Shown here piece after piece: positions 1 through 64,000 of a stretch of 64,000 bases of DNA. Under the pieces are notes generated by a model. It worked only from the letters and a program-made list of their open reading frames with translations, was not told the origin of the DNA and ran no database searches. Source of the stretch: Georgenia satyanarayanai (GTDB lineage Bacteria > Actinomycetota > Actinomycetes > Actinomycetales > Actinomycetaceae); assembly GCF_009193135.1 (NCBI RefSeq), contig NZ_VUKC01000003.1, positions 62,001 to 126,000 of the forward strand. Direction: 5' to 3'. The number at the start of each line of letters is the position of its first letter. Position 1 is the stretch's first letter. A program made the translations under genes and the position numbers.

Positions 1-294
1 GGGCTCGAGTCGGTCCGCTTCCTCGCCGGGGACGCGACCACGTTCGCGTTGTCCGCCGCGCGGGCGCCCGAGCTCGTCGTCGTCAACCCTCCCCGGCGCG
101 GGATCGGTGCCGCCCTCGCCGGCTGGCTCGAGAGCTCCGGGGTACGCCACGTGCTCTACTCGAGCTGCAACGTGACCTCCCTCGCCCGTGACCTCGCCGC
201 CATGCCCTCGCTCGTGCCGGTGCAGGGCCAGGTGCTCGACATGTTCCCCCAGACCCCGCACGCGGAGGTGCTCGTCCGCCTCGAGCGGCGCTGA
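1..294 (+). CDS. Class I SAM-dependent RNA uridine methyltransferase (RlmC/RlmD/TrmA type), C-terminal part
   Basis: The open frame runs in from the left edge, so only about 97 C-terminal residues are present. They contain the NPPRRG loop, equivalent to the DPPRxG motif of m5U methyltransferases, followed by SSCN, whose cysteine forms the covalent adduct with C6 of the target uridine. The order of these motifs and the short tail after them fit the TrmA/RumA/RumB family, which makes 5-methyluridine in rRNA or tRNA. Which uridine is modified cannot be told from this piece. A strong ribosome-binding site follows 60 bp later for the next gene, so the two could be co-transcribed. Confidence 0.85.
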   Translation, partial: GLESVRFLAGDATTFALSAARAPELVVVNPPRRGIGAALAGWLESSGVRHVLYSSCNVTSLARDLAAMPSLVPVQGQVLDMFPQTPHAEVLVRLERR

Positions 295-363
295 GCCGTT
301 CGCACTGCTTCACGCGGGCCGCCGTGGCAGGCTCGGGGCGAGACACGGGGGAGGTGAGCGGGG

Positions 364-801
364 ATGGACGCACGGGACCGGCGCCGCTCGACCTGGGTGG
401 CCGCGCTCATCGGTGTGGGCGTCATGGCCGCCGTCGACGAGATCGTCTTCCACCAGATCCTCGGCTGGCACCACTTCTACGACCGCTCCACCCCGCAAGT
501 GGGGCTCCTGGCCGACGGCCTGCTCCACGCCGCCGAGCTCGTCGTGCTCGTCGCGGGGATCTTCCTCGTCGCCGACCTCGCCCGCCGCGGCGGGCTGCAC
601 CGCGGTGCGGTCGCGGCGGGCGCGCTCCTCGGGGCAGGGGGCTTCCAGCTCTTCGACGGCGTCGTCGTCCACAAGGTGCTGCGACTGCACCAGGTGCGCT
701 ACGACGTCGAGCTCCTGCCCTACGACGCCGCCTGGCTCGCCTCCGCGGTGCTCCTCGTGCTGGCCGGGGTGCTGCTCCTCGTGCGCGCCACGCGCACATG
801 A
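364..801 (+). CDS. DUF2243 family membrane protein
   Basis: A 145-residue protein with four hydrophobic segments (about residues 12-30, 50-70, 80-98 and 118-140). Conserved-looking histidines lie next to membrane segments (FHQILGWHHF and VVHKVLRLHQ), which matches the DUF2243 family (COG4329). The molecular role of the family is unknown. Its frequent neighbour is a CtaG/caa3-type cytochrome oxidase assembly protein, which is exactly the next gene here and overlaps by 4 bp (ATGA). The histidines suggest metal handling or heme-copper oxidase support, but that is inference. The ATG is preceded by a near-perfect GGAGGTGA ribosome-binding site with a 7 nt spacer. Confidence 0.8.
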   Translation: MDARDRRRSTWVAALIGVGVMAAVDEIVFHQILGWHHFYDRSTPQVGLLADGLLHAAELVVLVAGIFLVADLARRGGLHRGAVAAGALLGAGGFQLFDGVVVHKVLRLHQVRYDVELLPYDAAWLASAVLLVLAGVLLLVRATRT

Positions 802-1562
802 CCCCGTGGCTGCCGAGCGCGCTGGCCGCCGCGGCGCTGCTCGGCGGCTACCTCCTGCTCCTCGCCCGGCGACCGTCCGGCCTGCCGCGGTGGCCGGTGT
901 GGCGCACCGCCGCCTGGGTAGCCGGCGCCGTGACCGTCGCCGTCGCGCTGCTCCCGCCACTGGCGCAGGCCGCAGGCACCGACCACCGCGCCCACATGGC
1001 CCAGCACCTGCTCCTGGGCATGTACGCCCCGCTCGGGCTGGTGGCCGCTGCGCCCGTCCGCCTCGCGCTCGGGTCGCTGCCGACGACGGCGGCGCGGCGG
1101 CTGTCCACCGTGCTCCGCAGCCGTCCGGTCCGCGTGCTCAGCCACCCGGTCGTCGCCGGGCTCCTCACCGTCGGTGCGACGGCCCTCCTCTACCTCACCC
1201 CGCTGCACGAGCACGCGGCACGGAGCTCGGCCCTCACCGCCGTCGTGCTCCTCCACTTCGTCCTCGCCGGGTGGCTGTACACCTGGGCGATCGCCGGGCC
1301 GGACCCCGCTCCGCACCGGCCGCGCCTACCGCTGCGGCTGGGCGTGCTCGTCGTCGCCGCCGGCGCGCACGCCTCCCTCGCCAAGACCCTCTACGCCCGT
1401 GCCGCGGAGAGCCACCACCACGGCACGGTGCACGCCGAGGCGGCCGCCCAGCTCATGTACTACGGGGGCGACGGCGCCGAGGTGCTCCTCGCCGTCATGC
1501 TCCTCGCCGGGTGGTACCGCCGCGCCCGGCCCCGCGGTCGGAGCGTGCACGCGGCGCGGTAG
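798..1562 (+). CDS. CtaG/caa3-type cytochrome c oxidase assembly-like membrane protein
   Basis: A 254-residue integral membrane protein with about seven hydrophobic helices and a histidine-rich loop (HRAHMAQHLLLG near residue 75, and ESHHHGTVHAEAAAQ near 210). These are the typical features of the caa3_CtaG family (PF09678), membrane proteins associated with copper delivery to, or assembly of, cytochrome oxidases. The ATG start overlaps the stop of the DUF2243 gene (ATGA), which implies translational coupling and a shared job. No oxidase subunit gene lies in this window, so the partner complex is not identified. The family assignment is good. The copper role is inferred from the family. Confidence 0.8.
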   Translation: MTPWLPSALAAAALLGGYLLLLARRPSGLPRWPVWRTAAWVAGAVTVAVALLPPLAQAAGTDHRAHMAQHLLLGMYAPLGLVAAAPVRLALGSLPTTAARRLSTVLRSRPVRVLSHPVVAGLLTVGATALLYLTPLHEHAARSSALTAVVLLHFVLAGWLYTWAIAGPDPAPHRPRLPLRLGVLVVAAGAHASLAKTLYARAAESHHHGTVHAEAAAQLMYYGGDGAEVLLAVMLLAGWYRRARPRGRSVHAAR

Positions 1563-1635
1563 GGCCCGAACCTTCGACGGGCGGGCGGAGGTGACCCGTG
1601 TCACCCTGGCTGGCCAACGGCAGTGAGGAGACACC

Positions 1636-2784
1636 ATGCGTGCGATGGTCTACCGCGGTCCGTACAAGATCCGCGTCGAGGAGAAGGACATCCCGCGGAT
1701 CGAGCACCCCAACGACGCGATCGTCCGGGTCGAGCTCGCCGCCATCTGCGGCTCCGACCTGCACCTGTACCACGGGATGATGCCGGACACTCGGGTCGGG
1801 ATGACCTTCGGCCACGAGTTCATCGGCGTCGTCCACGAGGTCGGGTCCTCGGTGCAGAGCCTCACGCCGGGCGACCGGGTCATGGTGCCCTTCAACATCT
1901 CCTGCGGCTCGTGCTACTTCTGCTCCCGCGGGCTGCTCTCCAACTGCCACAACGTCAACCCCAACGCCACCGCGGTCGGCGGCATCTACGGCTACTCCCA
2001 CACGACCGGCGGGTACGACGGCGGGCAGGCCGAGTACGTCCGGGTACCCTTCGCGGACGTCGGGCCGACGATCATCCCGGACTGGATGGACGACGAGGAC
2101 GCCCTCCTCCTCACCGACGCCGTCGCCACCGGCTACTTCGGCGCCCAGCTCGGGGAGATCCGCGAGGGGGACACCGTCGCGGTCTTCGGCGCCGGCCCCG
2201 TCGGCCTCATCGCCGCCAAGACGGCGTGGTTCATGGGCGCCGCCCGGGTCATCGTCATCGACCACCTCGAGTACCGGCTGGAGAAGGCCCGCACCTTCGC
2301 CCACGCGGAGACGGTGAACTTCGCCGAGCTCGACGACGTCGTCGTCCACCTCAAGCGCACCACCGACGGGCTGGGCGTGGACGTCGCCATCGACGCCGTG
2401 GGTGCGGAGGCGGACGGCAACTTCCTCCAGCACGTGACGGCGGCCAAGCTCAAGCTCCAGGGCGGCTCACCGGTCGCGCTCAACTGGGCCATCGACGGCG
2501 TCCGCAAGGGCGGCACGATCTCCGTCATGGGCGCCTACGGACCGATCTTCAGCGCCGTCAAGTTCGGCGACGCCCTCAACAAGGGCCTGACGCTGCGGAT
2601 GAACCAGGCCCCGGTCAAGCGGCAGTGGCCACGCCTGTTCGAGCACGTCAGGAACGGGCACCTCAAGCCGAGCGAGATCGTCACCCACCGCATCCCGCTG
2701 GAGCACATCGCCGAGGGGTACCACATCTTCTCGGCGAAGCTCGACGGCTGCATCAAGCCCCTGATCGTGCCCGGCGCGAACTAG
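1636..2784 (+). CDS. Zinc-dependent alcohol dehydrogenase, glutathione-independent formaldehyde dehydrogenase-like
   Basis: A 382-residue medium-chain dehydrogenase. The N-terminal GroES-like domain has the catalytic zinc ligands C38, H60 and E61 and a complete structural zinc lobe (C90, C93, C96, C104). The Rossmann domain follows, with GAGPVG near residue 195 for NAD(P) binding. The subgroup resembles glutathione-independent formaldehyde dehydrogenases and threonine-dehydrogenase-like enzymes, so it probably oxidises a small alcohol or aldehyde hydrate. The exact substrate is not readable. The ATG has a GAGGAG ribosome-binding site. Fourteen bp downstream begins an uncharacterised gene, probably in the same operon. 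Confidence 0.85.
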   Translation: MRAMVYRGPYKIRVEEKDIPRIEHPNDAIVRVELAAICGSDLHLYHGMMPDTRVGMTFGHEFIGVVHEVGSSVQSLTPGDRVMVPFNISCGSCYFCSRGLLSNCHNVNPNATAVGGIYGYSHTTGGYDGGQAEYVRVPFADVGPTIIPDWMDDEDALLLTDAVATGYFGAQLGEIREGDTVAVFGAGPVGLIAAKTAWFMGAARVIVIDHLEYRLEKARTFAHAETVNFAELDDVVVHLKRTTDGLGVDVAIDAVGAEADGNFLQHVTAAKLKLQGGSPVALNWAIDGVRKGGTISVMGAYGPIFSAVKFGDALNKGLTLRMNQAPVKRQWPRLFEHVRNGHLKPSEIVTHRIPLEHIAEGYHIFSAKLDGCIKPLIVPGAN

Positions 2785-2797
2785 GAAGGACACTGGC

Positions 2798-3379
2798 ATG
2801 AGCGAGCGCATCCCCGTCTACACCTCCGCCGGACCCCCTGTGCCCTCGGCCGCGGAGCTCCGCGCCCGGATCCCCGGGTGGGGCGTCGACCTCGACCCCG
2901 CCGACCGGCCCTCCTACCCCAAGGAGCGCGCGGAGCCCACCGGCGCGCACTGGGACCTGCCCGAGCAGCAGGAGGAGACCTCCCCCCGTGAGCGGTCCAT
3001 CGAGCACATGAGGCTCACCCCCGTCTTCGGCACGGTCGCGCCGCTGCACGGGCTGTCCGGCGCCATCCGCCGCTACTCCTACGAGCGCTTCAGCGAGGCG
3101 CGCGCCGCGCACTGGCTGCTCCTCATCGCCGCGGACCGGGTCGACGCGGTCGAGAGCCACCTCCGCTCGTTCGCGAGCGCGCGCCCCGACAACCCGGTCA
3201 CCGAGACCGGCGTGCGCGCCGAGCTCACGCACGACGGCCTCGCCGCGCGCCGCGGGAGCAGCCGCGCCGACGTCAAGCACCAGTGGATCGACCCGATCCT
3301 CGTCGCCGGGCCCTGGGTGCTCGCGGGTGCCGCCGCTGTCGCGGGCGCCCGCCGGCTCGTGCGCGGCCGCCGGGACTGA
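2798..3379 (+). CDS. Uncharacterised protein encoded with the alcohol dehydrogenase
   Basis: A 193-residue protein I do not recognise by function. It starts with a Pro/Arg-rich segment, has a central region with RRYSYERFSEARAAHWLLL (about residues 90-108) and ends with one hydrophobic helix (about 167-188) followed by a basic RRLVRGRRD tail. It therefore looks like a cytoplasmic domain anchored to the membrane by its C-terminus. It follows the zinc dehydrogenase by 14 bp with its own GAAGGA ribosome-binding site, which suggests an accessory role to that enzyme. No catalytic motif is visible. Confidence 0.65.
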   Translation: MSERIPVYTSAGPPVPSAAELRARIPGWGVDLDPADRPSYPKERAEPTGAHWDLPEQQEETSPRERSIEHMRLTPVFGTVAPLHGLSGAIRRYSYERFSEARAAHWLLLIAADRVDAVESHLRSFASARPDNPVTETGVRAELTHDGLAARRGSSRADVKHQWIDPILVAGPWVLAGAAAVAGARRLVRGRRD

Positions 3380-3404
3380 GCCGCCGCGGCGCGGGGGACC
3401 CCAC

Positions 3405-4586
3405 GTGGGCGAGAGCTGGACGAGGACCCCGATCACGACCGACGTCCTGCGTGGCGTCCTCGCGCTCGAACGGGGCGCCCACGGCGTCGTGCCGCACCGG
3501 CTCCCGGCGTGGGCGCGCGCCCAGTGCACCGACCCCCAGCTCCACCTCGCCGAGGGCCAGCCCGCGGGCGCCCGGTTCGCGCTGCGGACCGCGGCCACCG
3601 TCGTCGAGCTCGACGTGCTGCCCACGCGCTACGGCTTCCGCGGGGCACCGCCGCGCCCCGAGGGGGTCTTCGACCTCCTCGTCGACGGGATCCTCGTGGC
3701 CCAGGCCGTCGCTCCCACCGCCACGACCGTCACCATCGACATGGCCACCGGGGCGGCCGAGCACGAGCCGGGCGAGGTGGGCACCGTCCGCTTCGCCGGG
3801 CTCCCGGCAGGCGTCAAGGACCTCGAGCTGTGGCTGCCGCACAACGAGGCGCTCGAGCTCGTCGCCCTCCGCACCGACGCCCCGGTCGAGGCGCCGGCTG
3901 GTACCGCCCGACGGCGCTGGGTGCACCACGGCAGCTCGATCAGCCACGGCTCCAACGCCGAGCACCCCACCGGCCCCTGGCCGGCACTGGTCGCCCTCGG
4001 CGGCGGGCTGGACCTCCTCAACCTCGGCCTCAGCGGCAGCGCGCTGCTCGACCCCTTCGTCGCGCGCACGATGCGGGACGCACCGGCGGACCTGCTCAGT
4101 GTGAAGATCGGGATCAACGTCGTCGGCGGCGACGTCATGCGCCGCCGCGTCTTCGGCCCGGCCGTCCACGGGTTCCTCGACACCCTGCGCGAGGGGCACC
4201 CGACGACGCCGCTGCTCGTCGTGTCCCCGCTCCACACCCCGATCCACGAGGACACCCCCGGCCCGGGCGCCTTCGACCTGGACGCCCTGGCTGCTGGGCG
4301 GACGGCCTTCCGCGCCACCGGGGACCCGGCCGAGGTGGCGGCGGGGAAGCTCACCCTCACCGTCGTGCGCGAGGAGCTCGCCGCCGTCGTCGCGCAGCGG
4401 GCCGCCACGGACGCGCACCTGTTCTACCTCGACGGGCGCGAGCTCTACGGGGTCGGCGACCACGCCGAGCTGCCGCTGCCGGACGAGCTGCACCCCGACG
4501 GCGCCACCCACCGCCGGATCGCCGAGCGCTTCAGCGCCCGGGTCCTCGGCGGTGGTGGCCCGTTCGGTCAGGCGCCGGCGGCGTAG
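3405..4586 (+). CDS. SGNH/GDSL hydrolase family protein
   Basis: A protein of about 393 residues. An N-terminal beta-sandwich-like region (roughly residues 1-160) precedes an SGNH hydrolase domain with block I VHHGSSISHGSNA (the nucleophile serine is in GSSI), a glycine block NLGLSGSA, KIGINVVGG in place of the usual GxND block, and a C-terminal DELHPDGATH carrying the Asp-His pair. This layout matches secreted or cytoplasmic actinobacterial esterases of unknown substrate. No signal peptide is seen. I chose the GTG at 3405 because GGGGGA lies just upstream. The open frame extends further 5' into the previous gene. Its 3' end overlaps the convergent deaminase gene by 19 bp. Confidence 0.75.
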   Translation: MGESWTRTPITTDVLRGVLALERGAHGVVPHRLPAWARAQCTDPQLHLAEGQPAGARFALRTAATVVELDVLPTRYGFRGAPPRPEGVFDLLVDGILVAQAVAPTATTVTIDMATGAAEHEPGEVGTVRFAGLPAGVKDLELWLPHNEALELVALRTDAPVEAPAGTARRRWVHHGSSISHGSNAEHPTGPWPALVALGGGLDLLNLGLSGSALLDPFVARTMRDAPADLLSVKIGINVVGGDVMRRRVFGPAVHGFLDTLREGHPTTPLLVVSPLHTPIHEDTPGPGAFDLDALAAGRTAFRATGDPAEVAAGKLTLTVVREELAAVVAQRAATDAHLFYLDGRELYGVGDHAELPLPDELHPDGATHRRIAERFSARVLGGGGPFGQAPAA

Positions 4587-5590
4587 GCCTCGAGCTCGGC
4601 GAGGTACTCCTCGCGCTCCCGGCCACTGAGCCAGGCGATGTCGAAGGAGTTGCGGGCGAGCCGGACGAGCTGGTCGCGGCTCAGGCCCGCGACCTCGGCC
4701 AGGCGCACGTAGTTCTCCGCCACGTAGCCGCCGAAGTAGGCGGGGTCGTCGGAGTTGAGGGTGACCTTGACGCCCTGCTCGAGGAGGCCGACGATCTCGG
4801 TCTCCTTGACGCCGTCGACCACCCAGCCGTTGGAGATCGGGCAGCAGGTGAGGCCGAGGCCGCGCTCCTTGATCGCCGCGACGAGCTCGGGGCGCTCGAA
4901 GGCGTTGGAGCCGTGGTCGATGCGGTCCACCCGGATGTCCTCGACGACCTGGCGGATGTGCTCGTGGGTGCCGTCCTGGTCGATGTCGCAGTGCATCGTC
5001 AGGAGGTAGCCCTCCTGACGGGCGCGGGCGAAGACGGCGGCGAACTTCGCCGGCGGGTTGCCGCGCTCGTCGGAGTCCAGGCCCACGCCGAGGATCCAGT
5101 CGCGGTAGGGGAGGGACTCCATGAGGGTGCTCATCGCGTGCTCGGCCGTGAAGTCGCGCAGGAAGCACAGGATGAGCTCGCCGTGGATGCCGAGGTCGCG
5201 GCGCGCGTCGACCAGCGCCCGGCGCAGGCCACCGATGACCGTCGCGAAGGGCACGCCGCGGGAGGTGTGGGCCTGGGGGTCGAAGAAGATCTCGGCGTAG
5301 CGCACGTTCTGGCTCGCCGCCTTGGCGAGGTAGGCCGTCGCGAGGTCGTAGAAGTCGTCGGCGGTGACGAGCACCCGCATCGAGTCGTAGTAGACCGTGA
5401 GGAAGGAGGACAGGGAGTCGAAGTCGTAGGAGGCGCGGACCTCCTCGGCGGAGGAGTGCTCGAGCTCGATCCCGTTGCGCTGGGCGAGGGCGAACTTCAG
5501 CTCGGGCTCCAGGGTGCCCTCGATGTGCAGGTGCAGCTCTGCCTTCGGCAGGCCGGTGATGAAGTCCTGCAGGTCGGCGGTCGCGGTCAC
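4568..5590 (-). CDS. Adenosine/adenine deaminase-family amidohydrolase with atypical active site
   Basis: A 340-residue TIM-barrel metal-dependent hydrolase. H20-x-H22 in AELHLHIEGTLEPE, H200, H226 and D281-D282 in NSDDPAYFGGY match the zinc site and overall layout of the ADA/adenine deaminase family, and the HIEGTLEPEL opening is closest to the adenine-deaminase branch. The usual HAGE motif, whose glutamate donates a proton to the purine, is replaced by H200-C-D-I-D, so the standard catalytic glutamate is absent. Purine deamination is therefore the family expectation, not a certainty. The start is a GTG. The gene converges on, and slightly overlaps, the GDSL hydrolase gene. Confidence 0.75.
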   Translation of the reverse strand: MTATADLQDFITGLPKAELHLHIEGTLEPELKFALAQRNGIELEHSSAEEVRASYDFDSLSSFLTVYYDSMRVLVTADDFYDLATAYLAKAASQNVRYAEIFFDPQAHTSRGVPFATVIGGLRRALVDARRDLGIHGELILCFLRDFTAEHAMSTLMESLPYRDWILGVGLDSDERGNPPAKFAAVFARARQEGYLLTMHCDIDQDGTHEHIRQVVEDIRVDRIDHGSNAFERPELVAAIKERGLGLTCCPISNGWVVDGVKETEIVGLLEQGVKVTLNSDDPAYFGGYVAENYVRLAEVAGLSRDQLVRLARNSFDIAWLSGREREEYLAELEAYAAGA

Positions 5591-5708
5591 GCGGGTGCTC
5601 CTTGGTCGGTCGGGGGCCGGTGGTCCGGCAGGGCGCGTCCCGAGGCTACCGGCGGCACGCTGCTGAGCGGTGACGTGTCTCGGGCCGCGCCCGTGCCAGG
5701 CTGGCCGC

Positions 5709-6314
5709 ATGGGCAGCTTCGACGACAGGGCGGCCGGCTGGGACAGCGACCCGGCCAAGGTGGCGCGCGCCCGGGAGGTCGCCGAGGCCGTCGCGGCCGC
5801 GGTCCCGCTCGACCCGGGCCTGCGGCTGCTCGAGTACGGCGCCGGGACCGGGCTCGTCTCCGAGGCGCTCGGCAGGCGGGTCGGTGCGGCGACGCTCGCG
5901 GACAGCTCCGCCGGCATGCGCGCCGTGCTCGTGGAGAAGGTCGCCTCGGGGCGCTTCCCCGGCGGGCGGGTCTGGGACCTCGACCTCGAGACCGACGACG
6001 TCCCCTCCGCGCGCTTCGACCTGGCAGTCGCCTCGCTCGTCCTGCACCACGTGCGGGAGCTGGACCGGGTGCTCGCGGGGCTGAGCAGGCTGCTGGCGCC
6101 CGGTGGCCACCTGTGCGTGGCGGACCTCGACCGCACCGAGGGCGGCACCTTCCACCGGCACGACGTCGACACCCACGACGGTTTCGACCGGGCCGAGCTG
6201 GCCGCACGTCTGGAGCGGGCCGGCCTCGTCGACGTCGGCGTCCGCGACTGCGGGGCGGTGGAGCGCGACGGCGTCGCCCACCCGGTGTTCCTCGCCGTCG
6301 CCCGCCGCCCGTAG
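5709..6314 (+). CDS. Class I SAM-dependent methyltransferase
   Basis: A 201-residue protein of the UbiE/Methyltransf_11 type. Motif I is LLEYGAGTGLVS (about residues 47-58), an acidic motif II lies around ADSSAGM, and the motif IV/V region VASLVLHHVRELDRV is followed by LLAPGGHLCVADL. The HHV signature is typical of small-molecule methyltransferases of the SmtA/UbiE group. The substrate is unknown. The N-terminus FDDRAAGWDSDP is the usual start of this subgroup, which supports the ATG at 5709 over an upstream in-frame ATG. It stands between the divergent deaminase gene and rnz and has no clear operon partner. Confidence 0.8.
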   Translation: MGSFDDRAAGWDSDPAKVARAREVAEAVAAAVPLDPGLRLLEYGAGTGLVSEALGRRVGAATLADSSAGMRAVLVEKVASGRFPGGRVWDLDLETDDVPSARFDLAVASLVLHHVRELDRVLAGLSRLLAPGGHLCVADLDRTEGGTFHRHDVDTHDGFDRAELAARLERAGLVDVGVRDCGAVERDGVAHPVFLAVARRP

Positions 6315-6366
6315 CCGACGGTGGGGGCGGGGTGGGGCGGGTCGCCCCGGTGACCCGGGCCGCGAC

Positions 6367-6372
6367 TACGAT
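6367..6372 (+). promoter_or_regulatory. Candidate -10 element upstream of rnz
   Basis: TACGAT matches TANNNT and lies 8 nt before an ATG at 6381, the spacing expected for a leaderless transcript in actinobacteria. No clear -35 was found. That ATG opens an 11-codon frame that ends inside the start region of rnz. Confidence 0.35.
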
Positions 6373-6380
6373 CCACCGAC

Positions 6381-6416
6381 ATGACCTCCCACCAGCCGGC
6401 GCCCGTCCGTGCGTGA
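6381..6416 (+). other. Short ORF overlapping the rnz start
   Basis: An 11-residue frame (MTSHQPAPVRA) starts at an ATG 8 nt after a -10-like hexamer and stops at 6414-6416, overlapping the first codons of rnz (GTG at 6409). It could be a leaderless leader peptide that delivers ribosomes to rnz by reinitiation. Alternatively it is the displaced original start of rnz, since removing one copy of a tandem CGTG repeat at the junction fuses the two frames. Confidence 0.35.
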
Positions 6417-7302
6417 GCTCGTCGTCCTCGGCACCGCCTCCCAGGTGCCCACGCGCGCCCGCAACCACAACGGCTACCTGCTCCTGTGGGACGGGCGGGG
6501 TTACCTCTTCGACCCCGGGGAGGGCACGCAGCGGCAGATGACCCACGCCGGGGTGTCGGCCACGCAGGTCCACCACATCTGCCTCACGCACGTCCACGGC
6601 GACCACTGCTACGGCCTGCCCGGCGTGCTGTCGCGGATGGTGCTCGACGGCGTCACCCACCCCGTCCACCTCCACTACCCGGCGAGCGGGGAGGAGGTGG
6701 TCCGCGCGCTCGTGTCCGTCGCGACGCCGGGGCTGGACCTGCGGCTCCGGCCGCACGGGGCCGCCGGGGAGGTGGCCCCGGGCCTGGAGGTCCGGCCGCT
6801 GCACCACCGGGTGGAGACCTACGGCTACCGGCTCGTCGAGCCGGATTCGCGCACCCTCCTGCCCGAGCGGCTCGCCGCCGCCGGCCTCAGCGGCCCCGAC
6901 GTCGGCCGCCTCCAGCGCGCGGGCCGGCTGGGCGGCGTGGCGCTCGAGGACGTGAGCGTGCCGCGCCGCGGCCAGCGCTTCGCCCTCGTCATGGACACCG
7001 CCCCGTGCACGGGCGCCGAGGAGCTCGCCGACGGCGCCGACCTCCTCGTCGCCGAGTGCACCTTCGCCGACGAGGACGCCGCGCTCGCCCACGAGTACCG
7101 CCACCTCACCGCGGGGCAGGCGGGTGCGCTCGCCGCCACCGGGGGAGCGGGCACCCTCGTGCTCACCCACTTCTCCTCCCGGTACCCGGACCTCGAGCCG
7201 CTGCGGGAGCAGGCGAGGGTGACGGCGGGACGGGCCGCCGTCGTCCTCGCGCTCGACCTGGACCGGGTGGCGATGCCCCGGCGGCGCGCAGCGGCCCGCT
7301 AG
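6409..7302 (+). CDS. rnz: Ribonuclease Z / MBL-fold metallohydrolase
   Basis: A 297-residue metallo-beta-lactamase-fold protein of the ElaC/RNase Z type. It has the zinc motif HVHGDH (H61, H63, D65, H66) and DPGEGTQRQM upstream. The later ligands sit in VMDTAP, in the HEYRHLT loop and in LTHFSSRY. RNase Z cuts the 3' trailer of tRNA precursors. The GTG start gives the normal family N-terminus (MRELVVLGTASQVPT), but it has no Shine-Dalgarno sequence and overlaps the end of a short upstream ORF. The 3' end overlaps the convergent amidase gene by 4 bp. The tRNA role is by family; related arylsulfatase-like MBL proteins are the alternative. Confidence 0.8.
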   Translation: MRELVVLGTASQVPTRARNHNGYLLLWDGRGYLFDPGEGTQRQMTHAGVSATQVHHICLTHVHGDHCYGLPGVLSRMVLDGVTHPVHLHYPASGEEVVRALVSVATPGLDLRLRPHGAAGEVAPGLEVRPLHHRVETYGYRLVEPDSRTLLPERLAAAGLSGPDVGRLQRAGRLGGVALEDVSVPRRGQRFALVMDTAPCTGAEELADGADLLVAECTFADEDAALAHEYRHLTAGQAGALAATGGAGTLVLTHFSSRYPDLEPLREQARVTAGRAAVVLALDLDRVAMPRRRAAAR

Positions 7303-9098
7303 CCGAGCGGGCCGTAGAGCGCGGGCGAGGTGCGCGCCTGCGTCGCCTGCTCGAAGGCGTAGGCGAGACCGAGGAGCGTGCCCTCGGCGTAGTCCCGCCC
7401 GAGGAGCTCGAGGTTGACGCCGGCGCCGGGCACCGTGCCGTCCGCCTCGGTGGCCTGCCCCATCGGCACGCTGACCGCGGGCATCCCGGTGTTGGGGCTC
7501 AGCCGCAGGTTCTGTCCCTGGGTCCCGTAGGGCGTACCGGTGGGGTAGACGAGCGCGTCGAGCGCGTGCTCCTCAAGGAGCCCGGTGACGAGCGCCTGCC
7601 CCTGCGCCAGTGCCTGCGTGTGACTGCCCTCGGGTCCGGCCCACGCCTCGTAGGTCTCCTCGCTCACCGCGGCCCGCTGCTCGTAGCTGCGCTGGCGGGA
7701 GGTGACGTAGTGGCCGGTGGCGAGGATGTCGTCGATGGAGCGCGCCGTCACCTGCGGCGCGAGGTGGTTGGCGACGTAGCCCTCGAGGTCGTGGCGGAAC
7801 TCGTTCGTGCTGCCGCTCGGCTCCCCGAGGACGGCGGGGAGCTCAGCGGGCGCCGCGAGCTCGACGACGGTCGCGCCCCGGTCCTCGAGGGTGGCGACGG
7901 CCTGCGCGAAGAGGCGGGCGGTCGTCGGGTTGGTGCCGACCATGGACGGCAGGTAGCCGATCCGTGCGCCGTCGAGTGCTTCGGCGTCCAGCGACGAGGC
8001 GAAGGAGGCAGGCACCTTGCCGGCCTGCTCACCGGTGACCGGGTCCGCCGGGTCGACGCCGACGACGGCGTCCAGCGCGAGGGCGGCGTCGGTGACGCTG
8101 CGGGTGATCGGGCCCGCGGTGTCCTGGCTCAGCGCGAGGGGGATGATGCCGTCGCGGCTGACGAGGCCGACGGTCGGGCGGATCCCGACGAGCTGGTTGT
8201 AGGACGCCGGCACCCGGATCGAGCCGCCGGTGTCCGTGCCGAACCCGATCCCGGCGAGGTTGGCGCTGATCGCCGCGCCCGTGCCGCCGCTGGACCCACC
8301 GGCGGTGCGGCTCGTGCTGTGCGGGCTCGCGGCGAGGAGCGTCTCACCGGGAGCGACGCCCGCGGAGAACTCCGAGACGAAGCCGAAGGCGAACTCGTCC
8401 AGGCTCGTCTTGGCGAGGACGACGGCGCCCTCGTCGCGCAGCCCCTCGACCATGAAGGCGTCGGTGCCGGTGAGGTTGTCCTCCCAGCAGCCGCAGCCCC
8501 CGGTGGTCGGCATGTCGCGGGTGTTGACGTTGTCCTTGACGGCCACCGGCACACCGAGGAGCAGGCTCGTCATGCCGCCCGACGCGCGCCGCTCGTCCGC
8601 GGCGGCCGCGGCGGACAGGGCAGCCTCGCTCGTCGCGATGACCGAGTTGAGCGGCCGCCCGTCGGGGTCGACGAGGGTGCGGTCGTACGCCGCGATCCGC
8701 TCGAGGTACTCCTCGGTGAGAGCGACGGACGTCGTCACGCCGGCGTTCATCGCGGCCTGCATGTCGAGGACCGAGGCCTCGACGAGCTCGAAGGGGCCGT
8801 CGTCGTAGACCATCCGCTGGGAGACGGCAGCGAGGTCGGCGACGGTGAGGGCGCCGTCGCCGTCGGTGTCCGCCCGGGCACCCCACTCGGCGACGTCGGC
8901 GGGGGAGCCGAGGTGGTCGGCGACGAGGTCGAGGTCCGCCGCGGTCACCTGACCGTCACCGGTGAGGTCGAGCTCGGCGTGGAAGGGCGGCAGGACGAGC
9001 GTGTGGGCCTCGAGCGGCTGCGCCTGGACGGCGGCGCCCGTGAGGACGAGCGCGCCGGCGGCGGGGACGGCGGCGAGGGCGCGGCGGCGCGTGCTCAC
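7299..9098 (-). CDS. Exported amidase with N-terminal dockerin-like module
   Basis: A 599-residue protein. An alanine-rich signal peptide covers about residues 1-27. Two Ca-binding EF-loop repeats follow, [13 protein letters not shown] (about 44-56) and [13 protein letters not shown] (about 77-89), each followed by a short helix. This is the duplicated layout of a type I dockerin. Residues 105-599 form an amidase-signature enzyme with catalytic K188, the cis-serine in GGSSGG (267-272) and nucleophile S293 in GTDTGGS, so it should hydrolyse an amide outside the cell. The substrate is unknown. The GTG start overlaps the stop of the cohesin gene (GTGA), so the two are translationally coupled. 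A non-dockerin EF-hand pair is the alternative reading of the N-terminal module. Confidence 0.85.
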
Positions 9099-9841
9099 AG
9101 CGCACCTCCCGTCCGGCGACGGACGAGGACCGCGGTGCCACCGAGGGCGGTCAGCGCGGCCGCGGCCAGGACGAGGAGGGAGGCGTCGAGGCCGGTCGAG
9201 GGGAGGGAGCCGCCGCCCGAGGCAGCGGGCGGGGCGGGGGCCGGGGTGTCGTCGTCGGACGCTCCGTCGTCGTCCGCGTCGGTGGGCGTGGGCTCCGGCT
9301 CGGTGGCCGTGGGCTCCGGCTCGGTGGGCTCGGGGTCGGTCGGGGTGGGCTCGGGCGCGTCGACGGTGATGTCCGCGCTCACGGCGGCGGGCAGGGTCGT
9401 CGTCGTCCCGTCGGCGCCGACGAGCTCGACGGACACGGCGACAGTCGTCGTGCCGGGGCCGACGACGTCGAGCTGCACCCCCGCGGCGAGGTCACCCGCC
9501 AGGGCGGGGGAGCTCCCGAGGCGGCTGTGGACGACGGTGGCGCCCGGCTCGGCGAGCTCGGTGCTGTCGAAGCCGCCCGCCGGGCCGGTGGCGCTGTCAG
9601 GCACGACGGCGAGGACCTCGGGGTCGACCTCGACGGTGAGGGCGTAGGCGTAGACGTCCGCGGCGTCACCGAGCTCGAGGCTGGCGGTGATCGTGTCCCC
9701 GACGGCCGCGGTGGCCGGCACGGCGAGGCTCAGGCCCGTGGTGTCCGGTGCCGCGAGGGCGGGTGCGGCGCCGAGCACGAGCACGCCGGCGCACAGGGGC
9801 GCGGCGAGCACTGCTCGACGTGGGCGGGGTCTGGGGGGCAT
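9095..9841 (-). CDS. LPXTG-anchored cohesin-domain protein
   Basis: A 248-residue protein. The signal peptide covers residues 1-31. Residues 33-161 form one beta-rich domain with cohesin hallmarks: VGDTITASLELGDAADVYAYAL, then VDPEVLAVV, then a late GPGTTTVAVSVEL strand. A Pro/Thr/Glu spacer (162-205) is followed by the sorting signal LPSTG (213-217), a membrane helix (219-240) and an RRR tail. Sortase should link it to the cell wall. It precedes, and overlaps by 4 bp, the gene for an amidase with a dockerin-like module, so it probably displays that enzyme on the surface. No sortase gene is in the window. Start chosen at ATG 9841, where the signal peptide begins. Confidence 0.85.
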   Translation of the reverse strand: MPPRPRPRRAVLAAPLCAGVLVLGAAPALAAPDTTGLSLAVPATAAVGDTITASLELGDAADVYAYALTVEVDPEVLAVVPDSATGPAGGFDSTELAEPGATVVHSRLGSSPALAGDLAAGVQLDVVGPGTTTVAVSVELVGADGTTTTLPAAVSADITVDAPEPTPTDPEPTEPEPTATEPEPTPTDADDDGASDDDTPAPAPPAASGGGSLPSTGLDASLLVLAAAALTALGGTAVLVRRRTGGAL

Positions 9842-9976
9842 GGGTCCTGCCTTCCGGGTCGACGTCGGCGGCGCGTCCGCGCCGCAGTCGACTGCGACGG
9901 TAGGCAGCACGTGTTTCGCCGAGGAGTGCGGGACGTTACCCGGGGGTTTCGGGCGGCGGGAGGGGTGCTCGCTCGC

Positions 9977-11131
9977 TCACTCGCAGCCCACGCCGTCCCC
10001 GTCGCCGTCCAGGTGGCGGGCGTAGCCGGAGTCACCGGCGCGGACCGGTGCGGCGCCGGCGGCCCGCGCCTCCGCGCAGCTCGCGTAGGGGGCGTCCCTG
10101 GCCGGCGCGCCGTCCTGGGTGCGCGTGGGTGCGGTGCGGACCTCGCGTGGCCCCGCGCCCGCCGGCAGCGGCTGGTCGGGGCAGTCGCCGAGCACCCGCA
10201 CCATGGCGTCCTGCTCGGCCCGCGTCACCCACAGGCCGTAGGAGTGCTTGACGCCCACCTGCCGTGCGACGTACGCGCAGCGGGACGAGCGGTTCGGGGG
10301 CAGCCAGGTGGCGGTGTCACCGTCCCCCTTCTGCCCGTTGAGCGGGCCGGCGACGGCGAGGAGGTTGAGGGGGTCGTTGGCGAAGCGCACCCGGGTGTCG
10401 GTGTCCCACTGCTGCGCCCCCTTCTGCCAGGCGTCCGACAGCGCGACGACGTGGTCGATCTGGACCGCGGTGCTCGTGTCGTTGCCGCGGGCGAAGGCGA
10501 TCGTCTCCCCGCTGAAGGGGTCGGCCAGCGTCCCGGACGTGACGACGCAGTCCCGGGTGCCGGGCCGGAAGGTCAGCCCGGTGAGGTCACGGGCGAGGAT
10601 GTCGTTGCGGGTGTCGCAGCCGTTGTGGTCGGTGTCCACCCAGCCCCTGCCGAAGAGGTCGCGGTCGTAGCCCTTGCGCGGGGCGCGGCCCTTGACCTCG
10701 AGCTCGCGGGCCGCGGTGAGGGCGGCGCCGGGCGCGCCCTGCTCGTCGTCCGCGCTCGCCGGCGGCGCCGCGGTGGCGGTCGGTGGCGGGGTGGCCGCCC
10801 GGTCCGGGGCCGGCGTGGAGGTTGCGGGCGCGGTGGTCGCGCGCGGAGGTGACACGTGGTCGGCCGGCCCCGCGACAGCTCCGCCGGTGAGGAGGAGGAC
10901 GACCCCCACCCCGACGGCGGCGCCCAGCCCCTTGCGGCCGATCGGTCCGGTGCGACGGCGGCGGCGCGACAGGGCCCAGCCGGCGGTGACCACGAGGTAG
11001 AGACCGCCGAGGACGAGCGGGAGGGCAGCGTCACCCGCGAGCGCGCCGACCAGGACGGCAGCGGCGAGCCCGATGACCCAGGCGGTGGGAACTCGCGGGC
11101 GGGCAGGGGAGGGGGGTGCGGCGTCGTCCAC
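9977..11131 (-). CDS. Exported or membrane-anchored HNH (DUF1524) nuclease with excalibur domain
   Basis: A 384-residue protein. The N-terminal 80 residues hold two or three membrane helices, then a Pro/Thr/Ala-rich spacer. Residues about 140-310 form a DUF1524/GmrSD-C type HNH domain with DHVVALSDAW (HNH His), NDPLNLLAV and an N/K-rich third block. Residues about 350-384 form an excalibur Ca-binding domain ending in DGDGDGVGCE, with the paired cysteine in SCAEARAAG. The family consists of extracellular or surface DNases of actinobacteria. The GTG at 11131 was chosen because the hydrophobic region follows soon after; its ribosome-binding site is weak (AGAGAG). The role could be nutrient release, DNA uptake or competition. 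Confidence 0.75.
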   Translation of the reverse strand: MDDAAPPSPARPRVPTAWVIGLAAAVLVGALAGDAALPLVLGGLYLVVTAGWALSRRRRRTGPIGRKGLGAAVGVGVVLLLTGGAVAGPADHVSPPRATTAPATSTPAPDRAATPPPTATAAPPASADDEQGAPGAALTAARELEVKGRAPRKGYDRDLFGRGWVDTDHNGCDTRNDILARDLTGLTFRPGTRDCVVTSGTLADPFSGETIAFARGNDTSTAVQIDHVVALSDAWQKGAQQWDTDTRVRFANDPLNLLAVAGPLNGQKGDGDTATWLPPNRSSRCAYVARQVGVKHSYGLWVTRAEQDAMVRVLGDCPDQPLPAGAGPREVRTAPTRTQDGAPARDAPYASCAEARAAGAAPVRAGDSGYARHLDGDGDGVGCE

Positions 11132-11183
11132 GGTGTCTCTCTGGTGATCGGCAGGTGACGACCTCAGTATCGGCCCTCCCCGA

Positions 11184-11206
11184 CGCGCCGGGATTGTGCC
11201 GGCGCG
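11184..11206 (-). terminator. Hairpin after the serine hydrolase gene
   Basis: An 8 bp GC-only stem (11184-11191 with 11199-11206) and a 7 nt loop lie just after the stop of the hydrolase gene, on its downstream side. There is no U-tract, as usual for high-GC actinobacteria. It may end that transcript before the HNH nuclease gene. Confidence 0.4.
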
Positions 11207-11214
11207 CCGGCAGC

Positions 11215-12129
11215 TCAGTGCGTGGCCAGCTGGGGAAGCACCTCGTCCCACACCGCGCGGAGGATGTCGTTGGCCGCACCCTCGTGGTGGGCGGTGACGG
11301 TGACGACCGCCCGCTGACGGGGCAGCACCACGGAGAACTGGCCGTACTTCCCGTCGGCCCGCCAGGCGCCGTCGACCGTGCAGCGCCACACCTGGTATCC
11401 GTAGCCGGCCATGGACTCCGGGTCGGGGAAGCCCGCGGTCTCGACGACGTCGGTGTGCATCGCGGCGACGAAGTCCGCGGGGACGAGCTGGTCCTCGCCC
11501 CAGCGGCCCTCCTGGAGGAGCAGCCGGCCGAGGCGCGCCAGCTCGCTCGTGCGCAGCTGCAGGCCGACCGCCCCGAGGCTGTAGCCCTGGGGGGAGCGCA
11601 ACCACTGCGGGTTGCCGATCCCGAGCGGGTCGAAGAGTCGGGGCACGAGGTAGTCCCGGAGGTCCTGCCCGCTCACGGCGTGCACGATCCGGCTCAGCGC
11701 GTAGCTGCACGCGTTGGTGTACATGAACCGGTCCCCGGGCGGCGCGGCGAGCTCGGCGGCGAGGAACGCGCCGAGGAGGTCGGGCTCCTCGCCGCGGACC
11801 GGCGTGTGCCAGGAGCAGGTGGTGCCGCTCGTCATCTGGAGCAGGTGGCGCACCGTCATGGCCTCGACGCCGTCGGCGTGTAAGACCCCGGGAAAGAACT
11901 CGACGACGGCGTCGTCGAGCCCGAGCAGGCCCTCCGCCTGCGCGATCCCGACGGCGACGGCGACGACGGTCTTGGACGCCGAGTAGACCTCGACGGTGTC
12001 GTCGTTCCGGAAGCGGTGCTCGACCGGCTCGTGCCCCTCCCGGTGGAGGTGGACACCGTAGACGCCGAGGTTCCGCTCGGCGTTGCGCAGGCGGAATCCG
12101 TGGAGCACGGCGGCGTCCGTCGGGGGCAT
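11215..12129 (-). CDS. Serine hydrolase, beta-lactamase/class C penicillin-binding protein family
   Basis: A 304-residue protein with the SxxK motif in YSASKTVVA (about residues 50-58), the second motif Y-x-N in MYTNACSY, and a late DGKYGQF segment in the position of the KTG/HTG motif. Length and order fit PF00144 serine hydrolases, which cleave esters, D-peptides or beta-lactams. No signal peptide is visible, so a cytoplasmic esterase or peptidase is more likely than a periplasmic lactamase. The ATG start at 12129 is clear. The substrate cannot be named. Confidence 0.8.
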   Translation of the reverse strand: MPPTDAAVLHGFRLRNAERNLGVYGVHLHREGHEPVEHRFRNDDTVEVYSASKTVVAVAVGIAQAEGLLGLDDAVVEFFPGVLHADGVEAMTVRHLLQMTSGTTCSWHTPVRGEEPDLLGAFLAAELAAPPGDRFMYTNACSYALSRIVHAVSGQDLRDYLVPRLFDPLGIGNPQWLRSPQGYSLGAVGLQLRTSELARLGRLLLQEGRWGEDQLVPADFVAAMHTDVVETAGFPDPESMAGYGYQVWRCTVDGAWRADGKYGQFSVVLPRQRAVVTVTAHHEGAANDILRAVWDEVLPQLATH

Positions 12130-12193
12130 CGGTGTCCTCGTCTCGGTCGGGGCGCGGGGGCTCCCACTGTACGGATCACCGCCGGGCAGCGCG

Positions 12194-12301
12194 GTGAGGG
12201 TGGAGCCGCTGCTCCGCGGCGGGCCGGAGGGCGTGGACCCCGCGGTGGCGACCGGCCTGCTCGTCCACTTCACGGTCGCGCACGCCGTCCTCGGGCGCTG
12301 A
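12194..12301 (+). pseudogene. Possible C-terminal gene remnant
   Basis: A 35-codon frame from GTG to stop reads like a genuine protein C-terminus (GVDPAVATGLLVHFTVAHAV then stop), with helical hydrophobic character unlike the Arg/Pro-rich shadow frames around it. No matching N-terminal part exists upstream, where the opposite strand codes for the serine hydrolase. It may be the leftover of a lost gene, or chance. Confidence 0.2.
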
Positions 12302-12332
12302 CGTGTCGGTGCCACCGGCTAGGGTCGGTGTC

Positions 12333-13127
12333 ATGGCAGTCGTCGGAGCACATGTCGACCAGACCGACCCGATCGCCGAGGCGCAGGCCCGCGGCGCGGA
12401 CGCGGTGCAGTTCTTCCTCGGGGACCCCCAGGGCTGGAAGGGGCCGGAGGTCCGCTACGCCGGGGGCGCCGAGGCCCTGCGGGCGGCGGCGGCCGAGGCG
12501 GGCGTCGCCCTTTACGTCCACGCCCCGTACGTCCTCAACGTCGCCACGACGAACAACCGCATCCGCATCCCCAGCCGCAAGCTCCTGCAGAAGCAGGTCG
12601 ACGCCGCGGCCGAGATCGGGGCCGCGGGGATCATCGTCCACGGCGGGCACGTCCTGGCCGCCGACGACCCCGCCGTCGGCTTCGACAACTGGCGCAAGTG
12701 CATCGAGCAGCTCGACGCCAAGGTGCCGGTGCTCATCGAGAACACCGCCGGCGGCACCCGGGCCATGGCACGCGGGGTGGAGCGGCTCGAGCGGCTCTGG
12801 GCCGCGGTGACGGAGGCCGACGGCGGGGCCGACGTCGGCCTCTGCCTCGACACCTGCCACGCCTACGCCGGGGGCGAGGAGCTGGCCGGCCTCGTCGAGC
12901 GGGTGCGAGCGGTCACCGGCCGCATCGACCTCGTCCACGCCAACGACAGCCGCGACGCCTTCGACTCCGGTGCCGACCGGCACGCCAACCTCGGCGAGGG
13001 CAGCCTCCCGCTGGAGGACCTCGCCGCCCTGCTGCGCGAGGCCGGCGCCCCGGTGGTCGTCGAGACCCCGGGCGGCCCCGAGGAGCACCGCGCCGACATC
13101 GCCTGGGTGCGCGAGCAGCTCGGCTGA
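12333..13127 (+). CDS. nfo: Endonuclease IV (deoxyribonuclease IV)-like AP endonuclease
   Basis: A 264-residue TIM-barrel protein of the AP endonuclease 2 family. Zinc-site segments appear in order: HAPYVLN (His), HGGHV (His), LIENTAGG (Glu), CLDTCHAY (Asp/His), LVHANDSRDAFDSGADRH and a final VVETPGG (Glu). The family incises DNA at abasic sites in base-excision repair. It is about 20 residues shorter than the E. coli enzyme. The ATG at 12333 was preferred to a GTG ten codons upstream because the protein aligns from there with usual family starts. It converges on pgi. Confidence 0.82.
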   Translation: MAVVGAHVDQTDPIAEAQARGADAVQFFLGDPQGWKGPEVRYAGGAEALRAAAAEAGVALYVHAPYVLNVATTNNRIRIPSRKLLQKQVDAAAEIGAAGIIVHGGHVLAADDPAVGFDNWRKCIEQLDAKVPVLIENTAGGTRAMARGVERLERLWAAVTEADGGADVGLCLDTCHAYAGGEELAGLVERVRAVTGRIDLVHANDSRDAFDSGADRHANLGEGSLPLEDLAALLREAGAPVVVETPGGPEEHRADIAWVREQLG

Positions 13128-13139
13128 GCCGTCTCCCCG

Positions 13140-13155
13140 GCGCCCCCCCGGGCGC
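13140..13155. terminator. Short convergent hairpin between nfo and pgi
   Basis: A 6 bp GC stem (13140-13145 with 13150-13155) around a C4 loop lies between the stops of two converging genes, where a bidirectional terminator would be expected. It is short, so the call is weak. Confidence 0.35.
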
Positions 13156-13158
13156 TGG

Positions 13159-14793
13159 TCAGGCGCGCCGCGCCCGGCGGTAGCGGCGGATGAGGGCGTT
13201 GGTCGAGGAGTCGTGGCCGAGCTCGGGCTCCTCGTCGGCGCTGAGCTCGGGCCCGATGGCCCTGGCGAGCACCTTGCCGAGCTCCACGCCCCACTGGTCG
13301 AAGGAGTTGATGCCCCACACGACTCCCTGGACGAAGACCTTGTGCTCGTAGAGCGCGACGAGCTGGCCGAGCACGGAGGGCGTGAGCCGCGGGGCCAGGA
13401 CGAGCGTCGTGGGGGAGTTCCCGGCGAAGGTCTTGTGCGCGACGAGCTCCTCGGCGGCGCCCTCCGCCCGCACCTCGTCTCCCGTCTTGCCGAAGGCCAG
13501 CGCCTCGGCCTGCGCGAGGAGGTTGGCGGTGAGCTGGTCGTGGTGGCCGGGGACGTCGTCGGCGGGGTGGACGAAGCCGATGAGGTCCGCCGGCACGGTC
13601 TGGGTGCCCTGGTGGATGAGCTGGTAGAAGGCGTGCTGGCCGTTGGTGCCGGGCTCGCCCCACACGACCGGTCCGGTCTGCACGCTCACCGGTGCGCCGT
13701 CGAGGGTGACGGACTTGCCGTTGGACTCCATGTCGAGCTGCTGGAGGTAGGCCGGGAAGCGGGACAGGTACTCGCTGTAGGGGAGCACCGCGTGGGTCGC
13801 GCTGCCGCGGAAGTTGCGGTGCCACACCCCGATGAGGGCGAGGAGCACGGGCAGGTTGCGCTCGAGCGGCGCGGTGCGGAAGTGGCTGTCCATCGCGTGG
13901 AAGCCGGCGAGCATGTCGCGGTAGTGGTCGGGGCCGATGGACACCATGAGCGAGAGCCCGACGGCGGAGGTCATCGAGTACCGCCCGCCCACCCAGTCCC
14001 AGAACCCGAACATGTTCTCGGTGTCGATCCCGAACTCCGCGACCTTCTCGGCGTTCGTCGAGACCGCGACGAAGTGCTTGGCGACGGCGGAGCGGTCACC
14101 GAGGGCGGCGACCAGCCACTCCCGCGCGGTCGTCGCGTTGGTGATCGTCTCGATCGTCGTGAAGGTCTTGGAGGCGACGACGAACAGCGTCTCCTCCGGG
14201 TCCGCCCCCGCGAGGACAGGGGCGATGTCGTCGCCGTCGACGTTGGAGACGAACTCGCAGGTGATGGACCGGTCCGCGTAGGGCGCAAGGGCGATCGTCG
14301 CCATCTTCGGGCCGAGGTCGGAGCCGCCGATCCCGATGTTGACGACGCGGGTGATGCCCTTGCCGGTGTGGCCACGCCACCGCCCGCTGCGCACCTGCTC
14401 GCTGAAGGCGGCCATCCGGTCGAGGACGTCGTGGACGTCCGCGACGACGTCCTGGCCGTCGACCACGAGCTCGGTGTCCCGCGGCGCCCGCAGGGCCGTG
14501 TGGAGCACGGCCCGGTCCTCGGTCGTGTTGATGTGCTCGCCGCGGAACATCGCCTCGGCCCGCTCCGGCACGCCCGCGGCGCGGGCGAGGTCGGTGAGCA
14601 GCCGCAGGGTCTCGTCGGTCACCCCGTTCTTCGAGTAGTCGACGTAGAGGTCCGCGGCCTCCAGGGCCAGTCGCTCACCGCGCTGCGGGTCCGCCGCGAA
14701 GAGCTCACGCAGGGTGGTGCCGGCGGTGGCGGAGGCGTGCTCCTCGAGGGCCGCCCACTGCGGTGTGGTCGAGATGTCGTGTGGCTGGGACAC
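13159..14793 (-). CDS. pgi: Glucose-6-phosphate isomerase
   Basis: A 544-residue protein of normal family length. It interconverts glucose 6-phosphate and fructose 6-phosphate in glycolysis and gluconeogenesis. Visible signatures are [12 protein letters not shown] (about 148-159), [11 protein letters not shown] (phosphate loop), [12 protein letters not shown], the Glu/His region [11 protein letters not shown], and the C-terminal PGI signature [13 protein letters not shown]. The start is GTG with an upstream GGAGC about 10 nt away. It stands alone, without the pentose-phosphate genes that sometimes flank it. Confidence 0.97.
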
Positions 14794-14870
14794 AGCTGCT
14801 GCTCCAGGGACTCGGGGTTGGCTGCCCTCATCATGGCGTGTGCCGGCGGCCGGCGCGACGGCCGTCCGAC

Positions 14871-16019
14871 TCAGTCGGTGCGCTCGACGCGCGCGAGGGA
14901 GTCGACGGCCCGTTCGAGGGCGAGCACCACGCCGTCGTAGAGGATCTGGTCGTCGTTGCGGGGCGCGACGTCGCGCGCGTCCTGGACGGCGTCGGAGGCG
15001 TGCGCGCTCGACAGCGGTGTCTCGTCGGAGGAGACGTGCGGGTCGGCCGTCCCTGCCGGAGTGGTGTTCTCGAGCGCCGCGGAGATCGTCCGCAGGGCCG
15101 CACGGACGCGTGCCCCGCTGTCCCCGGCGAGCACCTCCGACCGGTCGACACGGCCGGCTCCCACGTCACCGAGGATGAGGTCGGCGAGGTCGGTGACGAC
15201 GAGCCCGAGCCGGTCGAGCACCCGCGCCTCCTCCCGGAGCGCGTCGATCGACCCGCTGTACCGGCGGGCGCGGCGGTTGCGGTGCGCCGCCTCGCCGACC
15301 TCCGTCACCGCCGCGTGCATCTGCGCACGCTCCCGCGGGGAGGACGCGTGCTCGCGCTGCCACTCGGCGAGCGTCGGCAGCTCCTCCTCGTCGATGAGGT
15401 CGGCGAGCTCGCCGAGGTCCGTGGCCACCGTCTGCCGGAAGCGGCGCACGACGGACTGTGCGGGGGCGAGCGGGAGCGGCGGGAACACGGCGTTGGCGGT
15501 CACGCCGACGAGCGCACCGAGGAACGTGAGGCCGGCATACGCGCTCACGTAGGAACCGTCCGGGTTGCCGATGATGAGCGAGAACAGCGCCGCCGTCGGC
15601 ACCCAGCCACCCATCGCCCCGAGCCGGTGCCATCCGGCGAGCACGACGGAGACCACGACGGCGAGCGCGATGGCGATGACGCCCGTGACGGGCAGGAGGT
15701 CGACCCCCATCCCGACCAGCCCGCCCGCCGCGATGGCACCGACCGCCTGGAGGGAGTCGCGCACGGAGCCTGCCAGCGTGAACGTCGTGGCGATCACCGC
15801 CCCGAACGGCGCGTAGTACGGGTACTCGGCGGCGAGCGCGCCCGGGACGACGCCCGCCAGCGCCCAGGCGAGCGCGGCGGCGAGGGCCGCGCGGAACGCC
15901 AGGGCGAGCCGCGGGTTGCGCCGCCACTGCTCGCGCCACCACCACGGGCGGGCGACGTCGCGTGGCAGCGCCACCCGCGTCCGCCACTGCGGGTGCGCGG
16001 ACTGGTGCGGGGCGTTCAT
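14871..16019 (-). CDS. FUSC family membrane transporter-like protein
   Basis: A 382-residue protein with about six hydrophobic helices in the first 190 residues, beginning after a basic [18 protein letters not shown] stretch, and a long helical cytoplasmic tail (about 195-382). The phrase [13 protein letters not shown] near residue 66 is typical of FUSC/aromatic-acid-exporter-like proteins. The likely role is efflux of an organic acid or similar molecule, but the substrate is unknown. The ATG overlaps the stop of the FAD/Rieske gene by 4 bp, making this the third gene of a tight YbdK-oxidoreductase-FUSC operon. Confidence 0.75.
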
Positions 16020-17563
16020 CGGACCGGCAGCCCCCGGGTGGCCGGACCCTCGAGGAGCTCGCCGTCGGCGGCGAAGCGCGAGCCGTGGAGCGGACAGTCC
16101 CACGACCGCTCCTCGTCGTTCCACCGGACGACCCCGCCGAGGTGGGGACAGACCGCGGAGACGGCGCGGGTGACGCCGTCTACGGTCGAGACGGCGACGG
16201 GCTGCAGGCCCCGACGGACCACGCAGCCCATGCCCTCCGCCGGGGTGTCGTCCGTCGTCGTCTGCGTCGGGTCCGGCTCGGTCTCCTCCGGGGCCGGGCT
16301 GCCCCCGGGCTCGGGGTTGGTCAGCGCGCGGGCGTAGCCGCCGGCCAGCTGCGCAGCGACCCCGGCGTTGAGCCGCACCGCCTCGGCCAGGCCCGTCATC
16401 TCCCGGCGGCGCCAGCTGCGGTAGGCGTCGCTCCACTCGGGCAGGTCACCGGTGAGGTAGGCCGTGAGCACGTGGGCGGCCGCGACCCCGTTCGTCATGC
16501 CCCACTTGGCGAAACCGGTGGCGACGAGGACCCGGGAGTCCCGGGGCAGGAGGGGGCCCACGTAGGGCAGCTCGTCGACCGGGTGGTAGTCCTGGGCGGA
16601 CCAGCGGGCGACGACCCGTGCGCCGGGGAACCACCGCCGCGCCCACGTGAGGAGGTTCTCCACCCGCGCCCGCGGGGAGTCGGCCCGCCCGACGACGTGG
16701 GAGGCGCCGCCGACGACGACGATCTCGCCGTCCTCGGCGGGGACGGTACGCACCGACCGGGTGGGGGCGCCGGCGGTGATGGACATCTGCAGGCCGGTGG
16801 GCTCGGGGACGGCCAGGGCGAGGGAGTAGGAGCGCTGCGGCTCGAGCCGGGCGAAGTAGCCGCCGCGGTCGGCGAACGGGATGCCGGTGGCGAGGACGAC
16901 GCGCTCGGCGTGGACGGTGCCGCGCGTCGTGACGACGGCGCCGTCCTTGCCGTGCGCGTCGGTGACACGGGCAGCGGTCCGCACGACGACGCCGGCGGCC
17001 TCCGCCTCGAGCGCGAGGGCCGCGAGCACGTCCATCGGGTCGACCTGGGCCTGATCGGGCAGCCAGGTCCCGGCGAGCGCGGGGAAGGGCGGGGTGAAGG
17101 AGTCACGCCACTCGACGGGCAGCCCGGCGGCGAGCGCCGCCCTGTGCTCCGCCTCCGCCGCGGGCAGCTGCTGGGGGCCGGCGGCGTAGGTGACGGCGGC
17201 ACGTCGCTGGACGGGGACGTCGTGCCGCGCGCACTCGGCAAGCAGCCACTCCTGCCCGAGCCGGTTGCCGGCGACGTACTTGCCCAGGAGCTCGGGCCCG
17301 TGCTGGGCGGCGATCGCCGAGAGCCGGGTGCCCTGGAGGAGGGACACCTTGGCGGTCGAGTGCCCGGTGGTCCCCGCGCCGACGTAGCGGCCCTCGAGGA
17401 CGACGACGGCGAGGCCCGCGCGGGCGAGGAGCACCGCCGTCGCCAGTCCGGTCAGCCCGGCACCGACGACGGCGACGTCGTAGCGTCCGGTGACCGGCGC
17501 GGTTGCGAATCGGTCGGCGCCGGGGACCGTCTCCGGTCCGGCACCGAGCCACAGTGAGGTCAC
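16016..17563 (-). CDS. FAD-dependent oxidoreductase with C-terminal Rieske [2Fe-2S] domain
   Basis: A 515-residue two-domain protein. The N-terminal DAO-type flavoprotein has the dinucleotide motif VVGAGLTGLATAVLLARAG (about 31-49) and ends near residue 400 with LVATGFAKWGMTNG. After an acidic Pro/Thr linker (about 425-450), residues 450-515 form a Rieske domain with CPHLGG and CPLHGS, the Cys-X-His and Cys-X2-His pairs that bind the cluster. The family is predicted to oxidise amines or similar donors; the donor is unknown. A GGAGAGGGA ribosome-binding site supports GTG 17563. It overlaps both operon neighbours by 4 bp. Confidence 0.85.
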   Translation of the reverse strand: MTSLWLGAGPETVPGADRFATAPVTGRYDVAVVGAGLTGLATAVLLARAGLAVVVLEGRYVGAGTTGHSTAKVSLLQGTRLSAIAAQHGPELLGKYVAGNRLGQEWLLAECARHDVPVQRRAAVTYAAGPQQLPAAEAEHRAALAAGLPVEWRDSFTPPFPALAGTWLPDQAQVDPMDVLAALALEAEAAGVVVRTAARVTDAHGKDGAVVTTRGTVHAERVVLATGIPFADRGGYFARLEPQRSYSLALAVPEPTGLQMSITAGAPTRSVRTVPAEDGEIVVVGGASHVVGRADSPRARVENLLTWARRWFPGARVVARWSAQDYHPVDELPYVGPLLPRDSRVLVATGFAKWGMTNGVAAAHVLTAYLTGDLPEWSDAYRSWRRREMTGLAEAVRLNAGVAAQLAGGYARALTNPEPGGSPAPEETEPDPTQTTTDDTPAEGMGCVVRRGLQPVAVSTVDGVTRAVSAVCPHLGGVVRWNDEERSWDCPLHGSRFAADGELLEGPATRGLPVR

Positions 17564-18687
17564 GGTCCCTCTCCTTCCAGCTCGTGGGTTGCACGCACCG
17601 CTGCGGCGACGACGTCGGTGAGGTCGCCGGTGCGCTCCAGCTCCCGCCGCTGACGGTCGGCGCCTGTGCCGACCCTCCGCAGGCGGGCGATGCCCTCGGT
17701 GACGAGGGCGAGGTCGTCGTTCGCCTCGAGGGCGGGCCGCACGAAGGCGACGAGTGCCTCCATGACCTCGGCCGCGGGGCGTGGGAGGGAGGTGGTCGGG
17801 TCGAGGAGCTCCCCGCTCGTGCCGTAGCGTCCCGCCTGCCAGGTGGCCAGCCGCAGCATCCGGGTGGGGACGTCGGGCGCCGGGTCCCCGGCGCGCCAGC
17901 GGGTGGCGGCGGTGTCGACGAGCGCGCGGCACAGCGCGGCGTGGAGCACGGCGTCGCGCGGGTCCTGGCACACGTCGGCGACGCGGATCTCGACGGTGGG
18001 GTAGGAGGCGGACAGCCGGGCGTCGAGGTAGACCATCCCCTCGTCGACGGCGACGCCGGTGGCCACGGCGTCCGCGACGTACCGGTGGTAGGCCTCGGCA
18101 GAGCCGAAGACGTCCTCGGGCCCGGCGGTGGGCCAGCGGCCCATGACCTGGGAGCGGTAGCTCGCGTAGCCGGAGTCCCGGCCCTGCCAGTACGGGGAGT
18201 TGGCGCTCAGCGCGAGCAGGACGGGCAGCCAGACGCGGATGCGGTCGAGGACGGCCACGCCCTCCTCGTCGGACTCCACGCTCACGTGGACGTGGCAGCC
18301 GCAGACGAGCTGCTCCGTGCCGAGCTGACCGAACTGGTCGATGATGAGGCGGTAGCGCTCCGTCTCGCCGGGGAGCGGCTCGACGGGCAGCGGGGAGGTC
18401 CCCAGCGCCGCGACCCGCGCGCCCTCGCGGCGGGCCGCGTGCTCCGCGTGGGCGCGCCACGCGACGAGCTCCTCGCCCAGCTCGGCCATGCTGCGGTGGG
18501 GCACGGTGTCCGTCTCCACCTGCTCACGCTGCAGCTCACCACCGACGCTCGAGCCCCGTCCCGCGACCGTGGCCAGCTCCCGTGCGGCGCTCTCGGCCCT
18601 CCGCACCACCTGGGGCGCCACCGACATCGCCCGGCCCGAACCACTGCGCACGAGCAGCAGCTCCTCCTCGACTCCTACCGTTCTCAT
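17560..18687 (-). CDS. YbdK-type carboxylate-amine ligase (glutamate-cysteine ligase family 2)
   Basis: A 375-residue protein starting MRTVGVEEELLLV, the usual opening of the GCS2 family, with CGCHVHVSV (metal-binding region), SANSPYWQGRDSGYASYR and VEIRVADV later. The family joins glutamate and a thiol amino acid such as cysteine using ATP; YbdK has weak activity of that type. In actinobacteria such genes are often annotated as glutamate-cysteine ligase, and the true substrate may differ. It is the first gene of a three-gene operon with a flavin-Rieske enzyme and a FUSC transporter. Confidence 0.82.
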   Translation of the reverse strand: MRTVGVEEELLLVRSGSGRAMSVAPQVVRRAESAARELATVAGRGSSVGGELQREQVETDTVPHRSMAELGEELVAWRAHAEHAARREGARVAALGTSPLPVEPLPGETERYRLIIDQFGQLGTEQLVCGCHVHVSVESDEEGVAVLDRIRVWLPVLLALSANSPYWQGRDSGYASYRSQVMGRWPTAGPEDVFGSAEAYHRYVADAVATGVAVDEGMVYLDARLSASYPTVEIRVADVCQDPRDAVLHAALCRALVDTAATRWRAGDPAPDVPTRMLRLATWQAGRYGTSGELLDPTTSLPRPAAEVMEALVAFVRPALEANDDLALVTEGIARLRRVGTGADRQRRELERTGDLTDVVAAAVRATHELEGEGP

Positions 18688-18743
18688 CCGGTCAGTCTGG
18701 CGCGGAGGCGCCCGGTCGGCACGGCGGGCGGCAGACTGGGGGT

Positions 18744-21251
18744 GTGGCCCTGTCCGATCTCTCCGCGCTGCTCGCCGCCCCACCGGCGCTGCCCGTCACC
18801 GCCGGGCTCGCCGACCTCGTCGGGGCCGCGACGTCCGGGGGCACCGCCGTCCTCCAGTCACCGCCGGGCAGCGGCAAGACGACACTCGTGCCCCCCGCGC
18901 TCGCCGTCGCCCTCGGGGGGCGGGTGGTCGTCACCCAGCCGAGGCGCATCGCCGCACGGGCGGCCGCCCGCCGCCTCGCCGGCCTGCTCGGACAACCCGT
19001 CGGGGGTGTCGCGGGCTTCTCCGTGCGTGGGGAACGGCAGACGGGACCGGACACCCTCGTCGAGATGGTGACCGCCGGGACGCTGCTGCGCCGCCTCCAG
19101 CGCGACCCGGAGCTCCCTGGGGTGAGGGCCGTCGTCCTCGACGAGGTCCACGAGCGGCAGATCGACTCCGACCTGCTTCTCGCCATGCTCGTCGAGGCCC
19201 GTGCCACGCTCCGCGAGGACCTCGCGCTCGTGGCGATGTCGGCGACCGTCGAGGCGGACCGCGTGGCGGAACTCCTCGGACCGGGCACCGCCGTCGTCAC
19301 GGTCCCGGGCGCCCTGCACCCGGTCGAGACGGTGTGGTGCCCACCGCCACGGACCGCCCCGCGGCTCACGCCGCGGGGCACCGGTCCGGAGTTCCTCGGT
19401 CACGTCGCCGACGTCGCGCGCCGCGCGCTGGCCCAGGAGGACGGCGACGTCCTCGTCTTCCTCCCCGGCGCGCGTGAGGTCGACGACGCCGTCCGCCGCC
19501 TCCGCGGGGGCGGGACGGAGGTGCTGGCCCTGCACGGACGGCTCCCTCCCGCCGAGCAGGACCGGGCGCTGCGGCCCGGGACGACGCGCCGGGTCGTCGT
19601 CGCGACGGCGGTGGCCGAGTCCTCCCTCACCGTTCCCGGGGTGCGGGTGGTCGTGGACGCCGGCCTGGCGCGGGAGCCGCGGACCGACCACCACCGCGGC
19701 CTCGCCGGGCTCGTCACCCGCAGCGTGAGCCAGGCGGCGGCCGAGCAGCGGGCCGGGCGCGCGGGCCGGCAGGGGCCGGGTGTCGTCTACCGGTGTTGGT
19801 CGGCCGCCGAGCACGCGATGCTCGCCCGGCACCCGGAGCCGGAGATCGCCACCGCCGACCTCGCCGGGCCGATGCTCGAGCTCGCCCTGTGGGGCGCGCC
19901 CGGCGGCAGCGGACTCGCGCTGCTCGACCCGCCCCCGCCCCAGGCCGCCGCCGCGGCGACCAGCCTGCTCACCGAGCTCGGCGCACTGGACGCGGGCGGC
20001 TCGGTCACCCCCCGCGGCCGGGCCATCGCGGACGTCGGCGCGGACCCACGGCTGGCCCGGGCCCTGCTCGACGGCGCCCCGGTCGTCGGTGCCCGCACCG
20101 CGGCGGAGGTCGTGGCGATGCTCGCGGAGGACTCCGCCGGGGGCGAGGTCGACCTCGTCGCCGCGCTGCGTCGGCTCCGGGCCGGCGGCCGCAGCGGCTG
20201 GCGCCGCGAGGCGGACCGCTGGGAGCGGCTGGTGTCGCGGCGGGTCGGGGCGGGCACCGGTGAGCACGTCGTCCGGCTCGACCTCGCCGTCGGCCTCGTC
20301 ACCGCGCTCGCCCACCCCGACCGCGTGGCCCGCCGCCGGCAGGGCGGCGACCACTACCTGCTCGCGGGGGGAGCGGGCGCACGGCTGGCCGGCGGGCCGC
20401 TCGCCGGCAGCGAGTGGCTCGCCGTCGCCGACGCCACCCGCGCCCCGGGTCAGACCGACGCGCTCATCCGCTCGGCGGCCCCGATCGACGAGGCCACCGC
20501 GTGCGAGGCGGCCGCCGGGCTCCTGCGGACCGAGGACGACGTCGCGTGGCGCAACGGCAGGCTCGTGGCCCGCCGCGTCGCGCGGCTCGGGGCGATCGAG
20601 CTCGGCAGCGAACCGCTGCCGCGGCCGCCGACCGCGCTCGTCACCGCCGCCGTCCGGGACGGGCTGCGCCGCGAGGGGCTGGATCTCGTGCCGTGGCCCC
20701 CGGGGGCGATGGCCCTGCGCCGCCGCCTCGCCTTCCTCCACGCCGCCCTCGGCGCGCCGTGGCCGGACGTCTCGGACGAGGCGCTGCTCGAGCGGGTCGA
20801 GGACTGGCTGGGGCCCGACCTCGCCGGCGTGCGCGCCAACCGGGACCTCGCCCGTGTCGACACGACGACGGCGCTGCGGCGCCTGCTCCCGTGGCCCGAG
20901 GCTGGTCGGCTCGACGAGCTCGCGCCCGAGCGCGTCACGGTCCCGGCGGGCCCGGCGCTGCGGGTCGACTACTCCGACCCCTCGCGCCCCACCCTCGCGG
21001 CCCGCATCCAGGAGGTCTTCGGGTGGCCGGGCGCGCCGGCGCTGGCCGGTGGGCGGGTGCCCCTCGTCCTCGAGCTGCTCTCCCCGGCACGCCGGCCGGC
21101 GGCCGTGACGGCGGACCTCGCCGGGTTCTGGCGCACCGGCTACCCGCGGGTGCGGGCCGAGCTGCGGGGACGCTACCCCCGCCACCCGTGGCCGGAGGAC
21201 CCGGCCGCGGCCGCGCCGACGACCCGCACGACGAAGGGACGCCGCGGCTAG
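18744..21251 (+). CDS. hrpB: ATP-dependent RNA helicase HrpB
   Basis: An 835-residue DEAH/RHA helicase. Walker A is PPGSGKT (about 40-46), followed by TQPRRIAARA (Ia), VLDEVHERQIDSDLLL (II), MSATV (III), VATAVAESSLTVPGV (V) and QRAGRAGRQGPG (VI). The long C-terminal region with LPWPEAGRLDELAPE and FGWPGAPALAGGRVPL is specific to HrpB. The role in bacteria is poorly defined; RNA remodelling is expected. The GTG at 18744 has a G-rich ribosome-binding site. It is divergent from the YbdK gene and overlaps the MscS gene by 4 bp at its 3' end. Confidence 0.93.
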   Translation: MALSDLSALLAAPPALPVTAGLADLVGAATSGGTAVLQSPPGSGKTTLVPPALAVALGGRVVVTQPRRIAARAAARRLAGLLGQPVGGVAGFSVRGERQTGPDTLVEMVTAGTLLRRLQRDPELPGVRAVVLDEVHERQIDSDLLLAMLVEARATLREDLALVAMSATVEADRVAELLGPGTAVVTVPGALHPVETVWCPPPRTAPRLTPRGTGPEFLGHVADVARRALAQEDGDVLVFLPGAREVDDAVRRLRGGGTEVLALHGRLPPAEQDRALRPGTTRRVVVATAVAESSLTVPGVRVVVDAGLAREPRTDHHRGLAGLVTRSVSQAAAEQRAGRAGRQGPGVVYRCWSAAEHAMLARHPEPEIATADLAGPMLELALWGAPGGSGLALLDPPPPQAAAAATSLLTELGALDAGGSVTPRGRAIADVGADPRLARALLDGAPVVGARTAAEVVAMLAEDSAGGEVDLVAALRRLRAGGRSGWRREADRWERLVSRRVGAGTGEHVVRLDLAVGLVTALAHPDRVARRRQGGDHYLLAGGAGARLAGGPLAGSEWLAVADATRAPGQTDALIRSAAPIDEATACEAAAGLLRTEDDVAWRNGRLVARRVARLGAIELGSEPLPRPPTALVTAAVRDGLRREGLDLVPWPPGAMALRRRLAFLHAALGAPWPDVSDEALLERVEDWLGPDLAGVRANRDLARVDTTTALRRLLPWPEAGRLDELAPERVTVPAGPALRVDYSDPSRPTLAARIQEVFGWPGAPALAGGRVPLVLELLSPARRPAAVTADLAGFWRTGYPRVRAELRGRYPRHPWPEDPAAAAPTTRTTKGRRG

Positions 21252-22315
21252 TCCGCCGGCTGCTCCCCGGCGGCCGGGACGGGGGAGGGGGACATGGTCA
21301 CCCGCCGGACCGGCAGGGCGTCGGGGTCGTTCTCCCGCAACCACACGACGAGGTGCTCGCGCACGGCACAGCGCAGGGCCCAGTCGTCGTCGGTGTTCGC
21401 CGTCGTCACCAGAGCCCGCACGGTGATGTTGCCGCCGGTGGAGTCGGTGACGACGAGGGACTTGCCGCGGCCGTCCCACGCGGGGTGCTGGGCCACGAAC
21501 GTGTCGAAGGCAGCCCGCATCGCCGCGACGTCGGTGCGCCAGTCGAGCTCGAAGTGGACGACGCCGGTGACGGTGTCGCCGGTGCGGCTCCAGTTGATGA
21601 AGGGCTGGGAGGTGAAGTGCGTGGAGGGCAGCACCTTGTGGCGCTCGTCCCAGATGCTCACGACGACGTAGGTGAGCGTGATGTCCTCGACCGTGCTCCA
21701 CGTGCCGTCGACCTCGACGATGTCGCCGATCCGCACCGCGTCGGTGAAGGCGATCTGCAGGCCGGCGAAGAGGTTGCCGAGGCTGCTCTGCGCCGCGATG
21801 CCGACGACGACGCTGAGGAGGCCGGCGGAGGCGAGGATCGTCGCGCCCACCTGCTCGACGCCGGGGAAGGTCATGAGGACCATCGCGACACCGAGGACGA
21901 CGAACGCCGCGTTGACCAGGCGCCGGACGAGCAGCATCTGGGTGCGGGTGCGCCGCCGGTCGCGGTCGTCCTCCTTGCGGGCCACGACACGCCGCTGGGT
22001 GTGCTCGAGCCACGCGACGACGATGGTGGCGGCGAACCACACCGCCGAGGCGATGGTGAGCACGAGCAGCACGTGGAGCCCGACGTCGCGCACCGACCCG
22101 CGGTCGGCGGTCGCCGCGAAGGAGATCCGCAGCGAGATGGACAGCAGGAGGGCGGCCAGCGGCCGGCGCACGCGCAGCCAGCCCTGGCGCAGGCCCGGCA
22201 CTCTCGCCCGGTTCCGGTTGATCACCCGGTCGACGACGAGCATGACGACGATGACGACGGCGGCGGCCGCGGCGACGGCCACGACCCACCGGAGGAACGG
22301 CCAGAACTCATCCAT
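21248..22315 (-). CDS. MscS-family mechanosensitive ion channel
   Basis: A 355-residue membrane protein. Helices lie near residues 8-28, 50-68, 75-100 and 130-165, the last merging into the pore-lining TM3 (LLSVVVGIAAQSSLGNLFAGLQIAFTDAVRIGDIVEVDG), which is the MscS signature. A cytoplasmic beta domain and C-terminal part follow. It should gate under membrane tension and release solutes on hypo-osmotic shock. That pairs logically with the ectoine-type uptake system elsewhere in the window, though the two are not linked. The start ATG has no Shine-Dalgarno sequence but TTAGGT lies 7 nt upstream, so the transcript could be leaderless. Confidence 0.9.
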   Translation of the reverse strand: MDEFWPFLRWVVAVAAAAAVVIVVMLVVDRVINRNRARVPGLRQGWLRVRRPLAALLLSISLRISFAATADRGSVRDVGLHVLLVLTIASAVWFAATIVVAWLEHTQRRVVARKEDDRDRRRTRTQMLLVRRLVNAAFVVLGVAMVLMTFPGVEQVGATILASAGLLSVVVGIAAQSSLGNLFAGLQIAFTDAVRIGDIVEVDGTWSTVEDITLTYVVVSIWDERHKVLPSTHFTSQPFINWSRTGDTVTGVVHFELDWRTDVAAMRAAFDTFVAQHPAWDGRGKSLVVTDSTGGNITVRALVTTANTDDDWALRCAVREHLVVWLRENDPDALPVRRVTMSPSPVPAAGEQPAD

Positions 22316-22342
22316 GCTCTAGACCTAACAGACGGTCGCCGC

Positions 22343-22645
22343 CTACTGCGAGGCGTGCTCGGCGAATGCGCCCATGACCGGGTTCCACGGCCGCACGGTG
22401 CGCTGGGTGACGAGGTGGGCCTTGCGGAAGGGGTCCTCGTCGAGGAGGCGCTGGGCGCCGTCGACGTCCTGCGCGACGACGAGGAGCAGGGCCCCCGGGG
22501 CTGCGTTGTCGAGCCACGGCCCGGAGGCGAGGAGCGAGCCCTCGTCCAGCAGTCCCTGGAGGAACTCCCGGTGCGCGGGGCGCACGGCGGCGAGGTCGTC
22601 GGTGCGGGTGATGTCGTAGGTGTACTCGACGGCGAAGACGCTCAT
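22343..22645 (-). CDS. YciI family protein
   Basis: A 100-residue alpha/beta ferredoxin-fold protein. It has the YciI layout: an initial VFAVEYTY strand, an RPAHREFLQGLLDEG helix with His, GPWLDN, and LLDEDPFRKAHLV near the end. YciI-like proteins are small, often dimeric enzymes or domains of unknown substrate. It lies upstream of the mechanosensitive channel gene on the same strand with a 27 bp gap, so the two could share a transcript. TACCCT sits 6 nt before the ATG. Confidence 0.85.
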   Translation of the reverse strand: MSVFAVEYTYDITRTDDLAAVRPAHREFLQGLLDEGSLLASGPWLDNAAPGALLLVVAQDVDGAQRLLDEDPFRKAHLVTQRTVRPWNPVMGAFAEHASQ

Positions 22646-22707
22646 CCCCCGAGGGTAGTCGCACGCCGCCGGTCGCTCCTGGGGACTCCCTGTTATCGCG
22701 GGAACCG

Positions 22708-22737
22708 TTGACCGCGGGAATGTACGTACGGTTTACT
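22708..22737 (+). promoter_or_regulatory. Promoter/operator of the ROK sugar operon
   Basis: TTGACC (22708-22713) and TTTACT (22732-22737) are separated by 18 bp and lie 7 nt before the GTG start of the ROK regulator, which has no Shine-Dalgarno sequence, so the transcript may be leaderless. The segment also holds GTACGTAC and TTTACTAACTAAC, an A/T-rich island in this genome. It resembles the TTAGT-containing operators of ROK/XylR-type regulators and probably serves autoregulation. Confidence 0.55.
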
Positions 22738-22744
22738 AACTAAC

Positions 22745-23893
22745 GTGACCAAGCTCACACCGGCGCCGCTGCCGGCCGTCCCGACCTGGGGTCGCACGCT
22801 CGACCCGAGCACCAAGGCGCTGCCCAGCCAGGCGCGCGGGCACAACCGCTCCCTCGTCCTCCAGACCCTGGCCGTCCACGGCACCCTCTCCCGGGCGGAC
22901 CTGGCGCGGAAGACCGGGCTGACGCGCGTCACCGTCTCCGACCTCGTCGCCGAGCTCCTCGACTCCGCCCTCGTCATCGAGCGCGGTCAGCGCCCGGGCT
23001 CACGACCGGGGAAGCCCGCCACGCTACTGGAGATCGACAAGGACGCGCAGCACATCGTCGGCGTCGACCTGTCCGACCTCACGACCTTCCGCTCGTGCCT
23101 CGTCGACCTCGAGGGCACGGTGCTGGCGGAGCACGAGCTGGCCACGGACGGTGCCACCGGCCGGGAGGCGGCGCGGCTGGCTGTCGAGGTGGCTGCCGTG
23201 GCGGTGCGCTCGGCAACCGTCCCGCTGCTCGGGATCGGGGTCGGCACCCCGGGCATCGTCGACTCCCGCGGCACCGTGCTCACCGCCCCCAACCTCGGCT
23301 GGAGCGACCTCCCGCTGCAGCGGCTCATCGCCGACGAGCTGCACGCCACCGTCCACGTGGCGAACGACGCGAACGCAGCCGTCATGGCCGAGCGACGTCT
23401 CGGGGAGGGCTCCGCCGACCTCATGCTCATCCGGATCGGCGGCGGCGTCGGCGCGGGCGTCCTCGTCAACGGCGTGCCCAGGCTCGGTGCCCACTCGGCG
23501 GCCGGGGAGATCGGGCACGTCGTCGTCGGCACCGACGGCGGGCCACCGTGCGCGTGCGGCAGGTCCGGGTGCCTCGAGGCCTGGCTGGCGGTGCCGAACC
23601 TGCGCCGCCTGCTCGACAGCGACGGCACGCGCGCGCTCGTCGAGGCGGGGCGCCGGCTCGGTATCGCGCTGGCACCGGTCGTCGCCACCCTGGACGTCTC
23701 GGAGATCGCCCTCAGCGGCCCCCGTGACCTGCTGGACGGCCCCTTCCTCGAGGCGGCGGTCCACACCCTCCGGCAGCGGATGCTCGCCGCCTCCCACGAG
23801 CACCTGCGCATCCGCCTCGCCTCCCTGTCCGACGACATCGTCCTGCGCGGCGCGGCCGCGATCGTGCTCGCCGCGGAGCTCGGAGTCACCTAG
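22745..23893 (+). CDS. ROK family transcriptional regulator
   Basis: A 382-residue protein. An N-terminal winged helix-turn-helix (about residues 33-85, HNRSLVLQTLAVHGTLSRAD then LTRVTVSDLVAELL) is followed by a ROK sugar-binding domain with GIGVGTPGIVD, GGGVGAGVLVNG and the zinc-type GEIGHVVV...CACGRSGCLEAW motif. It is expected to repress the sugar transport genes 32 bp downstream and to be released by a sugar or sugar phosphate. No further promoter is obvious before the next gene, so one transcript could cover regulator, transporter and kinase. Confidence 0.92.
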   Translation: MTKLTPAPLPAVPTWGRTLDPSTKALPSQARGHNRSLVLQTLAVHGTLSRADLARKTGLTRVTVSDLVAELLDSALVIERGQRPGSRPGKPATLLEIDKDAQHIVGVDLSDLTTFRSCLVDLEGTVLAEHELATDGATGREAARLAVEVAAVAVRSATVPLLGIGVGTPGIVDSRGTVLTAPNLGWSDLPLQRLIADELHATVHVANDANAAVMAERRLGEGSADLMLIRIGGGVGAGVLVNGVPRLGAHSAAGEIGHVVVGTDGGPPCACGRSGCLEAWLAVPNLRRLLDSDGTRALVEAGRRLGIALAPVVATLDVSEIALSGPRDLLDGPFLEAAVHTLRQRMLAASHEHLRIRLASLSDDIVLRGAAAIVLAAELGVT

Positions 23894-23925
23894 TCCACCG
23901 CCCACCCACCGAGAAAGGCCAGACG

Positions 23926-25221
23926 ATGCAACGACGGATCATGGCGACAGCGGTGCTCTGCACCGCCCTCGTCCTCACAGCCTGCGGCGGCGACGCCGAC
24001 ACCGGCACCGACGGCGAGACCACCGCCGAGGACCAGACCCTCACCCTGTGGCTCATGGGCGGGGACACACCCGACGAGCTGCGTGACTACCTCACCGACA
24101 CCTTCGCCGAGGAGACGGGCGCGGAGCTGGTCATCGAGGAGCAGGACTGGGCCGACGCCGTCACCAAGCTCACCACCGCGCTGCCCGACGCGAGCAGCAC
24201 GCCCGACGTCACGGAGATCGGCAACACCTGGGCCTCCACCTTCACGGGCGTCGGCGCCTTCAGTGACCTCAGCGACGTCTACGAGGAGCTCGGCGGCGAC
24301 GACCTCCTCCCGTCCTTCGTCTCCGCCGGTGACGTCGACGGCGCCCACTACGCGCTGCCCTACTACTTCGGCTCCCGGCTCATCTGGTACCGCAAGGACG
24401 TGTGGCAGGAGGCCGGCCTGGAGGTGCCCACCACGTTGGCCGAGTTCAACGAGTCCGTCACCCGGCTGCGCACCGAGGACCGGTCCGGCTTCTACATCGG
24501 TGGTGAGGACTGGCGCAACGCCATCTCGTGGATCTTCGCCAACGGTGGTGAGGTCGCCGTCCAGGAGGGTGACGAGTGGGTCTCGGCGCTGTCCGACCCG
24601 GCCACCCAGGAGGGACTGCGGCAGTTCCAGGACCTGTTCACCACGGCCTCCAACGCCCCGGTCACCGAGTCCGACTCCACCCCGTGGGTGAACATCAACG
24701 ACAATGACGACGGCGTCCCGGAGGCCGCCACCATCATCGCGCCCGGGTGGGCCTACTGGTCGATCGGCCGGCCCACGGAGGAGGACCCGGACGTCCTCGA
24801 GTGGGACGACGAGACCTTCGGGGTCTTCGCCCTGCCGGGCACCGAGGAGGGCAGCGTCGCGCCGGTCTTCGCCGGCGGGTCCAACATCGCCATCTCGGCC
24901 GCCAGCGAGAAGCAGGACCTCGCCCGCGAGCTCCTGCGCATCATCTTCTCCGACGAGTACCAGACGATGCTCGCCTCCAGCGGGCTCGGTCCGGCGAACG
25001 TCGAGCACGTCGACGCCTTCGTCGAGCTCAACCCGACCGTCAACGCAGCGGCGGCCGAGGCCGCCCTCGGCTCCAAGCTCACCCCTCCCGCACCCGGGTG
25101 GGCCGCCGTCGAGGGCGCGACGCTGCTCGAGGAGTTCTTCGGCAAGGTCGCCGCGGGCGGGGACGTCGCCGAGCTCGCTGCCGAGTACGACGAGCAGCTC
25201 ACGGCGCTGCTCAACGGCTGA
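23926..25221 (+). CDS. ABC sugar transporter substrate-binding lipoprotein
   Basis: A 431-residue family 1 extracellular solute-binding protein. The signal peptide ends in the lipobox LTAC with C20 as lipidation site, followed by an acidic Gly/Asp/Thr linker. The mature part has the typical TLTLWLMGGDTPDELRDYL opening, YYFGSRLIWYRKDVW and IAPGWAYWS segments of oligosaccharide binders. It should capture a di- or oligosaccharide outside the cell and pass it to the two permeases that follow. The sugar cannot be named; related proteins bind chitobiose-, maltose- or xylose-type ligands. A strong hairpin follows the stop codon. Confidence 0.9.
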   Translation: MQRRIMATAVLCTALVLTACGGDADTGTDGETTAEDQTLTLWLMGGDTPDELRDYLTDTFAEETGAELVIEEQDWADAVTKLTTALPDASSTPDVTEIGNTWASTFTGVGAFSDLSDVYEELGGDDLLPSFVSAGDVDGAHYALPYYFGSRLIWYRKDVWQEAGLEVPTTLAEFNESVTRLRTEDRSGFYIGGEDWRNAISWIFANGGEVAVQEGDEWVSALSDPATQEGLRQFQDLFTTASNAPVTESDSTPWVNINDNDDGVPEAATIIAPGWAYWSIGRPTEEDPDVLEWDDETFGVFALPGTEEGSVAPVFAGGSNIAISAASEKQDLARELLRIIFSDEYQTMLASSGLGPANVEHVDAFVELNPTVNAAAAEAALGSKLTPPAPGWAAVEGATLLEEFFGKVAAGGDVAELAAEYDEQLTALLNG

Positions 25222-25226
25222 GGCAC

Positions 25227-25259
25227 CCGCGCGGTGGGGGCCGGCCCCCCACCGCGCGG
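25227..25259 (+). terminator. Strong hairpin between binding-protein and permease genes (attenuator or mRNA stabiliser)
   Basis: A perfect 14 bp stem (25227-25240 with 25246-25259) and a 5 nt loop begin 6 nt after the stop of the binding-protein gene and end 18 nt before the permease start. In such operons a hairpin here commonly lets most transcripts end, or protects the upstream mRNA, so that binding protein exceeds permease. Confidence 0.7.
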
Positions 25260-25276
25260 CCGACGAAGGAGCCGCC

Positions 25277-26197
25277 ATGTCCGCCCACCCGTCCGCACCG
25301 CCACACCGGCGGCGCCGCCCCTCCCTGCCCCACGTCCTGCTCGTCCCCACCCTCGCCCTGCTCCTCGTGGGCACCGGGTACCCGATCGTCTGGCAGCTGG
25401 TGACCTCGTTGCGCGAGTACGGCATGGCCCAGCAGTTCGGCCAGCCGGCGCCCTTCGTCGGGCTGGCCAACTACGCGGCGATCGCGCAGGACCCCGCCAT
25501 GTGGGGCGTCGTTGTCCGGTCGGTCGTCTTCGCCGTCGTCACCGCCTTTGTGACGCTGGGCGCCGGCATCCTCGTCGCGCTCCTCATGCGCGCGGCGTGG
25601 CCCTGGGTGCGCGTGACCCTCCAGGTGACCCTCCTGCTCGCCTGGGCGATGCCGGTCGTGGCGGCGATGACCGTGTGGATCTGGCTGTTCGACCGGAGGC
25701 GGGGCGTGGTCAACTGGCTGCTCGAGCGGGCCGGCCTCACCGGCTTCCACCGTTTCGACTGGCTCGCCGACCCCGCCACCTTCTTCCTCCTCGTGGGCCT
25801 GGTCGTCGTGTGGATGTCGGTGCCCTTCGTGGCGCTGTCCGTCTACGCCGGGCTCACCCAGGTCCCCGCCGAGGTCCTGGAGGCGAGCCAGCTCGACGGC
25901 GCGGGCCCTCTTCAGCGCCTGCGCTACATCCTGCTGCCCGTCATCCGGCCGGTCGTGGCGATCGTCCTGCTGCTCCAGCTGGTGTGGGACCTGCGGGTCT
26001 TCGCGCAGGTGCGGCTGCTCCAGGACGCCGGCTCCGCGTCCGGGCGCTTCGACCTCCTCGGGACGGCCATCTACAAGCTCGGCACCGGGTCCGGGGACTT
26101 CGGGATGGCCGCCGCACTGTCGGTCGTCGTCCTCCTCCTCACCGTGGCGCTGAGCGCCTACTACGTCCGGATGCTGCTCAAGGAGGACGCCTCGTGA
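25277..26197 (+). CDS. Carbohydrate ABC transporter permease (MalF-type)
   Basis: A 306-residue inner-membrane protein with six hydrophobic helices starting near residue 15 (LLVPTLALLLVGTGYPIVW). The EAA loop EASQLDGAGPLQRLRYILLP (about 208-227) contacts the ATPase. It forms a heterodimeric channel with the next gene product. The ATG at 25277 has a GAAGGAG ribosome-binding site. The gene overlaps the next one by 4 bp (GTGA). Confidence 0.93.
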   Translation: MSAHPSAPPHRRRRPSLPHVLLVPTLALLLVGTGYPIVWQLVTSLREYGMAQQFGQPAPFVGLANYAAIAQDPAMWGVVVRSVVFAVVTAFVTLGAGILVALLMRAAWPWVRVTLQVTLLLAWAMPVVAAMTVWIWLFDRRRGVVNWLLERAGLTGFHRFDWLADPATFFLLVGLVVVWMSVPFVALSVYAGLTQVPAEVLEASQLDGAGPLQRLRYILLPVIRPVVAIVLLLQLVWDLRVFAQVRLLQDAGSASGRFDLLGTAIYKLGTGSGDFGMAAALSVVVLLLTVALSAYYVRMLLKEDAS

Positions 26198-27099
26198 CCC
26201 TGACCAAGGCCGGCCCTGCTGCCCCCGCGCGGGGCCGCACGGCCGCCCTCCCCGCCGCACGCCGACGCCGTCGCCCGGGCCGGACCGTGGCCAGCATCGT
26301 CGCTCTCGTCGTCGCGCTGGCGTGGGTGTTCCCGGTGTACTGGATGTGGAGCTCGGCACTGCTGCCCAACCGGCGGCTGCAGAGCTTCACGCCGAGCTTC
26401 CTGCCCACCGGCGGGAGCCTCGACAACTTCCGCGGTGTCCTCGAGGACGGCGGGTTCTTCTCGGCGCTCGGGATGAGCCTGTCCGTCACCCTGCTCGCGG
26501 TGTCGGTCTGCCTCCTCTTCGCGCTCCTCGCGGCGCTGGCGGTCTCGCGCTACCGGTTCCGGGGGCGGACGAGCTTCGTCCTTGCCGTCCTGCTCGTCCA
26601 GATGCTGCCCGCCGAGGGCCTGTTCATCGCCCAGTACAAGCTCATGCAGGGCATCGGGGGCCTCGAGAGCGTGTGGGGCGTGAGCCTCCTGTACGCCGCG
26701 CTCGTCGTCCCGTTCACGGTGTGGATGCTGCGGGGCTTCGTGGCAGGGATCCCCGTCGACCTCGAGGAGGCGGCGATGGTGGACGGCCTGAGCCGGACCC
26801 GGGCCTTCTTCCGGGTGACCTTCCCGCTCCTCGCCCCCGGTCTGGTGGCATCGGGCGTCTACGCCTTCCTCCAGTGCTGGAACGAGTTCACCATCGCCCT
26901 GGTCATCCTCCAGCGAGAGGAGAACACGACCCTGCCGCTGTGGCTGCGCAGCTTCGTGCAGGCCAGTGCGACGCGGGAGGTCGACTGGGGACAGGTGATG
27001 GCGGCGTCCTCGCTCGTCGCGGTGCCGGTCATCGTCTTCTTCCTCCTCGTCCAGGGCCGGATGACCTCCGGTCTCGTCGCCGGGGCGGTCAAGGGATGA
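26194..27099 (+). CDS. Carbohydrate ABC transporter permease (MalG-type)
   Basis: A 301-residue permease. After a basic N-terminus (RRRRRPGR) there are six membrane helices, and the EAA loop EEAAMVDGLSRTRAFFRVTF lies near residues 190-209. It pairs with the preceding MalF-type subunit. GTG 26194 overlaps the stop of the upstream gene, and its own stop overlaps the ROK kinase start, so the three are translationally coupled. No ATP-binding subunit follows, so the pair probably uses a shared MsiK/MsmX-type ATPase encoded elsewhere. Confidence 0.93.
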   Translation: MTLTKAGPAAPARGRTAALPAARRRRRPGRTVASIVALVVALAWVFPVYWMWSSALLPNRRLQSFTPSFLPTGGSLDNFRGVLEDGGFFSALGMSLSVTLLAVSVCLLFALLAALAVSRYRFRGRTSFVLAVLLVQMLPAEGLFIAQYKLMQGIGGLESVWGVSLLYAALVVPFTVWMLRGFVAGIPVDLEEAAMVDGLSRTRAFFRVTFPLLAPGLVASGVYAFLQCWNEFTIALVILQREENTTLPLWLRSFVQASATREVDWGQVMAASSLVAVPVIVFFLLVQGRMTSGLVAGAVKG

Positions 27100-28010
27100 G
27101 GGCCGGGGTGGACATCGGGGGGACGACGACGGCGGCCGCCCTGCTCGGCGACGACGGCTCGCTCGTCGCCCGGGTCGCCCTGCCCTCGGGCCACGGCCCC
27201 GCCGCCGTCGTCGAGGTCGCTGTCGCGGCCGTCGCCGGGCTGTGCGCCGGCGCCGGCCTCGAGGCGGTCCCCGCGGTGGGCGTCGGGGTCCCGGGCACGG
27301 TGGAGCACGGGCGGGTGCACAACGCGGTCAACCTCGGTGTCGCCGAGCTCGACCTCGCGTCCCGGCTCGGTGAGCGTCTTGGTGCCCCCGTGCACGTGGA
27401 GAACGACGTCAACGCCGCGGCGGTGGGCGCCCACCACCTGCTGGCCGGGAGCGGCGGGCCGCCCGGGTCGATGGCCTACCTCAACATCGGCACCGGGGTC
27501 GCCTGCGGGGTGGTCCTCGACGGGCTGCTGTGGCGCGGCGCGAGCGGCTCGGCCGGCGAGATCGGGCACGTCCCGGTCGACCCGGCGGGGGAGCGGTGCC
27601 CGTGCGGCCAGCGTGGCTGCCTGGAGACGCTGTGCTCGGGCGCGGCCATCGGCCGCCTGTGGCCCGCTCCCGACCAGCCCCCGCCCGCCGCGCTCTTCGC
27701 CGCAGCAGCGGCGGGGGACCCGACCGCACGGTCCGTCCGCGACCGGGTGCTCCGGGGGGTCGCCGACGCCGTGCGGCTCGTCCACCTGTCCTTCGACGTC
27801 GAGGTCGTGGCCCTGGGCGGTGGGGTGAGCCGGCTCGGCGTCCGCCTGCTCACCGGGGTCCGGGCCGCGCTCGAGACCATGGCCGCGGCCTCCCCGTTCC
27901 TCGCGTCGCTCGGCCTGCCCGCCCGCGTCACGCTGCTCGACCGGCCGCAGGACGCCGGCGTGCTCGGCGCGGCGCTGCTCGCCGGGACGCCCTGTCCGGC
28001 CGGGCGCTGA
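27096..28010 (+). CDS. ROK family sugar kinase
   Basis: A 304-residue protein with the ATP phosphate loop DIGGTTTAAALLGDDG at the N-terminus, the sugar-binding ENDVNAAAVGAHH with catalytic aspartate, a GTGVACG loop and the ROK zinc motif GEIGHVPVDP followed by CPCGQRGCLETL. Unlike the first gene of the operon it lacks a helix-turn-helix domain, so it is an enzyme. It likely phosphorylates the imported sugar, as glucokinase or N-acetylhexosamine kinase would. ATGA overlap couples it to the permease gene. Confidence 0.9.
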   Translation: MRAGVDIGGTTTAAALLGDDGSLVARVALPSGHGPAAVVEVAVAAVAGLCAGAGLEAVPAVGVGVPGTVEHGRVHNAVNLGVAELDLASRLGERLGAPVHVENDVNAAAVGAHHLLAGSGGPPGSMAYLNIGTGVACGVVLDGLLWRGASGSAGEIGHVPVDPAGERCPCGQRGCLETLCSGAAIGRLWPAPDQPPPAALFAAAAAGDPTARSVRDRVLRGVADAVRLVHLSFDVEVVALGGGVSRLGVRLLTGVRAALETMAAASPFLASLGLPARVTLLDRPQDAGVLGAALLAGTPCPAGR

Positions 28011-28076
28011 GCCGTCGTCCAGCAGCACCTCAGCGGCGGGGGAGAGGTCGTCGTCCAGGCCTGGGAGGGCCGCGGC

Positions 28077-28601
28077 TCAGCCGCCGGGGATGGCGCAGGC
28101 GTCGGCAACGTCGGTGACCACCTGGGGACGGGTGGCCGCCGGCGGGCGGGCCCCGGCGTCCCAGTCGGCGCCGGTGAGGACGGGCTGGTCCTCCAGCGCT
28201 CGCAGCTCGGAGGCGTTGAACACGCGGGAGCGGGTGAGGAAGCGGAGCCCGTGGGGTCCCTCGACGCTGAAGCCGGAGCCGCGGCCGGGCACGACGTCCA
28301 GGACGAGCTGGGTGTGCTGCCACGCGCCGAACTGCTGCGGGGAGATCCACACGGGCACGCCGTCGGCACCGGAGGGCGCATCGGGCCGCACCTGGCCGGT
28401 GAACAGGCGCAGGTCCAGGACGCCGAGGAGCACCTCGCGGTCACCGACGAGGAACTCCCCCTGGGGGTAGCACATGGGGGAGGAGCCGTCGCAGCAGCCG
28501 CCCGACTGGTGCATCATCAGCGGGCCGTGCTCGTCGCGCAGGCGGTCGAGCAGCTCCGCGGCGGCGGGCAGGGCCACCACCCGCGGCACGGTGACGTCCA
28601 T
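28077..28601 (-). CDS. DUF779 domain-containing protein
   Basis: A 174-residue protein with the DUF779 core (about residues 15-120): HQSGGCCDGSSPMCYPQGEF, where clustered cysteines suggest metal or redox chemistry, then QFGAWQHTQLVLDVVPGRGSGFSVEGP. The family is almost always encoded next to an acetaldehyde/aldehyde dehydrogenase and its function is unproven. Here it follows such a gene by 55 bp on the same strand. The last 45 residues are an extra tail with no recognisable motif. Confidence 0.85.
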   Translation of the reverse strand: MDVTVPRVVALPAAAELLDRLRDEHGPLMMHQSGGCCDGSSPMCYPQGEFLVGDREVLLGVLDLRLFTGQVRPDAPSGADGVPVWISPQQFGAWQHTQLVLDVVPGRGSGFSVEGPHGLRFLTRSRVFNASELRALEDQPVLTGADWDAGARPPAATRPQVVTDVADACAIPGG

Positions 28602-28621
28602 CGGTCCTCCACTCCCGAGGC

Positions 28622-28648
28622 GCCGGGGCCGCGCGGGGCGGCCCCGGC
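28622..28648 (-). terminator. Hairpin between aldehyde dehydrogenase and DUF779 genes
   Basis: A 10 bp GC stem (28622-28631 with 28639-28648) and 7 nt loop lie between the aldehyde dehydrogenase stop and the DUF779 start. It could attenuate read-through, giving more dehydrogenase than DUF779 protein. Confidence 0.45.
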
Positions 28649-28656
28649 CCTGCGGT

Positions 28657-30222
28657 CTAGAAGTAGCCCTGCGCGCCGGGCGCGTAGGACACGAGCAGGT
28701 TCTTCGTCTGCTGGTAGTGCGCGAGCATCATGAGGTGGTTCTCGCGCCCGATGCCCGACTGCTTGTAGCCGCCGAAGGCCGCGTGCGCCGGGTACTGGTG
28801 GTAGGTGTTGGTCCACACCCGCCCGGCCTGGATGGCGCGGCCCGCCCGGTACATCGTGTCGGCGCTGCGGCTCCACACCCCGGCACCGAGGCCGTACAGG
28901 GTGTCGTTGGCGATCTCGATGGCCTCGTCGAAGTCCTTGAAGGTCGTCACCGACAGGACCGGGCCGAAGATCTCCTCCTGGAACACCCGCATCTTGTTGT
29001 GGCCCTTGAAGACGGTCGGCTGGATGTAGTAGCCGCCGTCCAGGCCCTCGACGGTGTCGACGTCACCGCCGACGAGGACCTCGGCGCCCTCCTGGCGCCC
29101 GATGTCGAGGTAGCTCTTGATCTTCTCGAACTGGTCGGAGGACGCCTGCGCGCCGACCATCGTCGTCGGGTCGAGCGGGTGGCCGCGCTTGACGGCCTGG
29201 ACGCGCGGCAGTGCCCGCGCCATGAAGTCGTCGTAGATCGACTCGTGGATGAGCGCGCGGGACGGGCAGGTGCACACCTCACCCTGGTTGAAGGCGAACA
29301 TCGTGAAGCCCTCGAGGGCCTTGTCCAGGTAGTCGTCGTCGGCGGCCATGACGTCGGCGAAGAAGACGTTGGGGGACTTGCCACCCAGCTCGAGGGTGAC
29401 CGGGATGATGTTCTGGGTCGCGTACTGCATGATCAGCCGACCCGTCGTCGTCTCACCGGTGAAGGCGACCTTCGCGATGCGCGGGTTGGCTGCCAGCGGC
29501 TTGCCCGCCTCGACGCCGAAGCCGTTGACGACGTTGAGCACGCCGTCGGGCAGCAGGTCCCCGATGAGGGTCATGAGGTACATGATCGAGGCGGGCGTCT
29601 GCTCGGCCGGCTTGAGGACGACGGCGTTGCCGGCCGCGAGCGCCGGCGCCAGCTTCCACGTGGCCATGAGGATGGGGAAGTTCCACGGGATGATCTGCCC
29701 GACCACACCGAGCGGCTCGTGGAAGTGGTAGGCCACGGTGTCATCGTCGAGCTGGGAGATGCCGCCCTGCTGGGCGCGGATGGCGCCGGCGAAGTAGCGG
29801 AAGTGGTCGGCCGCCAGCGGGAGGTCCGCGGCGAGGATCTCCCGGATCGGCTTGCCGTTGTCCCAGGTCTCCGCGACGGCGATCCTCTCGAGGTTCTCCT
29901 CGATGCGGTCGGCGATCCGCAGGAGGATCAGGGCGCGCTCGGCCACCGAGGTGCGGCCCCAGGCGGGGGCGGCTGCGTGGGCGGCGTCCAGCGCCAGCTC
30001 GATGTCCTCGGCGGTGCTGCGGGCGACCTCGGTGAAGGTCTTCCCGTCCACCGGGCTGGGGTTCTCGAAGTACTGGCCCTTGACCGGCGGCACCCACTGC
30101 CCGCCGATGTAGTTGTCGTAGCGCTTCTCGTAGGACATGAGCGCGCCGTCGGTGCCGGGTGCGGCGTAGACGGTGGGCTGCGGGGCTGCGGTGTCCTGGG
30201 GCACGTCCGTCTCGATGGTCAT
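28657..30222 (-). CDS. Aldehyde dehydrogenase (ExaC/AldB-like, NAD+)
   Basis: A 521-residue ALDH. The NAD-binding region contains [19 protein letters not shown] and FTGETTTGR. Catalytic E278 is in LELGGKSPN and the nucleophile C317 in [11 protein letters not shown]. It closely resembles acetaldehyde/aliphatic aldehyde dehydrogenases that travel with DUF779, so oxidation of acetaldehyde or a short aldehyde to the acid is expected. About 30 residues precede the usual [11 protein letters not shown] start, so an internal ATG at M29 is an alternative start. A GGGAG ribosome-binding site lies before 30222. Confidence 0.92.
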
Positions 30223-30266
30223 GAACGAGTACTCCCTCGTGGCTCGATCCGCCGGTGGTGACCGGA

Positions 30267-30288
30267 GGCGGCTCCACGTCGAGCCGCC
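30267..30288. promoter_or_regulatory. Inverted repeat in the divergent aldehyde dehydrogenase / DUF5701 promoter region
   Basis: A perfect 8 bp inverted repeat (30267-30274 with 30281-30288) with a 6 bp spacer lies in the 159 bp between the divergent start codons. It may be an operator for a regulator not encoded nearby, or an mRNA leader hairpin of the dehydrogenase gene. Confidence 0.35.
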
Positions 30289-30381
30289 CACCTCGACGAT
30301 ATGTCGTGGACCACGTCGTGGGAAGAGGCGCGGTCCCCGCCGCGTTGCCCCTCCTGCCCACCACCCCGGGAGGACACCCTC

Positions 30382-31077
30382 ATGCCCCAGCAGACCGTCA
30401 CCCACCCCGCCGACCTGCCCACCGTCGTCGCCGGCCCGTCGGCCGCGGCCGCCAGCTTCGACCCCGCCGCGCCGCCTGAGCAGGAGCTCGAGCGTCAGGT
30501 GCGCGCGTACGTCGAGCTCGGCTTCGCCGCGCTGCTCGGCACCGACGAGGCGGGGCTGCGAGCGCTTGTCGAGCCGCTGCGCGCCGAGCTGCCGCCCGCC
30601 GGTGAGCCGACATCCGTGCCGCCCGAAGACCACGTCGCCCTCGTCCTCGTCCTCGCGCTGGAGCGGCCCGGGGACGCCGTCCCTGCCATGCGGCTGGGAC
30701 GGCGCACCGGCGTGAGCGTCATCGATGACGACGAGCTCGCGACCTACCGTCCCGTCGTCGACGTGCCCGTGGGGCCGGCCTACCTCCTGCGTGACGTCGA
30801 CACCGGCTCCCGCTTCCTCGGCGTCACGCCCGAGGACGCGGTGACCGCGATCCGCGCCGAGGGCCGCCGGCCGCTCACTGTCGCCGAGGGCTTGGCGCTC
30901 GTCGTGCTGCGTCCGGACATGCTGCGCCCCGGCCGCTGCTTCTCCCTCGCCGGCTCGCGTACCGGCACGAACCAACGCGTGCCCGCCGTGTGGATCTCCG
31001 AGCGCCGGCCCAAGCTGGGCTGGTGCTGGGACCGCAACCCGCACACCTGGCTGGGCACCGCGTCCGCCGGAGCGTAG
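30382..31077 (+). CDS. DUF5701 family protein
   Basis: A 231-residue soluble protein. The second half has the conserved pattern of this actinobacterial family: [48 protein letters not shown] and a closing [17 protein letters not shown] region ending NPHTWLG. No enzyme motif is known for the family. The ATG at 30382 was chosen over upstream in-frame starts because GGGAGGAC lies 9 nt before it. It is divergent from the aldehyde dehydrogenase, but nothing in the sequence ties its function to it. Confidence 0.8.
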
Positions 31078-31119
31078 CCCCGCCCCCTCCCCGCCGAGTA
31101 CACGGGTGAGGGAACAGCC

Positions 31120-31545
31120 TCAGTCCGTGGGACGGCGGCGCAGGGCCTTGGTCTGGCTGCGGCGGGTCTTGCTCTCCGCACGGCGGCGCTGGGCACCGCG
31201 GGAGGGCTTCGTGGGCCGGCGCTTCGGCGGCGGGGGAGCGAGCGCCTCGCGCAGCACCTGGGCCAGTCGCTCGGCAGCGGCCTCGCGGTTGCGCAGCTGG
31301 GAGCGGTGCTCGCTCGCGCTCACGGTGAGCCGCCCGTCCACGAGCCGCCCGGCCAGGGCCTCGAGCACCCGGGCACGCTGGTGCTCGCTCAGGGCGGGCG
31401 TCGCGGCGAGGTCGACGGTGAGCTCGGCCCGCGAGTCGGTCGTGTTGACGCTCTGCCCACCGGGCCCGGAGGACCGGGAGAAACGCCACTGGAGCTCCTC
31501 CTCGCGCAGCGTGACGGAGGAGGTCACGCGGAGGTCGCCGGCCAT
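31120..31545 (-). CDS. arfB: Alternative ribosome-rescue factor ArfB (peptidyl-tRNA hydrolase)
   Basis: A 141-residue release-factor-like protein. The GGQ motif is at residues 29-31 in SRSSGPGGQSVN and catalyses peptidyl-tRNA hydrolysis. The C-terminal tail (about 108-141) is strongly basic (RRPTKPSRGAQRRRAESKTR), as needed to enter the empty mRNA channel of stalled ribosomes. Length and architecture match ArfB/YaeJ, not full release factors, which carry a codon-recognition domain. Single gene between DUF5701 and pepN. Confidence 0.93.
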   Translation of the reverse strand: MAGDLRVTSSVTLREEELQWRFSRSSGPGGQSVNTTDSRAELTVDLAATPALSEHQRARVLEALAGRLVDGRLTVSASEHRSQLRNREAAAERLAQVLREALAPPPPKRRPTKPSRGAQRRRAESKTRRSQTKALRRRPTD

Positions 31546-31700
31546 GCGCCCACCCTCTCACCCCGCCGCGGCCCCGCCGCGGCCCCGCCGCGACCCCATC
31601 CGCACCGGACGGTGCGCTCGGCGCAGAGGGCCGGTGCGCTCGGTGCTGCGCCGGTCCCCGCGTGTGCCCGGGACCGGCCCTCCGTGCTTTGCTCCTCCCC

Positions 31701-34319
31701 GTGAGCAACCTGACCCGCACCCAGACCCGCGAGCGCGCCGCGCAGCTGACCCTCCACGCCGTCACCGTCGAGCTGGACCTGCGCGCCGCCCGCGACCCGC
31801 ACACCACGACCTTCCCGACGACGACGACCCTGCGCCTGTCGAGCACGGCGACCACGACGTGGCTGGACTTCCTCGGCCCGCGCGTGCACGCCGTCGCCGT
31901 CGACGGGCAGGAGCGCCTCGTGCGGGTGGCCGACGGGCGCGTCGCCGTCGACGGGTTGCGCACGGACGGGGAGTCCACCGTGGTGGTGCGCGGCGAGGCC
32001 GCCTACTCGCGCACGGGGGAGGGGCTGCACCGTTTCGTCGACCCCGTCGACGGCGAGACCTACCTCTACACGCAGTACGAGCCGGCCGACGCGCGCCGCG
32101 TCTTCGCGTGCACCGAGCAGCCCGACCTCAAGGCGCCGTCGACGTTCGTCGTCACCGCCCCGGCCGGGTGGCACGTGCTGTCGAACTCGGTCGTCGAGTC
32201 CGTCGTCGATGGCGACGACGGCTCGCGCACGTGGACCTTCGCGCCCACCCCGCCGCTGTCCACCTACGTCACCGCCGTCGTCGCGGGGCCGTACCACCGC
32301 GCCGAGGGGCACTGGTCGCGCGAGCTGGCCGACGGGACCACCCTCGACGTCCCGCTCGGGCTGTGGTGCCGCGCGTCGCTCGCGCCCCACCTCGACGCCG
32401 AGGAGTTCCTCGACATCACCCGCCAGGGCCTGGACCTGTTCCACGACGCGTTCGCCTACCCCTACCCGTGGGGCAAGTACGACCAGGTGCTCGTGCCGGA
32501 GTACAACCTCGGCGCGATGGAGAACCCGGGCCTGGTGACCTTCACCGAGAAGTACCTCTTCCGCTCCCAGGCCACCGAGGCGCAGCGGGAGGGCCGGGCG
32601 ACGACGATCCTCCACGAGATGGCACACATGTGGTTCGGGGACCTCGCGACGATGCGCTGGTGGGACGACCTGTGGCTCAAGGAGTCCTTCGCGGACTACA
32701 TGGGCACCTACGCGACGGCGACCGCCACCCGCTTCACCGGCGCGTGGACGAGCTTCGCGCTGCGCCGCAAGGCCTGGGCCTACCGGCAGGACCAGCTCCC
32801 GACGACCCACCCCGTCGTCGCCGACATCCCCGACCTCGAAGCCGCCAAGCAGAACTTCGACGGCATCACCTACGCCAAGGGCGCCTCGGTGCTCAAGCAG
32901 CTCGTCGCCTTCGTCGGCCCCGAGGCCTTCCTCGCCGGGGCGCGGACCTACTTCCAGCGGCACGCCTTCGGCACCACGACCCTGCCGGACCTCCTCGCCG
33001 CCCTGGAGGAGGCCTCCGGCCGCGACCTGTCGGCGTGGAGCGGGCAGTGGCTGGAGACGACCGGCCCGTCGACGCTCAGCGCGGAGGTGGAGGCCGCCGA
33101 CGGCACCGTGACGGCGCTGCGGGTGCGACAGGACGACGACGGCGGGGTGCTGCGCGACCACCGGCTCGCCGTCGGGTGCTACTCGGCCGACGACGACGGC
33201 GTCCTCGTCCGCACGCACCGTTTCCTCACCGACGTGTCGGGCCCCGTCACCGAGCTGCCCGGGGCGGTCGGCATCCTGGTGCCCGACCTCGTCCTCGTCA
33301 ACGACGACGACCTCACCTACGCCAAGGTGCGCCTCGACGGGCGCAGCACGGCGGCCGCGCTGCGGTCCGCCGGCACGATCGAGGAGTCCCTGTCGCGGGC
33401 GGTGCTGTGGTCGGCGCTGTGGAGCGCGACCCGCGACGGCGCGTTGCCGGCCGCGGCCTTCCTCGACGCCGTCGTGTCCCAGCTGCCGGCGGAGCGGGAG
33501 ATCGGCATCGCCCGTGACCTGCTCGCCCACGCGGCGAGCGCCGTCGAGCACTACCTGCCGACCGAGGTACGCGCCGGGGCCCGGGCGCTGCTCGCGGAGG
33601 AGGCGTTCACCCAGCTCGGGCGGCAGGAGCCCGGCTCGGGCCTGCAGCTGGTGTGGGCACGCGCCTTCGCCGACGCGGCGGCACGCGCGCCGGAGGCCGC
33701 CGGCCGGGTCCGGACGGTGCTCGGCGCGGGCGCCGAGAGCGACGTGCCGGGCCTGCGTCTGGACCCCGAGCTGCGGTGGACGCTGTGGCGGGCGCTCGCC
33801 GCCGTCGGCCTGGCCGGCCCGGAGCAGCTGGACTCCGAGCTCGCCCGCGAGGACACGGCGACCACGCGGCTGGAGCACCGCGCCGCGCTGGTCGGTCGGC
33901 CGGACGCGACGGTGAAGGCGGAGGCCTGGGCCTCCCTCGGCCTGCCCGCACCGGGCGAGGACCGGGCGCTGGCGGAGAGCCCGCTGTCCAACGACGAGGT
34001 GGACGCGGTCATCGCCGGGCTCACGCAGCCGCTGCACGCCGAGCTGCTCGAGGGCTACGTCGAGCCGTACTTCGCGCTGCTGCCGCAGCTGTGGTCGGGT
34101 CGGTCGATCGAGATCGCCGAGCGCCTGGTCGAGGGCCTCTACCCGGACTGGGTGGACGCGGCGGAGGGGCCGGTCGAGGACCACCCGGTGGTCGCCCGCA
34201 CCCGCCGGTGGCTCGCCGAGCACGAGGACGCACCGGCCGGGCTGCGCCGCACCCTCCTCGAGCAGCTCGACGACCTCGAGCGGGCGCTGCGGGCCCGAGC
34301 CGCCGCCGGGCGGGGCTGA
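31701..34319 (+). CDS. pepN: Aminopeptidase N (M1 family)
   Basis: An 872-residue zinc peptidase. The substrate-recognition motif GAMEN is at 271-275, and the zinc site is HEMAH at 305-309 with the third ligand E328 in KESFADYM. The C-terminal ERAP1-like helical domain is complete. It removes N-terminal amino acids from peptides in the cytoplasm. The GTG start at 31701 gives the family N-terminus (SNLTRTQTRERAAQL), typical of actinobacterial PepN. Long shadow frames on both strands here are due to high GC. Confidence 0.95.
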   Translation: MSNLTRTQTRERAAQLTLHAVTVELDLRAARDPHTTTFPTTTTLRLSSTATTTWLDFLGPRVHAVAVDGQERLVRVADGRVAVDGLRTDGESTVVVRGEAAYSRTGEGLHRFVDPVDGETYLYTQYEPADARRVFACTEQPDLKAPSTFVVTAPAGWHVLSNSVVESVVDGDDGSRTWTFAPTPPLSTYVTAVVAGPYHRAEGHWSRELADGTTLDVPLGLWCRASLAPHLDAEEFLDITRQGLDLFHDAFAYPYPWGKYDQVLVPEYNLGAMENPGLVTFTEKYLFRSQATEAQREGRATTILHEMAHMWFGDLATMRWWDDLWLKESFADYMGTYATATATRFTGAWTSFALRRKAWAYRQDQLPTTHPVVADIPDLEAAKQNFDGITYAKGASVLKQLVAFVGPEAFLAGARTYFQRHAFGTTTLPDLLAALEEASGRDLSAWSGQWLETTGPSTLSAEVEAADGTVTALRVRQDDDGGVLRDHRLAVGCYSADDDGVLVRTHRFLTDVSGPVTELPGAVGILVPDLVLVNDDDLTYAKVRLDGRSTAAALRSAGTIEESLSRAVLWSALWSATRDGALPAAAFLDAVVSQLPAEREIGIARDLLAHAASAVEHYLPTEVRAGARALLAEEAFTQLGRQEPGSGLQLVWARAFADAAARAPEAAGRVRTVLGAGAESDVPGLRLDPELRWTLWRALAAVGLAGPEQLDSELAREDTATTRLEHRAALVGRPDATVKAEAWASLGLPAPGEDRALAESPLSNDEVDAVIAGLTQPLHAELLEGYVEPYFALLPQLWSGRSIEIAERLVEGLYPDWVDAAEGPVEDHPVVARTRRWLAEHEDAPAGLRRTLLEQLDDLERALRARAAAGRG

Positions 34320-34329
34320 GCGCGGCGGC

Positions 34330-35094
34330 TCAGAACGGCGGCCAGGGGATCGCCGGGTACCCCGCGCGCGGGCCGGGCAGCCGTCCCGCGGCGAGGAGCT
34401 GCTCGCAGCGCCCGGCGAGGGCGGAGACTTCCGCCGCGGCGAGCAGCCCGGCGAGCGCGGCACCGAGGTCGCCGTCCAGGGCGTGCCGCACGCGCTCGAG
34501 TGCAGCACCCTCCCCGGCGTCGAGCTCACGGCCCGCCCATCCCCACAGGACGGTGCGCAGCTTGTGCTCCACGTGGAAGGTGAGTCCGTGGTCCACCCCG
34601 TACCGGTGGCCGCCGGCCATCGCCAGCACGTGCCCGGCCTTGCGGTCGGCGTTGTTGGCGACGACGTCGAAGAGGGCCATCCGCCGCAGGGTGGGGGACT
34701 CCTCGTGGACGAGGGCGACCTCGCGGTCCTCCTCGTCGACGCCGCGCAGGACGAGGCACCAGCCCTCGCCTGGGACCCCGTCGGCGGGGACGAGCGTGAT
34801 GGCTTCCTGCTCCGGGTCCGGCTCGCACCACAGCTGGGCCATGCCGGTGCCGAGCGGCCCGTCACGCAACCAGGTCCGCGGCACGAGGTCCCAGCCGAGG
34901 GCCTCGGAGAGCAGGTAGGCGCCGACCTCGCGCTGGGCCAGCGTGCCGCCGGGGAAGTCCCACAGGGGCCGCTCGCCGGCGACCGGCTTGTAGACGACCC
35001 TCACGTCCCCGATCCGGCCGAGGAAGGTGGCGTTGGACGCCGTCGTGATCCGCGCGTCGAGGACGATGTCCCCACCGGCGAGGTCGGGTGTCAC
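34330..35094 (-). CDS. SCO1664 family protein (PI3/4-kinase-like fold)
   Basis: A 254-residue protein whose family is restricted mainly to actinobacteria and shows distant similarity to phosphatidylinositol 3-/4-kinases. Kinase-like features are VVYKPVAGERPLWDFPGG (candidate ATP-binding lysine), DVVANNADRKAGH (catalytic-loop-like) and YGVDHGLTFH (metal-loop-like). The substrate is unknown. The GTG start overlaps the stop of the DUF3090 gene by 4 bp, and a histidine phosphatase is encoded just upstream, so a linked phosphorylation system is plausible but unproven. Confidence 0.88.
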   Translation of the reverse strand: MTPDLAGGDIVLDARITTASNATFLGRIGDVRVVYKPVAGERPLWDFPGGTLAQREVGAYLLSEALGWDLVPRTWLRDGPLGTGMAQLWCEPDPEQEAITLVPADGVPGEGWCLVLRGVDEEDREVALVHEESPTLRRMALFDVVANNADRKAGHVLAMAGGHRYGVDHGLTFHVEHKLRTVLWGWAGRELDAGEGAALERVRHALDGDLGAALAGLLAAAEVSALAGRCEQLLAAGRLPGPRAGYPAIPWPPF

Positions 35095-35651
35095 CGGAGG
35101 TCGTCGGGGAGCCCGCAGACGTGTCCGTCCGGGTCCATCGGCTCACCGCACCGCGGGCACAGCGGCCGCCCCGCGGCCACCACCTCACGCGTGCGCTCGG
35201 CGAAGGCACGGGCGGCGCCCACCGGGATCCGCACGACGAGCGCCTCCTCTGGCTCCGGCCCGACCGGCTCGAGGGTCTCCGGGTCCACCGGCTGGGCGGG
35301 GACCGCCTCGATGACGAGCTGCGCGGTCGACGGGTCCCAGCCCAGGCCCATGATGCCGACCCGGAACTGCTCCTCGACCGGATCGTCGAGGCCGGCGTCG
35401 TCGACGAGCTCCGGGGGTGCCTCCTCGGGGACGCTGTACCGGTTGCCCTCGGTGGCCATGAGCTCGTCGAGCAGCTCGTCGATCTTCTCGACGAGGGCGG
35501 CGGACTGCTCCTTCTCCAGCGCGACGCTGAGCAGTCGGGTGCCGGCACGGGCCTGGAGGTAGAACGTGCGCGACCCCGGCCGTCCCACCGTGCCGATCAC
35601 GAGACGGTCGGGCCAGTCGAAGGTGTGGACGGTCTGAGGCACAGGGCCCAT
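35091..35651 (-). CDS. DUF3090 family protein
   Basis: A 186-residue protein of an actinobacterial family with unknown function. The core has a FDWPDRLVIGTVGRPGSRTFYLQA opening, a helical KIDELLDELM stretch and a C-terminal zinc-ribbon-like CPRCGEPMDPDGHVC (about residues 166-180). It lies between the histidine phosphatase gene (1 bp gap) and the SCO1664-type gene (4 bp overlap), a gene order conserved in many actinobacteria. The ribbon suggests binding to protein or nucleic acid; this is inference. Confidence 0.88.
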   Translation of the reverse strand: MGPVPQTVHTFDWPDRLVIGTVGRPGSRTFYLQARAGTRLLSVALEKEQSAALVEKIDELLDELMATEGNRYSVPEEAPPELVDDAGLDDPVEEQFRVGIMGLGWDPSTAQLVIEAVPAQPVDPETLEPVGPEPEEALVVRIPVGAARAFAERTREVVAAGRPLCPRCGEPMDPDGHVCGLPDDLR

Positions 35652-35652
35652 G

Positions 35653-36345
35653 CTACGAGGCGGGCGCGGAGACCGCTGGCCCGACGCCGCCACCGACCTG
35701 CGCCCCCTCGGGCGCGGCACGGAGCCACGAGAGGTCCCCGGCGTGGGTGTTGACCGCGAGGACGTGGGGCTGGGTCGGCGTGTAACGCACGATGGAGGCG
35801 GAGGCCGGGTCGGCGTGCAGCCGCTGGAACAGGTCGAGGTGGAGCCCGAGGGCGTCGGCCAGGACCGCCTTGACGAGGTCACCGTGGGTGACGGCGGCCC
35901 ACACCGCCGCTGGGCCGTGCTCGGCCTCGACCGCCGCGTCGACACGCCGGATCGCACGGACGGCGCGGGCGTGCATCGCCACGAGCGACTCCCCGCCGGG
36001 GAAGACCACGGCCGACGGCTGGCGCTGGACCACCGACCACAGGTCCTCCTTGGCGAGCTCGGCGAGGGCGCCGCCCTGCCAGTCGCCGTAGTCGCACTCG
36101 GTGAGGTCCTCCTCCACCCGGAGCGCGGCGGTCTGGTGGTCGAGGACGGCCTGCGCCGTCTGGCGGCACCGCTCGAGCGGGCTGGAGACGACGGCGACGA
36201 GCGGGACCGCGGCGAGCCGGGCGCCGGTCCGGGCCGCCTGCTCCCGCCCGGTCTCGTCGAGCTCGACGCCGGGGGTGCGCCCCGCCAGGAGCCCCGCGGT
36301 ATTGGCGGTGCTCCGGGCGTGCCGGACGAGGATCACGGTGGCCAT
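35653..36345 (-). CDS. Histidine phosphatase family protein (MSMEG_4193 type)
   Basis: A 230-residue phosphoglycerate-mutase-like enzyme. The catalytic RHG-type motif appears as LVRHARSTAN with a histidine nucleophile near residue 10, and VTHGDLVKA provides the second histidine. The third position is Ala instead of the usual Gly in RHG. This subgroup sits upstream of DUF3090 and SCO1664-type genes in many actinobacteria, often next to mshC of mycothiol synthesis. Its substrate is unknown. ATG 36345 was used; a GTG two codons upstream is possible. Confidence 0.87.
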   Translation of the reverse strand: MATVILVRHARSTANTAGLLAGRTPGVELDETGREQAARTGARLAAVPLVAVVSSPLERCRQTAQAVLDHQTAALRVEEDLTECDYGDWQGGALAELAKEDLWSVVQRQPSAVVFPGGESLVAMHARAVRAIRRVDAAVEAEHGPAAVWAAVTHGDLVKAVLADALGLHLDLFQRLHADPASASIVRYTPTQPHVLAVNTHAGDLSWLRAAPEGAQVGGGVGPAVSAPAS

Positions 36346-36410
36346 GGGCACCGATCGTAGGCCCGACCCGACCCGGGAGCAGGACTCGTCGCCCGGCGCG
36401 CTGCGAAGCG

Positions 36411-37176
<766 letters not shown>

Positions 37177-37190
<14 letters not shown>

Positions 37191-37827
37191 GGCGGTTCTC
37201 CAGTTTCCGGACGAGGATCGAGGTGGGGTAGCTGGCCGCGAGGAAGATCAGTCCCGCGAGGGTGAAGGCCTCGACGTAGCTGAACGTCCGCGAGCCCACG
37301 TTCTGCGCGGCGTTGACGAGCTCCGGCACCGTGATGACGAAGAGGAACGGAGTGTCCTTGAACATCGAGATCACCCAGGTGCCGAGCGCCGGGACGGTCG
37401 TCCGCAGGGCCTGCGGGATGACGATCCTCGTCCAGGTGCGCCCTCGGGGGAGGGACAGCGCAGTCGCCGCCTCCCACTGTCCCGGTGGCACGTTGTCGAT
37501 ACCGGAGCGGTAGACCTCGGCCATGTACGTCGCGTAGTGGATCCCGAGGACGCCGATCCCGATCCACAGCGGGTCCCACGAGGTGAACGCGTAGTAGACG
37601 AAGAGCAGCTGGACGACCAGCGGCGTCATCCGGATGAACTCCATGACCCAGTGCACGGGCTTGGCGATGACCGCGGGCGCGGAGCGCCGGACGAAGGCGA
37701 CGACCAGCCCGAGGACGGCGGCGATGACCGACCCCAGCACGGTGGCCACGAGCGTCACCCGGAAGAAGGCCTCGAGAAGCTGCGGCAGGGCCGCGCTGGC
37801 GTACTCCCAGTTCCAGACCTCACTCAT
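37177..37827 (-). CDS. ehuD: Ectoine-type ABC transporter permease EhuD
   Basis: A 216-residue HEQRo/His-Glu-Gln-Arg-Opine family permease. It has five membrane helices, EFIRMTPLVVQLLFVYYAF after the second helix and the EAA-like loop QWEAATALSLPRGRTWTRIV. It forms the channel together with EhuC, whose stop codon its ATG overlaps by 4 bp. The ATPase gene follows with overlap, so all subunits are translated as one coupled unit. Confidence 0.8.
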
Positions 37828-38564
37828 GCGCTCACCGCCCCGGCCTTGGCGGCACGCGGCCGCAGGAGGCTCCGCGCCGGCTGCGCCGTGCCCAACCGCT
37901 GCTTGGCGCGGGCCTCGCCCCAGTTGGCGACGAGGACGAGGACGTAGGCGATGAGGAAGTACATCACCATGGTCACGCCGTAGGAGAAGAAGGTGTCGTT
38001 CGTCCGCTGGCGGAGCACGCCTCCGACGAAGGTGATGTCCTGCATGTAGATGACCGAGGCCACGGCGGTGCCCTTGAGCAGCATGATGCCGAGGTTGCTC
38101 AACGAGGGGAGCATGATCGCCCACGCCTGCGGCCAGACGATCCGGAACAGCCGGCGCCGCGGAGACAGGCTGAGGGCGACGCTCGCCTCCCACTGCCCCC
38201 GGGGCACGGAGTTCAGCGCGCCCCGGACCACCTCGGCACCGTAGGCGCCGTAGTTGAGCCCCAGGCCCACGATGCCCGCGACGAGGCCGGCCACCTCCCG
38301 GTTGACGAAGAGGTCGGGGAAGAACAGGGGGAGGACGTAGAAGAGCCAGAAGAGCTGGACGAGCAGTGAGGTCCCGCGGAAGAACTCGATGAACACGCGG
38401 GCAGCACCGCGCGCCACCACGTTGGGGTGGCGCGCGATGATGCCCAGTCCTGCGGCGAGGACGAACGCGAGCGCAGAACCACCGATCGTCAGCTGGAGGG
38501 TCGCCACGATCCCGTCGAGGAACCGTGGCCACAGCGCGATCAGCGCATCGATGTTGTCACTCAT
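37824..38564 (-). CDS. ehuC: Ectoine-type ABC transporter permease EhuC
   Basis: A 246-residue permease with about five membrane helices, the FIEFFRGTSLLVQLFWLFYV segment and the EAA-like loop QWEASVALSLSPRRRLFRIV near residue 125. It is the heterodimer partner of EhuD. It lies 22 bp after ehuB and overlaps ehuD by 4 bp. A basic Ala/Arg tail (RSLLRPRAAKAG) follows the last helix. Confidence 0.8.
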   Translation of the reverse strand: MSDNIDALIALWPRFLDGIVATLQLTIGGSALAFVLAAGLGIIARHPNVVARGAARVFIEFFRGTSLLVQLFWLFYVLPLFFPDLFVNREVAGLVAGIVGLGLNYGAYGAEVVRGALNSVPRGQWEASVALSLSPRRRLFRIVWPQAWAIMLPSLSNLGIMLLKGTAVASVIYMQDITFVGGVLRQRTNDTFFSYGVTMVMYFLIAYVLVLVANWGEARAKQRLGTAQPARSLLRPRAAKAGAVSA

Positions 38565-38586
38565 GTGGAGGCGTCGAGGAGGTCGG

Positions 38587-39510
38587 TCAGCCGATGTCGC
38601 CGGCGCAGAGCTGCTCGGTGGTGAAGTCACCGGTCGGGCGCTCGCCCTCGGTGAAGCCCCACTCGCCGACGACCGAGAGGTACTCCTCCTCGCTCCCGAC
38701 GATCTCCGCGAGCTTCTCGTTGTACGCGTCGCGCAGCTCGGTGTCCTCGGTCCGGAAGACGGTGCCGCCGGCACCGACCTGCTCGACGTCGTCGACGACG
38801 GCCACGAAGGTGTCGGTGACCTCGACGGCGGCGTCCGGGTTGTTGTCCGCCATCCAGTTGAGCGAGATGCCGGTGAGTGCGAAGACGTCGGCGCGGCCCC
38901 CGGTCACCTGGTCCATGCCGTCCTGCGGGCTGCCGACCTCGGTCGCGTCGATGCCCAGGTCCGTGGCGTAGGTCGCCTCGATGGCTCCCGACATGGCCGC
39001 CATCCGCAGGCCCTCACCCTGGGCCTCGAGGACGTCCTGCATGTCGTGGACGTCGAACGGGTTCCCCTCCTCGACCATGAGCGCGGTCGTGTACTGGAAC
39101 TCCGGGTCGGAGAAGACCGCCTGCTCACAGCGTTCGGGGAGGATCGACATGCCGGCGGCCACGACGTCGAAGTGGCCGGCGTTGAGCCCGGGGATGAGCT
39201 GGTCCCACTGCGACTCGACGCCCTCGACGGTGTCGATGCCGAGCTCAGCCCAGATGCGCTCCTGGAGCGCCACCGACGCCCCGACGAGCTCACCGGAGTC
39301 GTCCTGGAAGCTGTAGGGCGCCTCGCCGGCGAAGCCCACGGTGATCGTGCCGGCCTCCTGGAGAGCCTCGAGCTTGCTCTGGCCCTCGCTCGGCTCGACC
39401 GCGCCGTCCTCGCCGCCACTGTCACCGCCGCACGCTGCGAGCCCGAGGGCTACCGCTGCTGCGGCCGCCGGGACGGCCACCCGTCGGCGGGTAGAAGTCG
39501 TGGTCATCAT
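38587..39510 (-). CDS. ehuB: Ectoine/hydroxyectoine-type substrate-binding lipoprotein EhuB
   Basis: A 307-residue family 3 solute-binding protein. The signal peptide ends in LAAC, the lipidation cysteine, followed by an acidic Gly-rich linker. The mature domain begins TITVGFAGEAPYSFQD and contains FDVVAAGMSILPERC and DVFALTGISLNWM, arrangements seen in EhuB proteins that bind ectoines in an aromatic cage. Compatible-solute import for osmoprotection or as nutrient is expected. The ATG at 39510 has a GAAGGGACC ribosome-binding site; a second ATG follows at once. First gene of the ehuBCDA operon. Confidence 0.82.
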   Translation of the reverse strand: MMTTTSTRRRVAVPAAAAAVALGLAACGGDSGGEDGAVEPSEGQSKLEALQEAGTITVGFAGEAPYSFQDDSGELVGASVALQERIWAELGIDTVEGVESQWDQLIPGLNAGHFDVVAAGMSILPERCEQAVFSDPEFQYTTALMVEEGNPFDVHDMQDVLEAQGEGLRMAAMSGAIEATYATDLGIDATEVGSPQDGMDQVTGGRADVFALTGISLNWMADNNPDAAVEVTDTFVAVVDDVEQVGAGGTVFRTEDTELRDAYNEKLAEIVGSEEEYLSVVGEWGFTEGERPTGDFTTEQLCAGDIG

Positions 39511-39844
39511 GGTCCCTTCGGTTTGCACGAGGCTGTGGTCTTCGGGACCCCCTCCGGGCCGCAGGATGCAGCGCACGGAGACGGCCAGTCGCCCCGAGTG
39601 GTCATGGTGCCCAGCCACGCTAGGGAACTGGGCAGGGGATCACAAGGCGCCGAAACACGCCCCAGACAGGGCTGGCCGGCGCCGTCGGCACCCCTCGCGA
39701 TCCGCGCTGCGCTGCGCGGAGGTCACCGTCGTCCCGGGCCGCGCGGCGGGTGCGCGGCCCGTGACCGGGCGCCGGACGATCGTTATCGCAACGTGATGGA
39801 CTTGATGACCGCTTGACTAACCGTTGAACCACAGATGGGGCGGG
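39511..39844 (-). other. 334 bp intergenic region upstream of ehuB
   Basis: No gene is seen here. A hairpin with a 9 bp stem (39736-39744 with 39752-39760), flanked by the outer inverted pair GGTCAC/GTGACC, could end the transcript of the LLM oxidoreductase gene. The stretch 39779-39835 is unusually A/T-rich for this genome and is the best place for the ehu promoter, which would leave a leader of roughly 270 nt. Clear -35/-10 boxes could not be assigned. Confidence 0.5.
39736..39760 (-). terminator. Hairpin downstream of the LLM oxidoreductase gene
   Basis: A 9 bp GC stem with a 7 nt loop lies about 85 nt after the LLM gene stop on the minus strand. It is a terminator candidate without a U-tract. 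Confidence 0.35.
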
Positions 39845-40834
39845 TCAGCGCAGGGCGGGCGCCACCTCACGCTCGAAGAGCTCGATGCCGCTCGTGTCGT
39901 AAGCGGCCTCGGGGAAGTAGAAGATCCCGTAGGTCATGCCCTGCGCCTCCAGGCCGCGGAGCTTCTCGACGACCTGCTCCGGCGTCCCGCACGCGGGCAT
40001 GTCGCGCACGGAGCCGAGCTCGCGCTGGACCCGCTCCTCGTCGACGCCCGCCGTACGGAGCCGGTCGGCGAGCTGCTCGATCCGGTCACGGACCTCGGCC
40101 TCGTCACGGCCGATGGCGACGTTGTAGTTGGCCGAGCGGGTGATGCGCCCGAAGTCGGTGCCGACCTCGCGGCAGTGGCCGGCGAGGAGCTCGGACTTCC
40201 GGGCGAAGCCCTCCGGCGTGCCGTCGAAGTTCGTGTAGTCGGCGTAGCGGGCGGCGATCTTGAGCGTGACCTTCTCCCCGCCGCCGGCGATCCACAGCGG
40301 GACACCGCCCTCCTGGAGGGGGAGGGGGCGGCAGATCGCGCCGTCGACCTCGTAGTGCGTGCCGGAGAAGGTCGCCCGGCCCTCGCGCCAGGCCTGCCGC
40401 ATGATCTGCACGCCCTCGTCGAGCATGGCCAGCCGCTCGCCCGCCCGGGGGAAGCCGTAGCCGTAGGCGCGCCACTCGTGCTCGTACCAGCCGGCGCCGA
40501 TACCCATCTCCAGGCGCCCACCGCTCACGTGGTCGACCGTCGCGGCGACCTTGGCGAGGTACATCGGCGGGCGGTAGGCCATGCACGTGCACATCTGACC
40601 CAGGCGGACGCGCTCGGTGCTGGCCGCGAGGGCCGCCATGAGCGACCACGCCTCGTGCGTGGCCTCCTCGCTGGGCACCGGGGTCGTGTGGAAGTGGTCG
40701 TAGACCCACACCGACTCCCACGGGCCGGCGTCGGCGCGGCGGGCGAGGTCCCGCATGAGCGGCCACTGCCGCGCGTCGTCGATGCCGACGAGATCGAAGC
40801 GCCAGCCCTGGGGAAGGAACATTCCGAGTCGCAT
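39845..40834 (-). CDS. LLM class F420-dependent oxidoreductase-like protein
   Basis: A 329-residue luciferase-like TIM-barrel protein. Typical segments are VWVYDHFHTTP, ERVRLGQMCTCMAYRPPMYLAKVAATVDHVSGGR (about 75-108) and GAGWYEHEWRAYGYGFP, followed by PLWIAGGGEKVTL. Such proteins in actinobacteria usually use cofactor F420 as hydride donor or acceptor; an FMN-dependent monooxygenase is the alternative. The substrate is unknown. TACTCT lies 8 nt before the ATG with no Shine-Dalgarno sequence, so a leaderless transcript is possible. Confidence 0.85.
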   Translation of the reverse strand: MRLGMFLPQGWRFDLVGIDDARQWPLMRDLARRADAGPWESVWVYDHFHTTPVPSEEATHEAWSLMAALAASTERVRLGQMCTCMAYRPPMYLAKVAATVDHVSGGRLEMGIGAGWYEHEWRAYGYGFPRAGERLAMLDEGVQIMRQAWREGRATFSGTHYEVDGAICRPLPLQEGGVPLWIAGGGEKVTLKIAARYADYTNFDGTPEGFARKSELLAGHCREVGTDFGRITRSANYNVAIGRDEAEVRDRIEQLADRLRTAGVDEERVQRELGSVRDMPACGTPEQVVEKLRGLEAQGMTYGIFYFPEAAYDTSGIELFEREVAPALR

Positions 40835-40922
40835 GGTCGAGAAGAGTACGGCCAGGTCACAGCGTGGTCACGCCGGGCGCGCGCCGCCCGTCACGACCGA
40901 CCTCGTGCGTACCCTGGAGCAC

Positions 40923-41525
40923 GTGACCACCGAGAAGCCGGCGCGCGTCGCCGAGGAGCGCGTGTGGACGGTCCCCAACGCCATCAGCTTCCTGCGCCTG
41001 GCGCTCATCCCCGTCTTCGCGTGGCTCATCGTCGCCGAGCACGACGCCGCGGCGGTCGTCGTCGTCGCCGTCGCCGGCTTCACCGACTGGGCCGACGGCT
41101 ACATCGCCCGGCGCTTCGGCCAGACCAGCCGGCTCGGGCAGATGCTCGACCCGGCCGCGGACCGGCTCTACATCCTCGTCACCCTCATCGGGCTCGCCTA
41201 CCGCGACATCATCCCGTGGTGGCTGCTCGTCGTCATCGTCGCCCGTGAGCTTGTCCTCGCCGGCACGATCCCCGTGCTCCTGCGCCACGGCTACGGCACG
41301 CTGCCGGTCCACATGGCCGGCAAGGCCGGCACCTTCTGCCTCATGTACGCCTTCCCGCTCCTCCTCCTGTCCTCCGCACCCGGAGCCCTGGGCGCGGCGG
41401 CGTCGACGGCCGGCTGGGCGATCGCCCTGTGGGGCGTGGGTCTCTACTGGTTTGCCTGCCTGCTCTACCTCGAGCAGGTGGCCTGGATCGTGCGTCGCGA
41501 CCGCCGGGCGGCGAGCCCGGCGTGA
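40923..41525 (+). CDS. CDP-alcohol phosphatidyltransferase family protein (PgsA-like)
   Basis: A 200-residue membrane protein with the CDP-alcohol transferase signature DG-x2-AR-x8-G-x3-D-x3-D in DWADGYIARRFGQTSRLGQM and the LDPAADR that follows (about 60-85), and five or six helices. It transfers a phosphatidyl group from CDP-diacylglycerol to an alcohol such as glycerol phosphate. The position at the head of a DUF881 / small basic / DUF881 / garA block equals that of pgsA2 (Rv1822) in mycobacteria. Its GTGA stop overlaps the next start. Confidence 0.87.
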   Translation: MTTEKPARVAEERVWTVPNAISFLRLALIPVFAWLIVAEHDAAAVVVVAVAGFTDWADGYIARRFGQTSRLGQMLDPAADRLYILVTLIGLAYRDIIPWWLLVVIVARELVLAGTIPVLLRHGYGTLPVHMAGKAGTFCLMYAFPLLLLSSAPGALGAAASTAGWAIALWGVGLYWFACLLYLEQVAWIVRRDRRAASPA

Positions 41526-42373
41526 AGGAGCAGCCCGGTCGCCCCGATCAGTCGATGACCCTCCTGCGGGAGGTCGTCGAACGGCCCCTCGACCCGGGCT
41601 ACGCGGCTGCCGCCCGGCGTCGCGCGGAGGGGACGGCCCGGGCCCTCCCCTGGTGGCGCAAGGGCATCGTCGTCGTGCTCGCCGGCACCCTCGGGCTGGG
41701 CGCGGTGTGGGCGGCGCGCGAGCTGCGCGCCCCGACCGACGGTGCCGGGGACGCACGCGCACTGCTCCTGTCCCAGGTGGCCGAGGGGGCCGCACGCGGG
41801 CAGCAGCTGCGGGCCGACAACGCCGCGCTCGTCGAGCGGATCGACCGCCTGCAGGAGGAGTCCCTGCGCGGCAGCGACCCGGAGTTCCTCGAGCGGGTCC
41901 AGCTCCTCACCCTCAACGCGGGCAGCGCGCGCGTCCGCGGCCAGGGCCTGCGCATCACCCTCGACGACTCGCGCGACGCGCAGGCCGGAGCGCCGGGTGC
42001 GGACCTGGGCCGTGTCCAGGACCTCGACCTCCAGGTGCTCGCGAACGCGCTGTGGTCCGCCGGCGCCGAGGCGGTGGCGATCAACGGGCACCGACTCTCC
42101 GGGCTCAGCGCCATCCGCTCGGCCGGTCCCGCGATCCTCGTCGACCTCGCCCCGCTCGCCCGTCCCTACGTCGTCGAGGCGGTGGGCGCGCCGGGTGACA
42201 TGCGTGCCCGCCTCACCCGGAGCACCGGTGGCACGCACCTGGGGACGCTGCGCGACTCCTTCGGGATCTCCGTCGCCATCGAGGAGGCGGAGGAGCTCGT
42301 GCTGCCCGGGACGACGGCGCGCACGCTGCGCCACGCCGAGCCGTTGGGCGACGACGAGGCCGGGGAGGGCTGA
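41522..42373 (+). CDS. DUF881 family protein (first copy)
   Basis: A 283-residue protein with one N-terminal membrane helix (about 50-66), an extracytoplasmic coiled-coil-like stretch with RADNAALVERIDRLQEES, and the DUF881 domain (about 135-275) with ITLDDSRDAQ, VLANALWSAGAEAVAINGHRL and VEAVGAPGDM. It is anchored with the bulk outside. The family occurs with a second DUF881 gene and a small basic protein between septation- and metabolism-linked genes; the function is unknown. An ATG at 41555 is an alternative start to GTG 41522. Confidence 0.87.
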   Translation: MKEQPGRPDQSMTLLREVVERPLDPGYAAAARRRAEGTARALPWWRKGIVVVLAGTLGLGAVWAARELRAPTDGAGDARALLLSQVAEGAARGQQLRADNAALVERIDRLQEESLRGSDPEFLERVQLLTLNAGSARVRGQGLRITLDDSRDAQAGAPGADLGRVQDLDLQVLANALWSAGAEAVAINGHRLSGLSAIRSAGPAILVDLAPLARPYVVEAVGAPGDMRARLTRSTGGTHLGTLRDSFGISVAIEEAEELVLPGTTARTLRHAEPLGDDEAGEG

Positions 42374-42429
42374 TGATGGGACGTCATGACGAGCCGTGCC
42401 GCGTGCACGTGCCGAGGGAGGAGCGCTGA

Positions 42430-42762
42430 GTGTTCGCTGTCATCGGGCTCGTCATCGGCGTCGTCGTCGGGATCGCCGTCGAGCCGACGGTGCCGGCGGT
42501 GCTGCAGCCCTACCTGCCGATCGCCGTCGTCGCCGCCCTCGACGCGCTCTTCGGTGGCCTGCGCGCGTACCTCGACGGCGTCTTCGACGACCGCGTCTTC
42601 GTCGTGTCCTTCCTCTTCAACGTCCTCATCGCCGCGCTGCTCGTCTTCCTCGGTGACCAGCTCGGCGTCGGTGCCCAGATGACGACGGCGGTCGTCGTCG
42701 TCCTCGGCATCCGCATCTTCTCCAACGCGGCCTCGATCCGCCGGCACGTCTTCAAGGCATGA
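42430..42762 (+). CDS. Small basic family protein (DUF1290)
   Basis: A 110-residue protein made of three or four membrane helices (about 2-20, 28-45, 56-76, 84-100) with a basic C-terminus (RRHVFKA). It matches the Sbp/DUF1290 family described next to division genes in Gram-positive bacteria. The central AVVAALDALFGGLRAYLDG segment is the most conserved part. The start is GTG with GAGGAGC upstream. It sits between two DUF881 genes and overlaps the second by 4 bp. Confidence 0.9.
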   Translation: MFAVIGLVIGVVVGIAVEPTVPAVLQPYLPIAVVAALDALFGGLRAYLDGVFDDRVFVVSFLFNVLIAALLVFLGDQLGVGAQMTTAVVVVLGIRIFSNAASIRRHVFKA

Positions 42763-43514
42763 CTCGCCACGCGGAGACCACCCCGGCCGGCGGGGGAGCG
42801 GGGCGCCTGCGGCACCTGCTCCTGCGCCGCCACCCGTCGTGGGTGCACGTCCTCATCGTCCTGCTCTGCGCGGCGGTCGGGTTCGCGCTGGCCGTCCAGG
42901 TCCGCCAGACGCAGGAGGACACGTACGCGACGATGCGCCAGGACGACATCGTCCGGCTCCTCGACGAGCTCAGTGTGCGCAACCGCGAGCTCACCGAGGA
43001 GGGCCTGGAGCTGCGTCGCGAGCTCGGGGAGCTGGAGTCCGGGTCGAGCTCGCGCGCGGCCGCGCAGGAGGCGGCCGCGCAGCAGGCCAGGGTCCAGGGC
43101 ATCCTCGCCGGCGCACTGCCCGTGACCGGGCCCGGGGTGGAGCTCGTCGTCCACGACCCCTCCGGCGCCGTCAGCGCCCCCACCTTCGTCACCGTGCTCG
43201 AGGAGCTCCGCAACGCCGGCGCGGAGGCCATCGAGCTCAACGACCAGCGGATCACCGCCTCGAGCTGGCTGGGCACGCGGCCCGGGGGACTGGTGGTGAG
43301 CGGCGTCGACATCAGCGCCCCCTACGTGTGGCACGCCATCGGTGACCCCCAGACCCTCGCCGTCGCCCTCGACATCCCCGGCGGCGCACTGTCCTCGATC
43401 CGGGGCGCCGGCGCCGCCGCCGAGGTGACCCAGCACGAGGAGCTGACGATCACCTCGGTGCGCTCCCTGTCCGAGCCCGAGTGGGCCACGCCGGCGCCGG
43501 TCGAGGACCGCTGA
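42759..43514 (+). CDS. DUF881 family protein (second copy)
   Basis: A 251-residue paralogue of the gene at 41.5 kb. A basic N-terminus precedes one membrane helix (about 33-50), a long charged helix (RLLDELSVRNRELTEEGLEL) and the DUF881 domain (about 115-235) with NAGAEAIELNDQRITASSW. Two DUF881 proteins flanking a small basic membrane protein suggest a shared envelope complex, but the function is unproven. In mycobacteria gcvH follows this gene; here a 107 bp gap leads to garA. Confidence 0.87.
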   Translation: MTRHAETTPAGGGAGRLRHLLLRRHPSWVHVLIVLLCAAVGFALAVQVRQTQEDTYATMRQDDIVRLLDELSVRNRELTEEGLELRRELGELESGSSSRAAAQEAAAQQARVQGILAGALPVTGPGVELVVHDPSGAVSAPTFVTVLEELRNAGAEAIELNDQRITASSWLGTRPGGLVVSGVDISAPYVWHAIGDPQTLAVALDIPGGALSSIRGAGAAAEVTQHEELTITSVRSLSEPEWATPAPVEDR

Positions 43515-43621
43515 GCCGGTCCGGAGGACGCGGTGTCTGTCACAGGGGCCCCGTGGGGAACTATGGTGGTGTCCAGCGCCGGGTGACGAACCCGGTGGTG
43601 CCGCCGAGGGGAGTACACGCC

Positions 43622-44074
43622 ATGGGAATCGAGCCCGAGCCGCAGGACTTGTCGAGCACGACCGCCCGCTTCGGGGCGATCGGTGCGAGCGACGAGACCG
43701 CGGAGCGCTCCGACGTCCCCCCGCCCGACCGCGCCGCGATCGACGGGCTGCCCCCGGGCCACGCCCTCCTCATCGTCCAGCGCGGCCCGACGGCGGGCGC
43801 GCGGTTCCTCCTCGACACCGACCGCACCCTCGCGGGCCGCCACCCCACCGCGGACATCTTCCTCGACGACGTCACGGTCTCGCGCCGCCACGCGGAGTTC
43901 CTCGCCCACGAGGGCGGCTACGTCGTGCGTGACGTCGGCTCTCTCAACGGCACCTACGTCAACCGGGAGCGCATCGACTCCGCCGTCCTGAACGCGGGCG
44001 ACGAGGTGCAGATCGGCAAGTACCGGCTCACCTACCACCCCAGCCCGCACCGCGGCGACGCGCCGGCCTCGTGA
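43622..44074 (+). CDS. garA: FHA-domain regulator GarA/OdhI-like
   Basis: A 150-residue protein. The N-terminal tail has adjacent threonines T13-T14 (SSTTARFG), equivalent to the pThr site that Ser/Thr kinases PknB/PknG modify in GarA/OdhI. The FHA domain (about 55-145) shows AGRHPTADIFLDD, VSRRHAEF and LNGTYVNRERI, the phosphothreonine-binding loops. In relatives the unphosphorylated form inhibits 2-oxoglutarate dehydrogenase and glutamate dehydrogenase. TATGGT at 43562-43567 is a possible -10. The stop overlaps ftsR (GTGA). Confidence 0.9.
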   Translation: MGIEPEPQDLSSTTARFGAIGASDETAERSDVPPPDRAAIDGLPPGHALLIVQRGPTAGARFLLDTDRTLAGRHPTADIFLDDVTVSRRHAEFLAHEGGYVVRDVGSLNGTYVNRERIDSAVLNAGDEVQIGKYRLTYHPSPHRGDAPAS

Positions 44075-44835
44075 GCTCGACCGCCCGCCGCGCAGCAGAG
44101 TCCCGCCCCGAGGAGCCGCAGGAGCAGCCGCGGCCGTGGCCCCCGGGTGCGTCGACCGAGCCGACGATGAGCATCGGCGCGGTGCTCGCCGCCCTGCAGC
44201 CGGAGTTCCCGGCCGTCCGCATCTCCAAGCTGCGCTTCCTCGAGGAGCAGGGACTGGTCAGCCCGAGCCGCAGCGGCTCCGGCTACCGCATGTACAGCCA
44301 AGCCGACGTCGAGCGCCTGCGCTTTGCGCTCACCGCGCAACGTGACTCCTTCCTGCCGCTGCGCGTCATCCGCGACCAGCTCGAGGACCTCGACGCCGGG
44401 CGTCCCGTGGAGTCGGTCCCCGGCACCCGCGTCGTCGCCCGCGACGGCGAGCTGGTCCGCCCTCGCCCCTCGGCGCGGGTGCGGGCGCAGGAGATCGCCG
44501 ACCTCACCGGGGTGAGCCTCGCCGAGATCGAGGAGATCGCCGAGGCCGGGCTCATCGCCGCCGACGCGCGCGGGCGCTACCCGGGCCGCGCCGTCGACGT
44601 CGTCCAGCACGCGGCGGCCCTCGCCCGTCAAGGCATCAGCCCGCGCCACCTCCGCACGGTGCGCACGGCAGCCGAGCGGCAGGCCGACACGATCGAGCAG
44701 GTCGTCGCCCCGGTCCGCGCCCAGCGCTCGGGGGCCGGACGGGAACGTGCTGCCGCACGCGCGCAGGAGCTCGGTGAGCTGTACGGACGGCTCCACGCCG
44801 AGCTGCTCCGCGCCGCCGTCGACGACCTCGGCTGA
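44071..44835 (+). CDS. ftsR: MerR-family regulator FtsR
   Basis: A 254-residue regulator. A 35-residue Pro/Glu-rich leader precedes an atypical MerR-type winged helix (about 33-100) with ISKLRFLEEQGLVSPSRSGSGYRMYS. The C-terminal half contains a second helical domain ending in an Arg/Ala-rich helix. Position after garA matches Rv1828 and corynebacterial FtsR, an activator of ftsZ. No effector-binding cysteines are visible. The GTG start overlaps the garA stop. Confidence 0.88.
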   Translation: MSSTARRAAESRPEEPQEQPRPWPPGASTEPTMSIGAVLAALQPEFPAVRISKLRFLEEQGLVSPSRSGSGYRMYSQADVERLRFALTAQRDSFLPLRVIRDQLEDLDAGRPVESVPGTRVVARDGELVRPRPSARVRAQEIADLTGVSLAEIEEIAEAGLIAADARGRYPGRAVDVVQHAAALARQGISPRHLRTVRTAAERQADTIEQVVAPVRAQRSGAGRERAAARAQELGELYGRLHAELLRAAVDDLG

Positions 44836-44887
44836 GCCGTGCCCCCCGCGCGCACGGGCGCGTTTCGCGCGCACCGCCGCTGGGATG

Positions 44888-44904
44888 GCCGTACCGTTTA
44901 CGGC
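44888..44904 (+). promoter_or_regulatory. Inverted repeat with embedded -10 before the DUF151 gene
   Basis: GCCGTA and TACGGC form a perfect 6 bp inverted repeat with a 5 nt spacer, directly abutting the ATG at 44905. TACCGT inside it (44892-44897) is 7 nt before the ATG, as in a leaderless promoter. A regulator could bind over the start site. Confidence 0.4.
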
Positions 44905-45375
44905 ATGCGAGAGATGGACGTGCTCGGCGTCCGGGTGAGCATCCCGGAGAACGAGGTCGTCGTCGTCCTGGCGGTCCGCGACGGCGGGCGGGTGGTCCTC
45001 CCCATCGTCATCGGGCCGCGTGAGGGCGCGTCCATCGCGACGGCGCAGGCAGGCATCGTGCCCGAGCGGCCGCAGACCCACGACCTGTTCATCTCCCTCC
45101 TCGACGCTACGGGCGTGCGCCTGGACCAGGTGCGGGTCACGAGCCTCGAGCAGGGCACGTTCCACGCCGAGCTCGTCCTGTCCTCGGGCCAGCACGTCGA
45201 CTCGCGCCCCTCCGACGCCATCGCCCTCGCGCTGCGGGCCCGCTGCCCCGTGCTGTGCGAGGAGAGCGTCCTCACGGCGGCCGGCGTCGTCATGGACGCG
45301 GAGGACGAGGCCGAGGTGGTCTCTGACTTCCAGGAGTTCCTGAAGAACGTCGAGCCGGAGGACTTCGAGCCCTGA
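44905..45375 (+). CDS. Bifunctional nuclease domain protein (DUF151)
   Basis: A 156-residue protein of the DUF151/BFN family, equal in position to Rv1829. It contains VVLPIVIGPREGASIATAQAG and the SRPSDAIALALRARCPV motif, the most conserved element. Plant homologues were reported to have nuclease activity; in bacteria the role is unknown. No Shine-Dalgarno sequence precedes the ATG, while a -10-like hexamer does. The C-terminus is acidic. It lies between two MerR-family regulator genes. Confidence 0.88.
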   Translation: MREMDVLGVRVSIPENEVVVVLAVRDGGRVVLPIVIGPREGASIATAQAGIVPERPQTHDLFISLLDATGVRLDQVRVTSLEQGTFHAELVLSSGQHVDSRPSDAIALALRARCPVLCEESVLTAAGVVMDAEDEAEVVSDFQEFLKNVEPEDFEP

Positions 45376-45396
45376 GACGGCCCGCCGCCCCCCGAC

Positions 45397-45413
45397 CTCA
45401 ACCTCGACTTGAG
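45397..45413. promoter_or_regulatory. MerR-type operator-like inverted repeat
   Basis: CTCAA and TTGAG arms with a 7 bp spacer lie upstream of the second MerR gene. The arms equal those of SoxR-type MerR operators. It is a candidate site for FtsR or the downstream MerR protein. Confidence 0.4.
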
Positions 45414-45463
45414 CCTCAGACACGCTGGACCGACACGCCGATGGCGGCTCGCCGCGCATGTCG

Positions 45464-45492
45464 TTGACTGGGGTGCGCCCTGGTCATAGCGT
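45464..45492 (+). promoter_or_regulatory. Sigma-70-type promoter of the second merR gene
   Basis: TTGACT (45464-45469) and TAGCGT (45487-45492) are separated by 17 bp, close to the actinobacterial housekeeping consensus. The predicted start near 45499 gives a leader of about 50 nt with a GGGAG ribosome-binding site before GTG 45550. Confidence 0.65.
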
Positions 45493-45549
45493 GGGGGTCA
45501 TCAGGGCCGGAGCACATCTCGTGCGCGGCGTGGACGAACGGGAGTGCAC

Positions 45550-46128
45550 GTGAGCGGCAGCGACGCGACGGCCGGCGCAGCGAGCGGGGTGCCCCAGCGG
45601 GCGCAGGGAATGCTCTTCGGGGACTCCCTTCCCGACCTCGACACCGAGACCGGTTACCGCGGGCCCACGGCCTGCCGGGCGGCAGGGATCACCTACCGCC
45701 AGCTGGACTACTGGGCCCGCACGGGGCTCGTCGAGCCGACCATCCGCAACGCCAGCGGTTCCGGCTCCCAGCGCCTCTACAGCTTCCGGGACATCCTCGT
45801 CCTCAAGGTCGTCAAGCGGCTGCTCGACACGGGCGTCTCGCTGCAGCAGATCCGCTCGGCGGTGCACCACCTGCACGAGCGCGGCGTGGACGACCTCGCC
45901 GGCATCACGCTCATGAGCGACGGCGCGAGCGTCTACGAGTGCACGAGCGCCGACGAGGTCATCGACCTCGTCCAGGGCGGCCAGGGCGTCTTCGGCATCG
46001 CCGTCGGGCGCGTGTGGCGCGAGGTCGAGGGCTCGCTGGCCGAGCTGCCGACCGAGCGCGCCGAACGCGGGGGCGCCGAGGTGGAGGACGAGCTGTCCCG
46101 GCGGCGGCGCGCCCGCGACGCCGGCTGA
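45550..46128 (+). CDS. MerR-family regulator (Rv1830-like)
   Basis: A 192-residue regulator. The winged helix-turn-helix lies at about residues 38-105 with GYRGPTACRAAGITYRQLDY and RLYSFRDILVLKVVKRLL. A short C-terminal domain (about 115-170) includes SVYECTSADEVIDLV. Position after DUF151 equals Rv1830 in mycobacteria. GTG 45550 was chosen because GGGAG lies 6 nt upstream; the in-frame GTG at 45544 directly abuts that site. A strong terminator follows the stop. Confidence 0.88.
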   Translation: MSGSDATAGAASGVPQRAQGMLFGDSLPDLDTETGYRGPTACRAAGITYRQLDYWARTGLVEPTIRNASGSGSQRLYSFRDILVLKVVKRLLDTGVSLQQIRSAVHHLHERGVDDLAGITLMSDGASVYECTSADEVIDLVQGGQGVFGIAVGRVWREVEGSLAELPTERAERGGAEVEDELSRRRRARDAG

Positions 46129-46138
46129 CACAGCTTCT

Positions 46139-46176
46139 CGACGAGGGGCCCGGGGGACGACCCGGGCCCCTCGTCG
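46139..46176 (+). terminator. Intrinsic-type terminator after the garA-merR block
   Basis: A perfect 16 bp stem (46139-46154 with 46161-46176) with a 6 nt loop lies 10 nt after the merR stop. There is no U-tract, but stem length makes it a convincing end of the block. Confidence 0.8.
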
Positions 46177-46259
46177 TGCTCCCCGCAGGCCGGGAGCACA
46201 GGGGAGAGGTCCCCATGCCGCAGGATGGTCCGGTGGCGGGGAATGAGTGCGCTCTCTCC

Positions 46260-46265
46260 TACTAT
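46260..46265 (+). promoter_or_regulatory. -10 element of a leaderless promoter for the DUF2510 gene
   Basis: TACTAT lies 7 nt before the ATG at 46273, and there is no Shine-Dalgarno sequence, so transcription probably starts at or next to the A of ATG. No good -35 box is visible. Confidence 0.5.
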
Positions 46266-46272
46266 TCAGCCC

Positions 46273-47688
46273 ATGAGCAATCCCATCGCCGGTTGGTACC
46301 CGGACCCCTCAGGAGACCCGAGCAAGCTTCGTTACTGGGACGGCGCGTCCTGGACCGAGCACTTCGCGCCCTCACAGGGCGCCGCGCAGCAGGTGGGGGA
46401 GTCCGCCGCGAGCAGTGGCGGGCAGCCGACAGCAGAGCAGACCGCGGCGCGGGAGTCGTACGGCGGGCAGCCCACCGAGCAGCTTCCCGCCCAGGGGGCC
46501 GAGCAGCCTGCCACGGCCCAGCAGCCCACCGAGCAGCTGCCCACCCAGACCGGTGACCAGCCGGGCGCCCAGCACACCGCCGTCTACCCGGCGGGCCAGT
46601 ACGGCCAGCAGCAGCCTGGCTACGGGCAGAACACCGGGGCGCAGCCGCACCAGCAGGCCTACGGGCAGCAGCCGGAGCAGCCGTACGGCCACCAGGCCCA
46701 GCAGGCCTACGGCCAGACCGGTTACGGGCAGCAGGACTACGGCCAGCAGCAGCCCTACGCGCAGTACCCGGCCGGTCAGCAGGCCTACGGGCAGTCGCCC
46801 TACGCCAGGAGCCAGGACACCTACGGCCAGCAGCCCGGCACGGACGAGGGGGGCTCGGGCAAGGGCCTGGTCATCGGCATCATCGTCGCCGCCGCCGTCC
46901 TCATCGCGGTCGCGGTGACCGCGGTCGTCCTCCTCCTCGGGGGCAACGACGACCCGGAGCCGACGTCGCGGCCGGCTCCGGCCAGCACGGCGACCGACGA
47001 GCGGACCGAGGACCCGACGACCGACGACGCCACCGAGGACGCCCCCACCGGTGGGTCCGTGAGCGGCGGCGAGATCGCCATCGGCGAGTCCGTGCCCGGC
47101 TCCATCGGGGCAGGGGAGACCTGGACCGGCACGATCGTCGTCGACGAGGCGACCCCGATCGTCGTCGACGTCGCCTCCGAGAGCGGTGACCTCACGATGT
47201 CGCTGGTCGGTGGCGCGATCGACGTCGAGAACGACGACCACGGCCGCTTCCGGGTGAACCCGGACGCGAGCTCCCTCGACCCCGCCGTCGGCGCCTACCT
47301 CGAGCCGGGGGAGTACGAGGTGATGGTCGCCGCCTACCACAGCAGCGTCGAGACGGACTTCACCGTCACGACCGCGGTCCCGGAGATGGTCACTCCTGGT
47401 GAGCCCGTTCCCGTCGACCTCGCCGAGGGGGAGGTGTGGCTGGCCGCTCTCGAGCTGACCGACCGCAGCACCGTCGTCCTGGACTCGGTGTCCACCGAGG
47501 GCGACGCCCAGCTCGGGGTCTTCACGTCCACCGGAGAGCTCGAGGGCGTGGATGACAGCAGCGAGGGCGCCGGCGGCGCCTTCGACCCGTACCTGGAGCT
47601 GGAGCTGCCGGCGGGCGTCCACATCATCAGCTACGGCGGCTGGAACGCCTCGCCGCTCACCGCGGAGCTGTCGATCACCGTCGAGTAG
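46273..47688 (+). CDS. DUF2510 membrane protein with Gln/Gly/Tyr-rich disordered region
   Basis: A 471-residue protein. Residues 1-35 form a DUF2510 motif ([20 protein letters not shown]). Residues about 37-195 are low-complexity, with many PTEQLP and YGQQ-type repeats, rich in Gln, Gly, Tyr and Pro and almost without hydrophobic residues. One membrane helix (about 199-223) follows, then an acidic Thr/Pro linker and an extracellular beta-rich region (about 260-471) of two similar halves. The layout is that of a cytoplasmic disordered tail with an external sensor or adhesin domain. No enzyme motif is visible and the function is unknown. Confidence 0.8.
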
Positions 47689-47700
47689 CCGCGGCACCGA

Positions 47701-47742
47701 CGACGACGCCCCCGGGAGACCCTGTCCCCGGGGGCGTCGTCG
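47701..47742 (+). terminator. Terminator after the DUF2510 gene
   Basis: A perfect 16 bp stem (47701-47716 with 47727-47742) with a 10 nt loop lies 12 nt after the stop codon. This isolates the DUF2510 gene as a single transcription unit. Confidence 0.8.
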
Positions 47743-47826
47743 TACTCGCCGCCCGGGCCTGGGGTACCGACCTGGTCGACCGCGGCAGCGGGACGACCCC
47801 CGGCGCCATGCTGGGACAATGGCCGG

Positions 47827-48993
47827 ATGAGTGCCCCCGCGTTCGACCTCAGCAGGCTCCGCAGGTTCCCCGACGTGGAGGCTCCGGACCTCGTCGCGGT
47901 CGACGCCACTGACCGGCTCGTGCTCGACGAGGCCACGACGGCACTCGCCGCGACCGGCCCGGGGGAGGTCGCCGTGATCGGCGACCGGTACGGCGCCCTC
48001 ACGCTCGGTGCGGTCGCCCTGCACGGCGCTCGTGACGTGCGGGTGCACCAGGACGCGCTCGTCCAGGAGCGCGCCCTCACGGCCAACGCCGAGCGGGAGG
48101 GCCTCACCGGGGCCTTCCGGTCGCTGGGCCTCGGCCCGGAGCTCGTGAGCGGCGCGCGCGTCGTGCTGCTGCAGCTCCCGCGCGGGCTGGCGGCGCTGGA
48201 GGAGGCCGCCGAGCTGGTCGCCGCCCACGCGGCACCCGACGTCGTCGTCGTCGCAGGCGGGCGGCTCAAGCACATGTCGCGGAGCATGAACGAGGTCCTG
48301 GGGGAGCACTTCACCGACGTGACGGCATCCCTCGCGCGCCAGAAGTCGCGCTGCCTCATCGCGCGGCAGCCGACGCCGCCCGGGACCTTCCCGTCCTTCC
48401 CGCGGCGGCACTTCGACGAGGAGCACGGCGTGTGGATCGCCGCTCACGGCGCCGCCTTCGCCGGCCCGTCGCTCGACCTCGGGACGCGTTACCTCCTGAC
48501 CTTCCTGGGGGAGATGAGCCCTACGGCACGCGACGCGGTCGATCTCGGCTGTGGCACCGGGGTCCTCGCCGCCCAGCTCGCAGCGGCCCGTCCGGACCTC
48601 CACGTCGTCGCGACCGACACGTCCAGCGCCGCCGTCCGTTCGGCGCGTGCCACGGTCGAGGCGAACTCGCTGGGCGGGCGCGTCCAGGTGGTGCGGGCCG
48701 ACGGGCTCGAGAGCCAGCCGCCTGTCTCCGCGGACCTCATCGTGTGCAACCCGCCCTTCCACGTCGGTGCGAGCGTCCAGCCGGACGTCGCGATCGCGCT
48801 GTTCAAGGAGGCCGCCCGGGTGCTGCGTCCCGGCGGTGAGCTGTGGACGGTGTTCAACTCACGGCTCGGTCATGCCGGCGCACTGCGCCGCATCGTCGGG
48901 TCCACCAAGGTGATGGGGGACAACGGCAGGTTCACAGTGACCCGGTCGATCAAGCAGCCGGCGAGGGAGGACCGGAGGAACGACCTGGCGTGA
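47827..48993 (+). CDS. RsmC/RlmG-type rRNA guanine methyltransferase
   Basis: A 388-residue protein with the duplicated methyltransferase layout of RsmC/RlmG: a degenerate N-terminal domain (about 20-190) and an active C-terminal domain (about 200-385) with VDLGCGTGVLAAQLA (motif I) and the catalytic NPPFHVG (motif IV), typical of N2-guanine methylation. It probably modifies 16S or 23S rRNA. Which base is modified cannot be told. It is flanked by the DUF2510 terminator and an operator-like palindrome just after its stop. Confidence 0.85.
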   Translation: MSAPAFDLSRLRRFPDVEAPDLVAVDATDRLVLDEATTALAATGPGEVAVIGDRYGALTLGAVALHGARDVRVHQDALVQERALTANAEREGLTGAFRSLGLGPELVSGARVVLLQLPRGLAALEEAAELVAAHAAPDVVVVAGGRLKHMSRSMNEVLGEHFTDVTASLARQKSRCLIARQPTPPGTFPSFPRRHFDEEHGVWIAAHGAAFAGPSLDLGTRYLLTFLGEMSPTARDAVDLGCGTGVLAAQLAAARPDLHVVATDTSSAAVRSARATVEANSLGGRVQVVRADGLESQPPVSADLIVCNPPFHVGASVQPDVAIALFKEAARVLRPGGELWTVFNSRLGHAGALRRIVGSTKVMGDNGRFTVTRSIKQPAREDRRNDLA

Positions 48994-48999
48994 CCTGAC

Positions 49000-49013
49000 A
49001 TAATGTACATTAT
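49000..49013. promoter_or_regulatory. Perfect A/T-rich palindrome in a convergent gap
   Basis: ATAATGTACATTAT is a perfect 14 bp palindrome with only one G and one C in each half-set, in a genome above 70 % GC. It looks like a TetR/MarR/PadR-type operator but lies between the stops of two converging genes, where no promoter is needed. It may be a relic of a deleted gene. Confidence 0.45.
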
Positions 49014-49036
49014 CGGCGCCGTGCGCAGACCGGCCC

Positions 49037-49507
49037 TCACGGCCGCCAGCGCACGGCGTCCTCGCACAGCCTCACACTCCCGGACTCTGCCGCGAGGCAA
49101 GCGCCGTCGACAAGATCGCGGTCGCGGAGGGGTTCGTCGAGCTCGACGCGTACCGTGACCGCGTCGTTGCTCGGACACGCCCACGTACCGTCGCCGAGCG
49201 GTTCGACCTCCGTCGTGACGACGACCCGACCGTCCTCGTACTGCACGCGCGGCTCGAGCACCTGGCCGGTGATGCCGCCCGAGCACCCGGCACGCGTGAC
49301 GCGCACATCGAGGCTGCGAGTCTCCGCGGTAACGACGCGCGGGTCGGCGAGCTCCCAGGTGGCAAGGTCGCCCGTCGCAGCCCCCGGCACGCCCGCCCCG
49401 CAGCCGGCGAGAACAACTCCCCCGACGACCGTCGCAGCTGTCGTACGGACGTTCGAGCGCCGCCGGCGACGGCCCCCCGCGGGAGGCATTCGGTCACGAT
49501 AGGACAC
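49037..49507 (-). CDS. Putative lipoprotein of unknown function
   Basis: A 156-residue protein. A basic N-terminus (RRRRRSNVR) leads to a hydrophobic stretch ending in the lipobox LAGC, so the mature protein should be lipid-anchored outside. The exported part (about 120 residues) contains three or four cysteines and several short beta-like segments (RVVTAETRSLDVRVT, EDGRVVVTTEVEPLG). No family is recognised. GTG 49507 has a GAGGT ribosome-binding site; the ATG at 49489 is the alternative start. Confidence 0.65.
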   Translation of the reverse strand: MSYRDRMPPAGGRRRRRSNVRTTAATVVGGVVLAGCGAGVPGAATGDLATWELADPRVVTAETRSLDVRVTRAGCSGGITGQVLEPRVQYEDGRVVVTTEVEPLGDGTWACPSNDAVTVRVELDEPLRDRDLVDGACLAAESGSVRLCEDAVRWRP

Positions 49508-49535
49508 AGCGGCTACCTCGGGCTCCTCGGCCCGC

Positions 49536-50003
49536 TCACGCCGTCACGGTCTCGGGTTCCAGGCGGGCCCAGTTCTCCCCGCCTCCCCAAAGGAGCCCGG
49601 CGATCGTCGTCGAGGTCGCGAAGGCGACCACCGCCGTCGCGACGACGAACGTCGTCTCGTTGCTGACGGTGACCTCGAGGTACTGGTTCGACAGGACCAG
49701 CTGCATGACCACCTGGAACGCCAGGTGCCAACCGACCGTGGCCCACACGGAGCCGGAGACCAACCGGACGCAGCCGGTGACCACCTCCATCCCGGCGAAG
49801 AGGACGAGCCGGTCGAGCAGCACGCCCCACCCCTCGGTGACGACCCACAGCGCCGTGCCGAACGCGGCGAAGACCAGCGCCTGCACGAGGACCGCGAGCC
49901 AGGGCGCCATCGTGGCGGTGAGGTTGCGGTAGACGTACCCGCGGAAGAGAAGCTCCTCCGGGACGGCCTCGTAGACGAGGACCAGTGCGACGAGAAGGAG
50001 CAC
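49536..50003 (-). CDS. CPBP-family intramembrane protease-like protein, possibly N-terminally truncated
   Basis: A 155-residue membrane protein with the CPBP/Abi motif EEXXXR in VPEELLFRGYVYRN right at its N-terminus, then AFGTALWVV in the place of the FGxxH block and VGWHLAFQVV with a histidine. The usual helices before the EE motif are missing. In the same frame 25 codons precede GTG 50003 before a stop, with no other ATG/GTG. A GTG at 50082 would join this frame if one base of a CCC run were absent. It may thus be a degraded or frameshifted gene. The function would be CAAX-type peptide processing or bacteriocin self-protection. Confidence 0.55.
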   Translation of the reverse strand: MLLLVALVLVYEAVPEELLFRGYVYRNLTATMAPWLAVLVQALVFAAFGTALWVVTEGWGVLLDRLVLFAGMEVVTGCVRLVSGSVWATVGWHLAFQVVMQLVLSNQYLEVTVSNETTFVVATAVVAFATSTTIAGLLWGGGENWARLEPETVTA

Positions 50004-50223
50004 GACCGCGGCGGTCTCCGCGAGCGTCGCGTCGATGTCGATGCGCAGCCACCGCGGCCGGAGCGCTGCTCGTCTGGGTCACGTGTCGACGCTAGGCCAC
50101 CGGGCCTGGCGGGGAGTCCGTTTCGGGCGGGAGCGGTCGTTCGGACAGTGAGGCCGCCCGCCGCGCCCCGGCTCGTCCGTGCCGGGGTGTACCGCTCCCC
50201 CGGACCGGCTCTACGGTGGCTCC

Positions 50224-50976
50224 ATGGACCTGGAGAACATCGTGCTCGACGCCGTCGACCCGGCCCTCGTGGGCAGGTTCTGGGAGGCCGGTCTCGGTGG
50301 GGAACGGCTCAGCGACGGACCGGACGGCTTCGAGACCCGGCTGCCGATCCCGGGTGGCCCCGCCATCGACCTGTGCGTCCAGCCCGTCCCGCAACCCCCG
50401 GCCGAGCCGCTGCGGCTGCACCTCGACCTGCTCGGCGGCGACCGGCAGCGCGAGCTCGTCGACCGGTTCCTCGGGCTCGGTGCCCGCCACCTCGACATCG
50501 GTCAGGGCGAGGTGCCGTGGGTCGTCCTGGCAGACCCGGAGGGCAACCCCTTCTGCGTGATGGAGCACCGCGAGGTGTACAGCGACACCGGCCCGATCGC
50601 GGCGCTCCCGCTCGACTCGGCCGACCCGGCGCGCGACGTGGAGTTCTGGGCCTGGCTCACCGGCTGGGTCCCGGCTCCCGGGGTGTCACCGCACTCCTTG
50701 CGCCACCCCTCCCGGCGCGGTCCCCTGCTCGAGCTGTGCCCCGAGCCGGCACCGAAGGGTGCCGGGAAGAACCGCGTGCACCTCGACGTCCGGCTCGGTC
50801 CTGAGGACGACGCCGACGCCGTCGCCGCGGGCATCGCCGCTCGCGGCGGCCGTGAGCTCGACCCCGGGTGGGGCGACCTGCCGTGGCGCGTCTACACCGA
50901 CCCGTCCGGCAACGAGCTGTGCGTGCTGCCCGCGACCTCGACGAACGCGCGGGCCTCCCCGCGGTCGGCCGGGTAG
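50224..50976 (+). CDS. Two-domain VOC/glyoxalase-like protein
   Basis: A 250-residue protein made of two similar halves (about 1-115 and 122-240). Each has the glyoxalase-like pattern: an opening strand (LDAVDPALVGRFWEAGLG; LDSADPARDVEFWAWLTG), RLHLDLL / RVHLDVRL, and a closing WVVLADPEGNPFCV / WRVYTDPSGNELCV. VOC proteins bind a metal or a small ligand such as an antibiotic. No function can be named. The ATG start is well supported by the domain boundary. Confidence 0.85.
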   Translation: MDLENIVLDAVDPALVGRFWEAGLGGERLSDGPDGFETRLPIPGGPAIDLCVQPVPQPPAEPLRLHLDLLGGDRQRELVDRFLGLGARHLDIGQGEVPWVVLADPEGNPFCVMEHREVYSDTGPIAALPLDSADPARDVEFWAWLTGWVPAPGVSPHSLRHPSRRGPLLELCPEPAPKGAGKNRVHLDVRLGPEDDADAVAAGIAARGGRELDPGWGDLPWRVYTDPSGNELCVLPATSTNARASPRSAG

Positions 50977-51117
50977 CCCGAGACGGACCATGCACCCGTC
51001 ACGACAGCGACACTGGAGTCCCCGACCATCCGGTCAGTCTCGCACCGAAGAAGCTCGGCCCAAGGACTGCCACTCCGTTCGGGCGCTGCGCTGCGGTGGC
51101 GGGCGTAACGTTCCCCC

Positions 51118-52053
51118 ATGGACCCCCTGGCGTGGCTGCTCGACTCGGACCCCGCGCTGCGGTGGCAGGTGCTCGCAGACCTCGCGGATGCGCCGCCGGA
51201 GGAGGCCGCCGCCGAGCGTGCCAAGGTTGCCACCACCGGCTGGGGCGCACAGCTCCTCGCCGAGCAGGCCGACGACGGACGGTGGGACGGCGGCACCTAC
51301 CGCCCCGGCTGGGCCGACGAGTCGCGCCCCTTCTTCGACGCGTGGACGGCCACGCACTTCGTCCTCCAGCAGCTCGCCGACCTCGGTCTGGACCCGGCGA
51401 GCCCCCAGGCCCAGCGGGCCCTGGCCCTGGTGCGCGAGCACGTGCGCTGGGAGCACGAGGGCGAGCCCTTCTTCGACGGCGAGGTCGAGCCGTGCATCAA
51501 CGGCGTGGCGCTGCGCACGGCCGCGTACTTCGGGCAGGACGCCTCACCCATGGTCGCCACCCTCCTCGCCGGCCGGCTTCCCGACGGCGGGTGGAACTGC
51601 TGGGCAGAGCACGGTGCGGCGGTCTCCTCCTTCCACTCGACGGTCTGCGTCGTCGAGGGGCTGCTCGCCTGGGAACGCGTCGGCCACGACGACGACGCCG
51701 TGCGCGAGGCGCGCCTCGCCGGCGAGGAGTACCTCCTCGAGCGGGGGCTGTACCGGCGCCGCTCCGACGGCACCGTCGCCGACCCCCGGATGACGATGCT
51801 GTCCTACCCGGTCCACTGGTACCACGACGTGCTGCGCGGTCTCGAGCACTTCCGGCGCGCCAAGCGCCGCGACGCCCGGCTCGCCGAGGCGGTGGAGCTC
51901 GTCCGCGGCAAGGCGGACGACCGCGGACTGTGGACCCTGGAGCTGCACCACGAGGGGCCCACTCTCCTCGACTTCGACGAGGGCGAGGGCTTCCCGAGCA
52001 GGTGGGTGACGCTGCGCGCCCTGCGCGTGCTGCGCTGGTGGGACGCGGGCTGA
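51118..52053 (+). CDS. Prenyltransferase/squalene-cyclase-like alpha-toroid protein
   Basis: A 311-residue mostly helical protein with repeated Trp/Gly motifs: LLAEQADDGRWDGGTYRPGW (about 46-65), LPDGGWNCWAEHG (about 153-165) and GLWTLELHHEGP. The DGGW-type QW motifs are typical of the squalene cyclase / prenyltransferase (alpha/alpha)6 toroid fold. It lacks the DXDD motif of class II cyclases, so terpene cyclisation is unlikely; ligand binding or a different enzyme activity is possible. It is present in many actinobacteria as an uncharacterised protein. Stand-alone gene. Confidence 0.75.
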   Translation: MDPLAWLLDSDPALRWQVLADLADAPPEEAAAERAKVATTGWGAQLLAEQADDGRWDGGTYRPGWADESRPFFDAWTATHFVLQQLADLGLDPASPQAQRALALVREHVRWEHEGEPFFDGEVEPCINGVALRTAAYFGQDASPMVATLLAGRLPDGGWNCWAEHGAAVSSFHSTVCVVEGLLAWERVGHDDDAVREARLAGEEYLLERGLYRRRSDGTVADPRMTMLSYPVHWYHDVLRGLEHFRRAKRRDARLAEAVELVRGKADDRGLWTLELHHEGPTLLDFDEGEGFPSRWVTLRALRVLRWWDAG

Positions 52054-52218
52054 GTGCATCGCCCGCGCTCGTCGCGGGCTCGTCGTCCGCCTGCAGCCGT
52101 ACAGACGAGTCGGCGTGACCAACGTCGCATAACCTCGCCTGCCGCACCACATCGACCAGGGACACGATCAGGGTGTTCCCCGATGTGGCACACGAGCCGC
52201 GTGCCTAGCGTGGAGCCC

Positions 52219-52458
52219 ATGAACACCTTCTTCGACAGCATCCGACGCACCGGCTTCCGGCGCGGCCCCCAGCGACTCCTCGGCGGCGTGTGCGGGGGCG
52301 TCGCGGCGCGGCTCGGGGCGAACGTCATGGTCGTGCGCCTCCTGCTGCTCCTCGCGTTCCTCCTGCCGGGGATCGGCTGGGTCCTGTACGTGGCGCTCTG
52401 GGCGCTGCTGCCCTGGCAGGACGGCAGCATCCCGCTCGCGCGGGCGCTGGCCCGCTGA
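52219..52458 (+). CDS. PspC domain-containing small membrane protein
   Basis: A 79-residue protein. A basic N-terminus (RRTGFRRGPQRLLGGVCGGVA) leads into the PspC domain, with the conserved GGVCGGVAARLG and one long hydrophobic segment (about 42-65), then WALLPWQD. PspC proteins are linked to the phage-shock envelope-stress response, but isolated small copies in actinobacteria are uncharacterised. The ATG at 52219 has GGAG six nt upstream. Confidence 0.85.
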   Translation: MNTFFDSIRRTGFRRGPQRLLGGVCGGVAARLGANVMVVRLLLLLAFLLPGIGWVLYVALWALLPWQDGSIPLARALAR

Positions 52459-52550
52459 CGCACAGCGCGCCGCCTGCCGACGGGGCCGACCGTCTCGGTA
52501 CGGTGTGACGCACCGGGGCGCGTGCCGACGCTCCACGGAGAGGAGCACCG

Positions 52551-52844
52551 ATGTCCTTCCAGGCCTACCTCGACGCCGTCGAGACGAAGACCGGGCTCAC
52601 CCCACGCCAGCTCGTCGAGCAGGCCGGTGAGCGTGGCTTCGGCCCGGGTACCAGGGCGACCCCCATCATCGAGTGGTTGCGCGACGAGTACGGCCTGGGC
52701 CGCGGTCACGCCATGGCGATCGTCCACGTCGTCACCAAGGGCGAGCACATCAACCCCAAGCATGTCGGGTCCGACGGCTCACACGCCGACGCCTCCGACC
52801 GGCTGTGGCTCGACGGGAAGGCCACCAAGCCCGACGGGTGGTGA
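52551..52844 (+). CDS. DUF4287 domain-containing protein
   Basis: A 97-residue helical protein: SFQAYLDAVETKTGLTPRQL, then WLRDEYGLGRGHAMAIVHVV, which matches DUF4287, a small alpha-helical family of unknown function that also occurs fused to DUF5655. A GGAGAGGAG ribosome-binding site precedes the ATG. The C-terminal 25 residues are polar. No partner gene is obvious. Confidence 0.87.
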   Translation: MSFQAYLDAVETKTGLTPRQLVEQAGERGFGPGTRATPIIEWLRDEYGLGRGHAMAIVHVVTKGEHINPKHVGSDGSHADASDRLWLDGKATKPDGW

Positions 52845-52855
52845 CTCGGCGCGGC

Positions 52856-53173
52856 TCAGGGGTTGACGAAGAGCGCCAGCATCGTGAGTACCGCGACCGC
52901 GCCGAGCACCCGGACCGCGCGGCTCCGCGCGCCCCCCGGCCGGGCCGCACCGAGCAGGGCGGCCACGGCGAGGCTGAGCGGGACGAGCCACCAGCCGAAG
53001 AACCCGTACGAGTCCCACGGCCAGTGGGAGACCTCCCCGATCTCCCGGAGCTGCGGGAGGAACGCGAGCACCACGCCGACCGGGACCGGTACGGCGAACA
53101 CGAGCATGAGCCAGGTCAGCACGTCCCGCGTGGCGGCGGGGGTGACAGCTGGACTGGGAGCGGGCCTTGCCAC
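52856..53173 (-). CDS. Small hypothetical membrane protein
   Basis: A 105-residue protein with three hydrophobic helices (about 21-40, 56-75, 83-102) and no recognised family. The GTG at 53173 was preferred to GTG 53191 because GGAGG lies exactly 7 nt upstream of it. It converges on the DUF4287 gene with an 11 bp gap. The function is unknown. Confidence 0.6.
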   Translation of the reverse strand: MARPAPSPAVTPAATRDVLTWLMLVFAVPVPVGVVLAFLPQLREIGEVSHWPWDSYGFFGWWLVPLSLAVAALLGAARPGGARSRAVRVLGAVAVLTMLALFVNP

Positions 53174-53294
53174 GATGGAGCCTCCGTGCACGTCGTCGTC
53201 ATCGACCCCCCGCTGAGCACCGTACCGCCGACCAGCCCCTGCCGTCAGCCTTCGGCAGCCCCGGCCCCGCCGAGCACCACACGGACACTACCCG

Positions 53295-55667
53295 TCAGGC
53301 GCCGACGTACGCGGCGAGGTGCTCGCCGGTGAGGGTGCCTCGCTTCGCGACGAGGTCGGCGGGCGTGCCCTCGAAGACGACACGCCCGCCGTCGTGCCCG
53401 GCGCCCGGGCCGAGGTCGATGACCCAGTCGGCGTGGGCCATCACGGCCTGGTGGTGCTCGATGACGATGACGGTGCGCCCGGCGTCGACGAGACGGTCGA
53501 GAAGGGCGAGAAGCTGCTGGACGTCGGCGAGGTGGAGGCCCGTGGTCGGCTCGTCCAGGACGAAGACACCGCCCTTCTCGCCCATGTGGACGGCGAGCTT
53601 GAGCCGCTGACGCTCGCCGCCGGAGAGGGTGGTGAGCGGCTGGCCGAGCGTGAGGTACCCGAGGCCGACGTCGGCAAGGCGGGACAGCACGGCGTGCGCG
53701 GCGGGGGTCCGGGCCTCGCCGTCGGCGAAGAACGCCTCAGCCTCGGCGACGGGCATCTCGAGAATCTCGGCGATGTTGCGCCCACCCAGGGTGTACTCCA
53801 GGACCGCGGCCTGGAAGCGCCGGCCCTCGCACTCCTCGCAGGTCGTGGTCACGGTGTCCATGAACCCGAGCTCGGTGAAGATCACCCCGGCGCCGTTGCA
53901 CACGGGGCAGGCACCCTCGGAGTTCGCGCTGAACAGCGCCGGCTTGACGCCGTTCGCCTTGGCGAAGGCCTTGCGGACCGGTTCGAGGAGCCCCGTGTAG
54001 GTGGCCGGGTTCGAGCGGCGCGAGCCCTTGATCTGGCCCTGGTCCACGACGATGACTCCCTCGCGCCCGCCGAGGTTGCCGTGGATGAGCGAGCTCTTGC
54101 CCGACCCGGCCACGCCGGTGACGACGGTGAGGACCCCGGTGGGGACGTCGACGTCGACGTCCTTGAGGTTGTTCTGCCGCGCACCACGGATCTCGAGGAC
54201 GCCGTTGCGCTCCCGCGCCGGCTCCTTGAGGGAGACGCGGTCGTCGAGGTGGCGGCCGGTGAGCGTACCGCTCCCCCGCAGCCCCTCGAGCGTGCCCTCG
54301 TAGACGATCTCCCCGCCGCCGGTCCCCGCTCCCGGGCCGAGGTCGACGACGTGGTCGGCGATGGCGATCGTCTCGGGCTTGTGCTCGACGACGAGGACGG
54401 TGTTGCCCTTGTCCCGCAGCTGGACGAGCAGCGCGTTCATCCGCTCGATGTCGTGCGGGTGCAGGCCCACCGTGGGCTCGTCGAAGACGTAGGTGACGTC
54501 GGTGAGCGAGGAGCCGAGATGGCGGATCATCTTGACGCGCTGGGCCTCGCCGCCAGAGAGGGTGCCCGACGGTCGCTCGAGGGAGAGGTAGCCGAGCCCG
54601 ATCCCGACGAAGGAGTCGAGCAGGTGGCGCAGGCTGTCGAGCAGCGGGCCGAGGGACGGCTCGTCCAGCCCGCGCACCCACTCGGCGAGGTCGCTGATCT
54701 GCATCGCGCAGGCGTCGGCGATGCTCGTCCCGCGGATCGTCGACTCCCGGGCGTGCGGTGCCAGGCGCGTGCCCTCGCAGTCGGGGCAGGTCTGGTAGAC
54801 GACGGCGCGGTCGACGAAGGCGCGGATGTGCGGCTGCATCGCGTCACGGTCCTTGGCGAGCATCGACTTCTTGATCTTGGGGACCAGGCCCTCGTAGGTC
54901 ATGTTCGCCCCGCCGACGGGGACCTTGACCGGCTCCTTGTAGAGGAAGTCGTGGAGCTCGCGCTTGGTGTAGTCGCGGATCGGCTTGTCCGGCTTGAGGA
55001 AGCCGGACTCCATGAAGAGCTTGACGTACCAGCCGTCGGCGACGTACCCGGGCACGGTGATCGCGCCGTCGGCGAGGGACTTCGACTCGTCGTAGAGCTG
55101 GGCGAGATCGATGTCGGTGACGGAGCCGCGCCCCTCGCAGCGTGGGCACATTCCGCCGAGCTGGTTGAAGGTCGCCTTGACCGCCTTCTTCCCGCCCACC
55201 GAGATCGCGCCCTGCGAGGTGACCGACGGGACGTTGAAGGAGTAGGCGTTCGGGGACCCGACGTGCGGTTCCCCGAGCCGGCTGAAGAGCATGCGGAGGA
55301 ACGCGTTGGCGTCGGTGACCGTCCCGACCGTGGAGCGCGGGTTGGCGCCGAGCCGCTCCTGGTCGACGATGATCGCCGTCGTCAGGCCCTCGAGGACGTC
55401 GACGTCGGGCCGCGCCTGGGTGGGCATGAAGGCCTGGAGGAAGGTGCTGTAGGTCTCATTGATGAGTCGGCGCGACTCCGCGGCGACGGTGTCGAACACG
55501 AGGGAGCTCTTGCCCGAGCCGGAGACCCCGGTGAAGACCGTGAGGCGGCGCTTGGGGATGTCGACGTCGACGTCCCGGAGGTTGTTCTCGCGGGCGCCGC
55601 GCACCCGGATGAGGTCGTGGGTGTCTGCCTGCTCCACGCGGGTGGTCGAGGTCTCCGTCGTCGTCAT
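53295..55667 (-). CDS. Short UvrA-like ABC ATPase (drug-resistance type excinuclease subunit A paralogue)
   Basis: A 790-residue protein with two ABC modules. Walker A motifs are GVSGSGKSS (about 48-56) and GVAGSGKSS; signatures are [13 protein letters not shown] and [13 protein letters not shown]. Zinc-finger-type CPRCEGRG and CPVCNGAGV...CEECEG are kept. It is about 150-170 residues shorter than true UvrA, mainly in the UvrB-binding/insertion part, as in UvrA2/DrrC-like proteins that protect against DNA-binding drugs. Encoded after AraC and VOC genes with short gaps, it likely serves self-protection or resistance, not general excision repair. Confidence 0.88.
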
Positions 55668-55691
55668 CCGGGTTCTCCGTTCGGGGGTCGG

Positions 55692-56099
55692 TCAGCTCTG
55701 CTGGAGGCGGACGGTGTTTCCCGCCGGGTCGCGGAAGGCGCAGTCGCGCACCCCCCAGTCCTGGTCGGTGGGCTCCTGCATGACCTCGGCGTCGGTGGCC
55801 TGGACGCGCTCGAAGGCGGCGTCGAGGTCCGGCGTGGCGAGGAGGATGCTGGCGAAGGTGCCCTTGGCCATCATCTCGGCGATGGTCCGCTGCTCGTCGT
55901 CGGTGATACCGGGGTCCGCCGTCGGCGGGTAGAGGACGATCGAGGTGCCGGGCTGGCTGGGCGCACCGATGGTGATCCAGCGCATGGTGCCCTGGCCGAC
56001 GTCCTGACGGACCTCGAAGCCTAGGGCGTCCCGGTAGAAGGCCAGGGAGACCTCCGGATCGGTGGTGGGCAGGAAGCTGGCGTGAATGGTGATGTCCAT
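55692..56099 (-). CDS. VOC family protein (glyoxalase/bleomycin-resistance type)
   Basis: A 135-residue single VOC domain: ITIHASFLPTTDPEVSLAFY, TSIVLYPPTAD, ASILLATPDLDAAF and CAFRDPAGNTVRL. Similar proteins sequester drugs or act on small electrophiles. It lies 5 bp after the AraC gene and 24 bp before the UvrA-like gene, in one transcription unit. The ligand is unknown. Confidence 0.88.
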   Translation of the reverse strand: MDITIHASFLPTTDPEVSLAFYRDALGFEVRQDVGQGTMRWITIGAPSQPGTSIVLYPPTADPGITDDEQRTIAEMMAKGTFASILLATPDLDAAFERVQATDAEVMQEPTDQDWGVRDCAFRDPAGNTVRLQQS

Positions 56100-56104
56100 G
56101 GCCG

Positions 56105-56548
56105 TCACGCTAGGGGCAGGGCGGCGACGCGGGCTTCTCGATTCCTGACCGGTCTGGTCACCCGTCTGGAGACGCAGGGCGGGATGCCCGCAGGGAGGTC
56201 CGAGGCACGTTCCCGGTACACGCTGGGCGGGACCCCGACGAGCTCGCGGAAGCGGGTGCTGAAGGTCCCCAGGGAGGAGAAGCCGACGGCGAAGCACACC
56301 TCGGTGACGGTCAGCTCGCCGCGGCGCAGCAGCGTCATCGCGCGCTCGACCCGGCGGGTCATGAGGTAGGAGTACGGCGGCTCCCCGTACGCGCGGCGGA
56401 ACTCGCGGCTCAGGTGCCCGGCGGACATGTGCACGCCTCGGGCCAGGGCCGCGACGTCCAGCGGCTGCGCGTACTCCCGGTCGATCCGGTCGCGGACACG
56501 ACGCAGGAGCGCGAGATCGTGCAGTCGCTGCTCCGCGGCGGTGTCCAC
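56105..56548 (-). CDS. AraC-family helix-turn-helix regulator
   Basis: A 147-residue protein that is essentially a stand-alone AraC DNA-binding domain: two helix-turn-helix motifs at about residues 30-75 (LDVAALARGVHMSAGHLSRE) and 80-125 (TVTEVCFAVGFSSLGTFSTR followed by FRELVGVPPSVYR). There is no ligand-binding domain, so it may sense stress directly at DNA or be controlled by its level. First gene of the AraC / VOC / UvrA-like operon, which it probably controls. Confidence 0.88.
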   Translation of the reverse strand: MDTAAEQRLHDLALLRRVRDRIDREYAQPLDVAALARGVHMSAGHLSREFRRAYGEPPYSYLMTRRVERAMTLLRRGELTVTEVCFAVGFSSLGTFSTRFRELVGVPPSVYRERASDLPAGIPPCVSRRVTRPVRNREARVAALPLA

Positions 56549-56616
56549 GGCGCCGATCGTGCCACGTCCGGAGGAACCTGCCTAGGCCCCGTCCGCCCCG
56601 GCCGGTGGCGGCCGTG

Positions 56617-56952
56617 CTACGGGCCGGGGAGCCGCCGTAGGCGCTGGGCCTCCACCTCGTAGCGGGAGGCACGGCCGACCCCGGTGGCGAAGAACCGGCG
56701 CCGCAGCGCCCCCTCGACCGCGACGACGCTCCCCTCCCCCACCCGGCCGGCCACCCGGCGGGTGCGCCCGCTCCAGCAGGAGATGTCGATGGTGTCGACG
56801 CGGGCACGCCCCTCGCCGGCGTCCGGCCGCGGGACGACGAGCCGGAAGGTCGTCAGCCGGTCACCGCTGGGCAGCTCACGCTCCTCGACCTCCCCGCTCA
56901 CCCGGCCGACGAGACTGACGGCGTTGTGCCCCACCTGGTGGTCACTGGTCAT
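56617..56952 (-). CDS. Single-stranded DNA-binding protein paralogue
   Basis: A 111-residue OB-fold protein of the SSB family: NAVSLVGRVSGEVEEREL, LTTFRLVVPRP, DTIDISCWSGRTRRVA, EGSVVAVEGALRRRFF. It lacks the long linker and acidic DDDxPF tail of the main SSB that recruits repair proteins, so it is an accessory copy. A GAGGAG ribosome-binding site supports ATG 56952. It is divergent from an unknown gene at 57154. Confidence 0.82.
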   Translation of the reverse strand: MTSDHQVGHNAVSLVGRVSGEVEERELPSGDRLTTFRLVVPRPDAGEGRARVDTIDISCWSGRTRRVAGRVGEGSVVAVEGALRRRFFATGVGRASRYEVEAQRLRRLPGP

Positions 56953-57153
56953 GTCGCACTCCTCTCCGTCCTCAGGATGGGACGCGAGGGCGACATGGCC
57001 GGCTCCTCGGGCGGCCTGCGGTGGAGAGCGGCGCTCCGGGCGCCCCTGTGGAGCGGTCGCAGCTGCTCCACAGGGCGAGTACCGCGCCGGCCGGTCCCCA
57101 GCTCCACCGATGAGCGGGGCCGGAGGACGCCGCCGCCTGGAAGCGTCTGGCCC

Positions 57154-57642
57154 ATGACTCCCGACGAGACCCTGGCACCGGAGACGTGGGCTTCCGCCCA
57201 GCACGACGGCGGACCCGAGGACGAGCGCTGGATGCACGCCGGACGGCTCGTCCTCGGCGACGCCGACGCCGTCGCCTGCGCGGCGGGCGCGGTCCGCGCG
57301 GCAGCGCGCGGCGACGGGCTGTCGATGTGGCTCATCGTCCTCGACGAGCACAGCTGGTCCACGGGTCTGGTCGTCGAGCTCGAGGGGCTCGCCGACAGTC
57401 CCGCGCCGGGCGAGGTGCTCACCGTGCTCACGCGGATGAGCAGCCTGATCGAGCAGGCGGTTCCGCGGGGCTCCGTCCTCGTCGCCCTCGCCACCCCGGG
57501 CGGCGGTGACCGGGGCGCCCGCGAGGCCCGATGGTGCGCCGCCGTCGTGGACGCTGCTCACGCCGGCTCGCTCCCGGTGCGTGCGGTGGTCGCCGTCGGG
57601 GCACACCGGGCTCGGCTGCTGCAGTCGGCAGTGCCGCGATGA
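57154..57642 (+). CDS. Hypothetical protein divergent to the SSB paralogue
   Basis: A 162-residue alpha/beta protein I cannot assign. It contains LSMWLIVLDEHSWSTGLVVELEGL (about 59-82), SVLVALATPGGGDRG and a closing PVRAVVAVGAHRARLL, with the rhythm of a RadC/MPN-like or Rossmann-type fold, but no catalytic metal motif is visible. It is divergent from the SSB paralogue with a 200 bp gap. The function is unknown. Confidence 0.6.
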   Translation: MTPDETLAPETWASAQHDGGPEDERWMHAGRLVLGDADAVACAAGAVRAAARGDGLSMWLIVLDEHSWSTGLVVELEGLADSPAPGEVLTVLTRMSSLIEQAVPRGSVLVALATPGGGDRGAREARWCAAVVDAAHAGSLPVRAVVAVGAHRARLLQSAVPR

Positions 57643-57660
57643 GCCGCGCGCCCGGTCGTC

Positions 57661-58614
57661 TCAGGCTGCGGCGGGGCCGGGGGCCGCCTCGTCGATCGCG
57701 AGGAGCGTGTCGGCGTCGGGCTCCCACAGGCCGGCGGCGACGTTCTGCGCGACCTGCTCGGGAGTGCGAGCGCCGGCGATGACGCTCGCGACGCCGGGCT
57801 GGGCGGACAGGCCGCCCATGGCGAGGGTGAGGAGCGAGACGCCGGCCTGCTCGGCCACGGTCTGGAGCGCCTCGATGCGGTCGAAGTCGGCGTTCTCCAG
57901 CCGTTCCGGGCGCTTCTCCAAGCGGCTGCCCCCGGGCGCCGGCTCACCGCGACGGTACTTGCCGGTGAGGAGGCCGGAGGCGAGCGGCCAGTACGGGAGG
58001 ATGCCCGCACCCACGTGCGCGGCCGCCGGGATGACCTCGGCCTCGATCCCGCGGGAGAGCAGCGAGTACTCGTTCTGCACGGAGACGAACGGGGCCAGCC
58101 CGGCCGTCCGCGCCGTCCAGTCGGCGTCGACGAGCTCCCAGCCGGTCACCTGTGAGCAGCCGGTGTAGAGGATCTTGCCCTCCCGCACGAGCTCGTCCAG
58201 CGTGCCGAGGGTCTCCTCCATCGGGGTGACCGGGTCGAGGCGGTGGAGCTGGTAGAGGTCGATGTGATCGGTCCGCAGGCGGCGCAGCGAGCCCTCGACG
58301 GCGCGGCGGATGTAGCGGCGCGACCCGCGCACGCCGTAGTCGTCGCCGTTGAGGCCCCGCGTGTCCATCCCGAACTTCGTCGCGACGACGACGTCGTCGC
58401 GACGGCCCTCCAGCGCGGCGCCGAGGAGCTCCTCCCCCTGGCCAGGGTCACCGCCGTACACGTCGGCGGTGTCGAAGAGGGTGATACCGGCCTCAACCGC
58501 GGCACTCACCACGCGCGGAACCTCGTCCGGCGGTAGGGTCGCTCCGAAACTGTTGCACCCCAGGCCGACAGCGGACACGACAAGGCCGCTGGAACCCAGC
58601 TGGCGGTACGTCAT
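57661..58614 (-). CDS. Aldo/keto reductase
   Basis: A 317-residue TIM-barrel NADPH oxidoreductase. The catalytic tetrad is present: D in FDTADVYGG (with Y), K in VVATKFGMD and H in YQLHRLDP. The C-terminal cofactor segment is SVIAGARTPEQVAQN. It resembles YajO/Tas-type reductases of broad aldehyde/ketone substrates. ATG 58614 was chosen as the family start (MTYRQLGSSGLVVS); the frame extends further upstream into the rbpA promoter region, which is unlikely to be coding. Confidence 0.9.
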   Translation of the reverse strand: MTYRQLGSSGLVVSAVGLGCNSFGATLPPDEVPRVVSAAVEAGITLFDTADVYGGDPGQGEELLGAALEGRRDDVVVATKFGMDTRGLNGDDYGVRGSRRYIRRAVEGSLRRLRTDHIDLYQLHRLDPVTPMEETLGTLDELVREGKILYTGCSQVTGWELVDADWTARTAGLAPFVSVQNEYSLLSRGIEAEVIPAAAHVGAGILPYWPLASGLLTGKYRRGEPAPGGSRLEKRPERLENADFDRIEALQTVAEQAGVSLLTLAMGGLSAQPGVASVIAGARTPEQVAQNVAAGLWEPDADTLLAIDEAAPGPAAA

Positions 58615-58682
58615 CTCGGTCACACCGGGACCATACCCGGCGAAGGTCTGCGGGACCTTCACAGGACGTTCACCACGATCGT

Positions 58683-58708
58683 GGAACAACTCGACACCAT
58701 CGTTCGTT
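58683..58708 (+). promoter_or_regulatory. SigR/SigH-type promoter of rbpA
   Basis: GGAAC (58683-58687) and GTT (58706-58708) are separated by exactly 18 bp, fitting the thiol-stress ECF sigma consensus GGAAY-N18/19-GTT. They lie 60 nt upstream of the rbpA ATG. In Streptomyces rbpA is known to have a SigR-dependent promoter, so disulfide stress induction is likely here. Confidence 0.65.
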
Positions 58709-58768
58709 GGGCCCAGTAGAAGCTTTCACACCGGCGCGTCTCGCAACGCGCCCGAGAGGAGACGCGTC

Positions 58769-59119
58769 ATGGCAGATCGATCACTGCGCGGAGTCGGGAT
58801 CGGCGCGAAGAGCCTGGAGAGCGAGGTCGGCGTCCAATACGCGGACCGCACCGAGGCGCACTACGAGTGTCCCAACGGTCACACCATCGTCCTGCCCTTC
58901 GCAGCCGACGCGGAGATGCCGGCGCTGTGGGAGTGCCGCTGCGGTGAGGAGGCGCTCCTGCGTGACGCCACCCGCCCCGAGCCCACCAAGCCGGTCAAGA
59001 AGCCGCGTACCCACTGGGACATGCTGCTCGAGCGTCGCACCATCCCCGAGCTCGAGGAGCTGCTCACCGAGCGGCTGGAGCTGCTCCGCAGCGGCCAGCT
59101 GCGGCGGCGAAGCGCCTGA
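58769..59119 (+). CDS. rbpA: RNA polymerase-binding protein RbpA
   Basis: A 116-residue protein of normal family length. The N-terminal tail (about 1-25), a beta core with the paired-cysteine zinc-type elements YECPNGHTI and WECRCGEEA, a basic linker (PTKPVKKPRTHWDML) and the sigma-interaction domain (RRTIPELEELLTERLELLR) are all present. RbpA stabilises housekeeping sigma on RNA polymerase in actinobacteria and helps open promoters. GAGGAG precedes the ATG. A SigR-type promoter and a strong terminator frame it as a single-gene unit. Confidence 0.96.
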   Translation: MADRSLRGVGIGAKSLESEVGVQYADRTEAHYECPNGHTIVLPFAADAEMPALWECRCGEEALLRDATRPEPTKPVKKPRTHWDMLLERRTIPELEELLTERLELLRSGQLRRRSA

Positions 59120-59133
59120 CGCACCCCAGCACC

Positions 59134-59168
59134 GAGAAGGCCCGCAGACACGGTCTGCGGGCCTTCTC
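59134..59168. terminator. Bidirectional terminator between rbpA and the mannosyl synthase gene
   Basis: A perfect 16 bp stem (59134-59149 with 59153-59168) and a 3 nt loop lie 14 nt after each of two converging stop codons. This is well placed to end both transcripts. Confidence 0.8.
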
Positions 59169-59182
59169 GCACCCCTGGGGCG

Positions 59183-59926
59183 TCAGCGCCGGCGCACGAG
59201 CGCGGCAAGCTGCCGGGCCCGGTGGGACAGGCCCCACACTGTCGTGCGGACCAGCGCCTCGGTGATGATCGCCCGGCTCATCTTCGACACGCCCTCGGCC
59301 CGCTCGACGAAGCTGATCGGCACCTCGGCGACACGCCCACCGGCCCGGTGCACCCGCCACGTCATGTCGACCTGGAAGCAGTAGCCCTGGGACTCGATCT
59401 CCTCCAGCGGCAGCGCCGCGAGCACCTCGGCGCGGAAGACCCGGAAACCCGCGGTCGCGTCCCGCACCGGCAGGCCGAGGGCGAGCCGCACGTAGGTGTT
59501 GGCGCCCCGCGAGAGGAGCTCGCGGTGGCGCGGCCAGTTGACGACGGCTCCCCCGGGCACCCACCGCGAGCCGATGACGAGCGCAGGTACGTCCGACCGC
59601 TGCACGCGCGCGAGGAGGTCGGGCAGCTGCTCGGGGCGGTGTGAGCCGTCGGCGTCCATCTCGACGACGAGGTCGTACCCCCTCTCGAGCGCCCACTGGA
59701 AGCCCGCGACGTAGGCACGTCCCAGGCCCTGCTTGCCCGGCCGGTGCAGCACGTGGACGTGGTCGTCGTGGGCGGCCGCGGCGTCGGCGACGGCGCCGGT
59801 GCCGTCGGGGCTGTTGTCGTCGGCGACGAGGATGTCGGCGTCCGGGACGGCCCGCCGGGTGCGCTCCAGCACGCCGGGGAGCGACTCACGCTCGTTGTAG
59901 GTCGGGATGACGACCAGGGTCCTCAC
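59183..59926 (-). CDS. Polyprenol monophosphomannose synthase (family 2 glycosyltransferase)
   Basis: A 247-residue GT2 enzyme: VVIPTYNERESLPGVLERTR at the start, the DxD metal motif in EMDADGSH (about 97-104), GSRWVPGG and DATAGFRVFR, as in Ppm1/DPMS. It transfers mannose from GDP-mannose to polyprenyl phosphate, the donor for lipomannan-type glycans and protein O-mannosylation. The GTG start has a GAGGGGGG ribosome-binding site and overlaps the lnt stop by 4 bp. In mycobacteria the two activities are fused or neighbouring, which supports the call. Confidence 0.9.
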   Translation of the reverse strand: MRTLVVIPTYNERESLPGVLERTRRAVPDADILVADDNSPDGTGAVADAAAAHDDHVHVLHRPGKQGLGRAYVAGFQWALERGYDLVVEMDADGSHRPEQLPDLLARVQRSDVPALVIGSRWVPGGAVVNWPRHRELLSRGANTYVRLALGLPVRDATAGFRVFRAEVLAALPLEEIESQGYCFQVDMTWRVHRAGGRVAEVPISFVERAEGVSKMSRAIITEALVRTTVWGLSHRARQLAALVRRR

Positions 59927-61476
59927 GCGGCCCCCCTCGATCGGCGCGAACGCTGGCGGACGGTGGTGACGGCGCCTGCCGCAGCTGCCACGGCCGCGAC
60001 GGCGGCCGCCACGAGCGTGGGCCACACCCCGAGCCGGTCGGCGACCGTCAGGGAGGTGCGCAGCGGGAGGTCCGCCACGAAGCGGTCAGCGGTGAACAGC
60101 CCCGAGGACTGCGTGACGACACCGTTGGGCGCGATGATCCCGCTGACGCCGACGGTGGAGATCTGCACGGTCGACCGGCCGTGCTCCACGGCACGGAAGA
60201 CCGACATCGCCAGCTGCTGGGTGGACTCCTGGGTGTACCCGAAGGAGGCGTTGTTCGTCGGGACCACGATGAGCTCGCCACCGGCCAGGACCGCCTCGCG
60301 CATGAGTCCGGCGTAGGCGACCTCGAAGCAGATCCCGACGGCGAGGTCGACCACCCGATCCAGGCGCGGGCTGTCGAGCGCGATGGTCCCGACCTCCTCG
60401 CCGGGGAGCATGTCGATGGACACGAGGTCGACGGCGTCGGTCACCTTCCGCGCGATGTCGCGCAACGGGATGTACTCCGCGAACGGGGCGGGGTGCTGCT
60501 TGGCGTAGACGTCCACCTGGCCCTCGCCGGGCTGCCACAGGATCGCCTCGTTGTACCGGTAGTCCTCCCCGTAGCGCTGCCCACCGACGAGGATCGGCGC
60601 GTCCACGGCCGCGGCGGCGCGGTCGACGAGCCGGCCGGCCTCGGCGTCAGTGCGCGGGTCGATGTCGGTGGAGTTCTCGGGCCACAGGACGATGTCCAGC
60701 GCCCCGGGCTCCACCTGCTCGAGCAGCGCCTCGGTGCCGGTCACGTGCCGTTCGAGGACGTCGCGGCGCACGGCGAAGGCGTCGAGCCCCGGGCCGGGGA
60801 CGTTGCCCTGGACCGCGCCGACGCGCAGCGTGCCGCTCTCGGCGCGCGTGTCGACGGGGATGACGAGGCCGACGGCGACGATCGCGGCGGCCACGACGAG
60901 CGCCCCGCTGGCCCGTCCCACTCGCGCGCGGCGCAGGTGGCTCAGGGCCAGCGCGAGCAGCGCACCGAGCACGACGACGGTGCCGGAGACGAGGGGCTCA
61001 CCTCCGAGCGATGCCAGGCGCAGCAGCGGGCCGTTGGTCTGGGAGAAGGCGAGCTTGCCCCACGGCATGCCCCCGAACGGCACGAGCCCGCGGGCCGCCT
61101 CGGTCGCGACCCACAGGCACGCGACGACGACGACCCCGAGCGCCGGGTGACGGGCCACCGGCCCCCAGCGGGCCGCGAGCACCCACCCGGCGGCGAAGAC
61201 GGCGACGAAGAGCGCCTCGGCGACCCCGAGCAGCACCCAGGGCACCGCGCCGGCGGCCTCCTCGGCCCACCACAGGTGGATGAGGAAGAACACCGCTCCC
61301 CAGACCCAGCCGTAGACGAGGGCGCGCGGCACCGTGGCGCCCCGCAGCGCGAGGAGGAGCAGCGCCACCCCGACCGGGGCCAGCGGCCACCAGGAACGCC
61401 CCGGGAAGGCCGCGTCCGTCGCCAGGGCCCCGAGAACGCTGAGGAGCACGGCGACACGACGGGAAGGCAGGGGCAC
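59923..61476 (-). CDS. lnt: Apolipoprotein N-acyltransferase
   Basis: A 517-residue membrane enzyme. About eight helices fill residues 1-210, and the nitrilase-type domain (about 222-480) carries the catalytic triad: a Glu in the WPENST region, or the later Glu near PFAEYIPL, the Lys in YAKQHPAPF and the Cys in GICFEVAY. It adds a third acyl chain to lipoproteins, of which this window encodes several (the sugar and ectoine binders, the 49 kb lipoprotein). GTG 61476 has TATCCT 6 nt upstream and no Shine-Dalgarno sequence, so the message may be leaderless. Operon with the mannosyl synthase. Confidence 0.93.
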   Translation of the reverse strand: MPLPSRRVAVLLSVLGALATDAAFPGRSWWPLAPVGVALLLLALRGATVPRALVYGWVWGAVFFLIHLWWAEEAAGAVPWVLLGVAEALFVAVFAAGWVLAARWGPVARHPALGVVVVACLWVATEAARGLVPFGGMPWGKLAFSQTNGPLLRLASLGGEPLVSGTVVVLGALLALALSHLRRARVGRASGALVVAAAIVAVGLVIPVDTRAESGTLRVGAVQGNVPGPGLDAFAVRRDVLERHVTGTEALLEQVEPGALDIVLWPENSTDIDPRTDAEAGRLVDRAAAAVDAPILVGGQRYGEDYRYNEAILWQPGEGQVDVYAKQHPAPFAEYIPLRDIARKVTDAVDLVSIDMLPGEEVGTIALDSPRLDRVVDLAVGICFEVAYAGLMREAVLAGGELIVVPTNNASFGYTQESTQQLAMSVFRAVEHGRSTVQISTVGVSGIIAPNGVVTQSSGLFTADRFVADLPLRTSLTVADRLGVWPTLVAAAVAAVAAAAGAVTTVRQRSRRSRGAA

Positions 61477-61857
61477 CAGACAAGGATAGGTGCCCGCGAG
61501 ACCGGTCCCGACCCCGGCGTCGGGGAGCTGGGAGGGGCGGACGTGACCGACCCGCGTGTCCTTCGGACCGACGCTGCCGGGGGCAGCTGTCGTTATCTAC
61601 TGAACACGCGGGCCTGGCCACTGTCCGCCGCGGCGCTCGTCCCGGTCGGCGCGGTGGCCACCGGTGCGGGCGGGCGGTACGAGAGACGAAACTAGCGCCC
61701 AGCGTCCGCGTCATCAAGCCCGCGAACGTGCAGGTCAGCGGCATGCACGCAGGTCAGCACCGGTGCTCGGCAGCCTCCGTGATCTCCCCGTGACCGGCGT
61801 GTCGCGGCGTGTCGTGGGAAGTCTCACGGCGGTCCGGCGCCACCGTCACGGCTCGTC
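61477..61857 (-). other. 381 bp intergenic region between the helicase and lnt genes
   Basis: I see no gene here. The lnt promoter -10 TATCCT (minus strand, 61488-61483) sits 6 nt before the GTG start, with no convincing -35. A 10 bp direct repeat GCAGGTCAGC occurs at 61730-61739 and 61749-61758 (period 19). No tRNA-like or convincing terminator structure was found. Confidence 0.5.
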
Positions 61858-64000
61858 TCAGACGCTGGACCAGGCGACGACGCCGCGGCGGACGAGCTCG
61901 ATGGCGCGTCGGGCGGTCCGACGGCCCTCGGCGTCCGGTGCGGCCGTGGCGAGCTGGTCGAGGACGTCGAGGATCTGCTTGCACCAGCGCACGAAGTCCC
62001 CCGCGCCGATCTCCGTCCCGTCCAGCACCGTGTCGAGCGGCGCGCCCTTGGCCCACGCGTGGACGATGGACACGATCCCGGCGTCGACGGGCTCGGAGGA
62101 CGGCACGCCGTGCTGGGACTCCCGCTCGGCGAGCTCGTCCGACACCCGCACGGTCTGGCGCACGGCGTCGCCCAGCGCCCCACCGCCGGCGCCGGTTGGC
62201 GCGCTGAGGGCGTCGTTGCGGGCGCTGTAGACGACGGTGGACACGACGGCGGCGAGCTGGGCGGCGTCCAGGCCCTGCCACAGGCCGCGCCGCAGGCACT
62301 CGGCCAGCACGAGGTCCTTCTCCGCGTACAGGCGCGCGAGCCAGCGGCCGTTGTCGGTGACCGCCAGCCCGCCGTCAGCGCCGGGCTCGAGGTAGCCGAG
62401 CTCGGTGAGCAGGGCGCAGACCTTGTCGAAGTCGCGGGCGATGGAGGAGGTGCGGGTCTCGATGCGCTGGAGCAGGCGCTGGTGCTCGGCGTCCAGGGTG
62501 GCCCAGCGACCCGCCCAGCGGGCGTGCTCCTCCCGGTCCGAGCACGCGTGGCACGGGTGGGCGCGCAGCCGGCGGCGCAGCTCGTCGATCTCCTGCCCGA
62601 TGTCCGCGCCGGCCTGGCCGGCGGCGGAGGCGGGGGCGGCGGGCGGCGCGGCCTGGACGGCGCTGCGCAGCCGCGCGGCGAGGTCGCGGCGCTGGCCCGC
62701 GTCGCGCAGGTTCGCGTGCTTGGGGACGGGGACGGTGGCCACGGCGGTCGCCCCGTGGGGCAGCTCGGTGCTCGTCAGCGTGCGCACGCGCGGCTCGGGG
62801 GTGAGCACCCGGAGCACCGGGGAGTCGAGGCGGTCGGCGTCGACGTCGAGGACGAGCGCCCACAGGGTGCGCCGCCCGCGCCGGTACTCGAGGACGTCGC
62901 CGCGCCGCACGGCCGCGAGGGAGGCGTGCACGGCGCGCTGCGCCGCCCGCGACCGCTCGCGGGAGCGGTCCTTCTCGAGCTCGCCGATCTGCCGGCGCAG
63001 GCGTGCGTACTCGGTGAAGTCGCCGAGGTGGCACGTCATCGCGGTGGCGTACCCGGCCAGGGCCTCCTCGTTGCGCCGCGCCTGGCGGGCCAGCCCGACG
63101 ACGCCGCGGTCGGCCTGGAACTGGGCGAAGGAGCTCTCGAGCGTCTCCCGCGCCTGCGGGTAGGCGAGCGTCCCGAGGAGGTTGACGGCCATGTTGTACG
63201 TGGGGTGGAAGCTCGAGCGCAGCGGGTAGGTGCGGCGCGAGGCGAGGCCGGCCAGGGCGGAGGGGTCGACGTCCTCGCCGTAGAGGACGATGGCGTGGCC
63301 CTCGACGTCGATGCCGCGGCGCCCGGCGCGACCGGTGAGCTGGGTGTACTCCCCCGGCGTGAGCGCGGCGTGGGCGGTGCCGTTCCACTTGTCCAGGCGC
63401 TCGAGGACGACCGAGCGCGCCGGCATGTTGATGCCGAGCGCGAGCGTCTCGGTCGCGTACACGACCTTGACGAGCCCCGCGGTGAACAGCGCCTCGACCG
63501 TCTCCTTGAACACCGGCAGCAGCCCGGCGTGGTGGGCGGCCACGCCCCGCTGCAGCGCCTGCGACCACGCGTGGTAGCCGACGACCGCGAGGTCCTCCGG
63601 CGGCAGCGCCGCGCAGCGCTCCTCGATGACCTGGGCGATGGCGCGGGCCTCGGCGGCGTTCGTCAGCCGCACGCGCGAGCGCAGCGTCTGCTCCACCGCG
63701 GCCTCGCAGCCCGCGCGGGAGAAGACGAAGACGATGGCGGGCAGCAACCCTGCCTCGTCGAGCCGCTCGACGACGACCGGGCGAGGGGCGGGGCGCACGT
63801 GGCCGACCCGGGCGGGCGGGCGGGCCCTGCCCCCGCGTGCGTCGCGCCGCCGCCCGGGCGGGGCGGAGCCGGTGCGGGCGGCGCGGCGCACCGCCTCGGC
63901 GAGGTCGGGGTTGATCGGCGGGTTCGGCCCGGGGTCGGTGGGGTCGACGCGGGCGCTGTACAGGTCGAGCACCTGGTCCCGGACCATGACGTGCTGCCAC
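61858..64000 (-). CDS. HelY/Ski2-type DEAD/DEAH RNA helicase, C-terminal part
   Basis: The frame is open to the right edge, so the N-terminal Walker motifs lie outside. About 714 residues remain. They include motif IV-like PAIVFVFSRAGCE, motif V ATETLALGINMPARSVVLE, motif VI QLTGRAGRRGID and the long Ski2/Mtr4 C-terminal helical domain (DSHCT-like, from about residue 540). It is the actinobacterial HelY family (Rv2092c-like), a putative RNA helicase for RNA decay. HelY genes often neighbour tatA/tatC and proteasome-accessory genes, but those lie outside this window. Confidence 0.9.
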   Translation of the reverse strand, partial: WQHVMVRDQVLDLYSARVDPTDPGPNPPINPDLAEAVRRAARTGSAPPGRRRDARGGRARPPARVGHVRPAPRPVVVERLDEAGLLPAIVFVFSRAGCEAAVEQTLRSRVRLTNAAEARAIAQVIEERCAALPPEDLAVVGYHAWSQALQRGVAAHHAGLLPVFKETVEALFTAGLVKVVYATETLALGINMPARSVVLERLDKWNGTAHAALTPGEYTQLTGRAGRRGIDVEGHAIVLYGEDVDPSALAGLASRRTYPLRSSFHPTYNMAVNLLGTLAYPQARETLESSFAQFQADRGVVGLARQARRNEEALAGYATAMTCHLGDFTEYARLRRQIGELEKDRSRERSRAAQRAVHASLAAVRRGDVLEYRRGRRTLWALVLDVDADRLDSPVLRVLTPEPRVRTLTSTELPHGATAVATVPVPKHANLRDAGQRRDLAARLRSAVQAAPPAAPASAAGQAGADIGQEIDELRRRLRAHPCHACSDREEHARWAGRWATLDAEHQRLLQRIETRTSSIARDFDKVCALLTELGYLEPGADGGLAVTDNGRWLARLYAEKDLVLAECLRRGLWQGLDAAQLAAVVSTVVYSARNDALSAPTGAGGGALGDAVRQTVRVSDELAERESQHGVPSSEPVDAGIVSIVHAWAKGAPLDTVLDGTEIGAGDFVRWCKQILDVLDQLATAAPDAEGRRTARRAIELVRRGVVAWSSV

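What the first reader, a model, noticed from the sequence alone, without database searches (positions are those of the whole stretch)
7299..9841. Wall-anchored cohesin and dockerin-like amidase encoded as a coupled pair
Seen: one gene encodes signal peptide, a single cohesin-like domain, Pro/Thr spacer and LPSTG sorting signal. The next gene, overlapping by 4 bp, encodes an exported amidase whose N-terminus carries two EF-loop repeats spaced as in a type I dockerin. Known: cohesin-dockerin binding assembles cellulosomes, and isolated cohesins and dockerins occur outside cellulosomes. Inference: this is a minimal one-enzyme surface complex that shows an amidase on the wall of an actinobacterium. 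I know of no described amidase display system of this type.
Basis: partly seen in the sequence, partly recalled or inferred. Interest (0 to 1): 0.85.

Follow-up and report, generated by a model that had tools for sequence, protein, structure and literature searches.

The report
Wall-anchored cohesin holding a dockerin amidase
Two overlapping genes encode a cell-wall anchor and a secreted amide-cutting enzyme that carry matching halves of the clamp that builds cellulosomes; the pair is kept together in dozens of soil and plant bacteria, so these bacteria very probably clip one enzyme onto their surface this way.

Summary
Confirmed and extended. On the minus strand, 9095-9841 encodes signal peptide, one cohesin (Pfam 25.7 bits, cut-off 24.1), Pro/Thr spacer and LPSTG signal. 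7299-9098, overlapping it by 4 bp (GTGA), encodes an exported amidase-signature enzyme with an N-terminal type I dockerin (29.7 bits, cut-off 22.9). They are the only cohesin and the only dockerin found in the 3.44-Mb genome. The AlphaFold cohesin model matches cohesin crystal structures best, first those of Clostridium perfringens. The pair is not peculiar to this genome. In 396 genomes of the order, cohesin and dockerin-amidase profiles hit the same 19 genomes, plus two weak partial cohesin hits. Of 70 related loci with an upstream partner, 67 keep the exact 4-bp overlap. Linkage survives gene-order inversion and a change of anchor, and two lineages fuse the modules into one protein. One genome that lost the cohesin has also lost the first EF loop and the signal peptide. 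Calcium ligands and catalytic residues are invariant or nearly so in 72 pairs. Most partners end in LAxTG, and this genome encodes a class E sortase. Best reading: a one-enzyme, calcium-dependent display module on the wall. Binding, wall anchoring and substrate remain untested. New variant of a known kind.

The parts
9095..9841 (-). Gene 1: wall-anchored cohesin protein, 248 aa (signal peptide ~1-30, cohesin ~31-161, Pro/Thr/Glu spacer ~162-210, LPSTG 213-217, hydrophobic segment, RRR tail)
   Evidence: translation; Pfam Cohesin and Gram_pos_anchor above cut-offs; AlphaFold2 domain pLDDT ~91-98; Foldseek
9407..9715 (-). Cohesin domain match (protein residues 43-145)
   Evidence: PF00963 25.7 bits; profile-to-PDB best match 2jh2, E 1.1e-8
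9191..9205 (-). LPSTG sorting signal (residues 213-217)
   Evidence: LAxTG in 57 and LPxTG in 10 of 72 relatives
7299..9098 (-). Gene 2: exported dockerin-amidase, 599 aa, GTG start
   Evidence: Pfam
8814..8969 (-). Type I dockerin (residues 44-95), two EF loops D44-D55 and D77-D88
   Evidence: PF00404 29.7 bits; calcium ligands D44, D48, D55, D77, D88 in 72/72, D79 69/72, D81 70/72
7440..8720 (-). Amidase-signature catalytic domain (residues 127-553); K188, S269/S270, S293
   Evidence: PF01425 279.7 bits; nearest solved structures peptide amidase 5ac3/1m21; catalytic residues invariant in 72/72
9095..9098 (-). 4-bp GTGA overlap of gene 1 stop and gene 2 start; GGGAGG lies 6 bases before the GTG
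   Evidence: same -4 overlap in 67 of 70 related loci

Best explanation
A two-gene, one-enzyme surface-display module. Gene 1 is exported and its sorting signal lets a sortase (probably class E) link it to the cell wall, leaving one cohesin at the end of a flexible spacer. Gene 2, probably translationally coupled through the 4-bp overlap, exports an amidase-signature hydrolase whose N-terminal EF-hand pair binds calcium and docks into that cohesin, so the enzyme stays on the wall. The enzyme most likely hydrolyses small extracellular carboxamides, possibly peptide C-terminal amides as its nearest characterised relative does, for nitrogen or carbon uptake. Shown by computation: domains, fold of the cohesin, invariant ligand and catalytic residues, genetic linkage and co-loss. 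Inferred: the binding itself, calcium dependence, wall linkage, substrate.
For: Domains above curated cut-offs. Cohesin model with a confident domain; ranks 1-14 of the Foldseek list are all cohesins, headed by C. perfringens 2jh2, 2w1n and 2vo8 and including archaeal 2xdh; a profile search agrees. Only cohesin and only dockerin in the genome. In 396 genomes of the order, 19 have the dockerin-amidase and the same 19 have the cohesin (plus two partial hits at E 3.5e-4); Fisher p about 2e-30, which ignores shared ancestry. 18 of 19 lie on one contig, with 360-531 bp between domain matches in 14 and 1.6-1.7 kb in the 4 where the cohesin follows. 67/70 loci keep the -4 overlap. No other neighbour is recurrent: the best other cluster appears in 9 of 68 loci at varying positions. 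Gene order is inverted in Isoptericola, in two genomes of genus g108 and in family f45. Two single-chain fusions in opposite order: L094 cohesin-dockerin-amidase, L127 dockerin-amidase-cohesin-LAVTG. L081 lost the cohesin from its whole genome and lacks EF loop 1 and the signal peptide. Class E sortase encoded, 254 bits, cut-off 160; class E sortases use LAXTG (PMC5148588). Weak co-divergence of cohesin and dockerin beyond the amidase: partial r 0.115, Mantel p 0.008.
Against: No binding data. No complex could be modelled. The dockerin part of the amidase model has low confidence (pLDDT about 44-58). The window cohesin is only just above the Pfam cut-off; 7 of 72 cohesins and 10 of 72 dockerins are not matched at E <= 0.01. 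In Isoptericola and family f45 the cohesin partner has no sorting signal, so wall anchoring is not universal. G857 has a cohesin without a detected dockerin-amidase.
Confidence: 0.82

Rival explanations
1. The two proteins do bind, but the purpose is assembly or stabilisation rather than wall display: the cohesin is an activating or stabilising subunit of the amidase and the anchor is incidental.
For: The cohesin persists where the sorting signal is absent (Isoptericola L126, family f45 L145-L149) and in the L094 fusion, which lost the anchor.
Against: 70 of 73 loci with upstream DNA have a partner ending in an LxxTG-type signal (the partner was partly recognised by that signal, so the count leans that way), and the signal is kept in g108 and in the L127 fusion. 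Family f45 partners carry extra C-terminal repeats that could be another surface attachment; Big_3_5 was matched below its cut-off in the related protein of G857.
Confidence: 0.1
2. The EF-hand pair is a structural calcium module of the amidase and the neighbour is an unrelated adhesin; the genes are linked by chance or shared regulation.
For: Dockerin-like EF-hands occur outside cohesin systems (own knowledge); the partial co-divergence signal is weak.
Against: Exact co-occurrence, retained linkage through inversions, two fusions, joint loss in L081.
Confidence: 0.05
3. The pair is a remnant or outpost of a larger cellulosome-like assembly.
For: The same two domain families are used.
Against: One cohesin and one dockerin in the whole genome and no multi-cohesin scaffoldin; one match per genome in the family survey.
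Confidence: 0.03

Closest known systems
Ruminococcus flavefaciens ScaE, a cell-surface cohesin that binds group 4 dockerins (PMC5934362)
   Same: One cohesin on a surface protein tethers dockerin-bearing proteins, including single proteins.
   Different: ScaE belongs to a large anaerobic cellulosome and serves several partners with type III modules; here there is one cohesin and one dockerin in the genome, a coupled gene pair, an amidase, an actinobacterial host, mostly LAxTG. That ScaE has a sortase signal is from my own knowledge.
Non-cellulosomal cohesins of Clostridium perfringens glycoside hydrolases (2jh2, 2w1n, 2vo8)
   Same: Closest in fold and by profile; cohesin-dockerin use outside cellulosomes.
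   Different: There the cohesin sits on the enzyme and joins glycoside hydrolases to each other (own knowledge); here it sits on a wall anchor and the enzyme bears the dockerin. Identity in the structural alignment is only about 17-20%.
Non-cellulosomal cohesin of Archaeoglobus fulgidus (2xdh) and archaeal cohesin/dockerin proteins (PMC9012536)
   Same: Isolated modules outside cellulosomes.
   Different: Archaeal; different partners.
Peptide amidase Pam of Stenotrophomonas maltophilia (1m21, 1m22, 5ac3)
   Same: Same amidase-signature fold; 34% identity in the Foldseek alignment; catalytic residues align.
   Different: The aligned Pam chains begin at the amidase domain, so no dockerin; the invariant CxC (C202, C204) after the catalytic lysine is absent from Pam.
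Cellulosomes and the 2024 genome survey of them (PMC11557425)
   Same: Same interaction modules.

Membership tests
Cohesin (PF00963) | Profile match above curated cut-off | tested here: met
   25.7 bits against 24.1; 65 of 72 relatives at E <= 0.01
Cohesin (PF00963) | Beta-sandwich cohesin fold | tested here: met
   pLDDT about 91-98 over the domain; ranks 1-14 all cohesins, TM-score 0.77 to 2jh2_A by target length
Cohesin (PF00963) | Binds a dockerin | not testable with these tools
   No complex modelling or assay; indirect support only, from linkage, fusion and co-loss
Dockerin type I (PF00404) | Profile match above curated cut-off | tested here: met
   29.7 bits against 22.9; 62 of 72 at E <= 0.01
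Dockerin type I (PF00404) | Two EF-hand-like loops with calcium ligands at positions 1, 3, 5, 12 | tested here: met
   D44, D48, D55, D77, D88 72/72; T46 71/72; D79 69/72; D81 70/72
Dockerin type I (PF00404) | Confident predicted dockerin structure | tested here: inconclusive
   Helices at 53-62 and 86-95 are predicted but pLDDT is about 44-58 in this part
Amidase signature enzymes (PF01425) | Ser-cisSer-Lys catalytic residues and AS fold | tested here: met
   279.7 bits; K188, S269, S270, S293 72/72; Foldseek top hits Pam
Sortase-anchored wall proteins | LPxTG-like motif, hydrophobic stretch, positive tail, and a sortase in the genome | tested here: met
   Gram_pos_anchor 24.8 bits against 20; class E sortase NF033747 254 bits
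Sortase-anchored wall proteins | Covalent attachment to peptidoglycan | not testable with these tools
   Needs wall fractionation or a sortase deletion
Cellulosome | Multi-cohesin scaffoldin with several dockerin enzymes | tested here: not met
   One cohesin, one dockerin in the genome
Peptide amidase (Pam) | Hydrolysis of peptide C-terminal amides | not testable with these tools
   Only fold and catalytic residues shared; no NCBIfam amidase model reached its cut-off

The most novel reading that the evidence does not exclude
A widespread, undescribed family of minimal cohesin-dockerin systems in Actinomycetes: one wall-linked (or otherwise surface-held) cohesin dedicated to one amidase, evolving by gene-order inversion, anchor replacement and fusion, including single-chain dockerin-amidase-cohesin proteins that could self-dock or chain head to tail.
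Probability: 0.7. Interest if true: 0.72.

Novelty: new variant of a known kind. Interest (0 to 1): 0.64.

Why it matters
Cohesin-dockerin pairs are the classic device of anaerobic cellulose degraders. Here the device appears as a compact, patchily kept module for displaying a single non-carbohydrate enzyme on actinobacteria of soil, plants and animals. It offers native pairs for surface display or affinity tools, and natural experiments (fusions, inversions, co-loss) for asking why a cell docks an enzyme rather than anchoring it directly. It also shows that surveys demanding multi-cohesin scaffoldins overlook such systems.

Tried and rejected
Peptidoglycan amidase: rejected, the enzyme is PF01425. 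Cellulosome: rejected, single modules. Function from neighbours: no recurrent third gene across 68 loci. Apparent exceptions were followed: L026 has its cohesin downstream; L094 is a fusion; L081 lost it genome-wide; L023, L024, L028, L042 and L059 lie at contig ends and their genomes do contain a cohesin; L055 and the L085 fragment remain unresolved. L037 and L070 have the cohesin in a shifted frame. Order-wide cohesin search with the full-length alignment A4 failed twice; the trimmed alignment A7 worked. RNA structure at the gene junction is no better than shuffles; no sigma-70-like promoter or terminator found. A strict dockerin regular expression missed 24 of 68 dockerins and was dropped for profile counts. 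Papers searched with no description of the pair; most subscription journals, and Peer et al. 2009 on non-cellulosomal modules, were not readable, so a prior mention there cannot be excluded.

Full report
Observation. Pfam places Cohesin (25.7 bits, cut-off 24.1) and Gram_pos_anchor (24.8, cut-off 20) on the first, and Dockerin_1 (29.7, cut-off 22.9) and Amidase (279.7, cut-off 27) on the second. In the 3.44-Mb genome there is one cohesin and one dockerin, these two.

Fold. With 72 homologues the cohesin region (about 31-161) is predicted with pLDDT about 91-98 as a beta sandwich. The first fourteen PDB matches are all cohesins: C. perfringens non-cellulosomal ones first, then Archaeoglobus and type II cohesins of Acetivibrio; a sequence profile gives the same leaders. 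The amidase core matches peptide amidase Pam. The dockerin segment is modelled with low confidence, so its assignment rests on the profile and on its ligands.

Conservation. Eighty loci from named genomes encode relatives of the amidase: Microbacterium, Curtobacterium, Cellulosimicrobium, Cellulomonas, Leifsonia, Mycetocola, Frigoribacterium, Herbiconiux, Oerskovia, Demequina, Sanguibacter, Georgenia, Oceanitalea and others. The scan used the motifs DMQAAMN and R[MI][VI]YDDGP, the second of which lies at the end of the dockerin, so this set leans towards dockerin-bearing enzymes. Seventy have an upstream gene with a sorting-type C-terminus, and 67 of these overlap the amidase by exactly 4 bp. 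In 72 aligned pairs, the calcium aspartates D44, D48, D55, D77 and D88 and the catalytic Lys and Ser residues are fixed; the sorting motif is LAxTG in 57 and LPxTG in 10. The genome of the window encodes one clear class E sortase, the class that uses LAXTG (PMC5148588). Contig lengths identify three of the closest relatives as Georgenia satyanarayanai (two) and Oceanitalea stevensii, so the window is from that group.

Co-occurrence. Independent profiles were run over the same 396 genomes of the order. The dockerin-linker profile hits 19; the cohesin profile hits those 19 plus two weak partial matches (Fisher p about 2e-30, which does not allow for shared ancestry). In 375 genomes of the class, 9 have the dockerin-amidase; 8 of them reach the Pfam cohesin model and the ninth (G367) was found with the family-specific profile. 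The system is therefore sparse (about 5% of the order) but almost strictly paired; the one unpaired cohesin seen is G857.

Natural experiments. Gene order is inverted, with the cohesin downstream, in Isoptericola (L126, no sorting signal), in two genomes of g108 (LASTG kept; L124, L125) and in family f45, where the cohesin protein ends in repeats instead of a sorting signal. L094 (Microbacterium sp. 2FI) is one open frame: signal peptide, cohesin, dockerin, amidase, without the anchor; its dockerin falls below the Pfam threshold but both loops are readable. L127 is one open frame in the other order: dockerin, amidase, cohesin, LAVTG. L081 (Microbacterium sp. MYb45) has no cohesin in its genome, and its amidase lacks the first EF loop and a signal peptide. 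No third gene travels with the pair. Cohesin and dockerin divergence correlate slightly beyond what the amidase explains (partial r 0.115, p 0.008), a weak result.

Mechanism. Shown: the parts, their conservation and their linkage. Inferred from established knowledge of the families: sortase links the cohesin protein to the wall; calcium folds the dockerin; the two bind; the enzyme is held outside the cell. The substrate is open. Pam-like carboxamide hydrolysis is the most likely class of reaction, but no amidase model in NCBIfam reached its cut-off and context gives no hint.

Known or new. Surface cohesins that tether single dockerin proteins exist in Ruminococcus flavefaciens (PMC5934362) and non-cellulosomal pairs exist in clostridia and archaea (PMC9012536). 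I found no description of this amidase pair, or of a dedicated one-enzyme system in actinobacteria, in the open library. The large 2024 survey excluded it by its criteria (PMC11557425), and a 2015 paper on Cellulosimicrobium cellulans F16 reports no cohesin or dockerin in that genome (PMC4562250), although four other genomes labelled C. cellulans carry the dockerin-amidase. Non-open literature could not be checked. Verdict: new variant of a known kind, well supported by comparison, untested at the bench.

Noticed in passing
window 7299-7302: The amidase gene's stop codon overlaps the stop codon of the convergent tRNase Z-like metallo-hydrolase gene (6409-7302, +) by 4 bp.
   Followed up: no
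window 9977-11710 (-): Open frame just upstream of the pair whose C-terminal half matches GmrSD_C and an Excalibur calcium-binding domain: a probable membrane-tethered or exported nuclease. It is not a recurrent neighbour in other genera.
   Followed up: partly
window amidase residues C202 and C204 (8487-8495, -): A CxC motif a short way after the catalytic lysine is invariant in 72 relatives and absent from peptide amidase Pam; possible metal site or redox switch.
   Followed up: no
L144:6371-7525 (-): A cohesin plus Ig-like protein in a genome (G857) without a detected dockerin-amidase; the conserved RLGxSP-type motif is changed, as if released from constraint.
   Followed up: partly
L085: A 3.6-kb contig filed under Stenotrophomonas maltophilia P13 carries an actinobacterial-type dockerin-amidase; probably contamination.
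   Followed up: no
L037 (Demequina sediminis): The cohesin gene is split by a frameshift in the RLGTSP region; sequencing error or decay.
   Followed up: partly
L023, L052, L058, L071: Four genomes labelled Cellulosimicrobium cellulans have the dockerin-amidase, whereas a 2015 paper on strain F16 (PMC4562250) states that no cohesin or dockerin was found in its genome.
   Followed up: no
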